This document shows, piece after piece, positions 1-64,000 of a stretch of DNA of 64,000 bases. This DNA comes from Variovorax paradoxus (GTDB lineage Bacteria > Pseudomonadota > Gammaproteobacteria > Burkholderiales > Burkholderiaceae_C). Location: NCBI RefSeq assembly GCF_030811855.1, contig NZ_JAUSRN010000006.1:62001-126000 (forward strand), in the 5' to 3' direction. The notes under the pieces are model-generated. The model did not search any database. It was not told the DNA's origin and was given only the letters and a program-made list of their open reading frames with translations. Each line of letters starts with the position of its first letter. The first letter of the stretch is position 1. The translations under genes and the position numbers were made by a program.

Positions 1-1127
1 ACGCGATGCGCTCGCTGCTGTACCTCGAAAGCGAGGCGAAGCGGCGGCTGGCGCCAGCCGCCGATGAGCCTGCGTACGCGCAGCGCGTCGAGCTGTTCAG
101 CCCGCCCGCCGTGCCGGCGCTTTCGGGCCTCTCGTTCATCGAGTTCGCGGCGGACGAGACATCGGCCCTCGTGCTCGGCACGCTGTTCGGGCAGCTGGGC
201 TTCCGCCGTGTCGGCCGGCACCGCTCCAAGGCTGTGGTGCTGTACCGCCAGGGCGAGATCAACCTGATCGTCAATGCGCAGCCGGATTCGTTCGCGCGCA
301 GCCGCTTCGAAGCGCATGGCACCTCCGTCTGCGCGCTGGGCGTGCGCTGCGCCGATCCGCAGGCGGCCGTCGACCGCGCAACGGCCATGCGTTCGCAGCG
401 CCACGACAGCCCGGTCGGACCTGACGAATTGCGCGTGCCTGCCATCGTGGCGCCGGGCGGCAACCTCATCCATTTCGTTGCCGAGTCGCTGGGCACCAAT
501 GGCCTGTACGAAGCCGATTTCATCCTCGAGGAAGATGCATCGGCCGCCTCCGCAGATGCGGGCCTGATGCAGATCGACCACGTGGCGCTGGGCCTGGCGG
601 TGGACCAGCTCGACACCTGGGTGCTGTTCACGCGCGCCGTGCTGGGGCTGGAGCCGGGCGAGAGCTTGGAGCTGGCCGACCCCTTCGGGCTCATCCGCAG
701 CCGGGGCGTGGCCAATGCCGATCGCAGCGTGCGGCTGGTGCTGAACGTGTCGCTGAGCCAGCGCACCCGCACCGCGCGCACGCTGAGCGTGACCGGCGGC
801 GGCGCGGTGCACCACATCGCAATGCGATGCGATGACATCTTCGAGAGCGTGGCGCGGCTGCGCGCCGCCGGCACGCGCTTCGTGCCCATTTCGGACAACT
901 ACTACGACGACCTGGCCACGCGCATCGACCTGGATCCGGCGCTGCTCGCACGGCTGCGCGAGGCGGGTGTGCTGTTCGACCGTTCGTCGGCAGGTGACTA
1001 CCTGCACATCTACACCGAGAACATCGAAGGCGGACTCTTCTTCGAACTGGCACAGCGCACCGCGGGCTACGACGCCTACGGCGCGCTCAACGCACCCGCG
1101 CGCATGGCATCGCAGGCGCAGGCATAG
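1..1127 (+). CDS. quiC: 3-dehydroshikimate dehydratase, QuiC-like, C-terminal part (5' partial)
   Basis: The gene is cut by the left window edge; the open frame is already running at base 3, so the ATG at 6 is probably internal. The visible 373 residues are the vicinal-oxygen-chelate half of the two-domain family that joins a sugar-phosphate-isomerase-like barrel to a 4-hydroxyphenylpyruvate-dioxygenase-like domain. The metal ligands of the HPPD fold can be picked out: His in IDHVALG, His in VHHIAMR and Glu in FFELAQR. In this family the missing N-terminal barrel converts 3-dehydroshikimate to protocatechuate. The MFS carrier gene 28 bp downstream fits uptake of quinate or shikimate. A stand-alone HPPD-like enzyme is the alternative, but HPPD proper lacks this long preceding segment. 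Confidence 0.75.
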   Translation, partial: AMRSLLYLESEAKRRLAPAADEPAYAQRVELFSPPAVPALSGLSFIEFAADETSALVLGTLFGQLGFRRVGRHRSKAVVLYRQGEINLIVNAQPDSFARSRFEAHGTSVCALGVRCADPQAAVDRATAMRSQRHDSPVGPDELRVPAIVAPGGNLIHFVAESLGTNGLYEADFILEEDASAASADAGLMQIDHVALGLAVDQLDTWVLFTRAVLGLEPGESLELADPFGLIRSRGVANADRSVRLVLNVSLSQRTRTARTLSVTGGGAVHHIAMRCDDIFESVARLRAAGTRFVPISDNYYDDLATRIDLDPALLARLREAGVLFDRSSAGDYLHIYTENIEGGLFFELAQRTAGYDAYGALNAPARMASQAQA

Positions 1128-1155
1128 ATTTTTTCGTCAACCCTGGAGACAAACC

Positions 1156-2565
1156 ATGGCAAATCCCACGGCCCACGAGCCGAAAGGCAAGCACCAGTCC
1201 AAGAAGGCCACCGCAAGCGGCTGGATCGGCTCGGCGCTTGAGTACTACGACTTCTTCATCTACGCCACCGCCGCGGCGCTGATCTTTCCGCAAATCTTCT
1301 TTCCGAAGGGCGATCCGCAGATTGCGATCATCGCGTCGCTCGCGACGTACGGCGTGGGCTACGTCGCACGGCCGATCGGCGCGCTGCTGCTGGGCCACTG
1401 GGGTGACACGCACGGCCGCAAGACGGTGCTGATCGTCTGCATGTTCCTGATGGGTTTTTCCACCATCGCCGTCGGCCTGCTGCCGACGTACGACCAGGTC
1501 GGCCTGTGGGCGCCCGCGCTGCTGGTGGTGCTGCGGCTCATCCAGGGCTTTGCTGTGGCCGGCGAAATTTCGGGCGCGAGTTCGATGATCCTGGAGCATG
1601 CGCCGTTCGGGCGCCGCGGCTTCTTCGCGAGCTTCACGCTGCAGGGCGTGCAGGCGGGCCAGATCATGGCGGCCGCCGTGTTCCTGCCGCTCGCGCACTA
1701 CATGGACAAGGACGCCTTCAACTCCTGGGGCTGGCGCATTCCGTTTTTGCTGAGCTTCATCGTCATCGTGGCGGGCTACATCATCCGCAAGGAAGTGGAC
1801 GAGACTCCAGCCTTCACGGAGGTCGACCAGAGCGGCAAGGTGCCGAAGGCGCCGGTGATCCAGGCCGTGACCGAGAGCTGGCGGGACATGGTGCGCGTGC
1901 TGCTGTGTTCCCTGATGAACGTGATTCCGGTGGTCGCGACCATCTTTGGCGCCGCCTACGCAGTGCAGCCAGGCTACGGCATCAACTTCGAGAAAGACAT
2001 CTACCTCTGGATTCCGGTGATGGGCAACATCCTGGCCGTGATCGTGATCCCGTTCGTCGGCAACCTGTCGGACAAGGTCGGCCGCCGCCTGCCGATCGTC
2101 GTCGGCGCCATCGGGTCGGGCCTGCTGTCGTTCGGGTATCTGCACGCCATCAGCATCCACAACGTGCCGTTGGCCATCGTGATGTCGCTCCTGATGTGGG
2201 GCGTGGTCTACCAGGGCTACAACGCAGTGTTCCCGAGCTTCTATCCGGAGATGTTCCCCACGCGCACCCGCGTCTCGGGCATGGCGATCTCGCAGAACAT
2301 CGGCACCGCAATCACTGCGCTGCTGCCGGCGCTGTTCGTGGCGGTCGCGCCCCCCGGCGCTGCCAACATCCCGCTGACCGTCGGTGCCATTACGCTGGCG
2401 ATCTGTGCCATTGCCGCGATCTCGGCCTTGACCGCACGTGAAACCTATCGCGTGCACATGAACGACCTGGGCAAGCCCGATGCGGTTCCGGTCGACAAGC
2501 CCGAATACGACCGCATGCGCGAGCAGACGCTGGTGGACGCCCGCATGTCCAAGGCAGTCGCCTGA
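1156..2565 (+). CDS. MFS transporter, metabolite:H+ symporter family (ShiA-like)
   Basis: This is a 469-residue inner-membrane carrier of the major facilitator superfamily. The opening segment GWIGSALEYYDFFIY is typical of the metabolite:H+ symporter subfamily (ShiA, ProP, KgtP), and the loop 2-3 signature GHWGDTHGRK is present near residue 80. About twelve hydrophobic segments can be traced. Start: the ATG at 1156 follows the ribosome-binding stretch GGAGACAA at 1145-1152. It lies 28 bp behind the QuiC-like gene, so the two are probably co-transcribed, and the natural cargo would be shikimate, quinate or dehydroshikimate. The cargo is inferred from the neighbour, not from residues. Confidence 0.8.
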   Translation: MANPTAHEPKGKHQSKKATASGWIGSALEYYDFFIYATAAALIFPQIFFPKGDPQIAIIASLATYGVGYVARPIGALLLGHWGDTHGRKTVLIVCMFLMGFSTIAVGLLPTYDQVGLWAPALLVVLRLIQGFAVAGEISGASSMILEHAPFGRRGFFASFTLQGVQAGQIMAAAVFLPLAHYMDKDAFNSWGWRIPFLLSFIVIVAGYIIRKEVDETPAFTEVDQSGKVPKAPVIQAVTESWRDMVRVLLCSLMNVIPVVATIFGAAYAVQPGYGINFEKDIYLWIPVMGNILAVIVIPFVGNLSDKVGRRLPIVVGAIGSGLLSFGYLHAISIHNVPLAIVMSLLMWGVVYQGYNAVFPSFYPEMFPTRTRVSGMAISQNIGTAITALLPALFVAVAPPGAANIPLTVGAITLAICAIAAISALTARETYRVHMNDLGKPDAVPVDKPEYDRMREQTLVDARMSKAVA

Positions 2566-2590
2566 AGACCTTGCGCGCACCAAGGGCGTC

Positions 2591-2611
2591 GGCGCCATGA
2601 AGAATGGCGCC
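2591..2611 (+). other. 8-bp hairpin directly before a start codon
   Basis: GGCGCCAT at 2591-2598 and ATGGCGCC at 2604-2611 are perfect inverted repeats around the loop GAAGA. The structure fills the place where a ribosome-binding site for the ATG at 2613 should be, and has no T-run after it. It could hold back translation of the DsbA-like gene or be a weak end signal for the MFS gene. Confidence 0.4.
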
Positions 2612-2612
2612 C

Positions 2613-3287
2613 ATGACTTCCCATCTCAAGATCGATTTCGTTTCCGACGTCTCTTGCCCCTGGTGCGCCGTCGGCCTTGCGTCGCTTGAAGCGGCGCTCC
2701 AGCGGGTGGCGCCCGGCGTCACCGCGGAGCTGCATTTCCAGCCTTTCGAACTGAACCCGCAGATGCCGCCCGAAGGGCAGGACACCTTCGAGCACCTGAA
2801 CCAGAAGTACGGCTCCACGCGTGAACAGCAGGCGCAATCGCGCGAGATGATCCGCCAGCGCGGGGCCGAGGTCGGCTTCGAGTTCAGCCCCGAAGGGCGT
2901 CCGCGTGTCTACAACACCTTTGACGCGCACCGCTTGCTGCACTGGGCCGAACTCGAAAGCCCGGCCAAGCAGGCAGCGCTCAAGAAATTGCTGCTGAAGG
3001 CCTACTTCACCGACAGGCAGAACCCCTCGGACCCCGAGGTGCTGGTCCGCGCGGCCACCGAGGCCGGGCTGGACGCGGCACGGGCCCGCGAGATCCTGGC
3101 CGGCGACGAGTTTGCCCGCGAAACCCGCGAGCGCGAACGCATGTACACGGACGCGGGCATTCACTCGGTGCCTGCAATCATCATCAACGACCATCACTTG
3201 ATCTCCGGCGGCCAGCCGGTCGAGGTGTTCGAGCGGGCGCTGCGGCAGATTGCCGGTGCAGAGCCCAGCAGGGTGGTTGCGGCCTGA
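2613..3287 (+). CDS. DsbA family oxidoreductase, FrnE-like
   Basis: This 224-residue protein has a thioredoxin-fold DsbA domain over nearly its whole length. The redox motif is CPWC in DVSCPWCAVGL near residue 15, and the cis-proline loop is seen in HSVPAIIINDHHLISGGQ near residue 190, both characteristic of the FrnE/2-hydroxychromene-2-carboxylate isomerase group. There is no signal peptide, so it should act in the cytoplasm as a thiol-disulfide enzyme. The ATG at 2604 is an alternative start three codons upstream, but it lies inside a hairpin stem. The substrate is unknown; family members have been linked to oxidative stress and polyketide tailoring. Confidence 0.8.
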   Translation: MTSHLKIDFVSDVSCPWCAVGLASLEAALQRVAPGVTAELHFQPFELNPQMPPEGQDTFEHLNQKYGSTREQQAQSREMIRQRGAEVGFEFSPEGRPRVYNTFDAHRLLHWAELESPAKQAALKKLLLKAYFTDRQNPSDPEVLVRAATEAGLDAARAREILAGDEFARETRERERMYTDAGIHSVPAIIINDHHLISGGQPVEVFERALRQIAGAEPSRVVAA

Positions 3288-3367
3288 AACCAGGCTGAGC
3301 GCCAGCTTTACCTGACCGCAGCCGCGTGCCGGTCAACCGCGTCACCACGGCGCGGGTTGATCGGTTC

Positions 3368-4957
3368 ATGATGCGATCCATGCAGCTTTCCGGACGTCTT
3401 TGGGTGTTGTCGGTTGCCATGGCAGGGATGCTGCTGGCAGGCTGCACCATCGGCACGCTGCGGTCCGGGCCGGAGCCGCTCACGGCGCTGAACCGCGTCG
3501 CCGAAGACCCCGCAACCCAGTTGCGCTGGCTCGACCGCGTGACCTGGGGTGCCAGCGCCAGCAGCCAGGCCGAGCTGGCGCGCACCGGCCTCGCGGCATG
3601 GATGGGCCGCCAGCTCAGCCCGCGGATGCAGCCGCTGCCACCGGCCGCGCAAGCCCAAGTTGATGCCATGACCATTTCGCGCACGCCCTTGCCCGAGCTG
3701 GCGCGTGCGCTCGAGGCACAGCGCAAGGCGGCCGAAGCGCTCACCGACGACGAGCAGAAGAAGGCCGCGCGCCAGGCCTACCAGCAGGAGCTGAACCGCC
3801 TCGCCCGCGAGGCGCAGCAACGCTTCGTGCTGCGCGCGCTCTATTCGCCCGACCAGCTGCAAGAGCAGATGACGTGGTTCTGGATGAACCACTTCAACGT
3901 CAACATCCGCAAGGATGCGATCCGCGCCCTGGTGGGTGATTACGAAGAAAGTGCCATTCGCCCGCATGCGCTCGGCCGCTTCCGCGACTTGCTCGGTGCC
4001 ACGCTGCGCCACCCCGCGATGCTGCGCTACCTGGACAACGCCCAGAACTCGGCCAACCGCATCAACGAGAACTACGCGCGCGAACTGATGGAACTGCACA
4101 CCATGGGCGTGGGCAGCGGCTACTCGCAGGCGGACGTGCAGGAGCTGGCGCGTGTGCTCACCGGCGTGGGCATGAGCCTGCAGCCGGCCGACGCGCCGCC
4201 GCCGAAGATGCGCCCCGAGGTGCAGGCCGACCATGTGCGCCAGGGGCTGTTCGAGTTCAATCCGAACCGCCACGACTACGGCGCCAAAACCTTGCTCGGC
4301 CAGCCGATCAAGGCGCGCGGCCTGCCCGAGGCCGACGAGGCGCTCGATCGGCTGGCGAGTTCGCCGGCCACCGCACGCTTCATCTCGCGCAAGCTCGCGA
4401 TGTACTTCGTGGCCGACGACCCGCCTTTTTCGCTGGTCGACCGGATGGTCGCAACCTTCAGCCGCAGCGACGGCAACATCGCGGCCGTGCTGCGAACCAT
4501 GTTCGAGTCTGCCGAATTCGCCGCCTCGCTCGGCCGAAAGTTTCGCGACCCTGTGCACTACGTGATGGCCGGCGTGCGGCTGGCGTATGACGACCGCGTG
4601 GTGCAGAACGTCGATCCGCTGCTCGGCTGGATCAACCGCATGGGCGAGCCGCTCTACGGCCACGAGACGCCAGACGGCTATTCGCTCGGCGAAGCCGCAT
4701 GGGCCAGTGCGGGACAAATGAACACCCGCTTCGAGATCGCCCGCGCCATCGGCAGCAATGGCGCTGTGCTGTTCCGCGCCGCTGACAACAAGGCGCCGCT
4801 GGAGCGTCCGGCCTATCCGCCGCTCGCTGAATCACCGGCGGTGCGCATCATGCAGGCTGGCCTGGCGGCGGAGACTCGCACCGCGCTGGCGCAGGCGAAG
4901 ACGCCGCAGGAATGGAACACCTATCTGCTGGCGTCGCCGGAGCTCATGCGGCGCTGA
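3368..4957 (+). CDS. DUF1800 family lipoprotein
   Basis: This 529-residue protein begins with a hydrophobic segment ending in the lipobox LLAGC (signal peptidase II type), so it is probably lipid-anchored in the envelope. The rest matches the DUF1800 family: the early WGASASSQAEL block, WMNHFNVN, YARELMELHTMGV, and the late FISRKLAMYFV and SPELMRR ends. The ATG at 3368 is chosen because it puts the signal peptide at the N-terminus; an upstream in-frame ATG at 3326 would add 14 residues before it. It is followed by a DUF1501 gene, the usual partner of DUF1800 in many bacteria. The function of the pair is not established. Confidence 0.85.
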   Translation: MMRSMQLSGRLWVLSVAMAGMLLAGCTIGTLRSGPEPLTALNRVAEDPATQLRWLDRVTWGASASSQAELARTGLAAWMGRQLSPRMQPLPPAAQAQVDAMTISRTPLPELARALEAQRKAAEALTDDEQKKAARQAYQQELNRLAREAQQRFVLRALYSPDQLQEQMTWFWMNHFNVNIRKDAIRALVGDYEESAIRPHALGRFRDLLGATLRHPAMLRYLDNAQNSANRINENYARELMELHTMGVGSGYSQADVQELARVLTGVGMSLQPADAPPPKMRPEVQADHVRQGLFEFNPNRHDYGAKTLLGQPIKARGLPEADEALDRLASSPATARFISRKLAMYFVADDPPFSLVDRMVATFSRSDGNIAAVLRTMFESAEFAASLGRKFRDPVHYVMAGVRLAYDDRVVQNVDPLLGWINRMGEPLYGHETPDGYSLGEAAWASAGQMNTRFEIARAIGSNGAVLFRAADNKAPLERPAYPPLAESPAVRIMQAGLAAETRTALAQAKTPQEWNTYLLASPELMRR

Positions 4958-4965
4958 AGGATTTT

Positions 4966-5078
4966 CTCCCTCCCCTTCGGGGGAGGGCAGACATGGGGGC
5001 AAGCGGCGTTCGATGAAGCGCCAGGCGAAACCAGCGCCGCTTGCCCCCATCCCCACCTTCCCCCCGGAGGGGAAGGAG
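4966..5078. repeat. REP/MITE-like inverted repeat element
   Basis: The 144-bp gap between the DUF1800 and DUF1501 genes is filled by a nested inverted repeat. The inner arms, 16 bp each, are perfect (4993-5008 and 5035-5050). The outer ends form two further hairpins: an 8-bp stem with a TTCG tetraloop at 4968-4987 and an 8-bp stem at 5056-5076. Left and right halves are imperfect reverse complements over about 43 bases, with a 26-base spacer at 5009-5034. This looks like a small dispersed repeat rather than a simple terminator. Confidence 0.65.
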
Positions 5079-5101
5079 CAAGGCACGAGAAGGACACAGT
5101 C

Positions 5102-6313
5102 ATGCAACGTCGAGAACTCCTGAAGATCATGGCCGCTGCACCGCTCGCAGGCTCGGCCGGTCAGCTGATGGCGGCGCCCGCGGCCGAAGGCGCCAAGCTG
5201 CTGGTGGTGTTCTTGCGCGGTGCCTACGACTGCGCCAGCCTGCTGGTGCCAACGTCGAGCGACTTCTACTACACCTCGCGGCCCAACATCGCGATCGCGC
5301 GGCCCGGCGAGGCCAACGGCGCGCTGCCGCTCGATGGCCAATGGGGTCTGCACCCGGCGCTCGCGCGGAGCGTGCTGCCGCTGTATCAGCAAAAGCAGGC
5401 CGCCTTCATCGCCTTTGCCGGCACCGACGACCTCACGCGAAGCCATTTCGAAACGCAGGATTCCATCGAGCTCGGCCAGGAGCTCGGCAAGCGGCGCGAC
5501 TACAGCTCGGGCTTTCTCAACCGGCTTGCAGCCGTGCTCGGAGCCGGGCCGCTGGCCAGCGTGTCGCCCATGTCTTTCACCAACCAACTGCCGATCGTGA
5601 TGCGTGGCCAGGCCAAGGCGGCCAATATGGCCCTGTCGGGCAACGCACGCCCGTCGATCGACACGCGGCAGAGCGAGGTGATTGCCGCGATGTACCGAAA
5701 CACCACGCTCGCGCAGCCCGTGGCCGAAGGTTTTCAGGTGCAAGGCGAGGTGCTGCGCGCCATGCAGGCCGAGATGGACGCCGCCAGCCGCAGCGCCATG
5801 ACGCCCAAGGGCTTCGAACTCGTTGCGCGCCGCATGGCGCGGCTCATGCGGGATCGCTTCGACATCGGCTTTGTCGACGTGGGCGGCTGGGACACGCATG
5901 TGGGGCAGGGCGCGGCCGCAGGCTACCTCGCCAACCGCTTCGAGGAACTGGGCCGCGGCGTGGCCGGCTTCGCTGAAGAGATGGGCGAGGGGGCCTGGCG
6001 CAACACCGTGGTGGTGGTCATCAGCGAGTTCGGCCGCACCTTCCGCGAGAACGGCAACCGTGGCACCGATCACGGGCATGGCAGCGTCTATTGGGTGCTC
6101 GGCGGCGGACTCTCGGCAGAGGCCGGCGGGCGCATCGTGGGCGAGCGGCAGGAAGTGACGCAGGCCACGCTGTTCCAGAACCGCGACTATCCGGTGCTCA
6201 ACGAATACCGCGCGGTGTTTGGCGGGCTGTTCAAGCGGATGTACGGCCTCTCGCCGGCACAGCTCGCGCGGGTGTTCGACGGTGTGGCGCCGAAAGATCT
6301 GCAGCTGGTTTAG
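5102..6313 (+). CDS. DUF1501 family protein with Tat-like signal
   Basis: The 403-residue product starts with MQRRELLKIMAAAPLAG, a twin-arginine motif followed by a short hydrophobic stretch and an AxA-type end (LMAAPAAEG), so folded export through Tat is likely. The body carries the DUF1501 features VVFLRGAYDC, GGWDTHVGQG and SEFGRTFRENGNRGTDHGHG, in an alkaline-phosphatase-like fold. It follows a DUF1800 gene in the same direction with a repeat element between. The two families commonly occur together; the reaction is unknown. Confidence 0.85.
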   Translation: MQRRELLKIMAAAPLAGSAGQLMAAPAAEGAKLLVVFLRGAYDCASLLVPTSSDFYYTSRPNIAIARPGEANGALPLDGQWGLHPALARSVLPLYQQKQAAFIAFAGTDDLTRSHFETQDSIELGQELGKRRDYSSGFLNRLAAVLGAGPLASVSPMSFTNQLPIVMRGQAKAANMALSGNARPSIDTRQSEVIAAMYRNTTLAQPVAEGFQVQGEVLRAMQAEMDAASRSAMTPKGFELVARRMARLMRDRFDIGFVDVGGWDTHVGQGAAAGYLANRFEELGRGVAGFAEEMGEGAWRNTVVVVISEFGRTFRENGNRGTDHGHGSVYWVLGGGLSAEAGGRIVGERQEVTQATLFQNRDYPVLNEYRAVFGGLFKRMYGLSPAQLARVFDGVAPKDLQLV

Positions 6314-6364
6314 CTGCTCGGAGCATCCGGCACGCCGGCCCTCGGGACCGTCGAGAATCGGCGC

Positions 6365-7135
6365 ATGCCTCACGCCGTCTCCCTTCTTCGCGCCGCGCGC
6401 CTGGCGCGAAGCGCCAAACCCTTTCTTGCCCGCGGTGGCTTCAAGCGCGAGCGCTGCGCGGGCTGCCGCCTGGTGCCCAGCCACTGCATGTGCACTGTGC
6501 GCCCTTCGGTGACAACGCGCGCGGGGGTGTGTCTGCTGATGGCCGACATCGAGCCGCTCAAGCCCACCAACACCGGGTGGCTGGTCGCCGACGTGGTGGC
6601 CGATACCTTCGCCTTCGGCTGGGCCCGCACCGAAACCGATCCCGCACTGCTGGCGCTGTTGAACGATCCGCAGTGGCAGCCATACGTGGTGTTCCCGGGG
6701 CAATATGCGGCGCCCGAGCGCGTAGTCCTGACCGTTCCCGCGCCCGAACCGAACGGCAGTGGCACCGCGAAACGCCCACTCTTCATCCTGTTCGACGCGA
6801 CATGGGCCGAGGCACGCAAGATGTTTCGCAGAAGCCCCTACCTCGACCGGCTGCCGGTGTTGAGCCTGCAGCCGGAGCGGATCACGCAATACGAGCTGCG
6901 CAACTCCGGCCGCGACGACCACTTCTGCACCAGCGAGGTGGCCGCGATGTGCATGAGCCTGGCAGGCGAGCATGTTGCTGAACAGACGTTGTATGCCTAT
7001 CTGGTGGTGTTCACGCACCACTATCTGCGCGCGAAGAACCAGCAGCCCGTGGCGTGGGGTGATGCTGCGCATCAGCGGCTGCGCGAAGTGTCCGCACCGC
7101 GGTGCGCCTCGGCCATGACCCCGCCGCCGATATGA
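6365..7135 (+). CDS. DTW domain protein, tRNA-uridine aminocarboxypropyltransferase
   Basis: This 256-residue protein belongs to the DTW family, whose members (TapT/YfiP in E. coli) use S-adenosylmethionine to add a 3-amino-3-carboxypropyl group to uridine in the tRNA variable loop (acp3U). The signature core is visible as LFDATWAEARKMF, with the D-x-T-W motif near residue 150, followed by LSLQPERITQYELR. An N-terminal cysteine cluster, CAGCRLVPSHCMC, is also typical. The family assignment is firm; which tRNA position it modifies cannot be read from the sequence. Confidence 0.85.
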   Translation: MPHAVSLLRAARLARSAKPFLARGGFKRERCAGCRLVPSHCMCTVRPSVTTRAGVCLLMADIEPLKPTNTGWLVADVVADTFAFGWARTETDPALLALLNDPQWQPYVVFPGQYAAPERVVLTVPAPEPNGSGTAKRPLFILFDATWAEARKMFRRSPYLDRLPVLSLQPERITQYELRNSGRDDHFCTSEVAAMCMSLAGEHVAEQTLYAYLVVFTHHYLRAKNQQPVAWGDAAHQRLREVSAPRCASAMTPPPI

Positions 7136-7188
7136 CCCCCGGCTTGGCGAGACAATGGTCGGCATCGACACATCAAGAGACCTTTCGC

Positions 7189-8241
7189 ATGACGACGCTT
7201 AGGCAAATTCTCGGCACCGAACTCCCCCTCATCCAGGCCCCGATGGCCGGCATTCAGGGCAGCGCGATGGCCATCGCGGTCAGCAATGCAGGCGGGCTCG
7301 GCTCGCTGCCATGCGCCATGCTGAGCCCCGATGCCATGCGCAGCGAATTGGCGGCCATTCGCGCCGGAACCCACAAGCCCTACAACGTCAATTTCTTCTG
7401 CCACACGTCGCCGGAGCCGAGTGCGGAACGAGAGGCGAAGTGGCGTGCTGCCCTGGCACCGTACTACGCCGAATTCGGCATCGATGCGGCCGGCATTCCC
7501 ACCGGCCCGGGCCGCAATCCCTTCAGCGCCGAGGTAGCCAACCTGCTGGCCGAGTTCAAGCCGCCAGTGGTGAGCTTTCATTTCGGGCTGCCATCCGAGG
7601 CGCTGCTCGCGCAGGTGCGCAGCTGGGGTTCGAAGGTTCTCGCGTCGGCCACCACGGTGGAAGAAGCCGTATGGCTTGAAGCGCACGGTGCCGATGCGGT
7701 CATTGCACAGGGCCTGGAAGCGGGCGGTCACCGAGGCCATTTTCTTTCGCACGACCTGACGAAGCAGCTCGGCACTTTTGCGCTGTTGCCGCAAGTGGTG
7801 CGCGCCGTGAAGCTGCCGGTGATCGCAGCGGGCGGCATCGCGGATGCGAATGGCGTTGCCGCGGCGATGGCGTTGGGGGCTGCGGGCGTGCAGATTGGCA
7901 CCGCTTACATGCTGACGCCGGAAGCCACGACGTCCGCGATCCACCGCGCGGCGCTCAAGAGCGATGCCGCGCGCCACACCGCGCTCACCAATCTGTTCAC
8001 GGGCCGGCCGGCGCGCGGCATCGTGAACCGTGTGATGCGCGAGCTGGGTCCGATCGGTTCTGCGGCGCCTGAATTTCCACTCGCCACTTCGGCCATCGCC
8101 CCGCTGCGCGCCAAGGCCGAGGCAGTGGGCAGTGGCGATTTTTCTCCGTTGTGGTCGGGCCAGAACGCGACGGGATGCCGCGAAGTGTCTTCGGCCGAGG
8201 TGACCCAGGCGCTCGCGCAGGGCTTTCAAGCATCCCTGTGA
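7189..8241 (+). CDS. nitronate monooxygenase
   Basis: The 350-residue product is a flavin (FMN) TIM-barrel enzyme of the nitronate monooxygenase (2-nitropropane dioxygenase) family. Recognisable blocks are LIQAPMAGIQG at the N-terminus, SNAGGLGSLP, AVIAQGLEAGGHRG around residue 180 with the family's conserved histidine, and the phosphate-binding AAGGIADANGVAAAMALGAAG. The reaction is oxidative denitrification of alkyl nitronates such as propionate 3-nitronate. The ATG at 7189 gives the standard N-terminus; a frame-internal ATG at 7102 would add an unlikely leader. The next gene begins 7 bp downstream. Confidence 0.85.
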   Translation: MTTLRQILGTELPLIQAPMAGIQGSAMAIAVSNAGGLGSLPCAMLSPDAMRSELAAIRAGTHKPYNVNFFCHTSPEPSAEREAKWRAALAPYYAEFGIDAAGIPTGPGRNPFSAEVANLLAEFKPPVVSFHFGLPSEALLAQVRSWGSKVLASATTVEEAVWLEAHGADAVIAQGLEAGGHRGHFLSHDLTKQLGTFALLPQVVRAVKLPVIAAGGIADANGVAAAMALGAAGVQIGTAYMLTPEATTSAIHRAALKSDAARHTALTNLFTGRPARGIVNRVMRELGPIGSAAPEFPLATSAIAPLRAKAEAVGSGDFSPLWSGQNATGCREVSSAEVTQALAQGFQASL

Positions 8242-8248
8242 ATCACCC

Positions 8249-8920
8249 ATGACCCAACTCCACCTGCCATTCAAATTCCAGGCGCACGGCGCCCAGGCCG
8301 ATGTCCGAGAGCCGTGGCTGCTGGTGCTCATGCATGGCGTGGGCAGCAACGAACAGGACCTGTTCGGCCTCGCTCGGCTCATGCCGCCGCAGTTTCACGT
8401 ATTGAGCCTGCGTGCGCCGTATGTGCTTTCGCCCGATGCCTATGCGTGGTTCGAATTCCAGGTGCTGGCCGATGGCGAGCGGCGCATCAATGAAGAGCAG
8501 GAGCGCGAAAGCCGCTTCCTGGTCGGCGAGATGATCGTCTTGGCGGCGCAGCAGCTGGGTGTGCCGCCGGAGCGCGTGGTGGTCGGCGGCTTCAGCCAGG
8601 GCGGCATCATGGCACTGTCGCTGTTGCTCACCCAGCCCGCCAAGGTGCGCGCCGCAATGGTGTGGCACAGCCGGCTGCTGCCGCAGGTGGTGCCGCACAT
8701 CGCACCGGCCGAAGCCTTCGAAGGCAAGGCGCTATGGGTGAGCCATGGCAGCGCGGACAACGTGATTCCGCCGAGCGCTGCGCAAGCCACCCGCGAGCTG
8801 GCGCGCGGCCTGCCGCTGGCGCTCTCCGGCGGAGATTTTCCGGGCGGGCACGAGATCCGGCCGGTGGAGCTGCAGGGCGCGATGGCCTGGCTGCATTCGC
8901 TTACAGCGGGCGCGCCGTAG
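8249..8920 (+). CDS. alpha/beta hydrolase, phospholipase/carboxylesterase type
   Basis: This is a 223-residue cytoplasmic serine hydrolase. The nucleophile elbow is GFSQGG near residue 114, the acid is Asp in GSADNVIP and the base is His in GGHEI, giving the full triad of the carboxylesterase/phospholipase family (PF02230-like). The oxyanion region MHGVGSNEQDLFGLA is normal. It lies 7 bp after the nitronate monooxygenase gene, so the two are likely one transcript, though no shared pathway is evident. The natural ester substrate is unknown. Confidence 0.8.
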   Translation: MTQLHLPFKFQAHGAQADVREPWLLVLMHGVGSNEQDLFGLARLMPPQFHVLSLRAPYVLSPDAYAWFEFQVLADGERRINEEQERESRFLVGEMIVLAAQQLGVPPERVVVGGFSQGGIMALSLLLTQPAKVRAAMVWHSRLLPQVVPHIAPAEAFEGKALWVSHGSADNVIPPSAAQATRELARGLPLALSGGDFPGGHEIRPVELQGAMAWLHSLTAGAP

Positions 8921-9047
8921 GGGCTGAACTTTTCTCGTAGTTGGCGCGTCACAGGGCGTTACGAGGACGTGGCCGTGGTGCGGGCACTGTTGATGCACCA
9001 TAGCTGCTCGCCTCCCATTGCAATCCTCCCAAAAGGAAACTGCCTCC

Positions 9048-10001
9048 ATGTCCGACAGAGACACGCCCGAAATCCGCGAAGTGCCCGAGCTGCGCGATGC
9101 ACCCACGTACAACAGGCCGCGCCGCGAGTCGTCGACCGGAACCCTCATCGTCATCGTGCTGCTGGCGATTGCCGCCGCATTCCTTGGCTGGCGCTGGTAC
9201 CAGCAGCAACAACGACTGCACGTGGAGCCGGTACCACCCGTGGCCACCACCGCGCCCAACGACGGGCCTGCGCCAGCACCGGTGCCGCCGCCAGTGCCCG
9301 AATCGCTGGAGCCGCAGAACCCGATCGATGCGATCGCGCTGCCCGCTTCGGGGTTGCCCACGGTCGCGGATTCGGATACGCGCGTGATGAAGGCGCTGGT
9401 CGACCTGATGGGCAGCAAGAACGTAGCCGACTTCCTGCAGTTCGAAGGCATCGTGCGCCGCACCGTTGCCACCGTCGACAACATGCCGCGGGAGCAGTCG
9501 CCCGCGAGCACATGGCCCGTGCAGCCCACCCGGCAGCGCTTCACCACCGCAGGCAAGGGCGAGGCGCAGACCATCGCGCCCGCCAATGCCGCGCGCTACA
9601 CGCCTATCGTGCAGCTGGCCGAATCGATCAATCCGGCCAAGGCGGCCAAGACCTACGCGCAGCTGTATCCGCTGTTTCAGAAATCTTATGAAGAGCTCGG
9701 CTTTCCGGGGCGCTACTTCAATGACCGGCTCATTGCCGTGATCGACCATCTGCTGCAGGCGCCCGAGCCGAGCGGCCCGGTGCAGGTTCGCCTCGTCGAG
9801 GTGAAGGGCAAGGTGTCGCCGCAGCGGCCGTGGGTGCGCTACGAGTACGCCGATCCGCAGCTCGAAGCGCTCTCGTCCGGCCAGAAGATCATGGTGCGCA
9901 TGGGGCTGGAGAACGAGCGAAGGATGAAGGCCAGCTTGCGCGGCTTCCGCGAGCAGATCGCCACCGGCGAGATGCTGAAGAAGAGGCAGCAGCAGCGCTG
10001 A
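9048..10001 (+). CDS. DUF3014 domain membrane protein
   Basis: The 317-residue product has a charged N-terminus, a single hydrophobic segment (GTLIVIVLLAIAAAFLGW, about residues 30-48), a proline-rich linker and a C-terminal globular domain with the DUF3014 pattern (MGSKNVADFLQFEGIVRRTVATVDN and YFNDRLIAVIDHLL). It is probably a single-pass inner-membrane protein with the large domain in the periplasm. The ATG at 9048 is supported by the purine-rich stretch AAAAGGAAA just upstream. No function is known for the family. Confidence 0.8.
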   Translation: MSDRDTPEIREVPELRDAPTYNRPRRESSTGTLIVIVLLAIAAAFLGWRWYQQQQRLHVEPVPPVATTAPNDGPAPAPVPPPVPESLEPQNPIDAIALPASGLPTVADSDTRVMKALVDLMGSKNVADFLQFEGIVRRTVATVDNMPREQSPASTWPVQPTRQRFTTAGKGEAQTIAPANAARYTPIVQLAESINPAKAAKTYAQLYPLFQKSYEELGFPGRYFNDRLIAVIDHLLQAPEPSGPVQVRLVEVKGKVSPQRPWVRYEYADPQLEALSSGQKIMVRMGLENERRMKASLRGFREQIATGEMLKKRQQQR

Positions 10002-10118
10002 TCCACCCCCTCCTGTGCCTGCGCCTTGTAGGCGCGGGCCGATTGCGTGCGGCGCGGATGGCGTGGATGATCTGCCGACCCGACAGAGCGATCCCCCAAA
10101 GACATCGAGGACACCCGT

Positions 10119-10367
10119 ATGAACCTGATGAGCGTCGATCTCTACCAGAGTGCCACTGACCCAACCAAATTCCTGGCGCTTCCAACGGGCACCGATCCCA
10201 CCGAGCTCATGGGGCCGATGACCTTCGACCAGGACTACGCGCAAGTCGTCAAATACCGGGAGGCCTTCGAGTTCGACCCGTCGGAAAATTACGCCGGAGC
10301 CAATGCCGCCAAGATCGCAGCGGACATCCTGACCACCAAGTGGTCGATGTATCGCCGCGAAACCTAA
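10119..10367 (+). CDS. small hypothetical protein
   Basis: This 82-residue acidic protein, MNLMSVDLYQS to MYRRET, has no signal peptide or membrane segment. AGCATCGAGGAC-like purines precede the ATG at 10119. The composition and codon use match neighbouring genes, so it is probably real. I do not recognise the family with certainty. It ends 55 bp from the convergent gcvP stop. Confidence 0.6.
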   Translation: MNLMSVDLYQSATDPTKFLALPTGTDPTELMGPMTFDQDYAQVVKYREAFEFDPSENYAGANAAKIAADILTTKWSMYRRET

Positions 10368-10421
10368 GCGACAAACGGTGCGTAGCAGGGCGGCGCGCAG
10401 CGGCCCGTTCTCAGAGGCGCT

Positions 10422-13328
<2,907 letters not shown>

Positions 13329-13377
13329 GGCGGTGAAGGATCGGGAATGAGGAAGGGCAGCTTGCGAACTCGGTGGA

Positions 13378-13749
13378 TCAGGACTCGGCAGCGAACTTGT
13401 CGTAGCTGGCGGCGTCCAGCAATGCATCGAGCTGCGCGGGTTCGCTGAGCTTGACCTTGAAGAACCAGCCGGCGGCCAGCGGGTCGGTGTTGGCGAGCGA
13501 AGGATCGGCGCGCAGGGCTTCGTTCACTTCGGTGATTTCGCCGGACACGGGCATGAACACATCGGCCGCGGCCTTGACCGATTCGACGACACCTGCCACT
13601 TCGCCCTGGGCAAAGGTCTTGCCCACCTCAGGCAGGTCGACGAACACCACGTCGCCCAGCGCGTCCTGCGCATGCACGGTGATGCCGACAGTCGCTGCAC
13701 TGCCTTCGGCCGAGACCCACTCGTGGTCCTTGGTGTACTTGATGCTCAT
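13378..13749 (-). CDS. gcvH: glycine cleavage system H protein
   Basis: The 123-residue lipoyl carrier shuttles the methylamine intermediate between GcvP and GcvT. The lipoylated lysine lies in [12 protein letters not shown] at about residue 64, and the N-terminus KYTKDHEWV is the family standard. The length is typical. It is the middle gene of the operon, 41 bp after gcvT. Confidence 0.97.
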
Positions 13750-13790
13750 GAAAAAACTCCTCGTGGAAAAAATTGATGATGGCGCAGGGG

Positions 13791-14966
13791 CTAGCCGCGG
13801 TAGTAGCGGGTGGGCACGAAGGGCAGGGTCGAGACTTCCATCGGAACCGGCTTGCCGCGCACGATGGCCTGCACGCGCGTACCGGCTTCTGAAAATGCGG
13901 TGGCCACGTAGCCCATGGCGATCGGTCGGTCGGCCGTGGGGCCGAGCAGGCCGCTCGTGACAAAGCCGATGTCGTGGCCTTCGAACGACTGCAGCACCGT
14001 GCCGTCGCGCACCGGAATGCGCTCCAGTGCCACGAGGCCCACGCGCCGGCGCTTCAGCGTGTCGTGGTCGGTGCGGCCCGCAGCGCCGGCCGTGGCGGCC
14101 GCGAGCTGGGCCAAAACCTTGGCCGCACCCGGAAATCCGCCTTCGCGCGCGCCGCCGGTGCGGCGCACCTTCTGGATGGCCCAGTTGAGCGAGGCCTCGA
14201 CGGGCGTGGTGGTGGTGTCGATGTCGTTGCCGTAGAGGCAGAGCCCGGCTTCCAGGCGCAGCGAATTGCGCGCGCCCAGGCCGACGGGCTTGACCTCAGG
14301 CTGGGCCAGCAGCAGGCGGGCGAGCGCGTCGGCATCCTTGCCGGCCACCGAGATCTCGAAGCCGTCTTCGCCGGTGTAGCCGCTGCGGGTGGCAAAGGCG
14401 GGGATGCCGCCGATCTGCACCGCGCCGCCGGTCATGAAGACGAAGCGCTCGATGCCGGGTGACAGCCGAGCCAGCACCGTGGCCGCCTGCGGCCCCTGCA
14501 GCGCGAGCAGCGCGTGGTCGGGCATGGGCTGCACATCGCAGCGCGCGCCGATCTTCTGCTGGATGTGGGCCAGGTCGGCCACCTTGCAGGCGCCGTTGAC
14601 GATCACGAAGATCGACCCGTGCCCTTCGTTGAAGAACATCAGGTCGTCGAGGATGCCGCCTTCGTCATTCAGCAGCAGGCCGTAGCGCTGCTTGCCGGGC
14701 GCGAGGTCGATCACGTCGACGGGCATCAGGGTTTCGAAGGCGGCCGCGGCGTCTGGGCCCACCAGGCGCAGCTGGCCCATGTGCGAAATGTCGAACAACC
14801 CGGCGGCATCGCGCGTGTGCTTGTGCTCGGCCATGAGGCCGGCGGGGTACTGCACCGGCATCGAATAGCCGGCAAACGGCACCATGCGGGCGCCCAGCTC
14901 CACGTGCAGGTCGTGCAGGGGCGTCTTGAGCAATTGGGCGTCGGATGATGAAGCGGAAGCGGCCAC
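13791..14966 (-). CDS. gcvT: glycine cleavage system T protein (aminomethyltransferase)
   Basis: GcvT transfers the methylene group from the H-protein arm to tetrahydrofolate and releases ammonia. The sequence shows KTPLHDLHVELGARMVPFAGYSMPVQY at the start (quoted in part as the family opening), DISHMGQLRL, and TRSGYTGEDGFEI in the folate-binding region. I choose the GTG at 14966: it has a GGAG ribosome-binding site six bases upstream and starts just before the conserved block, giving 391 residues. The frame stays open upstream through the riboswitch region, but those codons are not family-like. First gene of the operon. Confidence 0.93.
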   Translation of the reverse strand: MAASASSSDAQLLKTPLHDLHVELGARMVPFAGYSMPVQYPAGLMAEHKHTRDAAGLFDISHMGQLRLVGPDAAAAFETLMPVDVIDLAPGKQRYGLLLNDEGGILDDLMFFNEGHGSIFVIVNGACKVADLAHIQQKIGARCDVQPMPDHALLALQGPQAATVLARLSPGIERFVFMTGGAVQIGGIPAFATRSGYTGEDGFEISVAGKDADALARLLLAQPEVKPVGLGARNSLRLEAGLCLYGNDIDTTTTPVEASLNWAIQKVRRTGGAREGGFPGAAKVLAQLAAATAGAAGRTDHDTLKRRRVGLVALERIPVRDGTVLQSFEGHDIGFVTSGLLGPTADRPIAMGYVATAFSEAGTRVQAIVRGKPVPMEVSTLPFVPTRYYRG

Positions 14967-15020
14967 GGGGCACTCCAAAGGGGCAGTCGAATTCCATGGC
15001 GCAAGCCATGGGCCACCCCT

Positions 15021-15220
15021 GCTGTCCGCTTTACCTGAGAGATTCGCCCCACGATCGGGGTTTGCTCCTTCGGTGGGCTGCCGCATCGCGTTGATGCGGG
15101 CGACAGCCTCTCTCCAGCAAGGAAACGCCGGCATCCGCCAGCGCCTTGTCAGTCCTTTTGCCTGAGCGTTCGGGAAACCCCTGCGCCTTCGGCGGCCTCG
15201 CATGGCGAAGCTCTCTCCTG
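15021..15220 (-). promoter_or_regulatory. tandem glycine riboswitch
   Basis: Read on the minus strand, two successive aptamers can be seen. Aptamer 1 runs from about 15220 to 15149: it opens with GAGAGAGCTTCG, has the GCCGAAGGCGC loop and closes with TCAGGCAAAAGGACTG. Aptamer 2 runs from about 15117 to 15022: CTGGAGAGAGGCTG, CCCACCGAAGGAGC and CTCTCAGGTAAAGCGGACAG. These are the conserved parts of the two-domain glycine riboswitch. Between aptamer 2 and the gcvT ribosome-binding site is a 7-bp hairpin (14994-15011, CCATGGC arms, 4-base loop) without a T-run. Control is therefore more likely at translation than by termination. Confidence 0.95.
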
Positions 15221-15278
15221 ACCCTGGCGAGTGTAGTGGATCGCGGCGCCCCGGTCCCCCGCGACGAGCGTTGCGGGC

Positions 15279-15830
15279 TCAGTGGACGGTTTCGGAGGCG
15301 AGCGGAAGTAACCTCTCGATACGCTCGCGCAGCGATTCGGCCCGTTCGGCGCCGGCGGTTTTCTCGACCTCGGTGAGCATCAGCGCGGCAATCGTCAGCA
15401 TGGCGTCGCGGTCGCGGGCTTCGCGCAGTGCGTCGCGCATCTGCATCGCAAACCTGGGGTCGCGCCGCACGAACATGCGTTCGCAAATGTCGAACAGGAA
15501 CATGCGCGTGGTGGCCAGGGAGCGCTTGCCGTCGAAATGGTCGGCGGCGGTCGCGGCCTGGGCCGGTTCGGCCGCGCGGTCCATGGCCGCCGCCTGGGCG
15601 GTTGGCACGGGAGTGGGCGCGGGGGTGGCTTGGGGATAGTGCAGGTAGCCGCGGCTCATCAAGGCCTGCAATGCCTGCTCGGCTTCGCTGCGGTTTGCGA
15701 ACAGCGGGCTGAAATCGGTCAGCGAGCGCCGGCCGTCGGCCATCAGCAGCAACGCGCGTTCGCGCTGGCTGAGCGTGCGTTGGCCGCTTTGGAGTTCGTC
15801 GCGTGCCTTGTCGGTCTTGGTGGGAAACAT
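15279..15830 (-). CDS. hypothetical protein with proline/alanine-rich linker
   Basis: The 183-residue product is unrecognised. An N-terminal part with RTLSQRERALLLMADGRRSLTDFSPLF (seen in parts) looks like a small winged-helix-like unit. It is followed by a Pro/Ala-rich linker (TPAPTPVPTAQ) and a helical C-terminal region rich in Arg and Glu ending ERLLPLASETVH. No signal peptide or membrane segment is evident. The ATG at 15830 is preferred over the upstream extension to 15905, which has no coding character. It lies upstream of the gcv riboswitch on the same strand, but its stop is 59 bp away, so it need not share the transcript. Confidence 0.65.
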   Translation of the reverse strand: MFPTKTDKARDELQSGQRTLSQRERALLLMADGRRSLTDFSPLFANRSEAEQALQALMSRGYLHYPQATPAPTPVPTAQAAAMDRAAEPAQAATAADHFDGKRSLATTRMFLFDICERMFVRRDPRFAMQMRDALREARDRDAMLTIAALMLTEVEKTAGAERAESLRERIERLLPLASETVH

Positions 15831-15920
15831 GGCGCAACAGCTTTTCGGAAAATCGAGAGCTGCAGCATCGTTGCAAGAGGTGACATTTTCGTGAAACCTT
15901 TGCATTACAGACCGGTAAAC

Positions 15921-15953
15921 AAAAAAGCGGGCAGCCTGGTGAAGGCTGCCCGC
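15921..15953 (-). terminator. rho-independent terminator after dctM
   Basis: Perfect 11-bp arms (15927-15937 and 15943-15953) enclose a 5-base loop and are followed on the minus strand by TTTTTTGTTT. It sits 23 bp beyond the dctM stop and closes the TRAP operon. Confidence 0.9.
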
Positions 15954-15975
15954 TGTCTTGTCGATACCGCGCCGT

Positions 15976-17253
15976 CTACTTGGCGTAAACCAGGTCGCGC
16001 AGTGCCAGCGATATCCACGGCACGTAGGTGATCACCATCAGGCAGGCCAGGATCACTAGCACGAACGGCACCAGGTACGTCACGATCCGGTCGAGCGAAA
16101 TGCGCGCCACCGTGCAGGCCGCGAACAGGTTCACGCCGAAGGGCGGAGTGATCATGCCGAGCGCGAGGTTCACCACCATGATGAGCCCGAAGTGCACCGG
16201 GTCGATGCCGAAGTGCACGGCCACCGGTGCGAGGATGGGCGCGAGCACGATGATGGCCGCGCTGGTTTCGATGAACATGCCGATGATGAACAGCGCCGCG
16301 TTCACGCCCAAAAGGAACATCGCGGGCGATTTCAGCACTTCTTGCAGCCAGTGGCCGATGGCGTCGGGCACACCCGCACGCGTGATCAGGAACGCGAAGA
16401 GGCCCGCGTTGGCGATGATGAACATGATCACCGCCGACGACAGCACCGACTTGCGAAGGATCAGGTACAGATCTTTCGGCTTGATCTCGCGGTAGATCAC
16501 CACGCCCACCACCAACGCATAGAACACCGCCACCGCCGAGGCTTCGGTCGGCGTGAAGATGCCGCCGTAGATGCCGCCCAAAATGATGACCGGCATGAGC
16601 AGTGCCCAGCCCGCCTGCCACGCCGCTTTGCCGAAAGGCATGCGGCCCTCGCCGTCGTTCTTGCCCCAGCCCCGCCACTTGCAGTAGACCCAGACGAACA
16701 GCATCAGCGCCAGGCTGATGAGAATGCCGGGGCCGAAGCCCGCAATGAAGAGCTCGCCGATCGAAACCTCGGCGCTCACGCCGTACAGGATCATCGGGAT
16801 CGAGGGCGGGATGATCACGCCCAGCTCGGCGCTCGTGGCCTGCAGCGCTGCCGCGTATGCGGTGGGATAGCCGTGCTTGATGAGCGCCGGAATCAGAATG
16901 GCGCCAATGGCAAAGGTGGTTGCCACCGACGAGCCCGACACCGCCGCAAAGATCATGCAGGTAAGCACGCAGGTCATGGGCAGGCCGCCCTGCACGCCGC
17001 CCACGATGCTCTTGGCAAACTCGACCAGGCGGCGAGAGATGCCGCCGGTTTCCATCAGGTTGCCGGCCAGGATGAAAAACGGAATCGCCGCCAGCGGAAA
17101 CTTGTTGATCGAGTTGAACATCTCCTTCACGGAAATGAGCATGTTGACGTTGGCCACCTGGATACCCAGGATCGACGCGAGTCCGATGGACACGGCCACC
17201 GAAACCGACAGTGCAAAACACAGCACCATCGTTGCAACCATGACTGGTGTCAT
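15976..17253 (-). CDS. dctM: TRAP transporter large permease DctM
   Basis: This 425-residue protein of about twelve membrane segments is the channel-forming large subunit of a tripartite ATP-independent periplasmic transporter, driven by a sodium gradient. Family blocks seen are FPLAAIPFFILAGNLME near residue 60, PPSIPMILYGV and MITPPFGVNLF near the C-terminus. The start is set at 17253 (MTPVMVATMVL), which gives the normal N-terminus and length. It is the last gene of dctP-dctQ-dctM, separated from dctQ by an 85-bp gap containing a repeat. Confidence 0.93.
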   Translation of the reverse strand: MTPVMVATMVLCFALSVSVAVSIGLASILGIQVANVNMLISVKEMFNSINKFPLAAIPFFILAGNLMETGGISRRLVEFAKSIVGGVQGGLPMTCVLTCMIFAAVSGSSVATTFAIGAILIPALIKHGYPTAYAAALQATSAELGVIIPPSIPMILYGVSAEVSIGELFIAGFGPGILISLALMLFVWVYCKWRGWGKNDGEGRMPFGKAAWQAGWALLMPVIILGGIYGGIFTPTEASAVAVFYALVVGVVIYREIKPKDLYLILRKSVLSSAVIMFIIANAGLFAFLITRAGVPDAIGHWLQEVLKSPAMFLLGVNAALFIIGMFIETSAAIIVLAPILAPVAVHFGIDPVHFGLIMVVNLALGMITPPFGVNLFAACTVARISLDRIVTYLVPFVLVILACLMVITYVPWISLALRDLVYAK

Positions 17254-17261
17254 GATGTAGC

Positions 17262-17338
17262 CCCCACGTTCGGCACTTCGTGTCCTCGCTGCCCCCCAAG
17301 GGGGCCGTTCGCTTGCTTGGGGCGGCCCGGCGCGGCGC
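17262..17338. repeat. GC-rich hairpin repeat between dctQ and dctM
   Basis: The gap holds CCCCAAG (17294-17300) and CTTGGGG (17316-17322) as inverted repeats, with a smaller CCCCC-AA-GGGGG fold inside the left side. The block with CACTTCGTGTCCTCGCTGCC resembles dispersed intergenic repeats I recall from Comamonadaceae genomes; that last point is from memory. It may tune dctM expression or stabilise mRNA. Confidence 0.5.
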
Positions 17339-17833
17339 TCATTGCGCGGTCTCCAGTTCGAGCCGCTTCGGATCGAGAAAATTACCAACGATGCCGAACA
17401 GGCAGAAGACAGCGCCGACCGGCAGCGCCAGGTAAGACCACATCATCGACAGGCTTTCGAGTCCGGCCATCGACTGCACGCGGCCGCGCATCGCATAGTC
17501 CCAACCCCACCACAGAATGACCAGCATCAGTGCCAGCGCTGCAATGCTGACCACGGCGTCGAGCACGCGCTTGATGCTGGGCGGGCTCCAACGGTAGAGC
17601 ACGTCAACGCTCACCATCGCGCCCTGTCTGAAGGCCATCGGAATGCCGAGGAACACCATCCAGATCAGGCTCATGCGGATCAGGATCTCGCTCCACTCAG
17701 CGGGTTGTTCGAGCACGAACCGCGTGACGATCTGGAACACGCCCAGACCGGAGGCAATGACCAGCATCACGCAGGCGGCGATCATCGAGAAGCCGGTGGT
17801 CCAGCGCTCGATGCCGAGAAATTTTTCTTTCAT
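17339..17833 (-). CDS. dctQ: TRAP transporter small permease DctQ
   Basis: The 164-residue product has four hydrophobic segments and the small-subunit pattern FVLEQPAEWSEILIRMSLIW in the first half, the usual EW motif of DctQ. It pairs with DctM in the inner membrane. ATG 17833 (MKEKFLGIERW) is preferred to a GTG two codons upstream. It follows dctP with a terminator between. Confidence 0.92.
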   Translation of the reverse strand: MKEKFLGIERWTTGFSMIAACVMLVIASGLGVFQIVTRFVLEQPAEWSEILIRMSLIWMVFLGIPMAFRQGAMVSVDVLYRWSPPSIKRVLDAVVSIAALALMLVILWWGWDYAMRGRVQSMAGLESLSMMWSYLALPVGAVFCLFGIVGNFLDPKRLELETAQ

Positions 17834-17851
17834 CTGCACCTGTCTTCAAAA

Positions 17852-17884
17852 CAAAAAAAGCCCGCCGGACCAATCCGGGCGGGC
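17852..17884 (-). terminator. intra-operon terminator between dctP and dctQ
   Basis: GCCCGCC-GGA (17860-17869) pairs with TCCGGGCGGGC (17874-17884) with one bulged base and a 4-base loop; seven T residues follow on the minus strand. Placed after dctP and before dctQ, it should let the binding protein be made in excess over the membrane subunits. Confidence 0.8.
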
Positions 17885-17916
17885 GGGAGCGTGCCGTCAA
17901 AGGGACGGCAGCCGGT

Positions 17917-18888
17917 TCACTTGTACTCGCGGATCTTGTCGAGGTTGGCTTTGCCGAAGTCCTTTTCGAACTGCGCGTTCACCGGTGCCAGCGCAGCCAC
18001 GAACTTCGACTTATCAACGTTGTCGATCACGGTCATGCCCTTGGCGCGCAGGTCGGCGACGCCCTTGGCATCGTCTTCATCCACGCGGGCGCGGTTGGCC
18101 TTGGTGCCTTCTTTTGCGGCCTCGAGGAAGGCCTGCTTGTCGGCGGCGCTGAGCTTGTCGAACGACGCCTTGTTCATCAGGAAGATGCAGGGCGAGTAGA
18201 CGTGGCCGGTGAGCGACAGGTGCTTTTGCACCTGGTCGAACTTGGCTGCGATGATGACGGAGAGCGGATTTTCCTGGCCGTCGACCGTGCCTTGCTGCAA
18301 TGCGGTGAACACTTCGGGGAAGGCCATCGGCGTGGTGACGATGCCGAAGCTCTTGTAGGCCGCGATATGCACCGGGTTTTCCATGGTGCGCATCTTCAGG
18401 CCCTTGAGGTCTTCGGGGCCCTTCACGTCGCGCTTGCTGTTGGTCATGTGGCGGAAGCCGTTTTCCGCCCAGGCCAGCGCCTTGAATCCCTTGGCGTCGA
18501 ACTTGGTCAACAGGTCCTGGCCGATGGGGCCGTCGAGCACGGCACGTGCGTGTGCCTTGTCGCGGAACAGGAACGGCACGTCGAGGATCTTCGTCTCCGG
18601 CACGAAGTTGGGCACCGGTCCGGTGGAAGAGAGCGCCAGCTCCTGGGTGCCGAGCTGCACGGCCTCGATCGACTCGCGCTCGCCGCCCAGCGCGCCGTTG
18701 TAGAAGGTCTGGACCTTGTAGCGGCCGCCGGTGCGCTTCTCGACTTCCTTGGCAAAGACGTCGATCGCGACGCCCTGGTGCGAGTTCTGCGCGGTCGAAA
18801 TGCTGATCTTCATGGTGGTCTGCGCAAAAGCGGCGCAGGCCATGCCCATGCCCAGAACCAGGCCAGCGGCCAGTCGGGTCAATTTCAT
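17917..18888 (-). CDS. dctP: TRAP transporter substrate-binding protein DctP
   Basis: The 323-residue product has a Sec signal peptide (MKLTRLAAGLVLGMGMACAAFAQ) cleaved after AFA-Q, then a DctP-fold binding domain: LSTAQNS-like start, YNGALGGERESIEAVQLG and RTMENPVHIAAYKSFG with the conserved arginine that binds the ligand carboxylate. It captures an organic or sugar acid in the periplasm for DctQM. The ATG at 18888 has GGAGACAA at 18893-18900 on the minus strand. The DenD-like dehydrogenase gene lies 71 bp upstream, which suggests a sugar acid such as erythronate as cargo. Confidence 0.92.
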   Translation of the reverse strand: MKLTRLAAGLVLGMGMACAAFAQTTMKISISTAQNSHQGVAIDVFAKEVEKRTGGRYKVQTFYNGALGGERESIEAVQLGTQELALSSTGPVPNFVPETKILDVPFLFRDKAHARAVLDGPIGQDLLTKFDAKGFKALAWAENGFRHMTNSKRDVKGPEDLKGLKMRTMENPVHIAAYKSFGIVTTPMAFPEVFTALQQGTVDGQENPLSVIIAAKFDQVQKHLSLTGHVYSPCIFLMNKASFDKLSAADKQAFLEAAKEGTKANRARVDEDDAKGVADLRAKGMTVIDNVDKSKFVAALAPVNAQFEKDFGKANLDKIREYK

Positions 18889-18959
18889 TGTGTTGTCTCC
18901 AGAGAAAAGAAGGCGCGAAGCAAAAGCCAAAAAAGGCACCCCCGCGGATAGCCGCTTGA

Positions 18960-19976
18960 CTATGCCGTAACCGGAAGCTTCACGGCGTCGGGATTTTCAC
19001 GGACGTATTCGCGAATAACCGTCTCGAAATCGGCATCTGCCGAAAGCCCCAGGCGTTTGGCGCGCGCGGTTTCGATGCGCCCGGGCCAGGTTTTCACGAT
19101 GCGCTGAATGGCGGGATCGGGCGTGCGGTCGAGCAGGTCGGTGGCGGCCTTGCCGGCCACGCGCTCGAGCGCGGCGGCCATTTCGCCAACCGTGGTCGAA
19201 AGCGAAGGCAGATTGAGCGCCGTGCGCGGGCCCCATTCGGCGTCGCTGGCCTCTGCGGCGCGGAGAATGCTTTCGACAGTGCGAGCCGGCGATGCAATGG
19301 CCACGGGCGTTTCGTCGGGCACCGGGCAGGCGGCGCGAATGCCCGCGAGAGGCTCGCGGATCATTCCGCTGAAAAAGCCCGATGCCGCGCCGTTGGGCTT
19401 GCCGGGACGCACGCTCACCGTCATCAGCCGCACGCTGCGGCCGCGGATGAAGCCTTTGCGCGTGTAGTCGGCAACCAGTTGCTCGCCGATGAATTTCTGG
19501 ATGCCATAGCTCGTCTGCGGCGTCGGCAGCGTGTGGTCTTCGATCACCGGCGGCAACGGCTGTTCGGGCGAATGGCCGAACACTGCGAGCGAGCTGGCAA
19601 ACACCACCAGCGGCCGCGTGCCCACGGCGCGCGCCTTTTCGAGCAGCGCCTGCGTGGCGGCAAAGTTGCTACGCATGCCCAGGTCGAAGTCGGCCTCGCA
19701 TTCGCCGCTCACCGCTGCGGCCAGATGAAAGATGGCGTCGGCTTCGCGCCAGAGCGCCGCATCGGGCGCTGCCAGTTGTTCGTTCAGGTCGCCGAGTGCG
19801 CTGGCAACGCGTGCGTCGGCCGCAAGATCTGACGGCGGCAGGGCGCGGTCGACCAGCGTGATGCGCGAAATGGCCCGGGGCGGTGCACCCGCGAGCGAAA
19901 GCTGTCCCTGCTTCAGCAGCGTTCGGGCAAGGCGTGCGCCCACAAAGCCGGCGCCGCCAGTGATGACGATCTGCAT
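18960..19976 (-). CDS. denD: NAD-dependent epimerase/dehydratase, D-erythronate dehydrogenase (DenD)-like
   Basis: This 338-residue extended short-chain dehydrogenase opens with the NAD-binding ITGGAGFVG, has the catalytic SSLAVFG and SYGIQKFIGEQL (Tyr-x3-Lys) and the downstream RLMTVSVRPGKPNGAASGFFSG block typical of DenD-type enzymes. DenD oxidises D-erythronate at C2 to 2-keto-D-erythronate. The usual partners (DUF1537 kinase, isomerase, aldolase) are not in the window, so the exact substrate is uncertain. GGAGACAA at 19982-19989 precedes the start. Likely first gene of the TRAP operon. Confidence 0.75.
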   Translation of the reverse strand: MQIVITGGAGFVGARLARTLLKQGQLSLAGAPPRAISRITLVDRALPPSDLAADARVASALGDLNEQLAAPDAALWREADAIFHLAAAVSGECEADFDLGMRSNFAATQALLEKARAVGTRPLVVFASSLAVFGHSPEQPLPPVIEDHTLPTPQTSYGIQKFIGEQLVADYTRKGFIRGRSVRLMTVSVRPGKPNGAASGFFSGMIREPLAGIRAACPVPDETPVAIASPARTVESILRAAEASDAEWGPRTALNLPSLSTTVGEMAAALERVAGKAATDLLDRTPDPAIQRIVKTWPGRIETARAKRLGLSADADFETVIREYVRENPDAVKLPVTA

Positions 19977-20033
19977 GTGTCTTGTCTCCTTCTGCAACGA
20001 GGATAGCGCAGCACAACCCGGCTCAGGCGACAC

Positions 20034-20046
20034 TCGCGGCTCGCGA
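20034..20046. promoter_or_regulatory. candidate LysR-type operator (T-N11-A)
   Basis: TCGCG-GCT-CGCGA is a short perfect palindrome of the T-N11-A form used by LysR regulators, in the 98-bp gap between the divergent denD and LysR genes. It is short and GC-rich, so it could be chance. Confidence 0.3.
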
Positions 20047-20074
20047 AATCAAGGAACCGGACGACCGGAAAACG

Positions 20075-20980
20075 ATGAACCTGCGATTCGTTGAAGCCTT
20101 TCACTGGGCCGTGGCGCTCAAGAGCGTCACCCGTGCGGCCGAGAAGCTGCACATCACGCAGTCGGCGCTCTCCAGCCGCATTGCCGCGCTCGAGCGTGAG
20201 TTGGGCGTGCTGCTGCTCGACCGGCGCGACAAGCAGTTCCGCCTCACGGTGGCGGGGCAGCGCTTTCATGCCTTTGCGCAGAAGCTGCTCGAAATGCAGA
20301 TGCACATCAAGGCCGAGATGGGTTCGGGCGCGGTGCGTGAGGCCGTGCTGCGCGTGGGCGCCATCGAATCGGTGGTGCACAGCTGGCTCACCGGCTGGCT
20401 CAAGCACATGCAGGCGACGCACCCGGACTTCGAGCTGGAGCTCACCGTCGAAACCACGCCAGTGCTGGTCGACCAACTCCAGCGAGGCAAGCAGGACCTG
20501 GTGTTTGCCGCGCTGCCTGCCGCCGGCGACGGGGTGCGCACGCGGGCCGTGCCGCCGATGCCCATGTGTTTCGTCGGCCACCGCGAGCTGCACCTTAAGC
20601 GGCGCTACCGCCTGCCGGACCTGCTCTCGCTCGACCTGCTGACCTTTCAGCGCGGCTCGCAGCCGCACGTGGCGCTGCTCGAGCTGTTCCGCGAAGCCGG
20701 CAGCCCGCCGCCGCGCGTGCATGCGATCTCGTCGATTTCGGCGATGGCGCAGCTGGTGGAGGCGGGCTTCGGCGTGGCCACGCTGCCGCGCGCGGTGGTC
20801 GAGCCGCTGGCGCGGCGCCTGCCGCTGCGCGTGCTGCCCTGCGACGACACGCTGGAGCCCTTGCCCATCTACGCGAGCTACCGCGACGACCCGTCGTCCC
20901 CGCTGCCGGAGGCCGCGCTGAGCTCCGCCGTGGTGCATGCGTCGCACCGCCCGGGTTCATCGAAAAAATCGATGAGTTGA
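20075..20980 (+). CDS. LysR family transcriptional regulator
   Basis: The 301-residue product has an N-terminal winged helix (FHWAVALKSVTRAAEKLHITQSALS in parts; residues 1-60) and a periplasmic-binding-like effector domain. The ATG at 20075 gives MNLRFVEAF, the standard LysR opening. It is divergent from denD-dctPQM and 91 bp upstream of the DUF1445 gene in the same direction, so it could control either side; the divergent arrangement favours the TRAP/denD genes. Confidence 0.88.
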   Translation: MNLRFVEAFHWAVALKSVTRAAEKLHITQSALSSRIAALERELGVLLLDRRDKQFRLTVAGQRFHAFAQKLLEMQMHIKAEMGSGAVREAVLRVGAIESVVHSWLTGWLKHMQATHPDFELELTVETTPVLVDQLQRGKQDLVFAALPAAGDGVRTRAVPPMPMCFVGHRELHLKRRYRLPDLLSLDLLTFQRGSQPHVALLELFREAGSPPPRVHAISSISAMAQLVEAGFGVATLPRAVVEPLARRLPLRVLPCDDTLEPLPIYASYRDDPSSPLPEAALSSAVVHASHRPGSSKKSMS

Positions 20981-21071
20981 GAAAGAAACTTTGCGTTGGC
21001 GTTTGTGAGCGCGGATTCCCACAATCCGGCGCATCACACCACAGCGATGCATCGGGCATCGGAAACGCCAA

Positions 21072-21887
21072 ATGTCGAACTCTCCATCCTTCGAAGAACA
21101 GCCGGGCCCTGGCAGCAGCGCGCAGGCTGTGCGCCAGGCCTGCCGCAGCGGTGCGCTCCGCACCCACACCAGCGGGCTCGCGAGCGCCCACGCTCAGGGC
21201 AATCTCGTGATCCTGCCGCGGGTGCACGCCGCCGATTTCCTGCGCTTCTGCCAGGCCAACCCCAAGCCATGTCCGCTGCTCGGCGTGTCGGAGCCCGGTG
21301 ACCCGGCGCTGCCGGCACTCGGCAAGGACATCGACATCCGCACCGACCTGCCGCGCTACCGCGTGTGGCAGGGCGGCGAACTGGTGGACGAACCCACCGA
21401 CGTGCGCGACCTGTGGAGCGACGACCTGGTGAGCTTCGTGATCGGCTGTTCCTTCACTTTCGAGCATGCACTGATGGCCGAGGGCATCGCGCTGCGCCAT
21501 GTGGCACAGGGCCGCAACGTGGCGATGTTCCGCACCTCGGTGGCCACCGCGCCGGCCGGTCCTTTCCGCGGTCCAATGGTGGTGACGATGCGACCGCTGC
21601 GCGCGGCCAATGCCATTCGCGCGGTGCAGATCTCGTCGCGTTTTCCGGCCGTGCACGGCGCGCCGGTGCACATCGGCGATCCGGCGCTGATCGGCATCCG
21701 CTCGCTCGCCGATCCCGACTACGGCGACGCGGTCGAGGTCATGCCTGACGAACTTCCCGTGTTCTGGGCCTGCGGCGTCACGCCCCAGGCCGCGCTGGCT
21801 GCCGCCAAGCTGCCGTTCGCCATCACGCATGCGCCGGGCTCGATGCTGGTGACCGACCTGTTGCATCACAGCCTGGCTGCGTTCTAG
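21072..21887 (+). CDS. DUF1445 family protein (putative hydro-lyase / D-glutamate cyclase family)
   Basis: The 271-residue protein matches the DUF1445 family in length and in blocks such as [23 protein letters not shown] (in parts), [17 protein letters not shown] and [18 protein letters not shown]. Bacterial members are usually listed as putative hydro-lyases. The mammalian D-glutamate cyclase carries this domain and closes D-glutamate to 5-oxo-D-proline. The fused 5-oxoprolinase gene three positions downstream makes a related role plausible here, but that is inference. Confidence 0.8.
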
Positions 21888-21931
21888 CCCGCCGATTTCC
21901 GAAACCCCCATTTCAATACCTGGAGACAACC

Positions 21932-23224
21932 ATGAAGACCACCATCGACGCCACGCAGGCGGGCGACGGCGCACAGGCTGAAGGAAGCTGGCTGCGCACG
22001 CTCAACCCCAACGAGAAGCGCACGCTCACCGCATCGTTCAGCGGCTATGCGGTCGACGCCTTCGACTACTACACGCTGCCGCTGGTCACGCCCATCCTGC
22101 TGTCGCTGTGGGGCATGAGCAAGACCGAGGTGGGGCTGATCGGCACTGCCACGCTGGTGGCGTCCGCCTTCGGCGGTTGGATAGCGGGCATCCTGGCCGA
22201 CAGGTACGGCCGCGTGCGCATCCTGCAGCTCACCATCCTGGTGTTCGCGATCTTCACCTTCGCATGCGGGCTGGCGCAAACGCCGGGGCAGTTGATGGTC
22301 GCCCGTACGCTGCAAGGCCTGGGCTTCGGCGGCGAATGGGCCGTGGGCTCGGTGCTCATCGCCGAGATGATCCGACCGGCCTACCGTGGCAAGGCGGTGG
22401 GCCTGGTGCAGAGCAGTTGGGCCATAGGGTGGGGGGCTGCGGTGCTGGTGTCGTTGGCGCTGTTCTCCTTCCTGCCGCCGGAGTATTCATGGCGCGTGAT
22501 GTTCATGCTGGGTCTGTTGCCGGCGCTGCTGATCGTCTTCATCCGCCGCTCGATTCGCGACCCGGAGATCTATGTGCAAAGCCGCGCTGCCGTTGAACGC
22601 GGCGAGCGCAGCGGTAACTTTCTTGCGATCTTCAAGCCGGGCATGTTGCGCACCACCGTGCTCGCGAGCCTGCTGTTCACCGGCATGCAGGGCGGCTACT
22701 ACGCGATCGGCGTCTGGCTGCCGACCTTTTTGAAGAACGAACGCCATCTCACGGTGCTGGGCTCGGGCGGTTATCAGTTCATGTTCATTGCCGGGGCTTT
22801 CATCGGCTACCTGTGCGGCGCCTACCTGTCGGACCGCCTCGGCCGCCGCCGCGCGTTCATGCTCTTTGCCGTGGGCGCCGGATCGCTGGTCTACGCCTAC
22901 ACGCTGCTGCCCATCACCGATGGATTGATGCTGCTGCTCGGCTTTCCGCTCGGCTTCTTCATGTCGGGCATCTTCAGCGGCGCGGGTGCTTTCCTCGCGG
23001 AGCTTTTCCCCAATGAACTGCGCGGCTCCGGACAGGGCTTTTGCTACAACTTCGGGCGCGGCATCGGCGCCACCTTTCCGGCGCTGGTCGGTGTCCTGAG
23101 CGACCGCATGCACCTTCCGCTGGGAACCGCCATCGGCATTTGCGCGGCGGTGGCCTATGCGATGGTGGTGGTGGTGGCGCTCTGTCTTCCAGAGACGCGT
23201 GGACGCGACCTGCGCCAGAACTGA
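21932..23224 (+). CDS. MFS transporter
   Basis: A 430-residue twelve-helix carrier. SGYAVDAFDYYTLPLV at the first helix, loop motif GILADRYGRVR, and the C-terminal LPETRGRDL place it in the organic-acid MFS groups (sialate/aromatic acid:H+ symporter type). GGAGACAA at 21922-21929 precedes the ATG. It lies between the DUF1445 gene and a TRAP binding protein gene; cargo might be an amino-acid derivative processed by the cluster. Confidence 0.83.
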   Translation: MKTTIDATQAGDGAQAEGSWLRTLNPNEKRTLTASFSGYAVDAFDYYTLPLVTPILLSLWGMSKTEVGLIGTATLVASAFGGWIAGILADRYGRVRILQLTILVFAIFTFACGLAQTPGQLMVARTLQGLGFGGEWAVGSVLIAEMIRPAYRGKAVGLVQSSWAIGWGAAVLVSLALFSFLPPEYSWRVMFMLGLLPALLIVFIRRSIRDPEIYVQSRAAVERGERSGNFLAIFKPGMLRTTVLASLLFTGMQGGYYAIGVWLPTFLKNERHLTVLGSGGYQFMFIAGAFIGYLCGAYLSDRLGRRRAFMLFAVGAGSLVYAYTLLPITDGLMLLLGFPLGFFMSGIFSGAGAFLAELFPNELRGSGQGFCYNFGRGIGATFPALVGVLSDRMHLPLGTAIGICAAVAYAMVVVVALCLPETRGRDLRQN

Positions 23225-23277
23225 TCCAAGCGGGAACGAGCGGAAACGAGCGCTCGTACCGACGCAAGGAAATCCTC

Positions 23278-24240
23278 ATGAAATTGCTATTGATTGCTGC
23301 CTTGTTCGCAGCGACGGTGACGCACGCCCAGACGCGCTGGCAACTGGCCACCGGCTACCGCGCCGAGTCGTTCCACACGCAGAACATCGTGTGGTTCGCA
23401 GGAGAGGTGGAACGGACCACGGCAGGTGCGCTGCGCATCGAGGTGCGGCCGAACAACACGCTGTTCAAGCTGGGCGACATTCGCCAGGCGGTGCAGGCAG
23501 GCCAGGTGCAGGCGGGCGAGACCATCATGAGCAGCCTGGTCGAGGCGATTCCGATCGCCGGCGCCGACGCCATTCCCTTCGTGGTGAGCAACTATGCCGA
23601 TGCGAAGCGGCTGTGGGACCTGCAGCGCCCGCTGATCGACAAGCACTTTGCAGCGCGAGGATTGAAAGCGCTGTACGCCGTGCCTTGGCCGCCGCAGGGG
23701 TTGTACACAGTCGCGCCAATGCGATCGGCGGCCGACTTCAAGGGTATGCGCATGCGCACCTACAACCAGGCCACCGTGCGCATCGCCGAGATGCTGGGCG
23801 CCACGCCCGTGGATGTGCCGATGGTGGACGTCAAAAAGGCATTGGCCGGCGGCCAGCTGGACAGCATGATCACTTCGGCCGTGACCGGTGTGGAGAACCA
23901 GGTCTGGGGCCAGTTCCGGCATTACCACGAGATCAATGCCTGGTTCCCGAAGAACATCGTGTTCGTCAACCTGCAGGCGTTCGATGCACTTCAGCCCGCC
24001 GTCAAACAGGCGGTGCTGAATGCCGCCGGGGAGGCCGAGCTGCGTGGCTGGGCCATGAGCCAGGATGAGGCCGCCGGCTCCACCCGCAAGCTCAAGGCCG
24101 AGGGCATGCAGGTCGACCGCATTGCGCCCGGCTTTGAAGCCGAGCTTAAGCGACTGGGCGAGCGCTTCTCTCGTGAATGGGTGCGCTCGGTCGGCAATGA
24201 AGCCAACCTCATCTTCGTACCGTATTACTTCCAACGCTAG
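23278..24240 (+). CDS. orphan TRAP-type substrate-binding protein
   Basis: This 320-residue secreted protein has a short signal peptide (MKLLLIAALFAATVTHAQ) and a DctP fold: RVGPNNTLFKLGD-like segment, MRMRTYNQATVRIAEMLG with the ligand-binding arginine, and SMITSAVTGVENQVW. No DctQ or DctM gene is beside it; an MFS gene precedes and a 5-oxoprolinase gene follows. It may serve a permease encoded elsewhere or work as a sensor. AAGGA ahead of the ATG at 23278 sets the start. A 12-bp palindrome lies at 23246-23257 in the short leader. Confidence 0.82.
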   Translation: MKLLLIAALFAATVTHAQTRWQLATGYRAESFHTQNIVWFAGEVERTTAGALRIEVRPNNTLFKLGDIRQAVQAGQVQAGETIMSSLVEAIPIAGADAIPFVVSNYADAKRLWDLQRPLIDKHFAARGLKALYAVPWPPQGLYTVAPMRSAADFKGMRMRTYNQATVRIAEMLGATPVDVPMVDVKKALAGGQLDSMITSAVTGVENQVWGQFRHYHEINAWFPKNIVFVNLQAFDALQPAVKQAVLNAAGEAELRGWAMSQDEAAGSTRKLKAEGMQVDRIAPGFEAELKRLGERFSREWVRSVGNEANLIFVPYYFQR

Positions 24241-24312
24241 TTGCCATCCCAGTGCCTTGCCCGGCCGGCCCGGACAAGGAGGCATTCATTCAACATCACA
24301 AGCTGAAACACC

Positions 24313-27966
<3,654 letters not shown>

Positions 27967-27978
27967 TCTTTAGTCCCT

Positions 27979-28139
27979 GTCGTTCAGGGCGCGATCCCGC
28001 CGACGGGGTGCCTTTCTCCGCGAATGTCCCCCGCCCTTCGGGCTCCTCCTTTATTTCGCTGCGCAAGGCACCCCGCCAGCGGGATCGTTGTTCAGAGCAC
28101 TGGTTGATCAGCCAGTACAACGACCGCGCCCTGAACAAC
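27979..28139. repeat. composite inverted-repeat element
   Basis: The 203-bp gap between the convergent 5-oxoprolinase and ETF-QO genes is a nested stem structure. Outer arms 27979-27993 and 28125-28139 match at 14 of 15 bases; inner arms 27993-28014 and 28065-28086 match at 20 of 22. Between the inner arms is a small GCCC-TTC-GGGC hairpin. A third stem (28085-28091 with 28117-28123, plus ACTGG/CCAGT) lies on the right. This is far more than a terminator needs and suggests a mobile intergenic repeat, which could also end both transcripts. Confidence 0.65.
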
Positions 28140-28169
28140 AGCGCCCTGAGCAAGCGCACAGACCGTGGC

Positions 28170-29867
28170 TTACATCCCCACGTAGTTAGGCCCGCCGCCC
28201 CCTTCAGGCGTAACCCACACGATGTTCTGCGTCGGGTCCTTGATGTCGCAGGTCTTGCAGTGCACGCAGTTCTGCGCATTGATCTGCAGGCGCTCCTTGC
28301 CGCCTTCGGTGGCGACGAACTCGTACACACCGGCTGGGCAGTAGCGGCTTTCAGGCCCCGCAAACTTCGACAGGTTGATGTTCACCGGAACCGTCGGATC
28401 CTTGAGCGTCAGGTGGGCCGGCTGCTGCTCCTCGTGGTTGGTGTTGCTGATGAACACGCTCGACAGCCGGTCGAAGGTGAGCTTGCCGTCCGGCTTCGGA
28501 TAGACGATGGGCTTGCACTCCGCCGCGGGCTTGAGGTACAGGTGGTCGGGCTTGTGGCGGTGCAGGGTCCATGGAATGTGGCCCTTGAGCAGCCACTGCT
28601 CGATGCCGTTCATGAAGGTGGCAACGCCCAGGCCCTTCTTGAACCAGGCCTTGAAGTTGCGTGCCTTGTTCAGCTCCGTGTAGAGCCAGCTCTTTTCGAA
28701 GGCGGCCGGGTAGGCCGTGAGCTCGTCGTGCTGGCGTCCGGCCTGCACGGCGTCGTACGCGGCTTCGGCGGCCAGCATGCCGGTCTTGATGGCGGCGTGG
28801 CTGCCCTTGATGCGGCTCACGTTGAGATAGCCGGCTTCGCAGCCAACCAGCGCGCCGCCCGGGAACACCGTCTTGGGCAACGACATCAGGCCGCCGGCCG
28901 TGATGGCGCGCGCGCCATAGCCGATGCGCTTGGCCGGCTTGATACCCTTGGCTTCGTCGCCTTCCAGGTACCAGCGGATGTTGGGATGCAGCTTCCAGCG
29001 CTGCATTTCCTCGAACGGGCTCAGGTACGGGTTGCTGTAGTCCAGGCCGGTGATGAAGCCCATGGAAATCTTGTTGTCTTCCATGTGATAGAGAAAAGCG
29101 CCGCCGTAGGTGTCGCTCTTCATCGGCCAGCCGGCGGTATGCAGCACGAAGCCGGGCTGGTGCCGCTTGGGGTCGATTTCCCACACTTCCTTCACGCCCA
29201 GGCCATAGGTCTGGGGGTCCTTGCCTGCGTCCAGCTTGAACCTGGCGATCAGCTGGCGGCCCAGGTGGCCGCGCGCGCCCTCGGCAAACACGGTGTACTT
29301 GCCCAAGAGCTCCATGCCGAGCTGGAAGTTCTCGGTGGGTTCGCCGTCCTTGCCAACGCCCAGGTTGCCGGTGGCAACGCCGCGCACCGAGCCGTTCTCG
29401 TTGTAGAGCACTTCGGCCGCCGGGAAGCCGGGGAAGATCTCCACGCCCAGGTTCTCGGCCTGCTGCGCCAGCCACTTGGTGAAGTCGCTCAGGCTGATGA
29501 TGTAGTTGCCGTGGTTCTGGAAGCAGGCCGGCAAAAAGGCGTTGGGGGTGCGCAGGCCCGACTTCTCGCCGAGGAACACCATCGCGTCATCGGTAACGGG
29601 CTGGTTCAGCGGGGCGCCCTGTTCCTTCCAGTCGGGCAGCAGCTCGTTGAGGGCGCGCGGGTCCATGATGGCGCCCGAGAGAATGTGCGCGCCGGGCTCG
29701 GAGCCCTTCTCGAGCACCACGACCGAGATTTCCTTTCCGTGGTGGGCGGCCAGCTGCTTGAGCCGGATGGCGGTCGAGAGGCCGGCCGGGCCGCCGCCGA
29801 CGACCACCACGTCATATTCCATGGATTCGCGGGGGCCGAACTGGGCGAGGATTTCGTCGTGGGTCAT
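28170..29867 (-). CDS. electron transfer flavoprotein-ubiquinone oxidoreductase
   Basis: ETF-QO takes electrons from electron transfer flavoprotein, reduced by acyl-CoA dehydrogenases, into the quinone pool at the inner membrane. The 565-residue chain has the FAD-binding VVVVGGGPAGLSTAIRL at about residues 22-38, GAHILSGAIMDPRAL, and the C-terminal 4Fe-4S ligands CPAGVYEF and CVHCKTC. The start at 29867 (MTHDEILAQFG) matches usual lengths; an ATG at 29921 would add 18 residues. The acyl-CoA dehydrogenase gene near 61 kb is one likely electron source. Confidence 0.95.
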   Translation of the reverse strand: MTHDEILAQFGPRESMEYDVVVVGGGPAGLSTAIRLKQLAAHHGKEISVVVLEKGSEPGAHILSGAIMDPRALNELLPDWKEQGAPLNQPVTDDAMVFLGEKSGLRTPNAFLPACFQNHGNYIISLSDFTKWLAQQAENLGVEIFPGFPAAEVLYNENGSVRGVATGNLGVGKDGEPTENFQLGMELLGKYTVFAEGARGHLGRQLIARFKLDAGKDPQTYGLGVKEVWEIDPKRHQPGFVLHTAGWPMKSDTYGGAFLYHMEDNKISMGFITGLDYSNPYLSPFEEMQRWKLHPNIRWYLEGDEAKGIKPAKRIGYGARAITAGGLMSLPKTVFPGGALVGCEAGYLNVSRIKGSHAAIKTGMLAAEAAYDAVQAGRQHDELTAYPAAFEKSWLYTELNKARNFKAWFKKGLGVATFMNGIEQWLLKGHIPWTLHRHKPDHLYLKPAAECKPIVYPKPDGKLTFDRLSSVFISNTNHEEQQPAHLTLKDPTVPVNINLSKFAGPESRYCPAGVYEFVATEGGKERLQINAQNCVHCKTCDIKDPTQNIVWVTPEGGGGPNYVGM

Positions 29868-29983
29868 GTGGGTCTCGTCGATAATGATTTGAGGCTCGGA
29901 CGCTTCGAGGGCGCGAAACATTTTATGTGGAGTGCGGGACGTCGCCTCGGCGACTCCGCAACGGCTCAACAGGACCCTCTTTC

Positions 29984-30766
29984 ATGGCTTACAGCATCGA
30001 CCTTTCGGGCCGCGTGGCCTTCGTCACCGGCGCTTCCAGCGGGCTGGGCGCTCAGTTTGCCAAGACGCTGGCGCGCGCAGGCGCCGCGGTGGTGCTGGCG
30101 AGCCGCCGGGTCGAAAAACTCAAGGAGCTGCGCGCACGCATCGAGGGCGAGGGCGGCGATGCTCACGTGGTCGAGCTCGACGTGACCGACATCGGCAGCA
30201 TCAGGGCCGCCGTGGCGCGCGCCGAGACCGAGGTGGGCCCGATCGACGTCCTGGTCAACAACTCGGGCGTGAGCACCACCCAGCGCCTGCAGGACGTCAC
30301 GCCCGACGATTACGACTACATCTTCGACACCAACGTGAAGGGCTCCTTCTTCGTCGCGCAAGAGGTGGGCAAGCGCATGCTGGCGCGCGCCGACGGCTCG
30401 GCGCCGGGCACCTACATCGGCGGACGCATCATCAACATTGCCTCGGTGGCGGCGCTCAAGGTCATGCCGCAGATTGGCACCTATTGCATGAGCAAGGCTG
30501 CGGTGGTGCAGATGACCAAGGCCATGGCACTCGAGTGGGGCCGCTTCGGCATCAATGTGAACGCGCTGTGCCCCGGCTACATCACGACCGAACTCAACGA
30601 GGACCACTGGCTTTCCGAAGGGGGCGCCAAGCTCGTGAACATGCTGCCGCGCAAGCGCGTGGGCAAGCCCGAAGACCTGGACGGCCTGATTGTGTTGCTG
30701 GCCAGCGGGCAGAGCCATTTCGTGAACGGCGCGGTGATTGCCGCGGATGACGGCTTCGCGCTTTGA
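29984..30766 (+). CDS. SDR family oxidoreductase
   Basis: This is a 260-residue classical short-chain dehydrogenase. The cofactor motif is TGASSGLG near residue 15, NNSG follows near 90, and the catalytic residues are Ser in NIASVAAL and Tyr-x3-Lys in YCMSKAAVV. An arginine pair, SRRVEK, after the second strand suggests NADP(H) preference. A thioesterase gene follows 25 bp later, so a role in fatty-acyl or hydroxyacyl metabolism is plausible. The substrate cannot be read from the sequence. Confidence 0.85.
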   Translation: MAYSIDLSGRVAFVTGASSGLGAQFAKTLARAGAAVVLASRRVEKLKELRARIEGEGGDAHVVELDVTDIGSIRAAVARAETEVGPIDVLVNNSGVSTTQRLQDVTPDDYDYIFDTNVKGSFFVAQEVGKRMLARADGSAPGTYIGGRIINIASVAALKVMPQIGTYCMSKAAVVQMTKAMALEWGRFGINVNALCPGYITTELNEDHWLSEGGAKLVNMLPRKRVGKPEDLDGLIVLLASGQSHFVNGAVIAADDGFAL

Positions 30767-30791
30767 TCTTTCCATCTCAGCAGACCCACCG

Positions 30792-31214
30792 ATGCGAATC
30801 GAAATCCCCGAAAAGAAGAAGCTCGTGTACGAAATGTCCATCCCCATCCGCTGGGGCGACATGGATGCCATGGGCCATCTCAACAACGGCACCTACTTTC
30901 GCTACCTGGAAACCGCGCGCATCGACTGGATGCACTCCATTGGCTTCGAGCCCGAGCCCGGCGGCGAAGGCATGGTGATCGTCAATGCCTTCTGCAATTT
31001 CTATCGCCAGATCGAATATCCGGGCGACGTGCTGCTCAAGAAGTACGTGAGCGACCCGGGCCGCACCACCTTCGAGAGCTGGGCCACCATGGCGCGTGCC
31101 GATGCACCCGACGTCGTCTGCGCGGCGGGTGGAGCGACCACGATCTGGGTCGATTTTCCGAAGCAGAAGGCGCTGGCCTTGCCCGACTGGCTGCGAACGC
31201 TGGTGAGCGACTGA
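30792..31214 (+). CDS. acyl-CoA thioesterase, 4-hydroxybenzoyl-CoA thioesterase type
   Basis: The 140-residue hotdog-fold protein has the 4HBT signature RWGDMDAMGHLNNGTYFRYLE with the catalytic aspartate in DMDAMGH, here quoted in part. It hydrolyses an acyl-CoA thioester in the cytoplasm. The ATG at 30792 places the motif near residue 20, as is usual. It follows the SDR gene by 25 bp, likely in one transcript. Confidence 0.85.
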   Translation: MRIEIPEKKKLVYEMSIPIRWGDMDAMGHLNNGTYFRYLETARIDWMHSIGFEPEPGGEGMVIVNAFCNFYRQIEYPGDVLLKKYVSDPGRTTFESWATMARADAPDVVCAAGGATTIWVDFPKQKALALPDWLRTLVSD

Positions 31215-31245
31215 GCTGCCCGCGCCTAGGTCCGGGCGCGGCGTT

Positions 31246-32601
31246 TCAGGCAGGCCGCAGCACGATGCGCGCCTCGAACCCGCTGGCGGCCCCTGCCGGC
31301 GGCGAGGCCAGTTCGAGTTTCGCGTTGTGCTTTTCGACGATGGTGCCCACGATCGACAGGCCGAGTCCGTAGCCCGCTCGGTCGGAGCTGTGCCGCACGT
31401 GGCGCTGCTGCAGCGTGGCGAGCTGCTCCGCGCTGACACCGGGGCCGAAGTCGCGCACGGCGAGCGTGCAGGGCGCCATCACCTCGATCACCACGCGGCC
31501 GCTGCCGCCGTAGTGCAGGGCGTTTTCCACCAGGTTGCGCAACGCGATGGCCAGCGCATCGACGTCGCCCGATGCCACTGGCGCGACGGCGTCGGGCACC
31601 TTGAGCGCCAGGCGCTCGCTGATCTCCGGGTCTTTCCAGAATTCTTGCACCACCGCACCCGCAAGCTGCACCAGATTGACCTGCGAGCGCGCAAGCGACG
31701 CACCCGATTCGGCACGCGAGAGCTGGAGCAGCTTCTCGGTGCGGTGGCTGAGAATCTGCAGCGCGTCGAGGGCGGCCTGCACGTCGTTGCGCCGCAGGTC
31801 GTGCTCGAGCGCCGTCTGCAGCCGCAGCCGTGCCGCGGCCAGTGGCGTTCGCAGTTCGTGGGCCGCGTTGGCGGCCAGCGCGCGCTCCACGTCCAGTGAC
31901 TGCGACAGGCGCTCCAGCAGGCTGTTGACGTGGTCGCCCACCGAGCGCAGCTCGCGCGGCAGGCCGGGCAGCGTGATGGGCCGCAGGTCGGTGCCGCTGC
32001 GCTTCTGGATTTCGCCCGCAAGCTCTTGCAGCACGCGCAGTTCGGTGCGCGCCACGTTGCGCAGCACCAGCGCGAGGAGAGGCAGCACTGCGCCCAGTGG
32101 AATGATCAGGCCATAGAGCGTGCGATTGAGCGCGGTGCGCCGCTCGTCGAGCGGATCGGCCACCTGGAAGTAGAGGCCGCGCACGGGGTGCCGCACGGTG
32201 TAGACGCGCCAGGTCTGGTTGTTGGCAAAGCCGGAGGCCAGCGGCACGTCGAAGGCCCCGTTGGATGCCTCGGCCGAGCGCAGCAGCACATGCTCGTGGA
32301 TGTCCACGATCTGGTAGTTCACGGCGTCTTCCGAGAACAGCTGCTTGGGCGCGACCATCGGCAGGGCCGAAGGCGTGCCGTTCTGCTGCAGCTTGTCGAG
32401 TTCCTGCACCGCCATGTCGAACATGCGGTGCGACACCTCGGCCAGTTCGTTGTCGAAGTTGTGGTTGATTTCGCGGTCCACATACCAGACCACGGCCAGC
32501 ACGCACAGCATCCACACGCCTCCGACCCAGACGATCAGCGTGCGAGTCAGGCGGCCGGCCAGGGTGTCGGGGCCGGTCTGTTTTGCGAAAACTGCACTCA
32601 T
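31246..32601 (-). CDS. sensor histidine kinase, PmrB/QseC-type
   Basis: The 451-residue inner-membrane kinase has TM1 near residues 20-42, a periplasmic domain of about 120 residues, TM2 near 162-182 and a HAMP-like linker. The phosphoacceptor His248 lies in NAAHELRTPLAAARL, and ATP-binding boxes are LVENALHYGG (N), DFGPG (G1) and GLGLSIV (G2). It overlaps the response-regulator gene by 4 bp (ATGA), so the two are co-translated. Next to PAP2 and eptA genes, it probably senses envelope conditions such as cationic compounds or metals. Lipid A control is inferred from neighbours. Confidence 0.9.
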   Translation of the reverse strand: MSAVFAKQTGPDTLAGRLTRTLIVWVGGVWMLCVLAVVWYVDREINHNFDNELAEVSHRMFDMAVQELDKLQQNGTPSALPMVAPKQLFSEDAVNYQIVDIHEHVLLRSAEASNGAFDVPLASGFANNQTWRVYTVRHPVRGLYFQVADPLDERRTALNRTLYGLIIPLGAVLPLLALVLRNVARTELRVLQELAGEIQKRSGTDLRPITLPGLPRELRSVGDHVNSLLERLSQSLDVERALAANAAHELRTPLAAARLRLQTALEHDLRRNDVQAALDALQILSHRTEKLLQLSRAESGASLARSQVNLVQLAGAVVQEFWKDPEISERLALKVPDAVAPVASGDVDALAIALRNLVENALHYGGSGRVVIEVMAPCTLAVRDFGPGVSAEQLATLQQRHVRHSSDRAGYGLGLSIVGTIVEKHNAKLELASPPAGAASGFEARIVLRPA

Positions 32602-33272
32602 TCGTCGTCGTCTGCCGAAGTCGACAGGCGATAGCCGAGGCCGCGCAATGTCTGAATGTGGCTCTTGCCCAGCTTGCGCCGCAGCCGGCTGATGAACACC
32701 TCGAGCGTGTTGCTGTCGGCCTCGTCGCCGAAGCCGTAGAGCGCGTCGGCCAGGTTCTCGCGGGTGTGGATGCGCTCGGGCCGCGTGGCCATGACGCGCA
32801 GCAGGGCCCATTCTTTCTGGGTCAGGACCACCGGGTTCCCGTCCTTGCGGACCTGGTCATGAGCCAGGTCGATCTCCAGCGTGCCGAGTTGCAGCACCGG
32901 CGCAGTGCCGGCGCTGCGCCGCCGCTCGACCGCTCGCAGCCGCGCCAGCAGCTCGGCCGGGTCATAGGGCTTGATGAGGTAGTCGTCGGCGCCAGCGTCG
33001 AGCCCGCGGATGCGGTCGGTGACCTGGTCGCGCGCGGTCAGCACGATGACGATGGGGGGCTCGCGCAGCGCGCGCACCTGCGGCAGCAGCGAGAGGCCGT
33101 CGCCGTCACCCAGGTGCAGGTCGAGCAGCACGGCGGCGTACTGCACCGCATGCAGGGCACCCCGGGCCTCGGCGAGGCTGGACGCCACGTCGACAACGAA
33201 AGCCTTCGCAAGCAGATAGCTGCAGACGGCGTCTGCCAACGCACTGTCATCTTCGACGAGCAATATGCGCAC
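32598..33272 (-). CDS. OmpR-family response regulator, PmrA/QseB-type
   Basis: The 224-residue regulator has a receiver domain with phosphorylated Asp51 (LLDLHLGDGDG), the acidic pair VEDD at residues 7-9 and Lys in DDYLIKPYDP. A C-terminal winged helix follows (FISRLRRKLG, TLRGLGYRL). The frame starts with GTG at 33272; no strong ribosome-binding site is seen. First gene of the two-component operon. The TTCAG direct repeats at 33335-33372, 11 bp apart, lie just upstream on the divergent side and are the best candidate for its own binding site. Confidence 0.9.
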   Translation of the reverse strand: MRILLVEDDSALADAVCSYLLAKAFVVDVASSLAEARGALHAVQYAAVLLDLHLGDGDGLSLLPQVRALREPPIVIVLTARDQVTDRIRGLDAGADDYLIKPYDPAELLARLRAVERRRSAGTAPVLQLGTLEIDLAHDQVRKDGNPVVLTQKEWALLRVMATRPERIHTRENLADALYGFGDEADSNTLEVFISRLRRKLGKSHIQTLRGLGYRLSTSADDDE

Positions 33273-33334
33273 GCGAGGTCATCTTTCTTCAAAAAACCGA
33301 GTCTAGCGCCGACGGCAGGGCGGTCCGGGAGCAC

Positions 33335-33388
33335 GTCAGCTTTCGTTCAGGCCCGCTTCAGGCTTGGTTCAGCCCAGGAAAGTAGGCT
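33335..33388 (+). promoter_or_regulatory. 11-bp-spaced TTCAG boxes and promoter before the first PAP2 gene
   Basis: TTCAG occurs at 33346, 33357 and 33368, each exactly 11 bp apart, with a degenerate GTCAG a further 11 bp upstream at 33335. Ten bases after the last box is TAGGCT (33383-33388), a possible -10. Direct half-sites one helical turn apart, followed by a -10 at this distance, are the layout of PmrA/PhoP-type activated promoters. The same boxes precede eptA. Confidence 0.65.
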
Positions 33389-33430
33389 CGCGAGGTTTCC
33401 CAGACTTGTATTTCCGCCTGTTTCCCGCCC

Positions 33431-34156
33431 ATGACGCGTGTCCCGAATCTGCCGGTTGCTTCGAATCTTCGCCTGGGGGCGCTGACCCTCCTGGCCTTGG
33501 TGCTCCTGCTGGCGTGGGACGCCACCGGCGGCGACCTCGCCCTGGCGCGGCTCGCGGGTACGCCCATGGGCTTTCCCTGGCGCGACAACGCTTTTCTGGT
33601 CCATGTGATGCATGAAAGCGCCAAGAACCTGAGCTGGCTGTTCGTGATTGCGCTGTTCGCCGGCATTCGCTGGCCGCTGGGCGTGTTGCGGCGGCTGCCG
33701 GTGCGCGGACGGGTGCAGCTGGCCTTCACCGTACTGCTCTCGGTGCTTGCGGTCAGCGTGCTCAAGCATGCGAGCCACACGAGCTGCCCGTGGGACCTGA
33801 AGGAATTCGGCGGCGTGGCAAGCCACGTGTCGCATTGGGCGTGGAAGGTCTACGACGGCGGCGCGGGCGGGTGTTTTCCGGCCGGCCACGCCTCGGCCGC
33901 GTTCGCCTATGCGGGCGGCTATTTTGTGCTGCGCCGGGTGGCGCCGCGCGCCGCGCTCGTGTGGCTCGGCGTATCGCTGGCTGCGGGCCTGGCGCTGGGG
34001 CTGTCGCAGCAGCTGCGCGGCGCGCACTACATGAGCCACACGCTTTGGACGGCGTGGATCTGCTGGGTGGCGGGCTTTGCCATCGATCTGGTTGCCGCAC
34101 CGCGCGCCTCCGGTTTGCCAGCGGCCCGACCTGCTGCCCAGCATGCAGGCCCTTGA
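33431..34156 (+). CDS. PAP2-family membrane phosphatase
   Basis: The 241-residue protein has five or six membrane helices and a PAP2 site with variant signatures: KHASHTSCPW in place of K-x6-RP, FPAGHAS for PSGH, and RGAHYMSHTLW carrying the third-motif Arg and His. This CPW variant is seen in a membrane-associated PAP2 group. A lipid phosphate in the cell envelope is the likely substrate, for example a lipid A or isoprenoid phosphate, given the downstream eptA. It overlaps the next PAP2 gene by 14 bp. Confidence 0.8.
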   Translation: MTRVPNLPVASNLRLGALTLLALVLLLAWDATGGDLALARLAGTPMGFPWRDNAFLVHVMHESAKNLSWLFVIALFAGIRWPLGVLRRLPVRGRVQLAFTVLLSVLAVSVLKHASHTSCPWDLKEFGGVASHVSHWAWKVYDGGAGGCFPAGHASAAFAYAGGYFVLRRVAPRAALVWLGVSLAAGLALGLSQQLRGAHYMSHTLWTAWICWVAGFAIDLVAAPRASGLPAARPAAQHAGP

Positions 34157-34712
34157 TGTCGCGCTGTTCGAACTGATCAACGCAAGCGCCGCGGCGCCGG
34201 CGTGGAGCATTCATTTCGCGCGCTTTGTCTCCGATGTGCTGCCCGCCCTGTTGGGCGCGGCCATTCTCTGCGGCGGCCTGATCGACCGGCGCCTGCGCTA
34301 TGCCTGCTTCACAGCGCTGGTGAGCGTGATTGCCGTCTGGCTCTTCGTGAACGTGTTTCGCTCGGTCATGCCGTTTCACCGGCCCGCGTTCTACGGCCTG
34401 GGCATCCAGTGGGCGCCGCAGGGCGCCCGGCCGGGCTTCCCCAGCCTGCATGCCGCGTGCACCTTCGCGGCGGCGTTCTCGCTGTGGTGCCTGCCCTGGC
34501 GCACACCGATGCGCGCGGCGCTGGTGCTGGCTGCGGTGGTCGGATGGAGCCGGGTGCTCCTGGGGCTGCACTTTCCATTCGACGTGGTCGTTGGCGCCAT
34601 GCTCGCCGCCGTGGTCTCCATCATGGTGGAGCGCGGCGTCAGCCGGCCGCTGAACCTGGCGCTCAGGGCCTACATGCGGCCCAGGCTGAGGGCAAGAAGG
34701 GCGCGAGCCTGA
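34143..34712 (+). CDS. PAP2-family phosphatase, undecaprenyl-diphosphatase-like
   Basis: The 189-residue membrane protein has the three PAP2 motifs: RSVMPFHRP, FPSLHAAC (a PSxH form) and SRVLLGLHFPFD. The length and order resemble BcrC-type undecaprenyl-pyrophosphate phosphatases and lipid A 1-phosphate enzymes. The ATG at 34143 lies inside the end of the preceding gene, so translation is coupled. Whether it recycles undecaprenyl carrier or acts on lipid A cannot be decided from motifs. Confidence 0.8.
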   Translation: MQALDVALFELINASAAAPAWSIHFARFVSDVLPALLGAAILCGGLIDRRLRYACFTALVSVIAVWLFVNVFRSVMPFHRPAFYGLGIQWAPQGARPGFPSLHAACTFAAAFSLWCLPWRTPMRAALVLAAVVGWSRVLLGLHFPFDVVVGAMLAAVVSIMVERGVSRPLNLALRAYMRPRLRARRARA

Positions 34713-34763
34713 ACGCCGGCTGAACGCGCAATTCAGGCTTCCTTCAGTTGCGCTTCCTACAGT
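34709..34763 (+). promoter_or_regulatory. response-regulator boxes and promoter of eptA
   Basis: Two CTGAA half-sites (34709, 34720) are followed by two TTCAG half-sites (34732, 34743). Each pair is spaced 11 bp, and the two pairs are in opposite orientation. TACAGT at 34758-34763, ten bases after the last box, is a fair -10. A transcript would then begin at about the eptA ATG at 34770, leaving almost no leader. The first half-site overlaps the stop of the PAP2 gene. Confidence 0.6.
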
Positions 34764-34769
34764 AGGCGC

Positions 34770-36521
34770 ATGTCATTTTCGCGAATCGAACCCGCGCCCG
34801 CGCGCCGCATGGGTCCGTCGGCGGCCAGTCTGCCGTATCTGGAGCCTGCGCGCGCGCTCTGGGCGCGTTTCGACCTGTGGCTCACGCAGCCGCGCTCGGC
34901 TCAAAAGATCGTCGTCTGGCTGGCCATCTACATGGCCGCGGCCGCCAACTGGCCGCTGTGGAACGAGCTGGCGCGCATCGGCGGCGCGCCCAGCACCTAC
35001 TTGCCCACCATCGCGGCCATGGCGGTGCTCATGGTGTGCGCCACGGTGGCGCTGCTGTCCTTCACCGCCTGGTCGCGCTGGATGAAGCCGCTGTGGTTCG
35101 CGGTGGTGCTGCTGGCGGCCTTTGTGCAGCATTACATGCTCGAGTACCGCGTGGTGATGGACCCGACCATGATCGCCAACGTGCTGCAGACCGACCCGAA
35201 CGAGGCGCGCGATCTGATGAGCTGGCGCATGGCCTTTCACGTGCTGCTGGTGATGCTGCTCCCGGCCCTGGCGCTCTGGCGAATGCGCATCATGCCGATG
35301 CGCTTCGTCGCCAAGCTCTGGCGCAATGCCGCGCTGCTCTTGCTGGCCCTGGCCGTTGCTCTGGTGGCCGCCGTGTCGATGAACCGGCAGCTTGCGCCGC
35401 TCATGCGCAACAACATTCACCTGCGCTACATGATGAACCCGGTGGCCAGCCTGTATTCGGCCGGCTCCGTGCTCATCAAGCCGATGTTCAAGCGCAGCCG
35501 CAAGCTGATTCCCATCACCGCCGGAACCACGCTGGGCGCAAGCTATGCCGGCCAAGCGCGTCCGCCGATGTTCGTCATGGTGGTAGGCGAGACGGCCCGG
35601 GCCGACCACTTCGGCCTCAACGGCTATGCGCGCGACACCACGCCCGAGCTGGCCGCGCGCGGCGTGCTGAGCTACCGTGACGTGCATTCGTGCGGCACCA
35701 ATACGCTGGCCTCCGTGCCTTGCATGTTCTCGCCCCTCGGCAAGCAGGGCTACGAATCGCGCAAGGACGACTACGAGAACCTGGTCGACGTGCTCCAGGC
35801 TGCGGGGTTGGCGGTGCTATGGCTCGACAACCAGGCCGGCTGCAAGGACGTCTGCACGCGCATTCCGAATGCCTCTGCATTCGATACCCTTTCACCGGCG
35901 CAGAAGAGCGCACTGTGCGACGGCGAGGAATGCCTGGACGACGTGATGCTCAAGGGACTCGACGAGCGCATTGCGGCGCTGCCGGCCGAGCGCCGCGCCA
36001 AGGGCGTGGTGCTGGTCATGCACCAGATGGGCAGCCACGGGCCGGCCTACTACAAGCGTTCTGCGCCTGACGTGAAGCGCTTCCTGCCCGAGTGCAAGAC
36101 CAACGCGCTGGCCGAATGCGGCCATGCGGAGCTGCAGAACGTGTATGACAACTCGATTGCCCAGACCGACCGTTTCCTGGCCCAGACCATCGACTGGCTC
36201 AAGGCACAGTCGAACCAGTACGACCCGGCCTTGCTCTACGTGAGCGACCACGGCGAATCGCTTGGCGAGTACGGCCTGTTTCTGCACGGCGTGCCCTACA
36301 GCTTTGCACCGGAGGCGCAGAAGCACGTGCCCATGGTCACCTGGTTCAGCGACGGCATGAGCCAGCGCCGCAAGCTCTCGCGCCCGTGCATGGAGGCGGG
36401 GCTCGATACGCCGCTAACGCACGACAACCTCTTTCACACCGTGCTGGGGTTGATGGACGTGGGCAATTCCACCTACAAGCCCGCGCTGGACGCGCTCGCG
36501 TCCTGCCGCAACAAGACCTGA
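34770..36521 (+). CDS. eptA: phosphoethanolamine--lipid A transferase EptA
   Basis: The 583-residue enzyme moves phosphoethanolamine from phosphatidylethanolamine to lipid A, lowering surface charge and sensitivity to cationic peptides. Five N-terminal membrane helices (residues about 45-205) precede a periplasmic alkaline-phosphatase-fold domain. The site is complete: Glu in VGETARADHF, nucleophile Thr312 in CGTNTLASVPCMFS, and zinc ligands in YVSDHGESLGE. Cysteine pairs expected for disulfides are present (SCGTN/VPCMF, GCKDVC, LCDGEEC). MCR-type colistin-resistance enzymes belong to the same family, but this is a chromosomal copy under its own two-component system. Confidence 0.93.
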   Translation: MSFSRIEPAPARRMGPSAASLPYLEPARALWARFDLWLTQPRSAQKIVVWLAIYMAAAANWPLWNELARIGGAPSTYLPTIAAMAVLMVCATVALLSFTAWSRWMKPLWFAVVLLAAFVQHYMLEYRVVMDPTMIANVLQTDPNEARDLMSWRMAFHVLLVMLLPALALWRMRIMPMRFVAKLWRNAALLLLALAVALVAAVSMNRQLAPLMRNNIHLRYMMNPVASLYSAGSVLIKPMFKRSRKLIPITAGTTLGASYAGQARPPMFVMVVGETARADHFGLNGYARDTTPELAARGVLSYRDVHSCGTNTLASVPCMFSPLGKQGYESRKDDYENLVDVLQAAGLAVLWLDNQAGCKDVCTRIPNASAFDTLSPAQKSALCDGEECLDDVMLKGLDERIAALPAERRAKGVVLVMHQMGSHGPAYYKRSAPDVKRFLPECKTNALAECGHAELQNVYDNSIAQTDRFLAQTIDWLKAQSNQYDPALLYVSDHGESLGEYGLFLHGVPYSFAPEAQKHVPMVTWFSDGMSQRRKLSRPCMEAGLDTPLTHDNLFHTVLGLMDVGNSTYKPALDALASCRNKT

Positions 36522-36536
36522 AGCCGCGGCCGTCCT

Positions 36537-37115
36537 CTACTTCTTCTCGCGGGGCAGCCGTCCCATCAGAAAGAACTCTGGGTTCGGTTGCATGCCGCTG
36601 AAGCTCGCAAGCCGGTTGCTGAGGCCGAAGAAGGCGGTGATCGAGGCAATGTCCCAGACGTCTTCATCGTCGAAGCCGTGGACATGCAATGCGGTGAAGT
36701 CCGCATCGTCGATCTCGTGCGAGCGGTCGCAGACCTTCATTGCAAAGTCGAGCATCGCGCGCTGGCGTGGCGTGATGTCGGCCTTGCGGTAGTTCACCGC
36801 CACCTGGTCGGCCACCAGCGGCTTCTTCTCGTAGATGCGCAGCAGCGCGCCATGCGCCACCACGCAGTAGAGGCACTGGTTGGCCGCGCTCGTGGTCGTC
36901 ACGATCATCTCGCGGTCGCCCTTGGTGAGCGAACCTTCCTCTTTCAGCATCAGCGCGTCGTGGTACGCGAAGAAGGCGCGCCACTCGGCCGGGCGGCGCG
37001 CGAGCGCAAGAAAAACGTTGGGCACGAAGCCGGCTTTTTCCTGCACCGCAAGAATCGCGGTGCGGATGTCTTCCGGCAGGTCTTTCAGTTCGGCAAGAGG
37101 GTAGCGGTCGGCCAT
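36537..37115 (-). CDS. peroxidase-related (AhpD-like/CMD family) protein
   Basis: The 192-residue protein has the carboxymuconolactone-decarboxylase/AhpD fold with the redox pair CLYCVVAHG near residue 83. This Cys-x2-Cys plus His arrangement marks peroxidase-related members that reduce peroxides or disulfides. The ATG at 37115 follows GGAGACGAAAA on the minus strand. It is convergent with eptA, 15 bp apart, and shares the direction of the phosphatase gene upstream. Confidence 0.85.
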   Translation of the reverse strand: MADRYPLAELKDLPEDIRTAILAVQEKAGFVPNVFLALARRPAEWRAFFAYHDALMLKEEGSLTKGDREMIVTTTSAANQCLYCVVAHGALLRIYEKKPLVADQVAVNYRKADITPRQRAMLDFAMKVCDRSHEIDDADFTALHVHGFDDEDVWDIASITAFFGLSNRLASFSGMQPNPEFFLMGRLPREKK

Positions 37116-37192
37116 TTTTCGTCTCCTGGGTGGAATGCCAGAAACGATCATAGGCAACCGCAGTCCCTGGCCCTGCGCCAGGGCTTCTGCGC

Positions 37193-38461
37193 CTACTTCA
37201 GCGCCTTGCCTTGCGCCGCACCCAGGGGGGTGTGCAGCTGCGAAGCCACCCACTGCCCCGCGTTGTCGTCGCGACCCTGCAGCAGGTAGCGCGTGTCGGG
37301 CTTGCCGTAGTTCTGCACCGCCATGGCCGAGAACTTGCCGATGTCGGTCTTCGGGTCGCGCAGGCGGTTCACGATCAGCACCTTCTTCGTGTCGGCAAAG
37401 TCGGCCATCATGTTCTGGTCGCCTTCGCTGTCGCCGGCAATGAAGCTCGGGCCGTAGCCGTATTTGCTGACCAGGAAGCGCTGGATGTTCTTGGTCTTGC
37501 CGGGGCCTTGGGTCTGGTCATAGCCACGGCGAAACTCGGGCTGGATCACGCCGTTGGCGTCGCGCTCCAGTTCCATGGCCAGCACGCGTTCGGGCGGGTT
37601 GTTGTAGCCGAAGGCGGGGTTCGACGAGATTTCCTTAATCACGTCGACGAAGGACGCCGAGCACACCCACACGTCGAAGCCCGCGTTGCGGAAGACGGCA
37701 TAAAGCTCCTGCATTTCGGGCTGCAGGCGAAGGCCGTTCTTCCAACTGACCGAAACCACGCCCGCCTGGCCCGGCAGCGCGGCCGGCGAGGTCCACTTGA
37801 CCTTGGCCACGGGCTCCTTCAATTGCCACGCCACCGTCTCGGCCGTGAGCTTGCGCACCTGCGCCTCGGTCATGCCGACAAAGAGGTAGGTCACCCAGGG
37901 GTAGGCCGTGTCGTGGTCGAAGGTGTCGCCGATCGCTTCGTAGAGGTAGCGCACCTTGGTGGTGAAGGCGATGTAGTGCGGGTTCAGCTTCACCGCGGCC
38001 AGGGGCTGGCTGCCCTTGAGGCCGCTGTAGTTTTGGTAGAGCCAGGTGTAGCTGGCCACGATGTCGGGCACCAGGAGGTCGATGTTGACGGGCTTGCCGG
38101 CTGCGTTGTTGTGCGCGGGCAGGAAGTCCTTCTTCGGGATGTTCTTGCGCAGCGCCACTTCGAGCTGCGCGGGCGTGGCGCCGAACACCAGGTTCTCGAG
38201 CTGGTAGATCAGCGAGGCTTCCTCGATGTCGAGGAACACGCTGGTGTTGTCCCAGTCGAACACCACGTAAGGCGGCTTCGCGGAGCTGTAGCCGGGGCTC
38301 GTCTTGCCGAGGCTGGCAATCAGGCCTTCGATCTGTGCCCGGTTGAACGCGTCCCAGTGGCCGGGCGACAGCGTGGTGGACGCGGTGGGAGCCAGGCTGG
38401 CGCAGCCCGTGGCGGCAAGTGCGGCGGCGAGCGGCGTGAGAAGAAGCAGGCGTCGTTGCAT
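37193..38461 (-). CDS. secreted HAD-family phosphatase, lipoprotein
   Basis: This 422-residue protein begins with a lipoprotein signal ending ATGCAS. HAD motif I is FDWDNTSV (nucleophile and acid aspartates near residue 70), and the late GDSEGDQNMM supplies the metal-binding aspartates. The overall pattern, with a long cap containing many aromatic residues, resembles periplasmic phosphorylcholine phosphatases (PchP). The latter use is a guess; another phosphomonoester is possible. Confidence 0.75.
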   Translation of the reverse strand: MQRRLLLLTPLAAALAATGCASLAPTASTTLSPGHWDAFNRAQIEGLIASLGKTSPGYSSAKPPYVVFDWDNTSVFLDIEEASLIYQLENLVFGATPAQLEVALRKNIPKKDFLPAHNNAAGKPVNIDLLVPDIVASYTWLYQNYSGLKGSQPLAAVKLNPHYIAFTTKVRYLYEAIGDTFDHDTAYPWVTYLFVGMTEAQVRKLTAETVAWQLKEPVAKVKWTSPAALPGQAGVVSVSWKNGLRLQPEMQELYAVFRNAGFDVWVCSASFVDVIKEISSNPAFGYNNPPERVLAMELERDANGVIQPEFRRGYDQTQGPGKTKNIQRFLVSKYGYGPSFIAGDSEGDQNMMADFADTKKVLIVNRLRDPKTDIGKFSAMAVQNYGKPDTRYLLQGRDDNAGQWVASQLHTPLGAAQGKALK

Positions 38462-38576
38462 GGGTTTCCTGTTGTTGTGCGCGTTGATGGAAAGCAGAGC
38501 GTAAAGAGCGCTCGTGACACTTCGAGAGGGACCTACGCATCAGCCATGCCAGCCCCGGCATCGGGCTGCCCAAGCC

Positions 38577-39830
38577 CTAGGCACGGATGCGTTCGTACTG
38601 CTGTTCGATGAAGGCCGCCACGCGGCGCACGAGTTCACGCCCGCCGCCGGACGCTTCGACGCTGGCGGTGGCCTGCACGGAAACCGTCTCTTCGATTCGG
38701 CGGATGATTTCGTCCGCCTCTGCGGCCGCCAAGCCGAAATGAGGCGCCGCCCTTCGCGCGAGTTCGAGGCTCGACGCATGCTGCCCCGGAAAGACGGCGA
38801 GCTCCTGGTAGCCCGTGTGGCCGCCTAGCTGCATGACCAGATCGAAGGCCGGCGCCAAACGCCAGCGGCCGTCTGCCTGCCGCAAGGCGCCGTGGTTCTT
38901 GACGTGGTCGTCGCTGTTGCCCACGGCCAGGTTGAACACCAGGCGGTGAAACAGTTCGGCCAGGTCTTCCTGCGGCCGCGCCGAGATGCGCCGCAGCAGC
39001 TGCGCCAGTTCGACGTAGCTGCCGCGGCTGGAGTCATACGGCACATCGAGCAGCGCCGAGGCCGAGAGGTAGTGAAGGCGCTGCTCGTCGTTCACGGGGC
39101 CGGTGCGGTCGAAACGCTCCACCAGCAAGGCGTGGCCGGATGCCAGGGGTTGCAGCAGGAACGCAGGCACGTGAATGCCGCAGGCGCTGGCCAGCCAGAG
39201 GGTGGCCGCCTCGATCACCTCCACATCGTGGTCGTCGCCGCGGGACGAAAATTTGGCGATAAAGCGCCGGCCCTCGTGCGCAAACGCCGCCTTGGGGCGT
39301 GCGCCGCCCAGGCTGCCGCCGCGCAGCAGCCGGTGCATGTCGGGCCCAATCTCCATGCCCGCTTCGACACGGTGGGACGCTTCGGCGAGTTCCTCGAGCG
39401 ACCAGAGCATGGAGGGCGGTTCCTCGCTCCGGATGGGCAGGGCCTCGGCGAACACCATCGCGCCGATGCGGTCCTCGTTGGTCAACAGCAGCGCGTCGAT
39501 GTCGGACAGCGGCCTGCCGTGGCGGATTTCGAGGACCTTGCGCCCCCAGCTGTCGGGCAGGGCATCGCGCAGCGTGAGTGGCATGGCGCCGCCGTCCCGG
39601 ATGCGCTGCTCCGCAAGCACGAAGGCGGCGTCGCGCAGCGGCAGGTGCTCGGGGTTGAGCGGCAAAGCCGCGGAGTCGTCGAGGTAGCGTCTGCCGTAGG
39701 CGAATTCGCCCGATTCCACGACGCCGCGGCGAACCAGCTTCATCAGGCCTGCGGCCTGCACATCGTCGCCTGTGTGGCGCGCGAGCCCGACATAGATGCG
39801 GCGTTCGTTCGGAGACTCGTCAGAATTCAC
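38577..39830 (-). CDS. hipA: HipA-type serine/threonine kinase toxin
   Basis: The 417-residue product has the HipA architecture: an N-terminal domain (YVGLARHTGDD onward), the Gly-rich Ser loop GGSLGGARPKA near residue 175, the ATP-binding lysine in FIAKF, the catalytic loop NSDDHVKNHG near residue 300 and the metal aspartate in PAFDLV. HipA phosphorylates glutamyl-tRNA synthetase in E. coli, slowing growth; related kinases hit other synthetases. It starts with GTG at 39830 and overlaps hipB by 11 bp, so the antitoxin is made first. Confidence 0.88.
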   Translation of the reverse strand: MNSDESPNERRIYVGLARHTGDDVQAAGLMKLVRRGVVESGEFAYGRRYLDDSAALPLNPEHLPLRDAAFVLAEQRIRDGGAMPLTLRDALPDSWGRKVLEIRHGRPLSDIDALLLTNEDRIGAMVFAEALPIRSEEPPSMLWSLEELAEASHRVEAGMEIGPDMHRLLRGGSLGGARPKAAFAHEGRRFIAKFSSRGDDHDVEVIEAATLWLASACGIHVPAFLLQPLASGHALLVERFDRTGPVNDEQRLHYLSASALLDVPYDSSRGSYVELAQLLRRISARPQEDLAELFHRLVFNLAVGNSDDHVKNHGALRQADGRWRLAPAFDLVMQLGGHTGYQELAVFPGQHASSLELARRAAPHFGLAAAEADEIIRRIEETVSVQATASVEASGGGRELVRRVAAFIEQQYERIRA

Positions 39831-40164
39831 GCTCGTCCTCCGCGATCACCCCGGCCGGTGGCCGGGCAGCGGACCTGCGGACACGGCGCCCGGCTGCCAG
39901 GCCCGCGGGTGCTGGCGCCAATGCGTCAAGCGAATCAATCTCGCCGAAGAGCCACAGTGCGTGGGCGAGCAAGCCGATGCTGGTGCCGGGCCTGCCCGAT
40001 TCGAGCGAGCGCAAGGTGGTCGGCGAGCACAGCAGGCGTTCGGCAGCTTCTGCAATCGTCCAGCCGCGATGAACGCGGTGCGCACGAAGGCGTAAGCCGA
40101 GATTTCTCAACGGCTCAGTGGTCTGCTGGGGCAGGGCGGAAAGGCTGTTGCCGCTTCTTGGCAT
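39820..40164 (-). CDS. hipB: HipB-type antitoxin, helix-turn-helix regulator
   Basis: The 114-residue protein carries an Xre/Cro helix-turn-helix (NLGLRLRAHRVHRGWTIAEAA in parts, LLCSPTTLRSLESGRPG) at about residues 18-65 and a basic, proline-rich tail. It should bind HipA and repress its own operon. ATG 40164 is chosen; a TTG one codon upstream is also in frame. An AT-rich inverted repeat lies 13 bp upstream. Confidence 0.82.
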   Translation of the reverse strand: MPRSGNSLSALPQQTTEPLRNLGLRLRAHRVHRGWTIAEAAERLLCSPTTLRSLESGRPGTSIGLLAHALWLFGEIDSLDALAPAPAGLAAGRRVRRSAARPPAGVIAEDEREF

Positions 40165-40176
40165 CAATAAAATTGC

Positions 40177-40193
40177 TATTAAACGGGTTAATA
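40177..40193. promoter_or_regulatory. hipBA operator candidate
   Basis: TATTAA (40177-40182) and TTAATA (40188-40193) form an inverted repeat around five bases, in an unusually AT-rich 60-bp stretch between hipB and eutC. This is where HipB would bind and where the promoter must lie. Confidence 0.55.
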
Positions 40194-40230
40194 ACCATTC
40201 TATTGACTAATTCCGCGAAAGGAAAGCCAG

Positions 40231-41022
40231 CTACCCTGGCAAGGAGGACGCCGGGCGGCCCGTCTCGAGCACCGCGAGATCGCTCTCGTCCTTGAGCTCG
40301 ACGCCGGTCAGCCCCCTTTGCAGTGCCTCCCGCATCAGCCAAGCCAGCTTGAACGCGGCGGCTTCGCAGGGCAGGCCTTCGGGGCGCACGTTGGAGATGC
40401 AGTTGCGCTCGGCATCGTGCCGGCCACGCTTGGGCGAATGGGTCAGGTAGATGCCGAGGCTGTCGGGCGAGCTGAGCCCCGGGCGTTCGCCGATCAGCAT
40501 GACCGAGAGAGCGGCGCCGAACAGTTCGCCCACCTCGTCGGCCAACGCTACACGCGCCTGCGTGGCGATGACGACGGGGGCAAAGCGCGTCTCGGCCGGC
40601 AGATGCGAGCGCAGCGCAGCCAGCAGGGGTGCGGCATGGCGTGCCACGGCCAGCGAGGACAGGCCATCGCTGATGACGAGGCAGACGTCGCAACCGGGGC
40701 TCCCAATCGCTCGCAGGCGCTCCGCGTCGGCGGGGTCGAGTTGGCGGCCAAGGTCGGGGCGCCGCAGGTAAGTAGTGCGGTCCTCGGCGCGGCTGCGCGC
40801 CCGCATCACCTGCCAATTCTGTGCTTGCAGCGCGGCCTCGAGCGCGTCGACGTCGAGTGCCGCATGAATGGCGTCGCGCGCCATGGCATGCGCCCAGCCG
40901 AAGCGCAGCGTCTCGTCGGTCGGCATGCCCGCACCGGCGCGGCCCAGCGCCAGCCGTGCGGGAGTGGCCGCACGCCACTGCGCCCAAGGGTTCGGCGTGA
41001 CGGGGTTGTTGTCGCTGCTCAT
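40231..41022 (-). CDS. eutC: ethanolamine ammonia-lyase small subunit
   Basis: EutC is the 263-residue small subunit of the adenosylcobalamin enzyme that splits ethanolamine into acetaldehyde and ammonia. Recognisable parts are WAQWRAATPARLALGRAG, LRRPDLGRQL, DVCLVISDGLSSLAV and ERPGLSSPDSLGIYLT. It overlaps eutB by 4 bp (ATGA), giving coupled translation and balanced subunits. Confidence 0.95.
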   Translation of the reverse strand: MSSDNNPVTPNPWAQWRAATPARLALGRAGAGMPTDETLRFGWAHAMARDAIHAALDVDALEAALQAQNWQVMRARSRAEDRTTYLRRPDLGRQLDPADAERLRAIGSPGCDVCLVISDGLSSLAVARHAAPLLAALRSHLPAETRFAPVVIATQARVALADEVGELFGAALSVMLIGERPGLSSPDSLGIYLTHSPKRGRHDAERNCISNVRPEGLPCEAAAFKLAWLMREALQRGLTGVELKDESDLAVLETGRPASSLPG

Positions 41023-42413
41023 TGCCCGAGTGCGGTCAGCCCGCTCATGTCCGCCAGCAGGCGGTTGGCCGAGGGCGGCGCAAGCTGCCCCGCCGCACCG
41101 GTGATCTGCATGCGCTGCAGCCAGGCCTCGAATTCGGGTGCGCGCTTCAGGCCCAGCGTCTGCCGCAAGAACAGCGCGTCGTGGAACGAGGTGCTCTGGT
41201 AGTTGAGCATCACGTCGTCGGCGCCCGGGACGCCCATGATGAAGTTGATGCCCGCGGTGCCGAGCAGCACGAGCAGGTTGTCCATGTCGTCTTGGTCGGC
41301 TTCGGCATGGTTGGTGTAGCAGATGTCGCAACCGAGGGGCAGGCCCAGCAGCTTGCCGCAGCAGTGGTCTTCGAGCCCGGCACGGATGATCTGCTTGCCG
41401 TCGAAAAGATATTCGGGCCCGATGAAGCCGACTACGGTGTTGATGAGCAGCGGCTTGTAGCGGCGGGCCAGCGCATAGGCGCGTACCTCGCAGGTCTGCT
41501 GGTCGACACCGAAGTTGGCGTTCGCCGACAGCGCGCTACCCTGGCCGGTCTCGAAATACATGACGTTGTTGCCAACGGTGCCCCGGTTCAGTGCCAGCGC
41601 CGCGGCATAGGCCTCGTCGAGCAGCTCGGGCGTGATGCCGAAAGAGAGGTTTGCCTTTTCGGTGCCCGCGATCGACTGAAACACCAGGTCGATCGGCGCG
41701 CCCGCTTCGGCGAGCTTGAGCGTGTTGGTCACGTGCGTGAGCACGCAGCTTTGCGTGGGAATCTCGAAGCGCTGGATCACTTCGTCCAGCATGTGCAGCA
41801 GCCGGCCCAGCACCTGCATGCTGTCTGACACCGGGTTGAGGCCGATCACCGCGTCGCCCGCGCCATAGAGCAGCCCGTCGAGCGTGGAGGCCGCCACGCC
41901 GCGCAGATCGTCGGTCGGGTGGTTGGGCTGCAGGCGCACGGCCAAGTGGCCGGGCAGGCCGATGGTGTCGCGAAACCGCGTGACCACACTGCACTTTTTG
42001 GCGACCGACACGAGGTCCTGGTTGCGCATGAGCTTGGACACGGCCGCCACCATTTCGGGCGTAAGGCCAGGCGCCAGCGCCGTCAGCGTCTCGGTAGTGG
42101 CCTGCTCCGACAGCAGCCAGTTGCGGAAGTCGCCCACCGTGAGGTGCGACACCGGCGCAAAAGCCTGTGCGTCGTGGCTGTCGATGATGAGGCGCGTGAT
42201 GTTGTCGCTCTCGTAGGGAATCAGCGCTTCCGTCAGGAACTGCTTGAGCGGCGTCTCGGCCAGCACGTGGCGCGCCGCCATGCGCTGCTGCGCCGTGGCC
42301 GCACCGATCTCCGCGAGGTAGTCGCCCGAGCGCGCCGGGCTGGCCACGGCCATGACCTGCTTCAGGTCGTCGAAGGCGAAGACCTGGCCGGCGATGGTGG
42401 TGCGATAGCGCAT
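41019..42413 (-). CDS. eutB: ethanolamine ammonia-lyase large subunit
   Basis: The 464-residue catalytic barrel carries the cobalamin site. Seen are DAVIGLNPVSDS, NAT-like YQSTSFHDALFLRQTLGLKRAPEF in parts, and DICYTNHAEADQDDMDNLL. The length is normal. The permease gene lies 7 bp upstream, so eat-eutB-eutC form one operon. No shell proteins, aldehyde dehydrogenase or EutA reactivase are in the window, so the pathway is the simple, non-compartment kind. Confidence 0.96.
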   Translation of the reverse strand: MRYRTTIAGQVFAFDDLKQVMAVASPARSGDYLAEIGAATAQQRMAARHVLAETPLKQFLTEALIPYESDNITRLIIDSHDAQAFAPVSHLTVGDFRNWLLSEQATTETLTALAPGLTPEMVAAVSKLMRNQDLVSVAKKCSVVTRFRDTIGLPGHLAVRLQPNHPTDDLRGVAASTLDGLLYGAGDAVIGLNPVSDSMQVLGRLLHMLDEVIQRFEIPTQSCVLTHVTNTLKLAEAGAPIDLVFQSIAGTEKANLSFGITPELLDEAYAAALALNRGTVGNNVMYFETGQGSALSANANFGVDQQTCEVRAYALARRYKPLLINTVVGFIGPEYLFDGKQIIRAGLEDHCCGKLLGLPLGCDICYTNHAEADQDDMDNLLVLLGTAGINFIMGVPGADDVMLNYQSTSFHDALFLRQTLGLKRAPEFEAWLQRMQITGAAGQLAPPSANRLLADMSGLTALGQ

Positions 42414-42420
42414 CGTTCTT

Positions 42421-43842
42421 TCAGGCGACCGGAGGCGAGGAAAGCATCTCGTCAGGCGCCGCCGCCTTGCGTTGTGCAGAGGTCAAGAGAAAGTAGCCGT
42501 AGGCGGCCGCCATCAGCACCAGGAACAGCAGCGTGAGCATGGCGTTGAACCACACCATGGCGCCGAGGCAGACCACGCCGAGCCCGAGCGCAATGGCCGG
42601 AAACACCGGATAGAACGGCGCGCGGTAGGTGCGCAGCAGGTCGGGCTCGCTCCTGCGCAGCTTGAAGAGCGCCGCCATCGAGATCAGGTACATCACGATG
42701 GCGCCGAGAACCGCCATGGTCACGATGTTGGCGGTGAGCGTCTGGCCGCCGAACTGCACCCATTCGTCGCTGAAGATGGCCACCACGCCGATCACGCCGC
42801 CGGCCAGCAAGGCGCGATGCGGTGTGTCGAAGCGCGGGCTCAGGCCCGCGAAGTAGCGCGGCAGGTAGCCCGCGCGCGCCAGCGCGAAGATCTGGCGCGA
42901 GTAGCCCATGATGATGCCGTGGAACGAGGCAATCAGCCCGAAGAGGCCGATCCACACCAGCATGTGCAGCCAGCCGCTGTTGTCGCCCACCACGGCCTTC
43001 ATGGCCTGCGGCAGCGGGTCGTTGATGTTGGCGAGCTTGCGCCAGTCGCCCACGCCGCCGGCGAAGATCATCACGCCGAAGGCCAGCACCACCAGCGTGA
43101 TGATGCCCGTGGTGTAGGCGATGGGAATGGTGCGGTGCGGATCGCGCGCTTCCTCCGCCGCCATGGCCGCGCCCTCGATGGCCAGGAAGAACCAGATCGC
43201 GAAGGGGATCGATGCGAAGATGCCCGAAATGGCCGCGCCGTTGAGCACGTTGCCGCCGGCCCAACCGTTGGCGACGAAGTTGGCCATCGACCAGCCCGGC
43301 GTGACCACGCCCATGAACACGAACAGCTCGAAGATCGCGAGCACCGTCACGAAGAGTTCGAACGCCGCCGCAATGCCCACCCCGATCCAGTTGAGCCCGA
43401 TGAAGATCATGTAGGCACCCAGCGCGAACCACTTCGGGTTGATGCCGGGGAACTGCACGTTGAGGTACGCGCCGATTGCGAGCGCAATCGCCGGCGGTGC
43501 AAATACGAACTCGACCAGCGTCGCAAAGCCCGCCACGAAGCCGCCGGTCGGCCCGAAGGCGCGTCGTGCATAGGCAAAGGGGCCGCCCGCATGCGGAATG
43601 GCGGTGGACAGCTCGGTGAAGCTGAAGATGAAGGTGGTGTACATCGTGGCCACCAGCACCGTGGCGACCAGGAAGCCGAGCGTGCCGGCCGTGTTCCAGC
43701 CGTAGCTCCAACCAAAGTACTCACCCGATATGACCAGGCCCACCGCAATGCCCCAGAGCTGGACCGGGCCGAGCACTTTCTTCAGGTGACCGGTGCCGGC
43801 CGGAGCAGCGATGGCGGCCGGTGTCGCTTCGATGGACTGCAT
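42421..43842 (-). CDS. eat: ethanolamine permease (APC superfamily)
   Basis: The 473-residue carrier has about twelve membrane helices and APC-superfamily features: WGIAVGLVISGEYFGWSYGWN in the first helix (in parts), AGGPFAYARRAFGPTGG and FFLAIEGAAMAAEEARDP. These match ethanolamine permeases paired with eutBC. The ATG at 43842 follows a strong GAGAGGAAG site on the minus strand. First gene of the ethanolamine operon. Confidence 0.9.
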   Translation of the reverse strand: MQSIEATPAAIAAPAGTGHLKKVLGPVQLWGIAVGLVISGEYFGWSYGWNTAGTLGFLVATVLVATMYTTFIFSFTELSTAIPHAGGPFAYARRAFGPTGGFVAGFATLVEFVFAPPAIALAIGAYLNVQFPGINPKWFALGAYMIFIGLNWIGVGIAAAFELFVTVLAIFELFVFMGVVTPGWSMANFVANGWAGGNVLNGAAISGIFASIPFAIWFFLAIEGAAMAAEEARDPHRTIPIAYTTGIITLVVLAFGVMIFAGGVGDWRKLANINDPLPQAMKAVVGDNSGWLHMLVWIGLFGLIASFHGIIMGYSRQIFALARAGYLPRYFAGLSPRFDTPHRALLAGGVIGVVAIFSDEWVQFGGQTLTANIVTMAVLGAIVMYLISMAALFKLRRSEPDLLRTYRAPFYPVFPAIALGLGVVCLGAMVWFNAMLTLLFLVLMAAAYGYFLLTSAQRKAAAPDEMLSSPPVA

Positions 43843-43950
43843 GGGGCTTCCTCTCTTTTGGCGGATGTTGACAGTGCACATGCAGCAAAGCAAGGGCTGT
43901 TCCACCGCTGGCCATAATCATGCTTTCCCCCATTCTTCCGAGGTATTCCA

Positions 43951-44376
43951 GTGAAGTCCTTTTCTTCTTCGTCGATCTTCTGCGCTGCTTTCTTGTCCGT
44001 GTGCGCCGTGTCCACCGCGTGGGCTCAGTCCGCGCCCGTCACCACGCCAAGCGGCCTCGTCTACCAGTCGCTGAAAGAGGGCACCGGCGCATCGCCTGCG
44101 GCGACCGACGTGGTCAAGGTGCACTACCGCGGCACCTTCCCCGACAGCGGCAAGGAATTCGACAGCTCCTACAGCCGCGGCGAGCCGACCGAGTTTCCGC
44201 TCAACGGCGTGATCCCTTGCTGGACCGAGGGCGTGCAGAAGATGAAGCCGGGCGGCAAGGCCAAGCTGACCTGCCCGCCGGCCATTGCCTACGGTGCGCG
44301 CGGCGCGGGCGGGGTGATTCCGCCGAACGCCACGCTCAACTTCGAAGTCGAGCTGGTGTCCGTCAAGAAGCGCTGA
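43951..44376 (+). CDS. FKBP-type peptidyl-prolyl cis-trans isomerase
   Basis: The 141-residue product starts with GTG at 43951 and has a signal peptide ending AWAQ, so it is periplasmic. The FKBP core contains VHYRGTFPDSGKEFDSSY, GVIPCWTEGVQKMKPGGKAKL and the final IPPNATLNFEVELVSV, with most active-site aromatics in place (Tyr, Phe, Trp, and the A-Y of IAYG). It catalyses proline isomerisation during folding. Divergent from the ethanolamine operon across 108 bp. Confidence 0.92.
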   Translation: MKSFSSSSIFCAAFLSVCAVSTAWAQSAPVTTPSGLVYQSLKEGTGASPAATDVVKVHYRGTFPDSGKEFDSSYSRGEPTEFPLNGVIPCWTEGVQKMKPGGKAKLTCPPAIAYGARGAGGVIPPNATLNFEVELVSVKKR

Positions 44377-44400
44377 TCGCCCAGCGTGTCCGAGTGAAGC

Positions 44401-45999
44401 TCAACCTGGCTGGTACTGGAACAGCCAGGTTTCAGTGAGCGTCTTGTCACCGGTCTTCAGGTAGAGCCGCATGTCGATGGGCTCGTTGCCTTCGGGCGTG
44501 AAGTCGAACTGCGCGCGCCAGTGGCCGGGCACGCCGTTGGGCACGGCTTCGGCAAAGACATAGGAGAACTTGCCGCGCGGCGCAGTCAGCACCAGCTCTG
44601 GCTTCACGCCGAAGGGCACGGTGGTGAGCGGCTGGCCGATGAATTCGACCATGAATTTGCGCACGCCCGGCGGGCGCGGCTGGCCCGGCTGCCCGCCGCG
44701 CCCGATGCGCGTGGCCACGCACCGTGCGAGCGGCGAGGGAAAGGGCTCTTGGTCGGTCCAGTGCAGGCGGTATTGCAGGCTGTAGCTCGCGCCCGCCTTC
44801 GCATCGGCCTTGGGCACCCAGAAGGCGACGATGTTGTCGTGGATCTCGTCGTCGGTCGGAATCTCGATCAGCTGCACCGAGCCTTCGCCCCAGTCGCCCA
44901 GCGGCTCGATCCAGAGGCTGGGGCGTTTCTCGTAATTGACGCCGTCCTGGTAGTGGTCGAAGGCCCGGTCGCGCTGCAGCAAACCGAAGCCGCGCGGCCG
45001 TGTATCGGCAAAGGCCGAGGCGCGCGTTTGCGTGGGGTTGTTGAGCGGGCGCCAGATGCGCTCGCCCGCGCCGTTCCAGATCGCGAGGCCATCGGAGTCG
45101 TGCACCTCCGGCCGCCAATCGATGGCGGTGGGCTTGATGGTTTCCGAATACCAGTACATCGAAGTGAGCGGCACCAGCCCGAGGCGCGACACGTCGCGGC
45201 GCAGGAACAGGCGCGCGTCGATGTCCATGATCACGGCCTTGCCGCGCTGCATCACGAACTTGAACACGCCCGTGACGCTCGGCCCCTCGAGCAGCGCGTA
45301 CACCGTCATCGAGGTGGTGTTGTTGGCGGCCGGCGTTTCGAAGTAGTAGCGCGTGAAGGTCGGAAACTCTTCAGGCTTGTCGGGCACCGCCACGTCGAGC
45401 GCAAGGCCGCGTGCCGACAGGCCGTACTGGTACAGCTCGCCGATGGCGCGGAAGTACGAGGCGCCGAGGAACGCGACCCAGTCGTTCTTCTGCCAGTCGA
45501 GCTTGCCCTGGTCGCCGAGGCGGCTCTCCTGCAGGCGGAAGCCCGCAAAGCCCGCGCCGGGCGGCAGGGCGCGCGCAGGGCTGTCGGGCGGCATGGAGAA
45601 ATAAGAGGGGCTATAGAGCACCTCGCGCGCAAAGGCATCGCCGTCGGAGTTCTCGAGCACGTGCATGCGCACCGGCGTTTGGAAGAAGCGGCCGAGGTGA
45701 AAGAAGGTGACGGGAAAGGCGCCGGGACCATCGCGAAAGAGCGCGTTGGCGGGGTCGAACTTGATCTTGCCATGGGCGTCGTAGTCGATGCGCTCCAGCA
45801 CGTCGGGCGCGAGCGGCGCGGCGGCGGCATACGGCTGCGAAGCCAGGCGCTTGGCCTGTGCCACGAGGCGGTCGAAAGAGAAGGGCGAAGGCTGGCTCAG
45901 CTGCAGGCCATTGGCGGCCAACGCTTCTTCAGGCAGTCCAAGGGCGGCGAGTGCGGCGGCGGCACCACCTGCGGCAAGGAAGGATCGGCGATCAAGCAT
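44401..45999 (-). CDS. opgD: glucan biosynthesis protein OpgD (Tat-exported)
   Basis: The 532-residue protein has a twin-arginine signal (LDRRSFLAAGGAAAALAALG) and a MdoG/OpgD domain: FDRLVAQAKRLASQPY, GAFPVTFFHLGRFF, FLGASYFRAIGELYQYGLSARGLALD (in parts), and NYEKRPSLWIEPLGDWGEG. It acts in the periplasm in the synthesis of osmoregulated glucans. The Tat signal and length separate OpgD from the Sec-exported OpgG. Convergent with the FKBP gene; no opgH in the window. Confidence 0.9.
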   Translation of the reverse strand: MLDRRSFLAAGGAAAALAALGLPEEALAANGLQLSQPSPFSFDRLVAQAKRLASQPYAAAAPLAPDVLERIDYDAHGKIKFDPANALFRDGPGAFPVTFFHLGRFFQTPVRMHVLENSDGDAFAREVLYSPSYFSMPPDSPARALPPGAGFAGFRLQESRLGDQGKLDWQKNDWVAFLGASYFRAIGELYQYGLSARGLALDVAVPDKPEEFPTFTRYYFETPAANNTTSMTVYALLEGPSVTGVFKFVMQRGKAVIMDIDARLFLRRDVSRLGLVPLTSMYWYSETIKPTAIDWRPEVHDSDGLAIWNGAGERIWRPLNNPTQTRASAFADTRPRGFGLLQRDRAFDHYQDGVNYEKRPSLWIEPLGDWGEGSVQLIEIPTDDEIHDNIVAFWVPKADAKAGASYSLQYRLHWTDQEPFPSPLARCVATRIGRGGQPGQPRPPGVRKFMVEFIGQPLTTVPFGVKPELVLTAPRGKFSYVFAEAVPNGVPGHWRAQFDFTPEGNEPIDMRLYLKTGDKTLTETWLFQYQPG

Positions 46000-46254
46000 G
46001 TGTTTCTTGAGGGTTGCGAGTTCTTGGAAATACGTTGGAAAAATGCAAGCAATGGACGGGGACAACGCGGCATTTGGTGGAGGGTGCCGGTCGCTTGCTT
46101 CAGAAGAAAACTATCCTAGCGCAGCCCGCGCCAGGATTTCCGCGGCTGGGAGCGCCGAGCATGCCTTGGCTGAAGGCCGGTTCGCGTCAGCCAACCTGCG
46201 CTGCCCGAGCCGGACAAGGCCGGGAATTGAGTCTTGGACGGGAAATTTGTGCGT

Positions 46255-47100
46255 TTATGTATCGGCCTCGTCTGTCGCGCGCAGCGCATAGACGGCATAG
46301 AGCGACACGCCAAGCAGCATCAAGATGAGCGGCGCGAACAAGGTGTAGGGCAGGCCGAAACCTTCCAGCACCCGGTAGCTCGAGTCGAGGTGCAGGCGCG
46401 GATGGCCTTGCGTCAACTCGGCGGCGCTGCGCAGGCCCCATCGAAACTCCGCGCCGGTGGCCCGCACCGACGGATGCTGTGCCGCGCGGCCCACCCCGAG
46501 CCAGCACATCGCATCGAAGGCCAGCACCGAGCCTGCTGGCGCGCGCTCATTGAAGGTCGCGAGCACGGCCTGCACCTGCGGCGGCTCCAGATACATCAGC
46601 ACGCCTTCGGCAAACAGGAACACCGGCTGCCCTTCGCGCTTGCGCGGCAGGTCGAGGTGGTCCCACCAATGCGGCGAAGTGAGGTCGAGCGCGCGCGCAT
46701 CGTGGCGCGTATTGGTGTCGGGAATGAGATCGCGGCGCAGCGCGAGCACCTCGGGCAGGTCCGCATCGGTCATGCGGCACTTTCCGTCATCCAGCCATTG
46801 AAAGTAATGGCTGAGCCCGCATCCCATGTTCACCACGCGTGCGCCGGGGTGCTGCTTGAGGAACTCTTGCGCCAGGCTGCGAAAGCGCCGCGTGCGGTTC
46901 AGGATGCCGTAGATGGTCGTCCGGTCTTCGGGAAGGGCCTGCCCGTCGTCGCGGATCTTTTCGAGGATGGATGCGGCATAGGCGTCCCGTACTGCCAGTT
47001 GCGGAAACATCGCATCGCCCGATGCGCGCGCGGCGAGGGGAATCCGAAGTGTGGAAGGAACGGCCGACAGGCTTCGCGCGGGCTTCTTGTTTGTTGTCAT
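46255..47100 (-). CDS. class I SAM-dependent methyltransferase, leucine carboxyl methyltransferase family
   Basis: The 281-residue protein has the SAM-binding VVNMGCGLSHYF, acidic DADLPEV and the family's FAEGVLMYLEPPQVQ. These are LCM-family features (PF04072-like), which in bacteria act on unknown small molecules. A hydrophobic C-terminal stretch (LFAPLILMLLGVSLYAVYAL) near residue 260 suggests membrane anchoring, unusual for the family. ATG 47100 gives the usual N-terminus. Confidence 0.8.
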   Translation of the reverse strand: MTTNKKPARSLSAVPSTLRIPLAARASGDAMFPQLAVRDAYAASILEKIRDDGQALPEDRTTIYGILNRTRRFRSLAQEFLKQHPGARVVNMGCGLSHYFQWLDDGKCRMTDADLPEVLALRRDLIPDTNTRHDARALDLTSPHWWDHLDLPRKREGQPVFLFAEGVLMYLEPPQVQAVLATFNERAPAGSVLAFDAMCWLGVGRAAQHPSVRATGAEFRWGLRSAAELTQGHPRLHLDSSYRVLEGFGLPYTLFAPLILMLLGVSLYAVYALRATDEADT

Positions 47101-47224
47101 GGACGCTGGCACAGGGGCATGCGCAAGTCTGGCTGCTCCCCGGCCGGGGGGCAAGTCAGCTTTTCGTTAACCCTGAATGCGTCCATGTTCTTTGGCGGCG
47201 CTCGCCGCCACCAGGAATCGCCGC

Positions 47225-48733
47225 CTACTTCGCGGTCGGCATCACGAACTCGGCACCCTTGCCGATGCTCTCGGGCCAGCGCTGCATGATCGACTTCTGC
47301 TTGGTGTAGAAGCGCACGCCTTCCTCGCCGTAGGCATGCATGTCGCCGAAGAGCGAACGCTTCCAGCCGCCGAAGCCGTGCCAGGCCATCGGCACCGGGA
47401 TCGGCACGTTGATGCCGACCATGCCCACCTGGATGCGGCGGCTGAACTCGCGCGCCACGTTGCCGTCGCGCGTGAAGCAGCTCACGCCGTTGCCGAACTC
47501 GTGGTCGTTGACCAGGTCGACCGCGTCCTTGAAGTTGGCCACGCGCACGCAAGAGAGCACGGGGCCGAAGATCTCTTCCTTGTAGATGCGCATCTCGGGC
47601 GTGACATGGTCGAACAGCGTGCCGCCCATCCAGAAGCCGTCGCCGCAGCCGGCGCCGGCCTTGCTGCCGTCGAACTGGCGGCCGTCGACCAGCAGCTTTG
47701 CGCCTTCCTTCTCGCCCTGGGCAATGTAGCCCGTGATGCGTTCGTGCGCCGCGCGCGTGACGATCGGGCCCATCTCGGCCGCAAGGTTCTCGCCGTCGAG
47801 CACCTGGAGCGTCTTCGTGCGTTCGACGAGCTTGGGAATGATCTTGTCGGCCACGTCGCCCACCAGCACCGCCACGCTGATGGCCATGCAGCGTTCGCCG
47901 GCCGAGCCGTAGCCGGCGCCGATCAGCGCATCCACCGTCTGGTCGATGTCGGCATCGGGCATGACCACCATGTGGTTCTTCGCGCCGCCGAGCGCCTGCA
48001 CGCGCTTGCCATTGCGCGCGCCGGTTTCATAGATGTAGTTGGCAATGGGCGTGGAGCCGACGAAGCTCACGGCCTTGACGTCGGGGTGCTCGAGCAGCGC
48101 GTCGACCGCGGCCTTGTCGCCCTGAACCACGTTGAACACGCCATCGGGGAGGCCCGCTTCCTTGAGCAGCTCGGCCATGCGCAGCGAAGGGGTCGGGTCG
48201 GTCGGGCTGGGCTTGAGAATGAAGGTGTTGCCGGCGGCAATGGCCACCGGGAACATCCACATCGGCACCATCACCGGAAAGTTGAAGGGCGTGATGCCCG
48301 CTACCACGCCGAGCGGCTGACGCAGCGTCCAGTTGTCGATGCCGGTGGAAACCTGGTCGGTGAAGTCGCCCTTGAGCAGCTGCGGAATGCCGCAGGCGAA
48401 CTCGACGATGTCGATGCCGCGAGAGACCTCGCCCTGTGCGTCGGTGAACACCTTGCCGTGCTCGGCGGTGATCATGTGCGCCAGCTCGTCCTTGTGCAGG
48501 TTGAGCAGCTCCAGAAACTTGAACATCACGCGGGCTCGGCGGATCGGCGGCGTGTCGGCCCACTTGGGAAAGGCGGCCTGCGCGGCGGCCACAGCGGCAT
48601 CGACATCGGCCTGGGCGGCGAGCACCACCTTGCCCGTGACCTTGCCGGTCGCTGGGTTGGTGACGTCCTGCGTGCGGGTGGAGCCGCCGGCGGCGTGTTG
48701 GCCGCCGATGAAATGGGCAATCTGCTGGGTCAT
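47225..48733 (-). CDS. mmsA: CoA-acylating methylmalonate-semialdehyde dehydrogenase (copy 1)
   Basis: The 502-residue aldehyde dehydrogenase converts methylmalonate semialdehyde to propionyl-CoA (or malonate semialdehyde to acetyl-CoA). [17 protein letters not shown] and the catalytic cysteine in [14 protein letters not shown] are those of MmsA, and [14 protein letters not shown] near the end is also typical. The ATG at 48733 ([11 protein letters not shown]) is used; a TTG four codons upstream is in frame. A LysR gene is divergent across about 100 bp. This copy is not next to other valine genes; copy 2 begins at 59348. Confidence 0.9.
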
Positions 48734-48809
48734 TGGGTCCGCCAAGAATGAAGTGAGGCGTAGTCTAGAAAAGTGAAGGGCGGCTGCCTAGACCCGGAAG
48801 TTGAACTGT

Positions 48810-48829
48810 TTGTTCGCTATGGTGAACAA
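48810..48829. promoter_or_regulatory. LysR-type operator between mmsA copy 1 and its LysR
   Basis: TTGTTC (48810-48815) and GAACAA (48824-48829) are perfect inverted repeats with an 8-base spacer, ending 7 bp before the LysR ATG. This is a good binding site for the LysR regulator, controlling itself and perhaps mmsA. Confidence 0.65.
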
Positions 48830-48836
48830 TCCAGCC

Positions 48837-49781
48837 ATGGATCTGCAAAAAGCCGAATCTCTTTGGGCCCACCTGCACTGGCTGATCGTGCTCGGCCAGC
48901 AGGGCAGCTATACCGCCGCCGCGGCGCGCCTGGGCGTGAGCAAGGCCGCCATGAGCCAGCGCATTGCCGAGCTGGAGCGGGCGGTGGGCGTCACCCTCGT
49001 GCGCCGCACCACCCGCAGCATGCGGCTGACTGAGGCCGGGCAGCAGCTGGTCGATCAGACCCGCGACCCTTTCGAGCAGATCGCCCACAGCTTCCTGCAG
49101 GCGCAGGACCAGGCCGGCGAACCGCGCGGCCTGATACGCGTCACCGCGCCGGTCGCGCTGGGGCGGCAGCAGTTGCTGCCCCGGCTGGCCGACTTTCTTC
49201 TGGCGCATCCGTCTATCCGCGTCGAGATGGAGCTCTCCGACCGGCTGAGTTCGCTCGCCACAGAGGGCTTCGACCTCGCGGTGCGGCACGCGGCTTCACC
49301 GCCCGACACGCACGTGGCCTGGCGGCTTTGCGACACCAGATCGGTGCTTGTGGCCAGCCGTGCTTACCTGCGCCGCAAGGGCACGCCGCTGGCGCCGCCC
49401 ATGCTGGCCGACCACGACTGCCTGCACTATCCGCGCGGGCAGGAAACCAATGTCTGGTCGTTCGAGCGTCGCTCGGGTCGCACGCGCCTTGGCGAACGGG
49501 TCACCGTGCCCATTGCCGGTCCGCTGGCGGCAAACAACAGCGAGGCATTGCGCGATGCGGCCCAGGCCGGGCTTGGCATCGCGCTGCTGCCCGACTTCAG
49601 CGCTCAGTCTGCGCTGCAGGCAGGCAAGCTGGTCGAAGTGCTGCCCGACTGGCAACCGACGGGCGCCTTCGCGGACCAGATCTACGCCATACGCCCATAC
49701 TCGCTGCACATTCCGCGCGCGGTGAACCTGTTCGTGAGCCACTTGAGGGACACTCTCAAGGCCGGATTCCAATTGCCGTAG
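48837..49781 (+). CDS. LysR family transcriptional regulator
   Basis: The 314-residue product has the N-terminal winged helix (VLGQQGSYTAAAARLGVSKAAMSQRIAELE in parts) and a substrate domain ending RPYSLHIPRAVNLFVSHLR, a pattern of the CrgA/PcaQ-like group. The ATG at 48837 is chosen because earlier in-frame ATGs fall within or ahead of the palindrome at 48810-48829. Divergent from mmsA copy 1 and upstream of the FMN reductase gene (57 bp). Confidence 0.88.
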   Translation: MDLQKAESLWAHLHWLIVLGQQGSYTAAAARLGVSKAAMSQRIAELERAVGVTLVRRTTRSMRLTEAGQQLVDQTRDPFEQIAHSFLQAQDQAGEPRGLIRVTAPVALGRQQLLPRLADFLLAHPSIRVEMELSDRLSSLATEGFDLAVRHAASPPDTHVAWRLCDTRSVLVASRAYLRRKGTPLAPPMLADHDCLHYPRGQETNVWSFERRSGRTRLGERVTVPIAGPLAANNSEALRDAAQAGLGIALLPDFSAQSALQAGKLVEVLPDWQPTGAFADQIYAIRPYSLHIPRAVNLFVSHLRDTLKAGFQLP

Positions 49782-49838
49782 CGCCAGGCGCCCCGGCTCC
49801 ACTTAACACACGCGAACGAATACAGGACAAGGAAAGCA

Positions 49839-50399
49839 ATGAGCACACTCGACATCGTCGGCCTCTGCGGCAGCCTTCGAAGCGGTTCCATCAACCGCGC
49901 GGCACTGAATCTCGCCGGTTCGCTGATGCCTGATTCCATGCGCATGGAGGTCGTCGAATGGCGCGAGGTGCCGCCGTTCGACGCCGACCTGCTGGCCCAC
50001 GGATACCCCGCGCCGGTGCAGGCGCTGCGCGAACGGATCCGCCGCGCCGACGCGCTGCTGATTGCCACGCCCGAATACAACTTCTCGATCCCCGGCGTGT
50101 TCAAGAACGTGATCGATTGGGTCAGCCGCGGCGAAGACCAGCCTTTCGCGAACAAGCCCGTGGCCATTCTCTCGGCCACGCCGGGCCCGCTGGGCGGCGC
50201 GCGCGTTCAGTACGACCTGCGCCGCGTGATGCTGTTCGTGAACGCCATGGTGCTGGTCAAGCCCGAGATCTTCATCGGCGGTGCGGGCGGCAAGTTCGAT
50301 GCACAAGGAAACTGCACCGACGAGACCACCCGCAAGTTCGTCGGCGACCAGATGAAGTCGTTCGAGAAGTGGATCGGCTCGGTGAAGCGGATGGCCTGA
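49839..50399 (+). CDS. NADPH-dependent FMN reductase family protein
   Basis: This 186-residue flavodoxin-like protein has the phosphate-binding loop CGSLRSGSINRAAL, the PEYNFSIPGVFKNVIDWVSR block and SATPGPLGGARVQYDLRR, all marks of the chromate/quinone reductase group. It likely reduces quinones or other electrophiles with NAD(P)H. The purine-rich AAGGAAAG sits just before the ATG. Convergent with the LysR gene that follows (13 bp apart). Confidence 0.88.
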   Translation: MSTLDIVGLCGSLRSGSINRAALNLAGSLMPDSMRMEVVEWREVPPFDADLLAHGYPAPVQALRERIRRADALLIATPEYNFSIPGVFKNVIDWVSRGEDQPFANKPVAILSATPGPLGGARVQYDLRRVMLFVNAMVLVKPEIFIGGAGGKFDAQGNCTDETTRKFVGDQMKSFEKWIGSVKRMA

Positions 50400-50412
50400 C
50401 CCAGGCTTCGCT

Positions 50413-51324
50413 TCAGGTCGACGACGCGAGCAGCTGCGCCACCAGCAGCTGCGCCGCTGGCGACAGAGTCTCGCCAGTCTTGGTGGCCATCAGCAGCCGG
50501 CGAACGGCCCAGGCGTCCTTGAGCCGCACCACCTTCAGGTCGAGCGCGCTCACCTGTGCCTTGCAGGCTGCAAGCGGCACCACACCAATGCCGAGGTTGG
50601 CCGCGATCATGTTGCACATCGCATCGAAGCTGCGCACCTGCACGCGCAGGCGCATCGGAATGCCGGCCTGCTCGGCCGCGCGCGAGGTGAGTTCGAGCAG
50701 CGAGCTGCTGCGGTTCAAGCCCACGAACTCGTGCGCGAGGCAGGTCTTGAAAGCCGTCCGGCGCGTGCGCGCAAGCGGGTGCTGCCGGGCGCACAGCACC
50801 ACCAGCTCGTCGGTCTGGAACGGCGCCACGTCCAGCCCGTAGGCCGGCGTGTTCTCGGCGAACACGCCCACGTCGGCCAGGCCGTCGACCAGCGCGCGCA
50901 CGATGTCGCCGCTCAACTGCTCTTCGACCTCGATGCGGATGTCCGGGTGCTGTCCGAGAAAGGTCGCCAGCGTGGCAGGCAGGAACTCGGTCAGCGCCGA
51001 CATGTTGGCCCACAGCCGCACGTGTCCGCGCACCCCGCTCGAGTAATCGCCAAGCTCGTTGCTGAACTGCTCGAAGCCCTGGAAGAGCCGCATCGCATGC
51101 TGCATCGCCACGTGGCCGGCGGGCGTGAGAGCGATGCCTTGCGAGCTACGTTCGAGCAGCCTCGATCCGGTTGCCGCCTCGAAGTCCGACAGCCGCCGGC
51201 TCGCCGCCGAGAGCGCCAGATGGCAGGCCTCCGCGCCCTTGGTGATGCTGCCCGACTGGGCCACGGCGCAGAAGAGGCGCAGCGTGACGAAGTCGATGCG
51301 GGCGGGGTTGATGGAGACGGCCAT
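50413..51324 (-). CDS. LysR family transcriptional regulator
   Basis: The 303-residue product has a winged helix at residues 10-70 (FCAVAQSGSITKGAEACHLALSA) and an effector domain. It is divergent from the CoA-transferase gene at 51437 over 112 bp, so it probably controls the CoA-transferase/HMG-CoA lyase cluster. Confidence 0.88.
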   Translation of the reverse strand: MAVSINPARIDFVTLRLFCAVAQSGSITKGAEACHLALSAASRRLSDFEAATGSRLLERSSQGIALTPAGHVAMQHAMRLFQGFEQFSNELGDYSSGVRGHVRLWANMSALTEFLPATLATFLGQHPDIRIEVEEQLSGDIVRALVDGLADVGVFAENTPAYGLDVAPFQTDELVVLCARQHPLARTRRTAFKTCLAHEFVGLNRSSSLLELTSRAAEQAGIPMRLRVQVRSFDAMCNMIAANLGIGVVPLAACKAQVSALDLKVVRLKDAWAVRRLLMATKTGETLSPAAQLLVAQLLASST

Positions 51325-51340
51325 CCACCCATTCTAGAAA

Positions 51341-51361
51341 GCCTTCGCGTTTTGCGAAGGC
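51341..51361. promoter_or_regulatory. inverted repeat between LysR and CoA-transferase genes
   Basis: GCCTTCGC (51341-51348) and GCGAAGGC (51354-51361) are perfect inverted repeats with spacer GTTTT, 17 bp upstream of the LysR start. Given its place between divergent genes, an operator is more likely than a terminator. Confidence 0.5.
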
Positions 51362-51436
51362 CCCCTGCGATCAAAGCAATTCCGATCTTCGTTCTTCGTT
51401 CATAGAGTTGAGGCATTCCACAGGAGACATGCAGAC

Positions 51437-52612
51437 ATGAACGCACTCGAAGGCCTCAAGGTACTGGAGCTCGGCCAGCTCATTGCCGGGCCGTTCGCCG
51501 GCAAGACGCTGGCGGAGTTCGGCGCCGACGTGATCAAGGTCGAGCCCGCGGGCGTGGGCGACCCACTCCGCAAGTGGCGGCTGCTGCGCGAAGGCACCTC
51601 GGTGTGGTGGGAGGTGCAGTCGCGCAACAAGCGCTCGGTGTGCCTGGACCTGCGCAGCGCCGAAGGCCAGGAGGCGGTGCGCGCGCTGGCGCTCGAGGCC
51701 GACGTGCTGATCGAGAACTTCAAACCCGGCACGCTCGAAGGCTGGGGCCTGGGTTGGGAGCAGCTGCACGCGCTCAACCCCCGGCTCATCATGCTGCGCA
51801 TCTCGGGCTATGGGCAGACGGGCCCCTACCGCGACAAGCCGGGCTTCGGCGTTCTCGGCGAATCGATGGGTGGGCTGCGCTACCTGAGCGGCGAACCGGG
51901 GCGGGTGCCGGTGCGCGTGGGCGTTTCGCTCGGCGACACGTTGGCCGCGCTGCATGGCGTGATCGGCGTGCTGACGGCGCTGCACCACCGCACGGCGCAT
52001 GGCGGGCAAGGGCAGTTCATCGACGTGGCGCTCTACGAGTCTGTCTTCAATGTGATGGAAAGCTTGCTGCCCGAGTACGACGCGTTCGGCGCGGTGCGTG
52101 AGCGGGCTGGCAGTGCGCTGCCGGGCATCGCACCCACCAATGCCTACAAGTGCAATGACGGACATTACGTGCTGGTGGCCGGCAACGGCGACAGCATCTT
52201 CCGCCGGTTGATGCGGGCCATCGAGCGCACGGACCTGGAGAACGACCCGGAGCTGGTGCACAACGATGGCCGCGTGCGGCGCGTGGAAGAGATCGACGCC
52301 GCCATCGAGGCCTGGACGCTGCAGCGCAGCCGCGACGAGGTGCTGGCGGTGCTCGATGCGGCCGGCGTGCCGGTCGGGCGCATCTACACGGTGGCCGACA
52401 TCGCCACCGATCCGCAATACCTGGCGCGGCAGATGATTGTCGAGGCGACCACCGCCGATGGAGAAACGCTCAAGGTGCCCGGCGTCGTGCCCAAGCTCAG
52501 CGCCACGCCGGGACGCATCGCGCATCCCGCGCCGCGGCTCGGCGAACACACCGGCGACCTGCGGGGCGCGGGCTGGCCGGTGCGCCGCGCCCAGGAAAGA
52601 GAGGCCGTATGA
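51437..52612 (+). CDS. CaiB/BaiF (class III) CoA-transferase
   Basis: The 391-residue enzyme moves CoA between carboxylic acids. The N-terminus LEGLKVLELGQLIAGPFAGKTLAEFGADVIKVE, with its conserved block seen at residues 3-33, and RNKRSVCLDLR are typical, and the catalytic aspartate is expected at residue ~170 region (ALHGVIGVLTAL following). It starts a tight plus-strand cluster: its stop overlaps the HMG-CoA lyase ATG by 4 bp. With that lyase, the acid being activated may be 3-hydroxy-3-methylglutarate or a related hydroxy dicarboxylate. Confidence 0.88.
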   Translation: MNALEGLKVLELGQLIAGPFAGKTLAEFGADVIKVEPAGVGDPLRKWRLLREGTSVWWEVQSRNKRSVCLDLRSAEGQEAVRALALEADVLIENFKPGTLEGWGLGWEQLHALNPRLIMLRISGYGQTGPYRDKPGFGVLGESMGGLRYLSGEPGRVPVRVGVSLGDTLAALHGVIGVLTALHHRTAHGGQGQFIDVALYESVFNVMESLLPEYDAFGAVRERAGSALPGIAPTNAYKCNDGHYVLVAGNGDSIFRRLMRAIERTDLENDPELVHNDGRVRRVEEIDAAIEAWTLQRSRDEVLAVLDAAGVPVGRIYTVADIATDPQYLARQMIVEATTADGETLKVPGVVPKLSATPGRIAHPAPRLGEHTGDLRGAGWPVRRAQEREAV

Positions 52613-53592
52613 AAGAAGGCAAGGGCAAGCGGCTCTTCATCAACGAAGTTGCCACGCGCGACGGCTTCCAGATGGAAAGCCGCTTCATTCCGACCGACGA
52701 CAAGATCGCGCTTGTCGACCGTCTGAGCATGCTGGGCTACGCGAAGATCGAGGTGACCTCGTTCACTTCGGCCAAGGCGATACCGGCGCTGCGCGACGGC
52801 GAAGAGGTGATGCAGCGCATCGCCCGCCGCCCCGGCGTGGTCTACACCGCGCTGGTGCCGAACCTGCGCGGAGCCGAGCGTGCGTTGGAGAGCCGCATCG
52901 GCGAATTCAACATCGTCATGTCGGTGAGCGAAACCCACAACCTCAGCAACCTGCGCATGACGCGCGAGCAGTCTTTCGCGCAGCTGGCCGAAGTCATCGC
53001 GCTGGCCAGGCAGGCCGGCGTGCCCGTGAACGTCTCGCTCTCATGCGTGTTCGGCTGCCCGATGGAAGGCGAAGTGCCGCTGGCCGCGGTGCTGGAATGG
53101 ATCGACCGTTTCGCGGCGCTTCAGGTGCAGGGCATCACGCTGTGCGACACCACGGGCATGGCGTTTCCCACGCAGGTGCAGGCCCTCTGCGAGACGGTGA
53201 TGGCAAGGCACCCCGGCCTGCAATGGACGGCGCACTTTCACAACACGCGCGGCATGGGGCTGGCGAACACGGTGGCCGCGGTCGAGGCGGGCATCGAGCG
53301 GCTCGACATGTCGCTGGGTGGCATCGGCGGCTGCCCCTATGCGCCCGGCGCCACCGGCAACGTGGCCACCGAAGACGTGGTGCACATGCTGCAATGCATG
53401 GGCTACGACACCGGCATGGATCTCGAAGGCCTGATCGGCGCCGCGTCGGAGCTCGAAGCCCTGGTGCAGCACGACTTGCCGAGCCAGGTTTTCCGTGCCG
53501 GGCATCGGCTCACGCGGCATGCGCCGCCGGCGGATTTCAACGACATCGCGGCGCGTGCACATGCGCGCCGCGGCAAGGAGCTGCACCCATGA
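52609..53592 (+). CDS. hydroxymethylglutaryl-CoA lyase family
   Basis: The 327-residue TIM-barrel enzyme cleaves HMG-CoA to acetyl-CoA and acetoacetate. Features: EVATRDGFQMESRFIPT at the start, metal-binding HFHNTRGMGLAN with two histidines near residue 205, and the signature GGIGGCPYAPGATGNVATED with the active cysteine. Members of the family also act on citramalyl- or other 3-hydroxy-acyl-CoA esters. Translation is coupled to the CoA-transferase upstream and to the VOC gene downstream (both 4-bp overlaps). Confidence 0.88.
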   Translation: MKEGKGKRLFINEVATRDGFQMESRFIPTDDKIALVDRLSMLGYAKIEVTSFTSAKAIPALRDGEEVMQRIARRPGVVYTALVPNLRGAERALESRIGEFNIVMSVSETHNLSNLRMTREQSFAQLAEVIALARQAGVPVNVSLSCVFGCPMEGEVPLAAVLEWIDRFAALQVQGITLCDTTGMAFPTQVQALCETVMARHPGLQWTAHFHNTRGMGLANTVAAVEAGIERLDMSLGGIGGCPYAPGATGNVATEDVVHMLQCMGYDTGMDLEGLIGAASELEALVQHDLPSQVFRAGHRLTRHAPPADFNDIAARAHARRGKELHP

Positions 53593-53969
53593 TCGACCAT
53601 CTGGACCACCTGGTTCTCACCACCACCGACGAAGAGGCTTGTACCCGCTTCTATGTCGATGTGATGGGCATGGCGCTGGAGACTTTCGGCACCAGCCGCA
53701 AGGCCTTCCGCTTCGGCAACCAGAAGATCAACCTGCACGTGAAGGGCCACGAGTTCGAGCCCAAGGCACAGCTGCCGACGCCGGGCTCGCTGGACCTGTG
53801 CTTCATTGCGAGCGTGCCGCTCGAGGACGTGATCGCGCGGCTGAAGGGCAAGGGCGTGCCCATCCTCGAAGGCCCGGTGATGCGAACCGGCGCCACGTCG
53901 CGCATCCGCTCGGTCTATGTGCGCGACCCCGACCTGAATCTCATCGAGATATCCGAGCTGGTGTCCTGA
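53589..53969 (+). CDS. VOC (glyoxalase/dioxygenase-like) family protein
   Basis: The 126-residue single-domain protein has the vicinal oxygen chelate pattern: first metal His in IDHLDHLVLTT, INLHVKGHEF, and the last Glu in DPDLNLIEISEL. It may be an epimerase, lyase or isomerase for a cluster intermediate. The ATG overlaps the lyase stop by 4 bp, so the three genes are one operon. Confidence 0.8.
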   Translation: MIDHLDHLVLTTTDEEACTRFYVDVMGMALETFGTSRKAFRFGNQKINLHVKGHEFEPKAQLPTPGSLDLCFIASVPLEDVIARLKGKGVPILEGPVMRTGATSRIRSVYVRDPDLNLIEISELVS

Positions 53970-54014
53970 ACGCCGCCGGAAAGACCGCACCCTCAAAAAT
54001 ATCGGAGACAAACC

Positions 54015-54992
54015 ATGAAAACCACTCATCGCATTCTGGCCACTGCAAGCCTTGGCCTCGCACTGGCCGCCTCCGCAGCCGGTGCCGACACCTGGCCCTC
54101 AAAGCCGATCACCTTCATCGTCCCCACCGCACCCGCGGGGTCCACCGACATCATGGCGCGCATGGTGGCCGACCCGCTTCAGCGGGCCTTGGGCCAGCCC
54201 ATCGTGGTCGACAACAAGCCCGGTGCCAGCGGCAACATCGGCACCGAGGCGGTGGCGCGCGCGGCGCCGGATGGCTACACGCTGCTGATGCAGTATTCGG
54301 GCTACCACGTTGGCAACCCCGCGCTCTTTCCGCAGATCAAGTGGAGCCCGACCAAGGACTTCGTGCCCGTGGCGCTGGTGATGCGCGCACCGCACGTCGT
54401 CGCAGTGAGCGGCAAGCTGCCGGTCAACTCGATGAAGGAGCTGATCGAATACGGCAAGAAGAAAAAAGAGGGCGGCCTGTTCTACGCCTCGTCCGGCAAC
54501 GGCTCCATCCAGCACATCGCGGGCGAGCTGCTGTCGCGGCAAGCGAAGCAACCGATGACGCACGTGCCCTATAAGGGCTCCGGCCCGGCCATCAACGACC
54601 TGATCGCGGGCAACGTCGACATGTTCATCACCACGCCGCCCTCGGTCATCGGCCACTTCGCGGGCGGGCGCATCAAGCCGCTGGCATACACCGGCAGCAA
54701 GCGCCATCCATCGATGCCCGACGTGCCGACCGCCGCCGAAGCGGGGCTGCCGGGCTACGAGGTGGAATCGTGGTTTGCGGTGTTCGCACCGGCCAAGACG
54801 CCGCCGGACGTCGTCGCCAAGCTCAGTGCAGAGATCAAGAAGATCGTCGAGAGCGAGCCGTTCCGCAAGAAGGTGGACGAGCAGGGCGCCTTCGCCACCT
54901 ACATGGACCCGGCTGCATTGGGCAAGTTCGTCGACCAGGAGCTGGCGGCCTGGGCGAAGGTGATCAAGGCGGCGGATATCAAGCCTGACTGA
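54015..54992 (+). CDS. Bug-family tripartite tricarboxylate transporter substrate-binding protein
   Basis: The 325-residue secreted protein has a signal peptide ending SAAGADT and the Bug/TctC fold: WPSKPITFIVPTAPAGSTDIMAR (in parts), VVDNKPGASGNIGTE and the DLIAGNVDMFITTP segment. It binds a carboxylate in the periplasm. GGAGACAA at 54004-54011 sets the start. No TctA/TctB partner lies beside it, which is common for this expanded family. It is likely the last gene of the CoA-transferase cluster and may bind the same acid. Confidence 0.9.
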   Translation: MKTTHRILATASLGLALAASAAGADTWPSKPITFIVPTAPAGSTDIMARMVADPLQRALGQPIVVDNKPGASGNIGTEAVARAAPDGYTLLMQYSGYHVGNPALFPQIKWSPTKDFVPVALVMRAPHVVAVSGKLPVNSMKELIEYGKKKKEGGLFYASSGNGSIQHIAGELLSRQAKQPMTHVPYKGSGPAINDLIAGNVDMFITTPPSVIGHFAGGRIKPLAYTGSKRHPSMPDVPTAAEAGLPGYEVESWFAVFAPAKTPPDVVAKLSAEIKKIVESEPFRKKVDEQGAFATYMDPAALGKFVDQELAAWAKVIKAADIKPD

Positions 54993-54999
54993 CCAGCCA

Positions 55000-55021
55000 G
55001 CTGATCCCGGCCGGGATCAGC
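55000..55021. terminator. 22-bp perfect palindrome between convergent genes
   Basis: GCTGATCCCGG and its exact reverse complement abut at 55000-55021, between the Bug gene and the convergent PAS-LuxR gene, overlapping the latter's stop. No T-run follows, so it is at best a weak two-way terminator. Confidence 0.4.
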
Positions 55022-55583
55022 CGGCAATGAGCTTCTGCACCAGCTCCGCCGTAGTCGCCGCCGCGTACTTGCGCATCAGCCGCGCCCTGTGCAGTTCCAC
55101 CGTGCGGTGGCTGATGCCCAGCGCCTTGCCGATCTCCTTGGACGTGAGCCCGCGCATCACCTGCGCCGCCACCTCGCGCTCGCGCGGCGTGAGCTCGGCC
55201 TTTACGGCGCGGCGCGATCCCAGGTCTTCGAAGGTCCAGATGCCGGCTTCGTGCGGCGCGGCGCGGTTCATGGCGTGGCCGGTGACGTGGCACCAGAAGG
55301 TTTCGCCGGCAATGGCGCCATGCAGGCCGCCGAGGCGCTTCATCATGCGGTTGTCGGCATAGCGGCCGCTGGCGTTGAGGAACGGCTCCATGCGCTTGCC
55401 GATGCGCTCGAACTCGGCCACGCTGGGGTACAGAATGCTGAACGAATGCCCGACCAGCGCAGAGGGCGTTGCACCAAAAATCTCGCACACCCGCTCGTTG
55501 CAGGCCACGATGGTGCGGTTGCGCGAAACCACCATGCCCACGGGGGCATGCTCAAAGGCCAGCCGGTAATCGATCTCCTGCAT
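55017..55583 (-). CDS. PAS-LuxR (helix-turn-helix) transcriptional regulator
   Basis: The 188-residue regulator has an N-terminal PAS domain (residues about 1-125; ACNERVCEIFG, GHSFSILYPS) and a C-terminal LuxR/FixJ-type helix-turn-helix (LTPREREVAAQVMRGLTSKEIGKALGIS in parts, HRTVELHRARLMRK). There is no receiver domain, so the signal is sensed directly by PAS. It is divergent from scoA, and a perfect palindrome at 55603-55628 lies in the gap, 20 bp from this start. Confidence 0.88.
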   Translation of the reverse strand: MQEIDYRLAFEHAPVGMVVSRNRTIVACNERVCEIFGATPSALVGHSFSILYPSVAEFERIGKRMEPFLNASGRYADNRMMKRLGGLHGAIAGETFWCHVTGHAMNRAAPHEAGIWTFEDLGSRRAVKAELTPREREVAAQVMRGLTSKEIGKALGISHRTVELHRARLMRKYAAATTAELVQKLIAG

Positions 55584-55602
55584 CGGGGGTCACCATTACG
55601 AA

Positions 55603-55628
55603 ATACTACGTATGCGACTACGTAGTAT
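55603..55628. promoter_or_regulatory. 10+6+10 palindromic operator of the scoAB/PAS-LuxR gap
   Basis: ATACTACGTA (55603-55612) and TACGTAGTAT (55619-55628) are perfect reverse complements with spacer TGCGAC. It lies in the 104-bp gap between the divergent PAS-LuxR and scoA genes and is the obvious binding site for a LuxR-type dimer. Confidence 0.75.
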
Positions 55629-55687
55629 CGTTCAAGGCTCTCTCGCAACGCTTTCGCCAACTCTCCACCATCCATCAAGGAGCCCGA

Positions 55688-56491
55688 GTGAACAAGATTT
55701 ATCCCTCCGCAGATGCGGCACTCAAGGGGGTCGTGGCCGACGGGCAGACGCTCGCGGTCGGCGGCTTCGGCCTGTGCGGCATTCCCGAGGCGCTGATCGA
55801 TGCGCTGCACGACTCCGGCGTCAAAGATCTCACCTGCATCTCCAACAACGCGGGCGTCGACGGCTTCGGCCTCGGCAAGCTGCTCGAAACCCGGCAGATC
55901 AAGAAAATGATCGCGTCGTACGTGGGTGAGAACAAGGAGTTCGAGCGCCAATACCTCGCGGGCGAACTGCAGCTCGAATTCACGCCGCAAGGCACGCTGG
56001 CCGAAAAGCTGCGCGCGGGCGGCGCGGGCATTCCGGCCTTCTTCACCAAGACCGGCGTCGGCACGCAGGTGGCCGAGGGCAAGGAGCTGCGCGAGTTCGA
56101 CGGCGAAACCTACGTGATGGAACGCTCGCTGGTGCCCGACGTGGCGCTGGTCAAGGCCCACGTGGCCGACAAGTCGGGCAACCTGCGCTTCCGCCTCACG
56201 GCGCGCAATTTCAACCCCGCCGCCGCCATGGCCGGCAAGATCTGCATCGTCGAAGTCGAGAAGATCGTCGAAGTGGGTGAACTGGCCCCTGACGACATTC
56301 ACCTGCCGGGCATCTACGTGCACCGCATCGTGCTCAACGCCAAGCCCGAGAAGCGCATCGAAAAGCGCACCGTGAGCGCGGCCGCACCCACCGACGCAGC
56401 GGCCGCCAAGGTCGAAGCGCAGGCCGCCATTGCGCAGGCCGCCGCCGGCAGCGAAGTGCCCGCCCCCGTCAAGAACAACAAAGGAGCCTGA
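55688..56491 (+). CDS. scoA: 3-oxoacid CoA-transferase subunit A
   Basis: ScoA pairs with ScoB to pass CoA from succinyl-CoA to acetoacetate (or another 3-oxoacid). The 267-residue chain opens with GTG at 55688 behind AAGGAG, then [30 protein letters not shown] and [13 protein letters not shown]; the C-terminal tail is rich in Ala and Lys. It overlaps nothing and lies one base before the scoB ATG, so the two are translated together. Acetoacetate could come from the HMG-CoA lyase upstream or from ketone-body/PHB turnover. Confidence 0.92.
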
Positions 56492-56492
56492 G

Positions 56493-57131
56493 ATGCCCTG
56501 GACCCAAGACCAAATGGCCGCTCGTGCGGCGCAAGAGCTCGAAGACGGCTTCTACGTGAACCTGGGCATCGGCATTCCCACGCTGGTGGCCAACTTCGTC
56601 GGCGACAAGGAAGTGTGGCTGCAAAGCGAAAACGGCATGCTGGGCATCGGCCCGTTCCCGACGGAAGACCAGGTCGACGCCGACCTGATCAACGCTGGCA
56701 AGCAGACCGTCACCACGCTGCCGGGCTCGGCCATCTTCGGCAGCCATGACAGCTTCGCGATGATCCGCGGCGGCAAGATCAACCTGTCGATCCTCGGCGC
56801 CATGCAGGTCAGCGTGCAGGGCGACCTCGCCAACTGGATGATCCCCGGCAAGATGGTGAAGGGCATGGGCGGCGCCATGGACCTCGTGGCTGGCGTGAAG
56901 CGCGTCATCGTGCTGATGGAACACGTCGCCAAGAAGAAGGACGGCACCGAGGACCTCAAGATCCTCGAGAAGTGCACGCTGCCGCTCACGGGTGTGGGCG
57001 TGGTCGACCGCATCATCACAGACCTGGCCGTGATGGACGTCGTGCCCGAAGGCCTCAAGGTGGTCGAGCTTGCGCCGGGCGTGAGCTTCGATACGCTGCA
57101 GGCCAAGACCGGGGCCAGGCTGATCCAGTAG
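56493..57131 (+). CDS. scoB: 3-oxoacid CoA-transferase subunit B
   Basis: The 212-residue catalytic subunit carries the active-site glutamate in LQSENGMLG near residue 50 and [17 protein letters not shown], both standard. It works as a heterodimer or heterotetramer with ScoA. AAGGAG precedes the ATG. A hairpin terminator follows at 57154-57175. Confidence 0.93.
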
Positions 57132-57153
57132 GCTGCGGCGACACAGCATCGAC

Positions 57154-57175
57154 AAGGGCCGCTTTTGCGGCCCTT
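57154..57175 (+). terminator. hairpin terminator after scoB
   Basis: AAGGGCCGC (57154-57162) and GCGGCCCTT (57167-57175) pair around TTTT, 23 bp after the scoB stop. The T-tail is short (TTTG), so it may be only moderately efficient. Confidence 0.6.
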
Positions 57176-57203
57176 TGTCATGGAGGGATGAGAAACTGTA
57201 CGC

Positions 57204-58280
57204 ATGGCCTATCTCGACCTCGACAACCTCCAGACCATTTTTCTAGACGACGAGGCGCTGCGCACACGGCGCTTGCAGCGGCAGCCTTGCGGGGTGCTCA
57301 ACATCACGAGCGGCCGCATCGTGGCGTGCGATCCGCTGGTGCAGCCCGAGCGCGAGCCCTTCGTTCGCAGCGTGAGCGGGCGCGGGGCATTCCTGGCCGA
57401 AGTGCTGCAGCACGAAGGCCGCCATGCCCTGGCGGTGCTCTGGCTGCGCGAGCGGGGCAGCTTGCAGGCTGCCGGTCTCCACTGGGAGCCGGCACTGCTC
57501 GAAGGGCAATCGCAGGACGAACTCGGCGACGACGAGTTCTACGGCTACCCCGTCGATGCCGGCGTCGGCTGCTTCATGGATGCCGAGTGCGCAGCTGCCA
57601 TCGCCGAGCGCGAGGCGCGCGATTCATCGGCCAACCCCGACTACGTCAGCTACTACGACGACGTGCTCGACACCGAACTGGGCGTCGAGGACAAGGCGGA
57701 CCACTACCCGCTGGGCGAGGGCAGCGCGAACAACGTGCTGATCTTCAGCTCGGGCTGGGGGGACGGCAGTTACCCGAGCTTCTGGGCGATCGACGCGTCC
57801 GGCGAACCCGTGGCGTTGGTGACCGACTTCATGACGATGGAAGGCGGCGATGCGCGCAGCGAGGACGAGAAGCGCGACGACGCCTACGCAGCCAGTCTTT
57901 CCCCCGAGAGACTGGCCGCGCTCGAAGCATTGGGTGCCGCTGCGATCAGCGGCGATGCGGCCGCCATCCGGCCCTTGCTCGATGCCGGGCTTGCAGGTGC
58001 CAACGACATCATTCCGTCGCTCGGCGAAACCGCGCTCTTGAGCGCGATCCGCATGAACCGGCCCGAAGCCTTGGGTGTGCTGCTGGGCGCCGCACCGTGC
58101 CCCGCCATGCCGGAGCAGTTGCGCATCGAAGGCGAGGCGGAAAGCTATCTGGCCTATGCGCGCTGGCTCGACAAGCCGCGCGTGCCCGGGTTGATCGAGT
58201 TGCTTGAGGCATCGGAAGCCGCGGCTGTTGCGCCAGCGCCGGCCGAAGGCACGAGCCTCTGGAAACGCCTGTTCTCCTGA
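57204..58280 (+). CDS. DUF4241 protein with ankyrin-like C-terminus
   Basis: The 358-residue cytoplasmic protein has a DUF4241 domain over about residues 25-215 (IVACDPLVQPE, YGYPVDAGVGCFMD, SGWGDGSYPSFWAID with the conserved Gly/Trp run). A helical C-terminal part follows with an ankyrin-repeat-like unit (AAISGDAAAIRPLLDAG, GETALLSAIRMNRPEALGVLL). DUF4241 proteins are uncharacterised. The fusion suggests a protein-binding role, but no toxin or effector gene is beside it. It stands alone after the scoB terminator. Confidence 0.75.
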   Translation: MAYLDLDNLQTIFLDDEALRTRRLQRQPCGVLNITSGRIVACDPLVQPEREPFVRSVSGRGAFLAEVLQHEGRHALAVLWLRERGSLQAAGLHWEPALLEGQSQDELGDDEFYGYPVDAGVGCFMDAECAAAIAEREARDSSANPDYVSYYDDVLDTELGVEDKADHYPLGEGSANNVLIFSSGWGDGSYPSFWAIDASGEPVALVTDFMTMEGGDARSEDEKRDDAYAASLSPERLAALEALGAAAISGDAAAIRPLLDAGLAGANDIIPSLGETALLSAIRMNRPEALGVLLGAAPCPAMPEQLRIEGEAESYLAYARWLDKPRVPGLIELLEASEAAAVAPAPAEGTSLWKRLFS

Positions 58281-58314
58281 GGCCTGCGCCGAAGCGCGCC
58301 GGCGCATCGGTACG

Positions 58315-59208
58315 TCAGCCCGGCGGCATCAGCATGTCCTTCTGCGACTGAACGGTGGCGAGCAAAAACTCCCACACCGCACGCATCCGTACGAGGTGCT
58401 TGGTTTCCGCCGGCATCGACATCCAGAACGTGCGCGTGAAATTTGCCTGGCCGCTCAGTACCGGACGCAGCGCCGGGTCCCGCTCGGCCACGAACGCCGG
58501 CAGCACGGCGATGCCAGCTCCGGCGGCCACCGCCCGGTGCTGCGCGAGCACGCTGGTGCTGCGCAGCGCGAAGGCGTCGGGGCGATGCAGTTCGTCGAGG
58601 TACTGCAGTTCCTTGCTGAAGAGCAGGTCGTCCACGTAGCTGATGAAGGTGTGGCCGCGCAGGTCTTCGCGTGTCTTGATCGGCTTGTGCGCGGCCAGGT
58701 ATTGCTTCGAGGCGTAGAGCCGCAGCGTGTAGTCGGTGAGCTTGGTCACGACCACGGGCCCGCGCGCCGGCCGTTCGAGCGAAATCACGATGTCGGCCTC
58801 GCGCCGAGACAAGTGAACCAGGCGCGGCATCGCCAGCAGGTCGATGGTGAGTTTGGGGTGCTGCTGCGCGAAAAGCGCGAGCTGCGGCGCCAGCACGACG
58901 GTGCCGAAACCCTCGGTGGCGCCGATGCGGATCAATCCCGACAAGCCTTCCTGCGAAGCGGGCGCGGTGCTCTCCACCGCCTGGAATGCGCTCTCCATGG
59001 CCTCGACCTGCGGCTGCAGCTTGCGGCCCGCTTCGGTGAGCCGGTGGCCGCCCGCCTCGCGCGAGAAAAGCGGCGCGCCTACCTCTTTTTCGAGCGCCTG
59101 GATGCGCCGCGCCACCGTGGTGTGGTCGACCTCGAGCCGGCGCGCGGCGCTCATCAGCGTGCCCGAGCGAGCCAGCTCCAGAAAGTAGCGAAGGTTGTCC
59201 CAGTCCAT
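58315..59208 (-). CDS. LysR family transcriptional regulator (valine operon)
   Basis: The 297-residue regulator opens with [25 protein letters not shown] (in parts), and [14 protein letters not shown] is the recognition helix. The ATG at 59208 is the normal family start. It is divergent from the mmsA copy 2 operon with 139 bp between, in which a candidate operator lies, so it is the likely regulator of valine degradation. Convergent with the DUF4241 gene. Confidence 0.88.
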
Positions 59209-59260
59209 GTGCTTGCGTCCCGTGGCGTTGACTCTGCATTTTTGCAAAGCGATAGCGCAT

Positions 59261-59283
59261 ATTTGTCTATTGTCATGGCAAAT
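59261..59283. promoter_or_regulatory. candidate LysR operator of the valine operon
   Basis: ATTTG (59261-59265) and CAAAT (59279-59283) are inverted repeats 13 bases apart, within a longer GCATATTTGTC/GGCAAATCTGC pair matching at 9 of 11. TTTGCAAAGC and ATCTGCAAAGC also repeat nearby. The AT-rich stretch probably holds both promoters. Confidence 0.45.
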
Positions 59284-59347
59284 CTGCAAAGCTAGGATGC
59301 GGCTTGAACCTGCCAGCCAGGCCCGTATTCACAGGAGACAAAACCCC

Positions 59348-60871
<1,524 letters not shown>

Positions 60872-60883
60872 GAAACCGGGCGA

Positions 60884-62038
60884 ATGGACTTCGAACTTTC
60901 CGAAGAGCAGCGCGCCTTTGCGCAGAGCGCGCGCGACTTTGCACAGGCCGAGTTCGCGCCGCATGCGGCGCAGTGGGATGCGGAAGCCATCTTTCCGAAA
61001 GAGGCTATCGCCAAGGCGGGCGAACTGGGCTTCTGCGGGCTCTACGCGCCAGAGCGAATCGGCGGCCTCGGGCTTCCGCGGCTCGATTCTGCGCTGGTGT
61101 TCGAGGAGATGGCCGCTGTTGATCCGTCGACCACGGCCTTCATCACGATCCACAACATGGCGACGTGGATGCTCGGCACCTGGGCGACTGATGCGGTCGC
61201 CAAGCAGTGGGGCGAAGACTTGACGAGCGGCCGCAAGCTCGCGTCCTATTGCCTCACCGAACCAGGTGCCGGATCGGATGCGGGCTCGCTCAAGACGCGC
61301 GCCGAGCTGCAGGGCCATGAATACGTCATCAACGGCGGCAAGGCCTTCATCTCGGGCGCGGGCGCGACCGACGTGCTGGTGCTCATGGCGCGCACGGGCG
61401 GCGGGGGCGCGGGCGGCATTTCGGCCTTTGCGGTGCCGGCCGATGCGCCGGGCGTGAGCTACGGCAAGAAGGAGCACAAGATGGGCTGGAACAGCCAGCC
61501 CACGCGCACCATCAACTTCGACAACGTGCGCGTGCCGGCCCAGAACCTGTTGGGCAAGGAAGGCGAGGGCTTTCGCATTGCCATGAAGGGGCTTGACGGC
61601 GGGCGCATCAACATCGCGACCTGCTCGGTGGGCGCGGCGCAGGGCGCGCTCGATGCGGCACGCCGATACCTGCACGAGCGCCAGCAGTTCGGCAAGCCGA
61701 TCGCGAGCTTCCAGGCCTTGCAGTTCAAGCTGGCCGACATGGCGACGGAGCTGGTCGCGGCGCGGCAGATGGTGCGGCTTGCGGCAAGCAAGCTCGACGC
61801 CGGTCATGCCGATGCCAGCACCTACTGCGCGATGGCCAAGCGCTTTGCGACCGATGCGGGCTTCAACGTGTGCAACGACGCACTGCAGCTGCATGGCGGC
61901 TACGGCTACCTGAGTGAGTTTCCGCTGGAGCGGCTGGTGCGCGATACCCGCGTGCACCAGATTCTCGAAGGCACCAACGAGATCATGCGCGTGATCGTTG
62001 CGCGAAAATTGCTGGAAGGGGACAGCGACATCCGCTGA
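60884..62038 (+). CDS. acyl-CoA dehydrogenase, probably isobutyryl-CoA dehydrogenase
   Basis: The 384-residue flavoenzyme has YCLTEPGAGSDAGSLKTRA (substrate/FAD site), KMGWNSQPTRTINFDNV and the C-terminal QLHGGYGYL, VRDTRVHQILEGTNEIMR with the catalytic-base glutamate in EGTNEI. In this operon the substrate is most likely isobutyryl-CoA from valine, giving methacrylyl-CoA; electrons would go to ETF and then ETF-QO. The FAD-linked reaction fits the neighbouring hydrolase and dehydrogenases. Confidence 0.9.
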   Translation: MDFELSEEQRAFAQSARDFAQAEFAPHAAQWDAEAIFPKEAIAKAGELGFCGLYAPERIGGLGLPRLDSALVFEEMAAVDPSTTAFITIHNMATWMLGTWATDAVAKQWGEDLTSGRKLASYCLTEPGAGSDAGSLKTRAELQGHEYVINGGKAFISGAGATDVLVLMARTGGGGAGGISAFAVPADAPGVSYGKKEHKMGWNSQPTRTINFDNVRVPAQNLLGKEGEGFRIAMKGLDGGRINIATCSVGAAQGALDAARRYLHERQQFGKPIASFQALQFKLADMATELVAARQMVRLAASKLDAGHADASTYCAMAKRFATDAGFNVCNDALQLHGGYGYLSEFPLERLVRDTRVHQILEGTNEIMRVIVARKLLEGDSDIR

Positions 62039-62066
62039 AGCCCCGCATCCAGAACCTCTCAAGACA

Positions 62067-63182
62067 ATGACCGACTCCGTAGTTCTCTTCGACGAAATCA
62101 AGACCGCCGGCGGCCAGCGCTTCGGCGTTGCCACGCTCAATGCACCGGCCTCGCTCAACGCGCTTTCCGTAGACATGGTGCGCCTGCTCACGCCCAAGCT
62201 GCGCGAATGGGCGGCCGACGACGGCATCGTCGGCGTGCTGCTGCAGGCCGCGGGCGAGAAAGCCTTTTGCGCCGGTGGCGACCTGCGCCAGCTGTATCAA
62301 ACCCTGCTCGAATGCGGCCCTGCGCGCAACACCTACGCCGAAGACTTCTTCCGCGAAGAGTACGAACTCGATTACCTGATCCACACCTTTCCCAAGCCCT
62401 TTCTCTGCTGGGGCCACGGCATCGTGATGGGTGGCGGCGTGGGCCTGATGTCGGGCTGCTCGCACCGCGTGGTCACGGCGCAAAGCCGCATCGCCATGCC
62501 CGAGATCAGCATCGGGCTCTACCCCGACGTGGGCGGCAGCTGGTTCCTCCGGCGCACGCCCGGCCGCACGGGTCTGTTCCTGGCGCTCACGGCTGCCAAC
62601 CTCAATGCAGCCGATGCCATCTTCTGCGGTTTGGCCGACGTGCTGGTGCCGCATGAGCACAAGGGTCAGGTGCTCGAAGCGATTGCGGCTGCGAACTGGC
62701 GCGGCGAACTGAAGGCCGACCGCGCCGAACTTTCGCGAATCCTCGCGCGGGCGGGCGAGGGCGCGCAGTTGCCGCCATCCAAAGTGCGCGAGCACTACGA
62801 CACCATCAACGCCCTGATGGCAGGCGACGACCTGCTCGACATCGCGAAACGCCTGCGCAGCCTGCAGAGCGACGACCCGTGGCTGCAGTCCGCATCCAAA
62901 ACATTCATGAAGGGCGCCCCGAGTTCGGCCGCGCTGAGCTTCGAGCTTTGGCAGCGCGTGCACCGCATGTCGCTGGCCGAGGTGTTCCGGCTCGAATACT
63001 GGGCCTCGCTGGGTTTCTGCGCGCACAAGGACTTTGCCGAGGGCATCCGCGCGGTGCTGATCGACAAGGACCGCAATCCGCGCTGGAACCCCGCCACCAT
63101 CGAAGAGATCACGCCCGCGTTCATCGAAGACCACCTGCGTCCGCGCGGAGAGATGCCGGCGGAACTGGCTGCGCTGGCCTGA
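62067..63182 (+). CDS. 3-hydroxyisobutyryl-CoA hydrolase (enoyl-CoA hydratase/isomerase family)
   Basis: The 371-residue crotonase-fold enzyme has the HIBCH marks: LNALSVDMVRLL, EKAFCAGGDLRQLY, GHGIVMGGGVGLMSGCSHRVVT and MPEISIGLYPDVGGSWFL. It cleaves 3-hydroxyisobutyryl-CoA to free 3-hydroxyisobutyrate, the substrate of MmsB. A separate enoyl-CoA hydratase for the preceding step is not yet visible in the window and may lie beyond its end. The ATG at 62067 gives the standard start. Confidence 0.9.
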   Translation: MTDSVVLFDEIKTAGGQRFGVATLNAPASLNALSVDMVRLLTPKLREWAADDGIVGVLLQAAGEKAFCAGGDLRQLYQTLLECGPARNTYAEDFFREEYELDYLIHTFPKPFLCWGHGIVMGGGVGLMSGCSHRVVTAQSRIAMPEISIGLYPDVGGSWFLRRTPGRTGLFLALTAANLNAADAIFCGLADVLVPHEHKGQVLEAIAAANWRGELKADRAELSRILARAGEGAQLPPSKVREHYDTINALMAGDDLLDIAKRLRSLQSDDPWLQSASKTFMKGAPSSAALSFELWQRVHRMSLAEVFRLEYWASLGFCAHKDFAEGIRAVLIDKDRNPRWNPATIEEITPAFIEDHLRPRGEMPAELAALA

Positions 63183-63214
63183 GCCTCTTCTACAAATACA
63201 ACGGAGACAAGCAA

Positions 63215-64000
63215 ATGAAAATCGCATTCATCGGCCTCGGCCACATGGGCGGCCCCATGGCAATGAACCTGCGGAAGGCAGGCTACACGCTCAAGGCCTT
63301 CGACCTCTCGGAAGAGGCCTGCAAGAAATACGATGCTGAAGGCCTGCCCATTGCCGCATCGGCTGCCGAATCGGTGACCGATGCGGACGTGGTCATCAGC
63401 ATGCTCCCGGCCAGCGTGCACGTGGAAGGCCTGTTTCTCGGCAGCGCGGGCAAGCCGGCACTGCTCGACAGCATTCGCGCCGGCGCCCTCGTGATCGACA
63501 GCAGCACCATTGCGGCCGCCACCTCGCGCAAGGTGGCCGAAGCGGCCGCTGCCAAAGGCATTGCAATGATCGACGCGCCGGTTTCCGGCGGCACGGGTGG
63601 CGCGATTGCCGGCACACTGACCTTCATGGTCGGCGGCGAAACCGATGACCTCGACCGCGCACGTCCGGTGCTCGAGAAGATGGGCGCCAACATCTTCCAT
63701 GCGGGCGGCATCGGCGCGGGCCAGACGGCGAAGATCTGCAACAACATGCTGCTGGGCATTTTGATGATCGGTACTTCCGAGGCGCTGGCGCTGGGCGTTG
63801 CCAACGGGCTCGACCCCAAGGTGCTGTCCGAGATCATGCGGCGCAGCTCCGGCGGCAACTGGGTGCTCGAAAAGTACAACCCGATGCCCGGCGTGATGGA
63901 AGCAGCACCGGCATCGAAGAACTATGCGGGGGGCTTCGGTACCGACCTGATGCTCAAGGATCTGGGCCTGGCGCAAGAAAACGCGACGGCGGTTCGCGCG
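63215..64000 (+). CDS. mmsB: 3-hydroxyisobutyrate dehydrogenase (3' partial)
   Basis: The frame begins at 63215 behind GGAGACAA (63203-63210) and is open to the window end, giving 262 of the usual ~298 residues. It starts MKIAFIGLGHMGGPMA (NAD-binding), has APVSGGTGGAIAGTL and the catalytic lysine in GQTAKICNNMLLG. It oxidises 3-hydroxyisobutyrate to methylmalonate semialdehyde, which MmsA copy 2 uses. Fourth gene of the valine operon. Confidence 0.94.
   Translation, partial: MKIAFIGLGHMGGPMAMNLRKAGYTLKAFDLSEEACKKYDAEGLPIAASAAESVTDADVVISMLPASVHVEGLFLGSAGKPALLDSIRAGALVIDSSTIAAATSRKVAEAAAAKGIAMIDAPVSGGTGGAIAGTLTFMVGGETDDLDRARPVLEKMGANIFHAGGIGAGQTAKICNNMLLGILMIGTSEALALGVANGLDPKVLSEIMRRSSGGNWVLEKYNPMPGVMEAAPASKNYAGGFGTDLMLKDLGLAQENATAVRA

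Follow-up and report, generated by a model that had tools for sequence, protein, structure and literature searches.

TTCAG repeats as predicted sites of a divergent PmrA-like regulator at the PAP2 and eptA promoters of Variovorax

Introduction

In Variovorax paradoxus, the region between a response regulator gene and a divergent gene for a PAP2-family phosphatase contains a pentanucleotide repeated at a strict interval of 11 bp, which raises the question of which protein reads these repeats and which genes are controlled through them. An earlier note on the window (the whole stretch of 64,000 nucleotides analysed here) had proposed that they are sites of a PmrA-like regulator with a half-site other than the TTAA type, possibly a code specific to the Comamonadaceae. 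According to excerpts of three studies (PMC4660055, PMC3973317 and PMC10927774), PmrA binds head to tail and controls lipid A modification genes, including eptA/pmrC; the excerpt of PMC10927774 gives its half-sites as CTTAAT/CCTAAG, YTTAAK or HTTAAD, with TTAA cores. In the titles and beginnings of abstracts of the open literature, we found neither a TTCAG site of a PmrA-like regulator nor a leaderless eptA described, a search of PMC10597456 for site words gave none, and the excerpts of PMC9045368 had no bearing on the site.

Results

Genes of the locus

The genome that contains the window comprises 6,209,629 bases (41 contigs), and by eptA its closest named relatives are Variovorax. On the minus strand lie the genes of a PmrB/QseC-like sensor histidine kinase (31246..32601; Pfam domains 2CSK_N, HisKA and HATPase_c) and of the response regulator (32598..33272), divergent from two PAP2 genes and eptA on the plus strand. 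The regulator domains PF00072 and PF00486, with 78.3 and 76.0 bits both above cut-off, assign it to the OmpR/PhoB family. Among the 80 models that matched it, the PmrA equivalog NF007928 gave the top score, which at 208.6 bits stayed under the cut-off of 330, and the PhoB model reached 157.6 bits against a cut-off of 296; the NCBIfam and Pfam matches, together with solved relatives, characterise it as PmrA-like. For the kinase, the best NCBIfam model was PmrB, with 149 bits under a cut-off of 314. The first PAP2-family phosphatase (33431..34156, plus strand) was recognised by PF01569 (42.5 bits), and its nearest NCBIfam model, PAP2_lipid_A, scored 54 bits, under the cut-off of 275. PF01569 also matched the second one (34143..34712, plus strand; 60.9 bits), a longer reading of which, from 34077, gave 71.9 bits with an undecaprenyl-diphosphatase model, under its cut-off of 229. 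The product of the eptA-like gene for a lipid A phosphoethanolamine transferase (34770..36521, plus strand; PF08019 and PF00884) passes NF028537 with 520.1 bits (cut-off 500) and fails the EptA equivalog NF008619 with 458.6 bits (cut-off 660). Kinase, regulator, PAP2 phosphatases and phosphoethanolamine transferase are found together as in the PmrAB/EptA polymyxin-response circuit, but the scores under the PmrA, PmrB and EptA equivalog cut-offs and the divergent layout with two separate promoters set the locus apart, and it is probably a variant of that circuit.

For comparison, the window was combined with 80 EptA relatives with flanks of 5 kb. The regulator divergently adjoins the genes in 62 of these 80, with an identity of 72-96% wherever it exceeds 60%.

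Repeats before the first PAP2 gene

Read directly, the array consists of GTCAG at 33335-33339 and TTCAG at 33346-33350, 33357-33361 and 33368-33372, with a step of 11 bp, followed after 10 nt by the −10-like hexamer TAGGCT (33383..33388, plus strand). The three perfect boxes, the degenerate one and the hexamer of the earlier description were confirmed at these positions. PAP2 transcription is predicted to start near 33395, which would give a leader of about 36 nt. On the other side, TAGACT (33300..33305, minus strand) is a candidate −10 element of the regulator gene; AGTCTA is present on the regulator side in many relatives, as judged by eye and uncounted.

Among the related loci, 57 have both the regulator and the first PAP2 gene, and in 56 of these the proximal pair TTCAG-N6-TTCAG (33357..33372, plus strand) is kept together with the −10 element, whereas a counterpart of the distal direct pair GTCAG-N6-TTCAG (33335..33350, plus strand) is recognisable in only 25 of 56 relatives, at a step between the pairs of 10 bp in 21 and of 11 bp in four. 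The four-copy 11-bp array as a functional unit was therefore rejected. An inverted pair is found at this promoter in one of 56 loci.

A second putative operator before eptA

The genome scan for TTCAG-N6-TTCAG-N10-TAnnnT, suggested earlier as a way to more targets, yielded one further site, before eptA (34732-34763): the exact pattern has two matches in the 6.2-Mb genome, at the PAP2 and the eptA promoter, and the backwards pattern none. A search for a wider regulon in the same genome with TTCAK-N6-TTCAK-N10-TAnnnT returned these two promoters only (backwards control 0). Without the −10 element, TTCAG-N6-TTCAG occurs 12 times in the genome, four of them at the locus, and its backwards control once. 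None of the eight remaining places (L102-L104 and L109-L113) has a −10 element; no genes were called near them, which carries little weight given a strict ORF filter. Within the window, TTCAG-N6-TTCAG with at most one mismatch was counted nine times against 2.16 expected, a number reached in none of 100 shuffles. The sites appear to define a small dedicated regulon of two promoters, that of eptA being the better conserved.

At the eptA promoter, the direct pair (34732..34747, plus strand) is followed by the −10-like hexamer TACAGT (34758..34763, plus strand), identified from the sequence and its relatives. Window included, 63 of the 81 sequences have the pair when up to one mismatch is allowed and the 200 nt preceding the EptA match are considered, and it is absent in the other 18. 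Farther upstream lies an inverted pair, CTGAA at 34709-34713 and 34720-34724 as read on the plus strand (34709..34724, minus strand), whose first box shares bases with the second PAP2 gene's stop codon at 34710-34712. Its conservation was followed in 52 loci, a set that leaves the window out and does not require the reading frame, and hence includes L053. Upstream of the direct pair, CTGAA at −23 to −19 and CTGA at −12 to −9 are found almost throughout, and CTGAA-N6-CTGA is complete in 44 of the 52, with inverted half-sites 11 bp apart and 12 bp from the direct pair. The stop codon as the whole cause of this pair was considered and rejected: it coincides with the first CTGA in 17 loci and with the second in 25, while the remaining 10 have it at another position or lack a matched upstream gene. 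It can therefore explain no more than one of the boxes, and its partner is conserved as well. The eptA operator would then comprise four conserved half-sites, half of them inverted, and the two promoters seem to have the proximal pair in common and to differ in the distal one. The earlier note had missed this better-conserved operator, both its direct copy (34732-34763) and its inverted pair (34709-34724).

In the window sequence, no TTGACA-like −35 element is visible at either promoter, so both look activator-dependent. A bound regulator might instead repress by covering the −35 region, and the overlap of the half-sites with the −35 position at both promoters would suit such a role. We nevertheless regard repression as highly improbable, given the missing −35 element and a geometry like that of PmrA and PhoB, where half-1 lies over −35 with activation (PMC4660055, in excerpt). 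Activation from these sites is the reading that we prefer. A site that replaces the −35 element and an 11-bp period are also features of the pho box read by PhoB, which differs from the present case in half-site sequence (TGTCA-type), in target genes and in the sequence of the protein.

Conservation and reach of the motif

Conservation upstream of homologous loci, on which the earlier proposal had been made to depend, was found. The pair with its −10 element is present in at least one promoter in 60 of the 62 regulator-bearing loci and in none of 5950 base-shuffled segments, a comparison in which the shuffle did not preserve dinucleotides and the related loci are not independent. Both promoters have it in 47 of the 62, only that of PAP2 in nine, only that of eptA in four and neither in two (L080 and L086, under a strict rule). 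The exact pattern occurs in 32 of 37 genomes, namely the window and 36 relatives of the genus, with a backwards control of zero. Extended to TTCAG-N6-TTCAG-N10-YANNNT-N6-ATG, it has a match in 78 of the 101 genomes scanned within the genus, against none of the 101 for the backwards control.

Beyond the genus, matches become sparse. Within the family, the ATG-containing pattern occurs in 23 of 399 genomes, namely all five Variovorax genomes and 18 of the 394 remaining ones; seven of these 18 non-Variovorax matches were fetched, six of which represent the same locus (L114-L119) and one a place elsewhere (L123). At class level (274 genomes), a stricter pattern picks out two genomes besides that of the window. 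For other families, where 24 genomes were scanned, the motif and its backwards control each hit two, so single matches there are background. A regulator of this kind adjoins eptA in records named Xylophilus, Polaromonas and Xenophilus.

The repeats might be chance sequences inherited without function, as all loci are related and their conservation is partly shared ancestry. However, the boxes, the −10 element and the spacing to the ATG are fixed while the spacers take 31 to 41 different sequences (in the 52 loci, 31 distinct half-site spacers, 41 distinct N10 and 37 distinct N6 before the ATG), and the genus-wide matches stand against controls of zero. To chance we attribute a negligible probability, and we read the repeats as functional sites.

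Several loci deviate from the common arrangement. The eptA genes of Comamonas (L089-L095) are preceded by TTCAG-N6-TTAAG with a CANNNT hexamer at 10 nt; an ATG at the leaderless position is missing, as is a close regulator alongside. As to the suggested code specific to the Comamonadaceae, all exact locus matches in the genomes scanned come from the window's family, and Comamonas eptA with its mixed TTCAG/TTAAG site is a partial exception. At L124 and L125, regulator and eptA are directly divergent and the boxes also face the regulator gene, so that one operator may serve both directions. Variovorax sp. J22R193 has a second eptA with both PAP2 genes (L047), without an adjoining regulator or TTCAG pair; its other copy (L066) has the regulator and the pair. 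Finally, three matches in the genus lie without regulator or eptA: L120 (G016), L121 (G019) and L122 (G024). At L120 (G016:C12:530402), the full pair, −10 and ATG are followed by a short membrane-protein-like reading frame; at L121, the frame opened by the ATG stops after five codons; and at L122 (G024:C5:177123), a terminator-like hairpin with a T run lies no more than about 50 nt behind pair and −10, an arrangement that could be a small RNA or chance. As further targets, the three were taken as chance or undecided.

Predicted start codon of eptA

In 52 of the 81 sequences (51 of them distinct over 54 nt), an in-frame ATG follows the first T of the pair at a distance of exactly 38 nt; in L085 and L096 the distance is 39 nt. 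In the window this ATG is 34770..34772 on the plus strand, the predicted start of both eptA and its transcript. The 38-nt spacing leaves 6 nt between the −10 hexamer and the ATG, and transcription from a sigma-70-type promoter starts about 6 nt past the −10 hexamer. Transcription from a promoter with this −10 element would be expected to begin at the ATG, so the eptA mRNA is predicted to be leaderless. A Shine-Dalgarno match of at least 3 nt is absent in 46 of the 52 sequences, the window among them, and the other six reach 4 nt at best.

The stretch behind the ATG has the signature of coding sequence. Across the window's clade (27 sequences), codons 2-12 showed 994, 950 and 1780 differences at the first, second and third codon position, and a synonymous share of 0.60 compared to 0.29 in shuffled columns, with none of 500 shuffles as high. 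The same-frame stretch upstream of the ATG had no such signature in the 27 sequences.

It is also conceivable that the sites are real and that eptA starts downstream with an ordinary leader, for example at ATG 34809, in which case ATG 34770 would mark only where the RNA or a short conserved peptide region begins. This in-frame ATG of the window lies at +77 of the motif, some alternative in-frame start is found in the scanned stretch in 32 of the 52 sequences (in three of them upstream), and the EptA models match from near residue 45, so that the N-terminus is an extension. The downstream alternatives, however, lie at varying places, and among those listed only one (L070) has a Shine-Dalgarno match of 5 nt; in 20 of the 52 the scanned stretch contains no other start, and codons 2-12 behind the conserved ATG show the coding signature described above. 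We consider a downstream start unlikely. The simplest reading would be that translation and transcription start at the same base, that of the conserved ATG; conserved −10 and ATG predict, but do not prove, a leaderless transcript. Read-through transcripts from the PAP2 genes would have a leader.

The N-terminal extension of EptA in this group comprises about 45 residues ahead of the model-matched part (34770-34900), and its first dozen residues are the best conserved.

Candidate recognition residues of the regulator

The closest solved structures of the regulator are those of PmrA/BasR (8jo2 and 4s04). In PmrA numbering it has Ser187, Asn188, Val192, Phe193, Ser195, Arg196 and Arg210, with Phe193, Ser195 and Arg196 at the places of His193, His195 and Asn196 in PmrA. 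Positions 187, 188, 192, 195, 196 and 210 read SNVSRR in all 67 relatives that exceed 60% identity and whose sequence includes the helix (one more, L073, is cut). According to an excerpt of PMC4660055, Asn188, Asn196 and Arg210 of PmrA contact bases; of this trio, the regulator keeps Asn188 and Arg210 and has arginine for Asn196. An earlier model, excerpted from PMC3973317, proposed His193 and His195 as specificity determinants of PmrA and had no contact for Asn196, so that the two excerpts disagree on this residue. In the latter excerpt, Arg201 of PhoB, equivalent to PmrA Asn196, bonds guanine, and the present regulator resembles PhoB in having arginine there. With PmrA/BasR as its nearest structure and with reading residues that differ from those of PmrA at positions where a change in specificity would be expected, the regulator fits the earlier proposal, and the idea of a PmrA-like regulator with a non-TTAA half-site gains support.

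TTAA-type pairs, for example TTAAG-N6-TTAAG, occur near His195/His196 regulators at L098, L099, L127, L143, L144 and L170. The Comamonas genome G341 has both kinds, Arg196 beside TTCAG-N6-TTAAG and His196 beside TTAAG-N6-TTAAG. Arg196 regulators at L041, L069 and L125 also face a TTAAG half-site in mixed pairs, and Comamonas G251 has TTCAG-N6-TTAAG before eptA with no Arg196 regulator among the matches at E <= 1e-40. A clear pair was not found upstream of the His- or Gly-type regulators L166-L169 and L172, nor upstream of L171. Order-wide, there were 46 other EptA matches in 200 genomes, 40 of which were fetched, and an Arg196 regulator lies beside eptA in two; this set has few comparable regulators, so it informs the test of residue 196 against the half-site only in part. 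The half-site code is soft, not strict, and the contrast between residues and half-sites amounts to nearly one phylogenetic event. The pattern fits an arginine that reads the guanine opposite the C of TTCAG.

An OmpR-family regulator other than the divergent one could bind the repeats: the genome has at least four more at 42-44% identity, and eptA of Comamonas testosteroni has a related site with no close copy of the regulator nearby. The four listed paralogues, however, read YHG, HHH, NYR and LHG at positions 193/195/196, no TTCAG pair with a −10 lies upstream of them, and site and adjoining regulator are conserved together in the 60 of 62 loci described above. Such a regulator is in our view quite unlikely, and we attribute the sites to the divergent PmrA-like one.

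Discussion

The TTCAG repeats are predicted to be sites of the divergent PmrA-like regulator that replace the −35 element at the PAP2 and eptA promoters, and the regulator very probably switches on the lipid A-modifying genes through them. In the mechanism that we propose, a phosphorylated dimer would bind TTCAG-N6-TTCAG head to tail, with the half-sites near −38 and −27, and bring RNA polymerase to the −10 element located 10 nt downstream. A second dimer would lie farther upstream by one and two turns of the helix, oriented like the first at the window's PAP2 promoter and inverted at that of eptA. Arg196 on the recognition helix would read the guanine opposite the C of TTCAG, where PmrA has Asn196 on TTAA-type sites. 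At eptA, with −10, 6 nt and ATG in succession, transcription would start at the start codon and the mRNA would be leaderless. We infer binding, activation, start site, leaderless translation and the role of Arg196 from sequence comparison, and the reading as a whole, with regulator sites at two class-II-type promoters, activation, recognition through Arg196 and a leaderless eptA, has in our judgement a good probability, short of near certainty.

With the PmrA box of Klebsiella pneumoniae, Salmonella and Acinetobacter, the sites share two direct half-sites one helical turn apart over the −35 position, here with an 11-bp period. The TTAA core of that box is absent; TTCAG stands at both promoters and in nearly all relatives. 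The eptA promoter of Variovorax differs further in its inverted second pair and in its fixed distance to the ATG, and we know of no PmrA promoter with either feature. Leaderless mRNAs of the Burkholderiales are common in one relative, Cupriavidus metallidurans, where 4.67% of the primary starts give a 5' leader of less than 5 nt according to an excerpt of PMC7563307; what distinguishes the present case is that leaderlessness is predicted from a genus-wide spacing of activator site, promoter and ATG at a lipid A gene.

In its widest form, the proposal is a genus-wide "operator-to-AUG ruler", by which an operator of switched specificity makes every activated eptA transcript begin at the AUG; we give this an even chance of being true. 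For the PmrA-like branch of the Comamonadaceae, the comparison provides a testable recognition code, with residues 193, 195 and 196 and the matching bases as candidates. In annotation, the start codons of Variovorax eptA genes can be assigned from the operator, and a search with the motif leads straight to the regulon. The locking of activator site, −10 and start codon at one spacing, in 52 of 81 sequences, is a rare natural repeated case, suited to studies of the reason for which a stress-response gene would lack a leader. If the ruler holds, lipid A modification in Variovorax would be tied to leaderless translation, with no ribosome-binding site needed, and eptA translation may persist when ordinary initiation is impaired.
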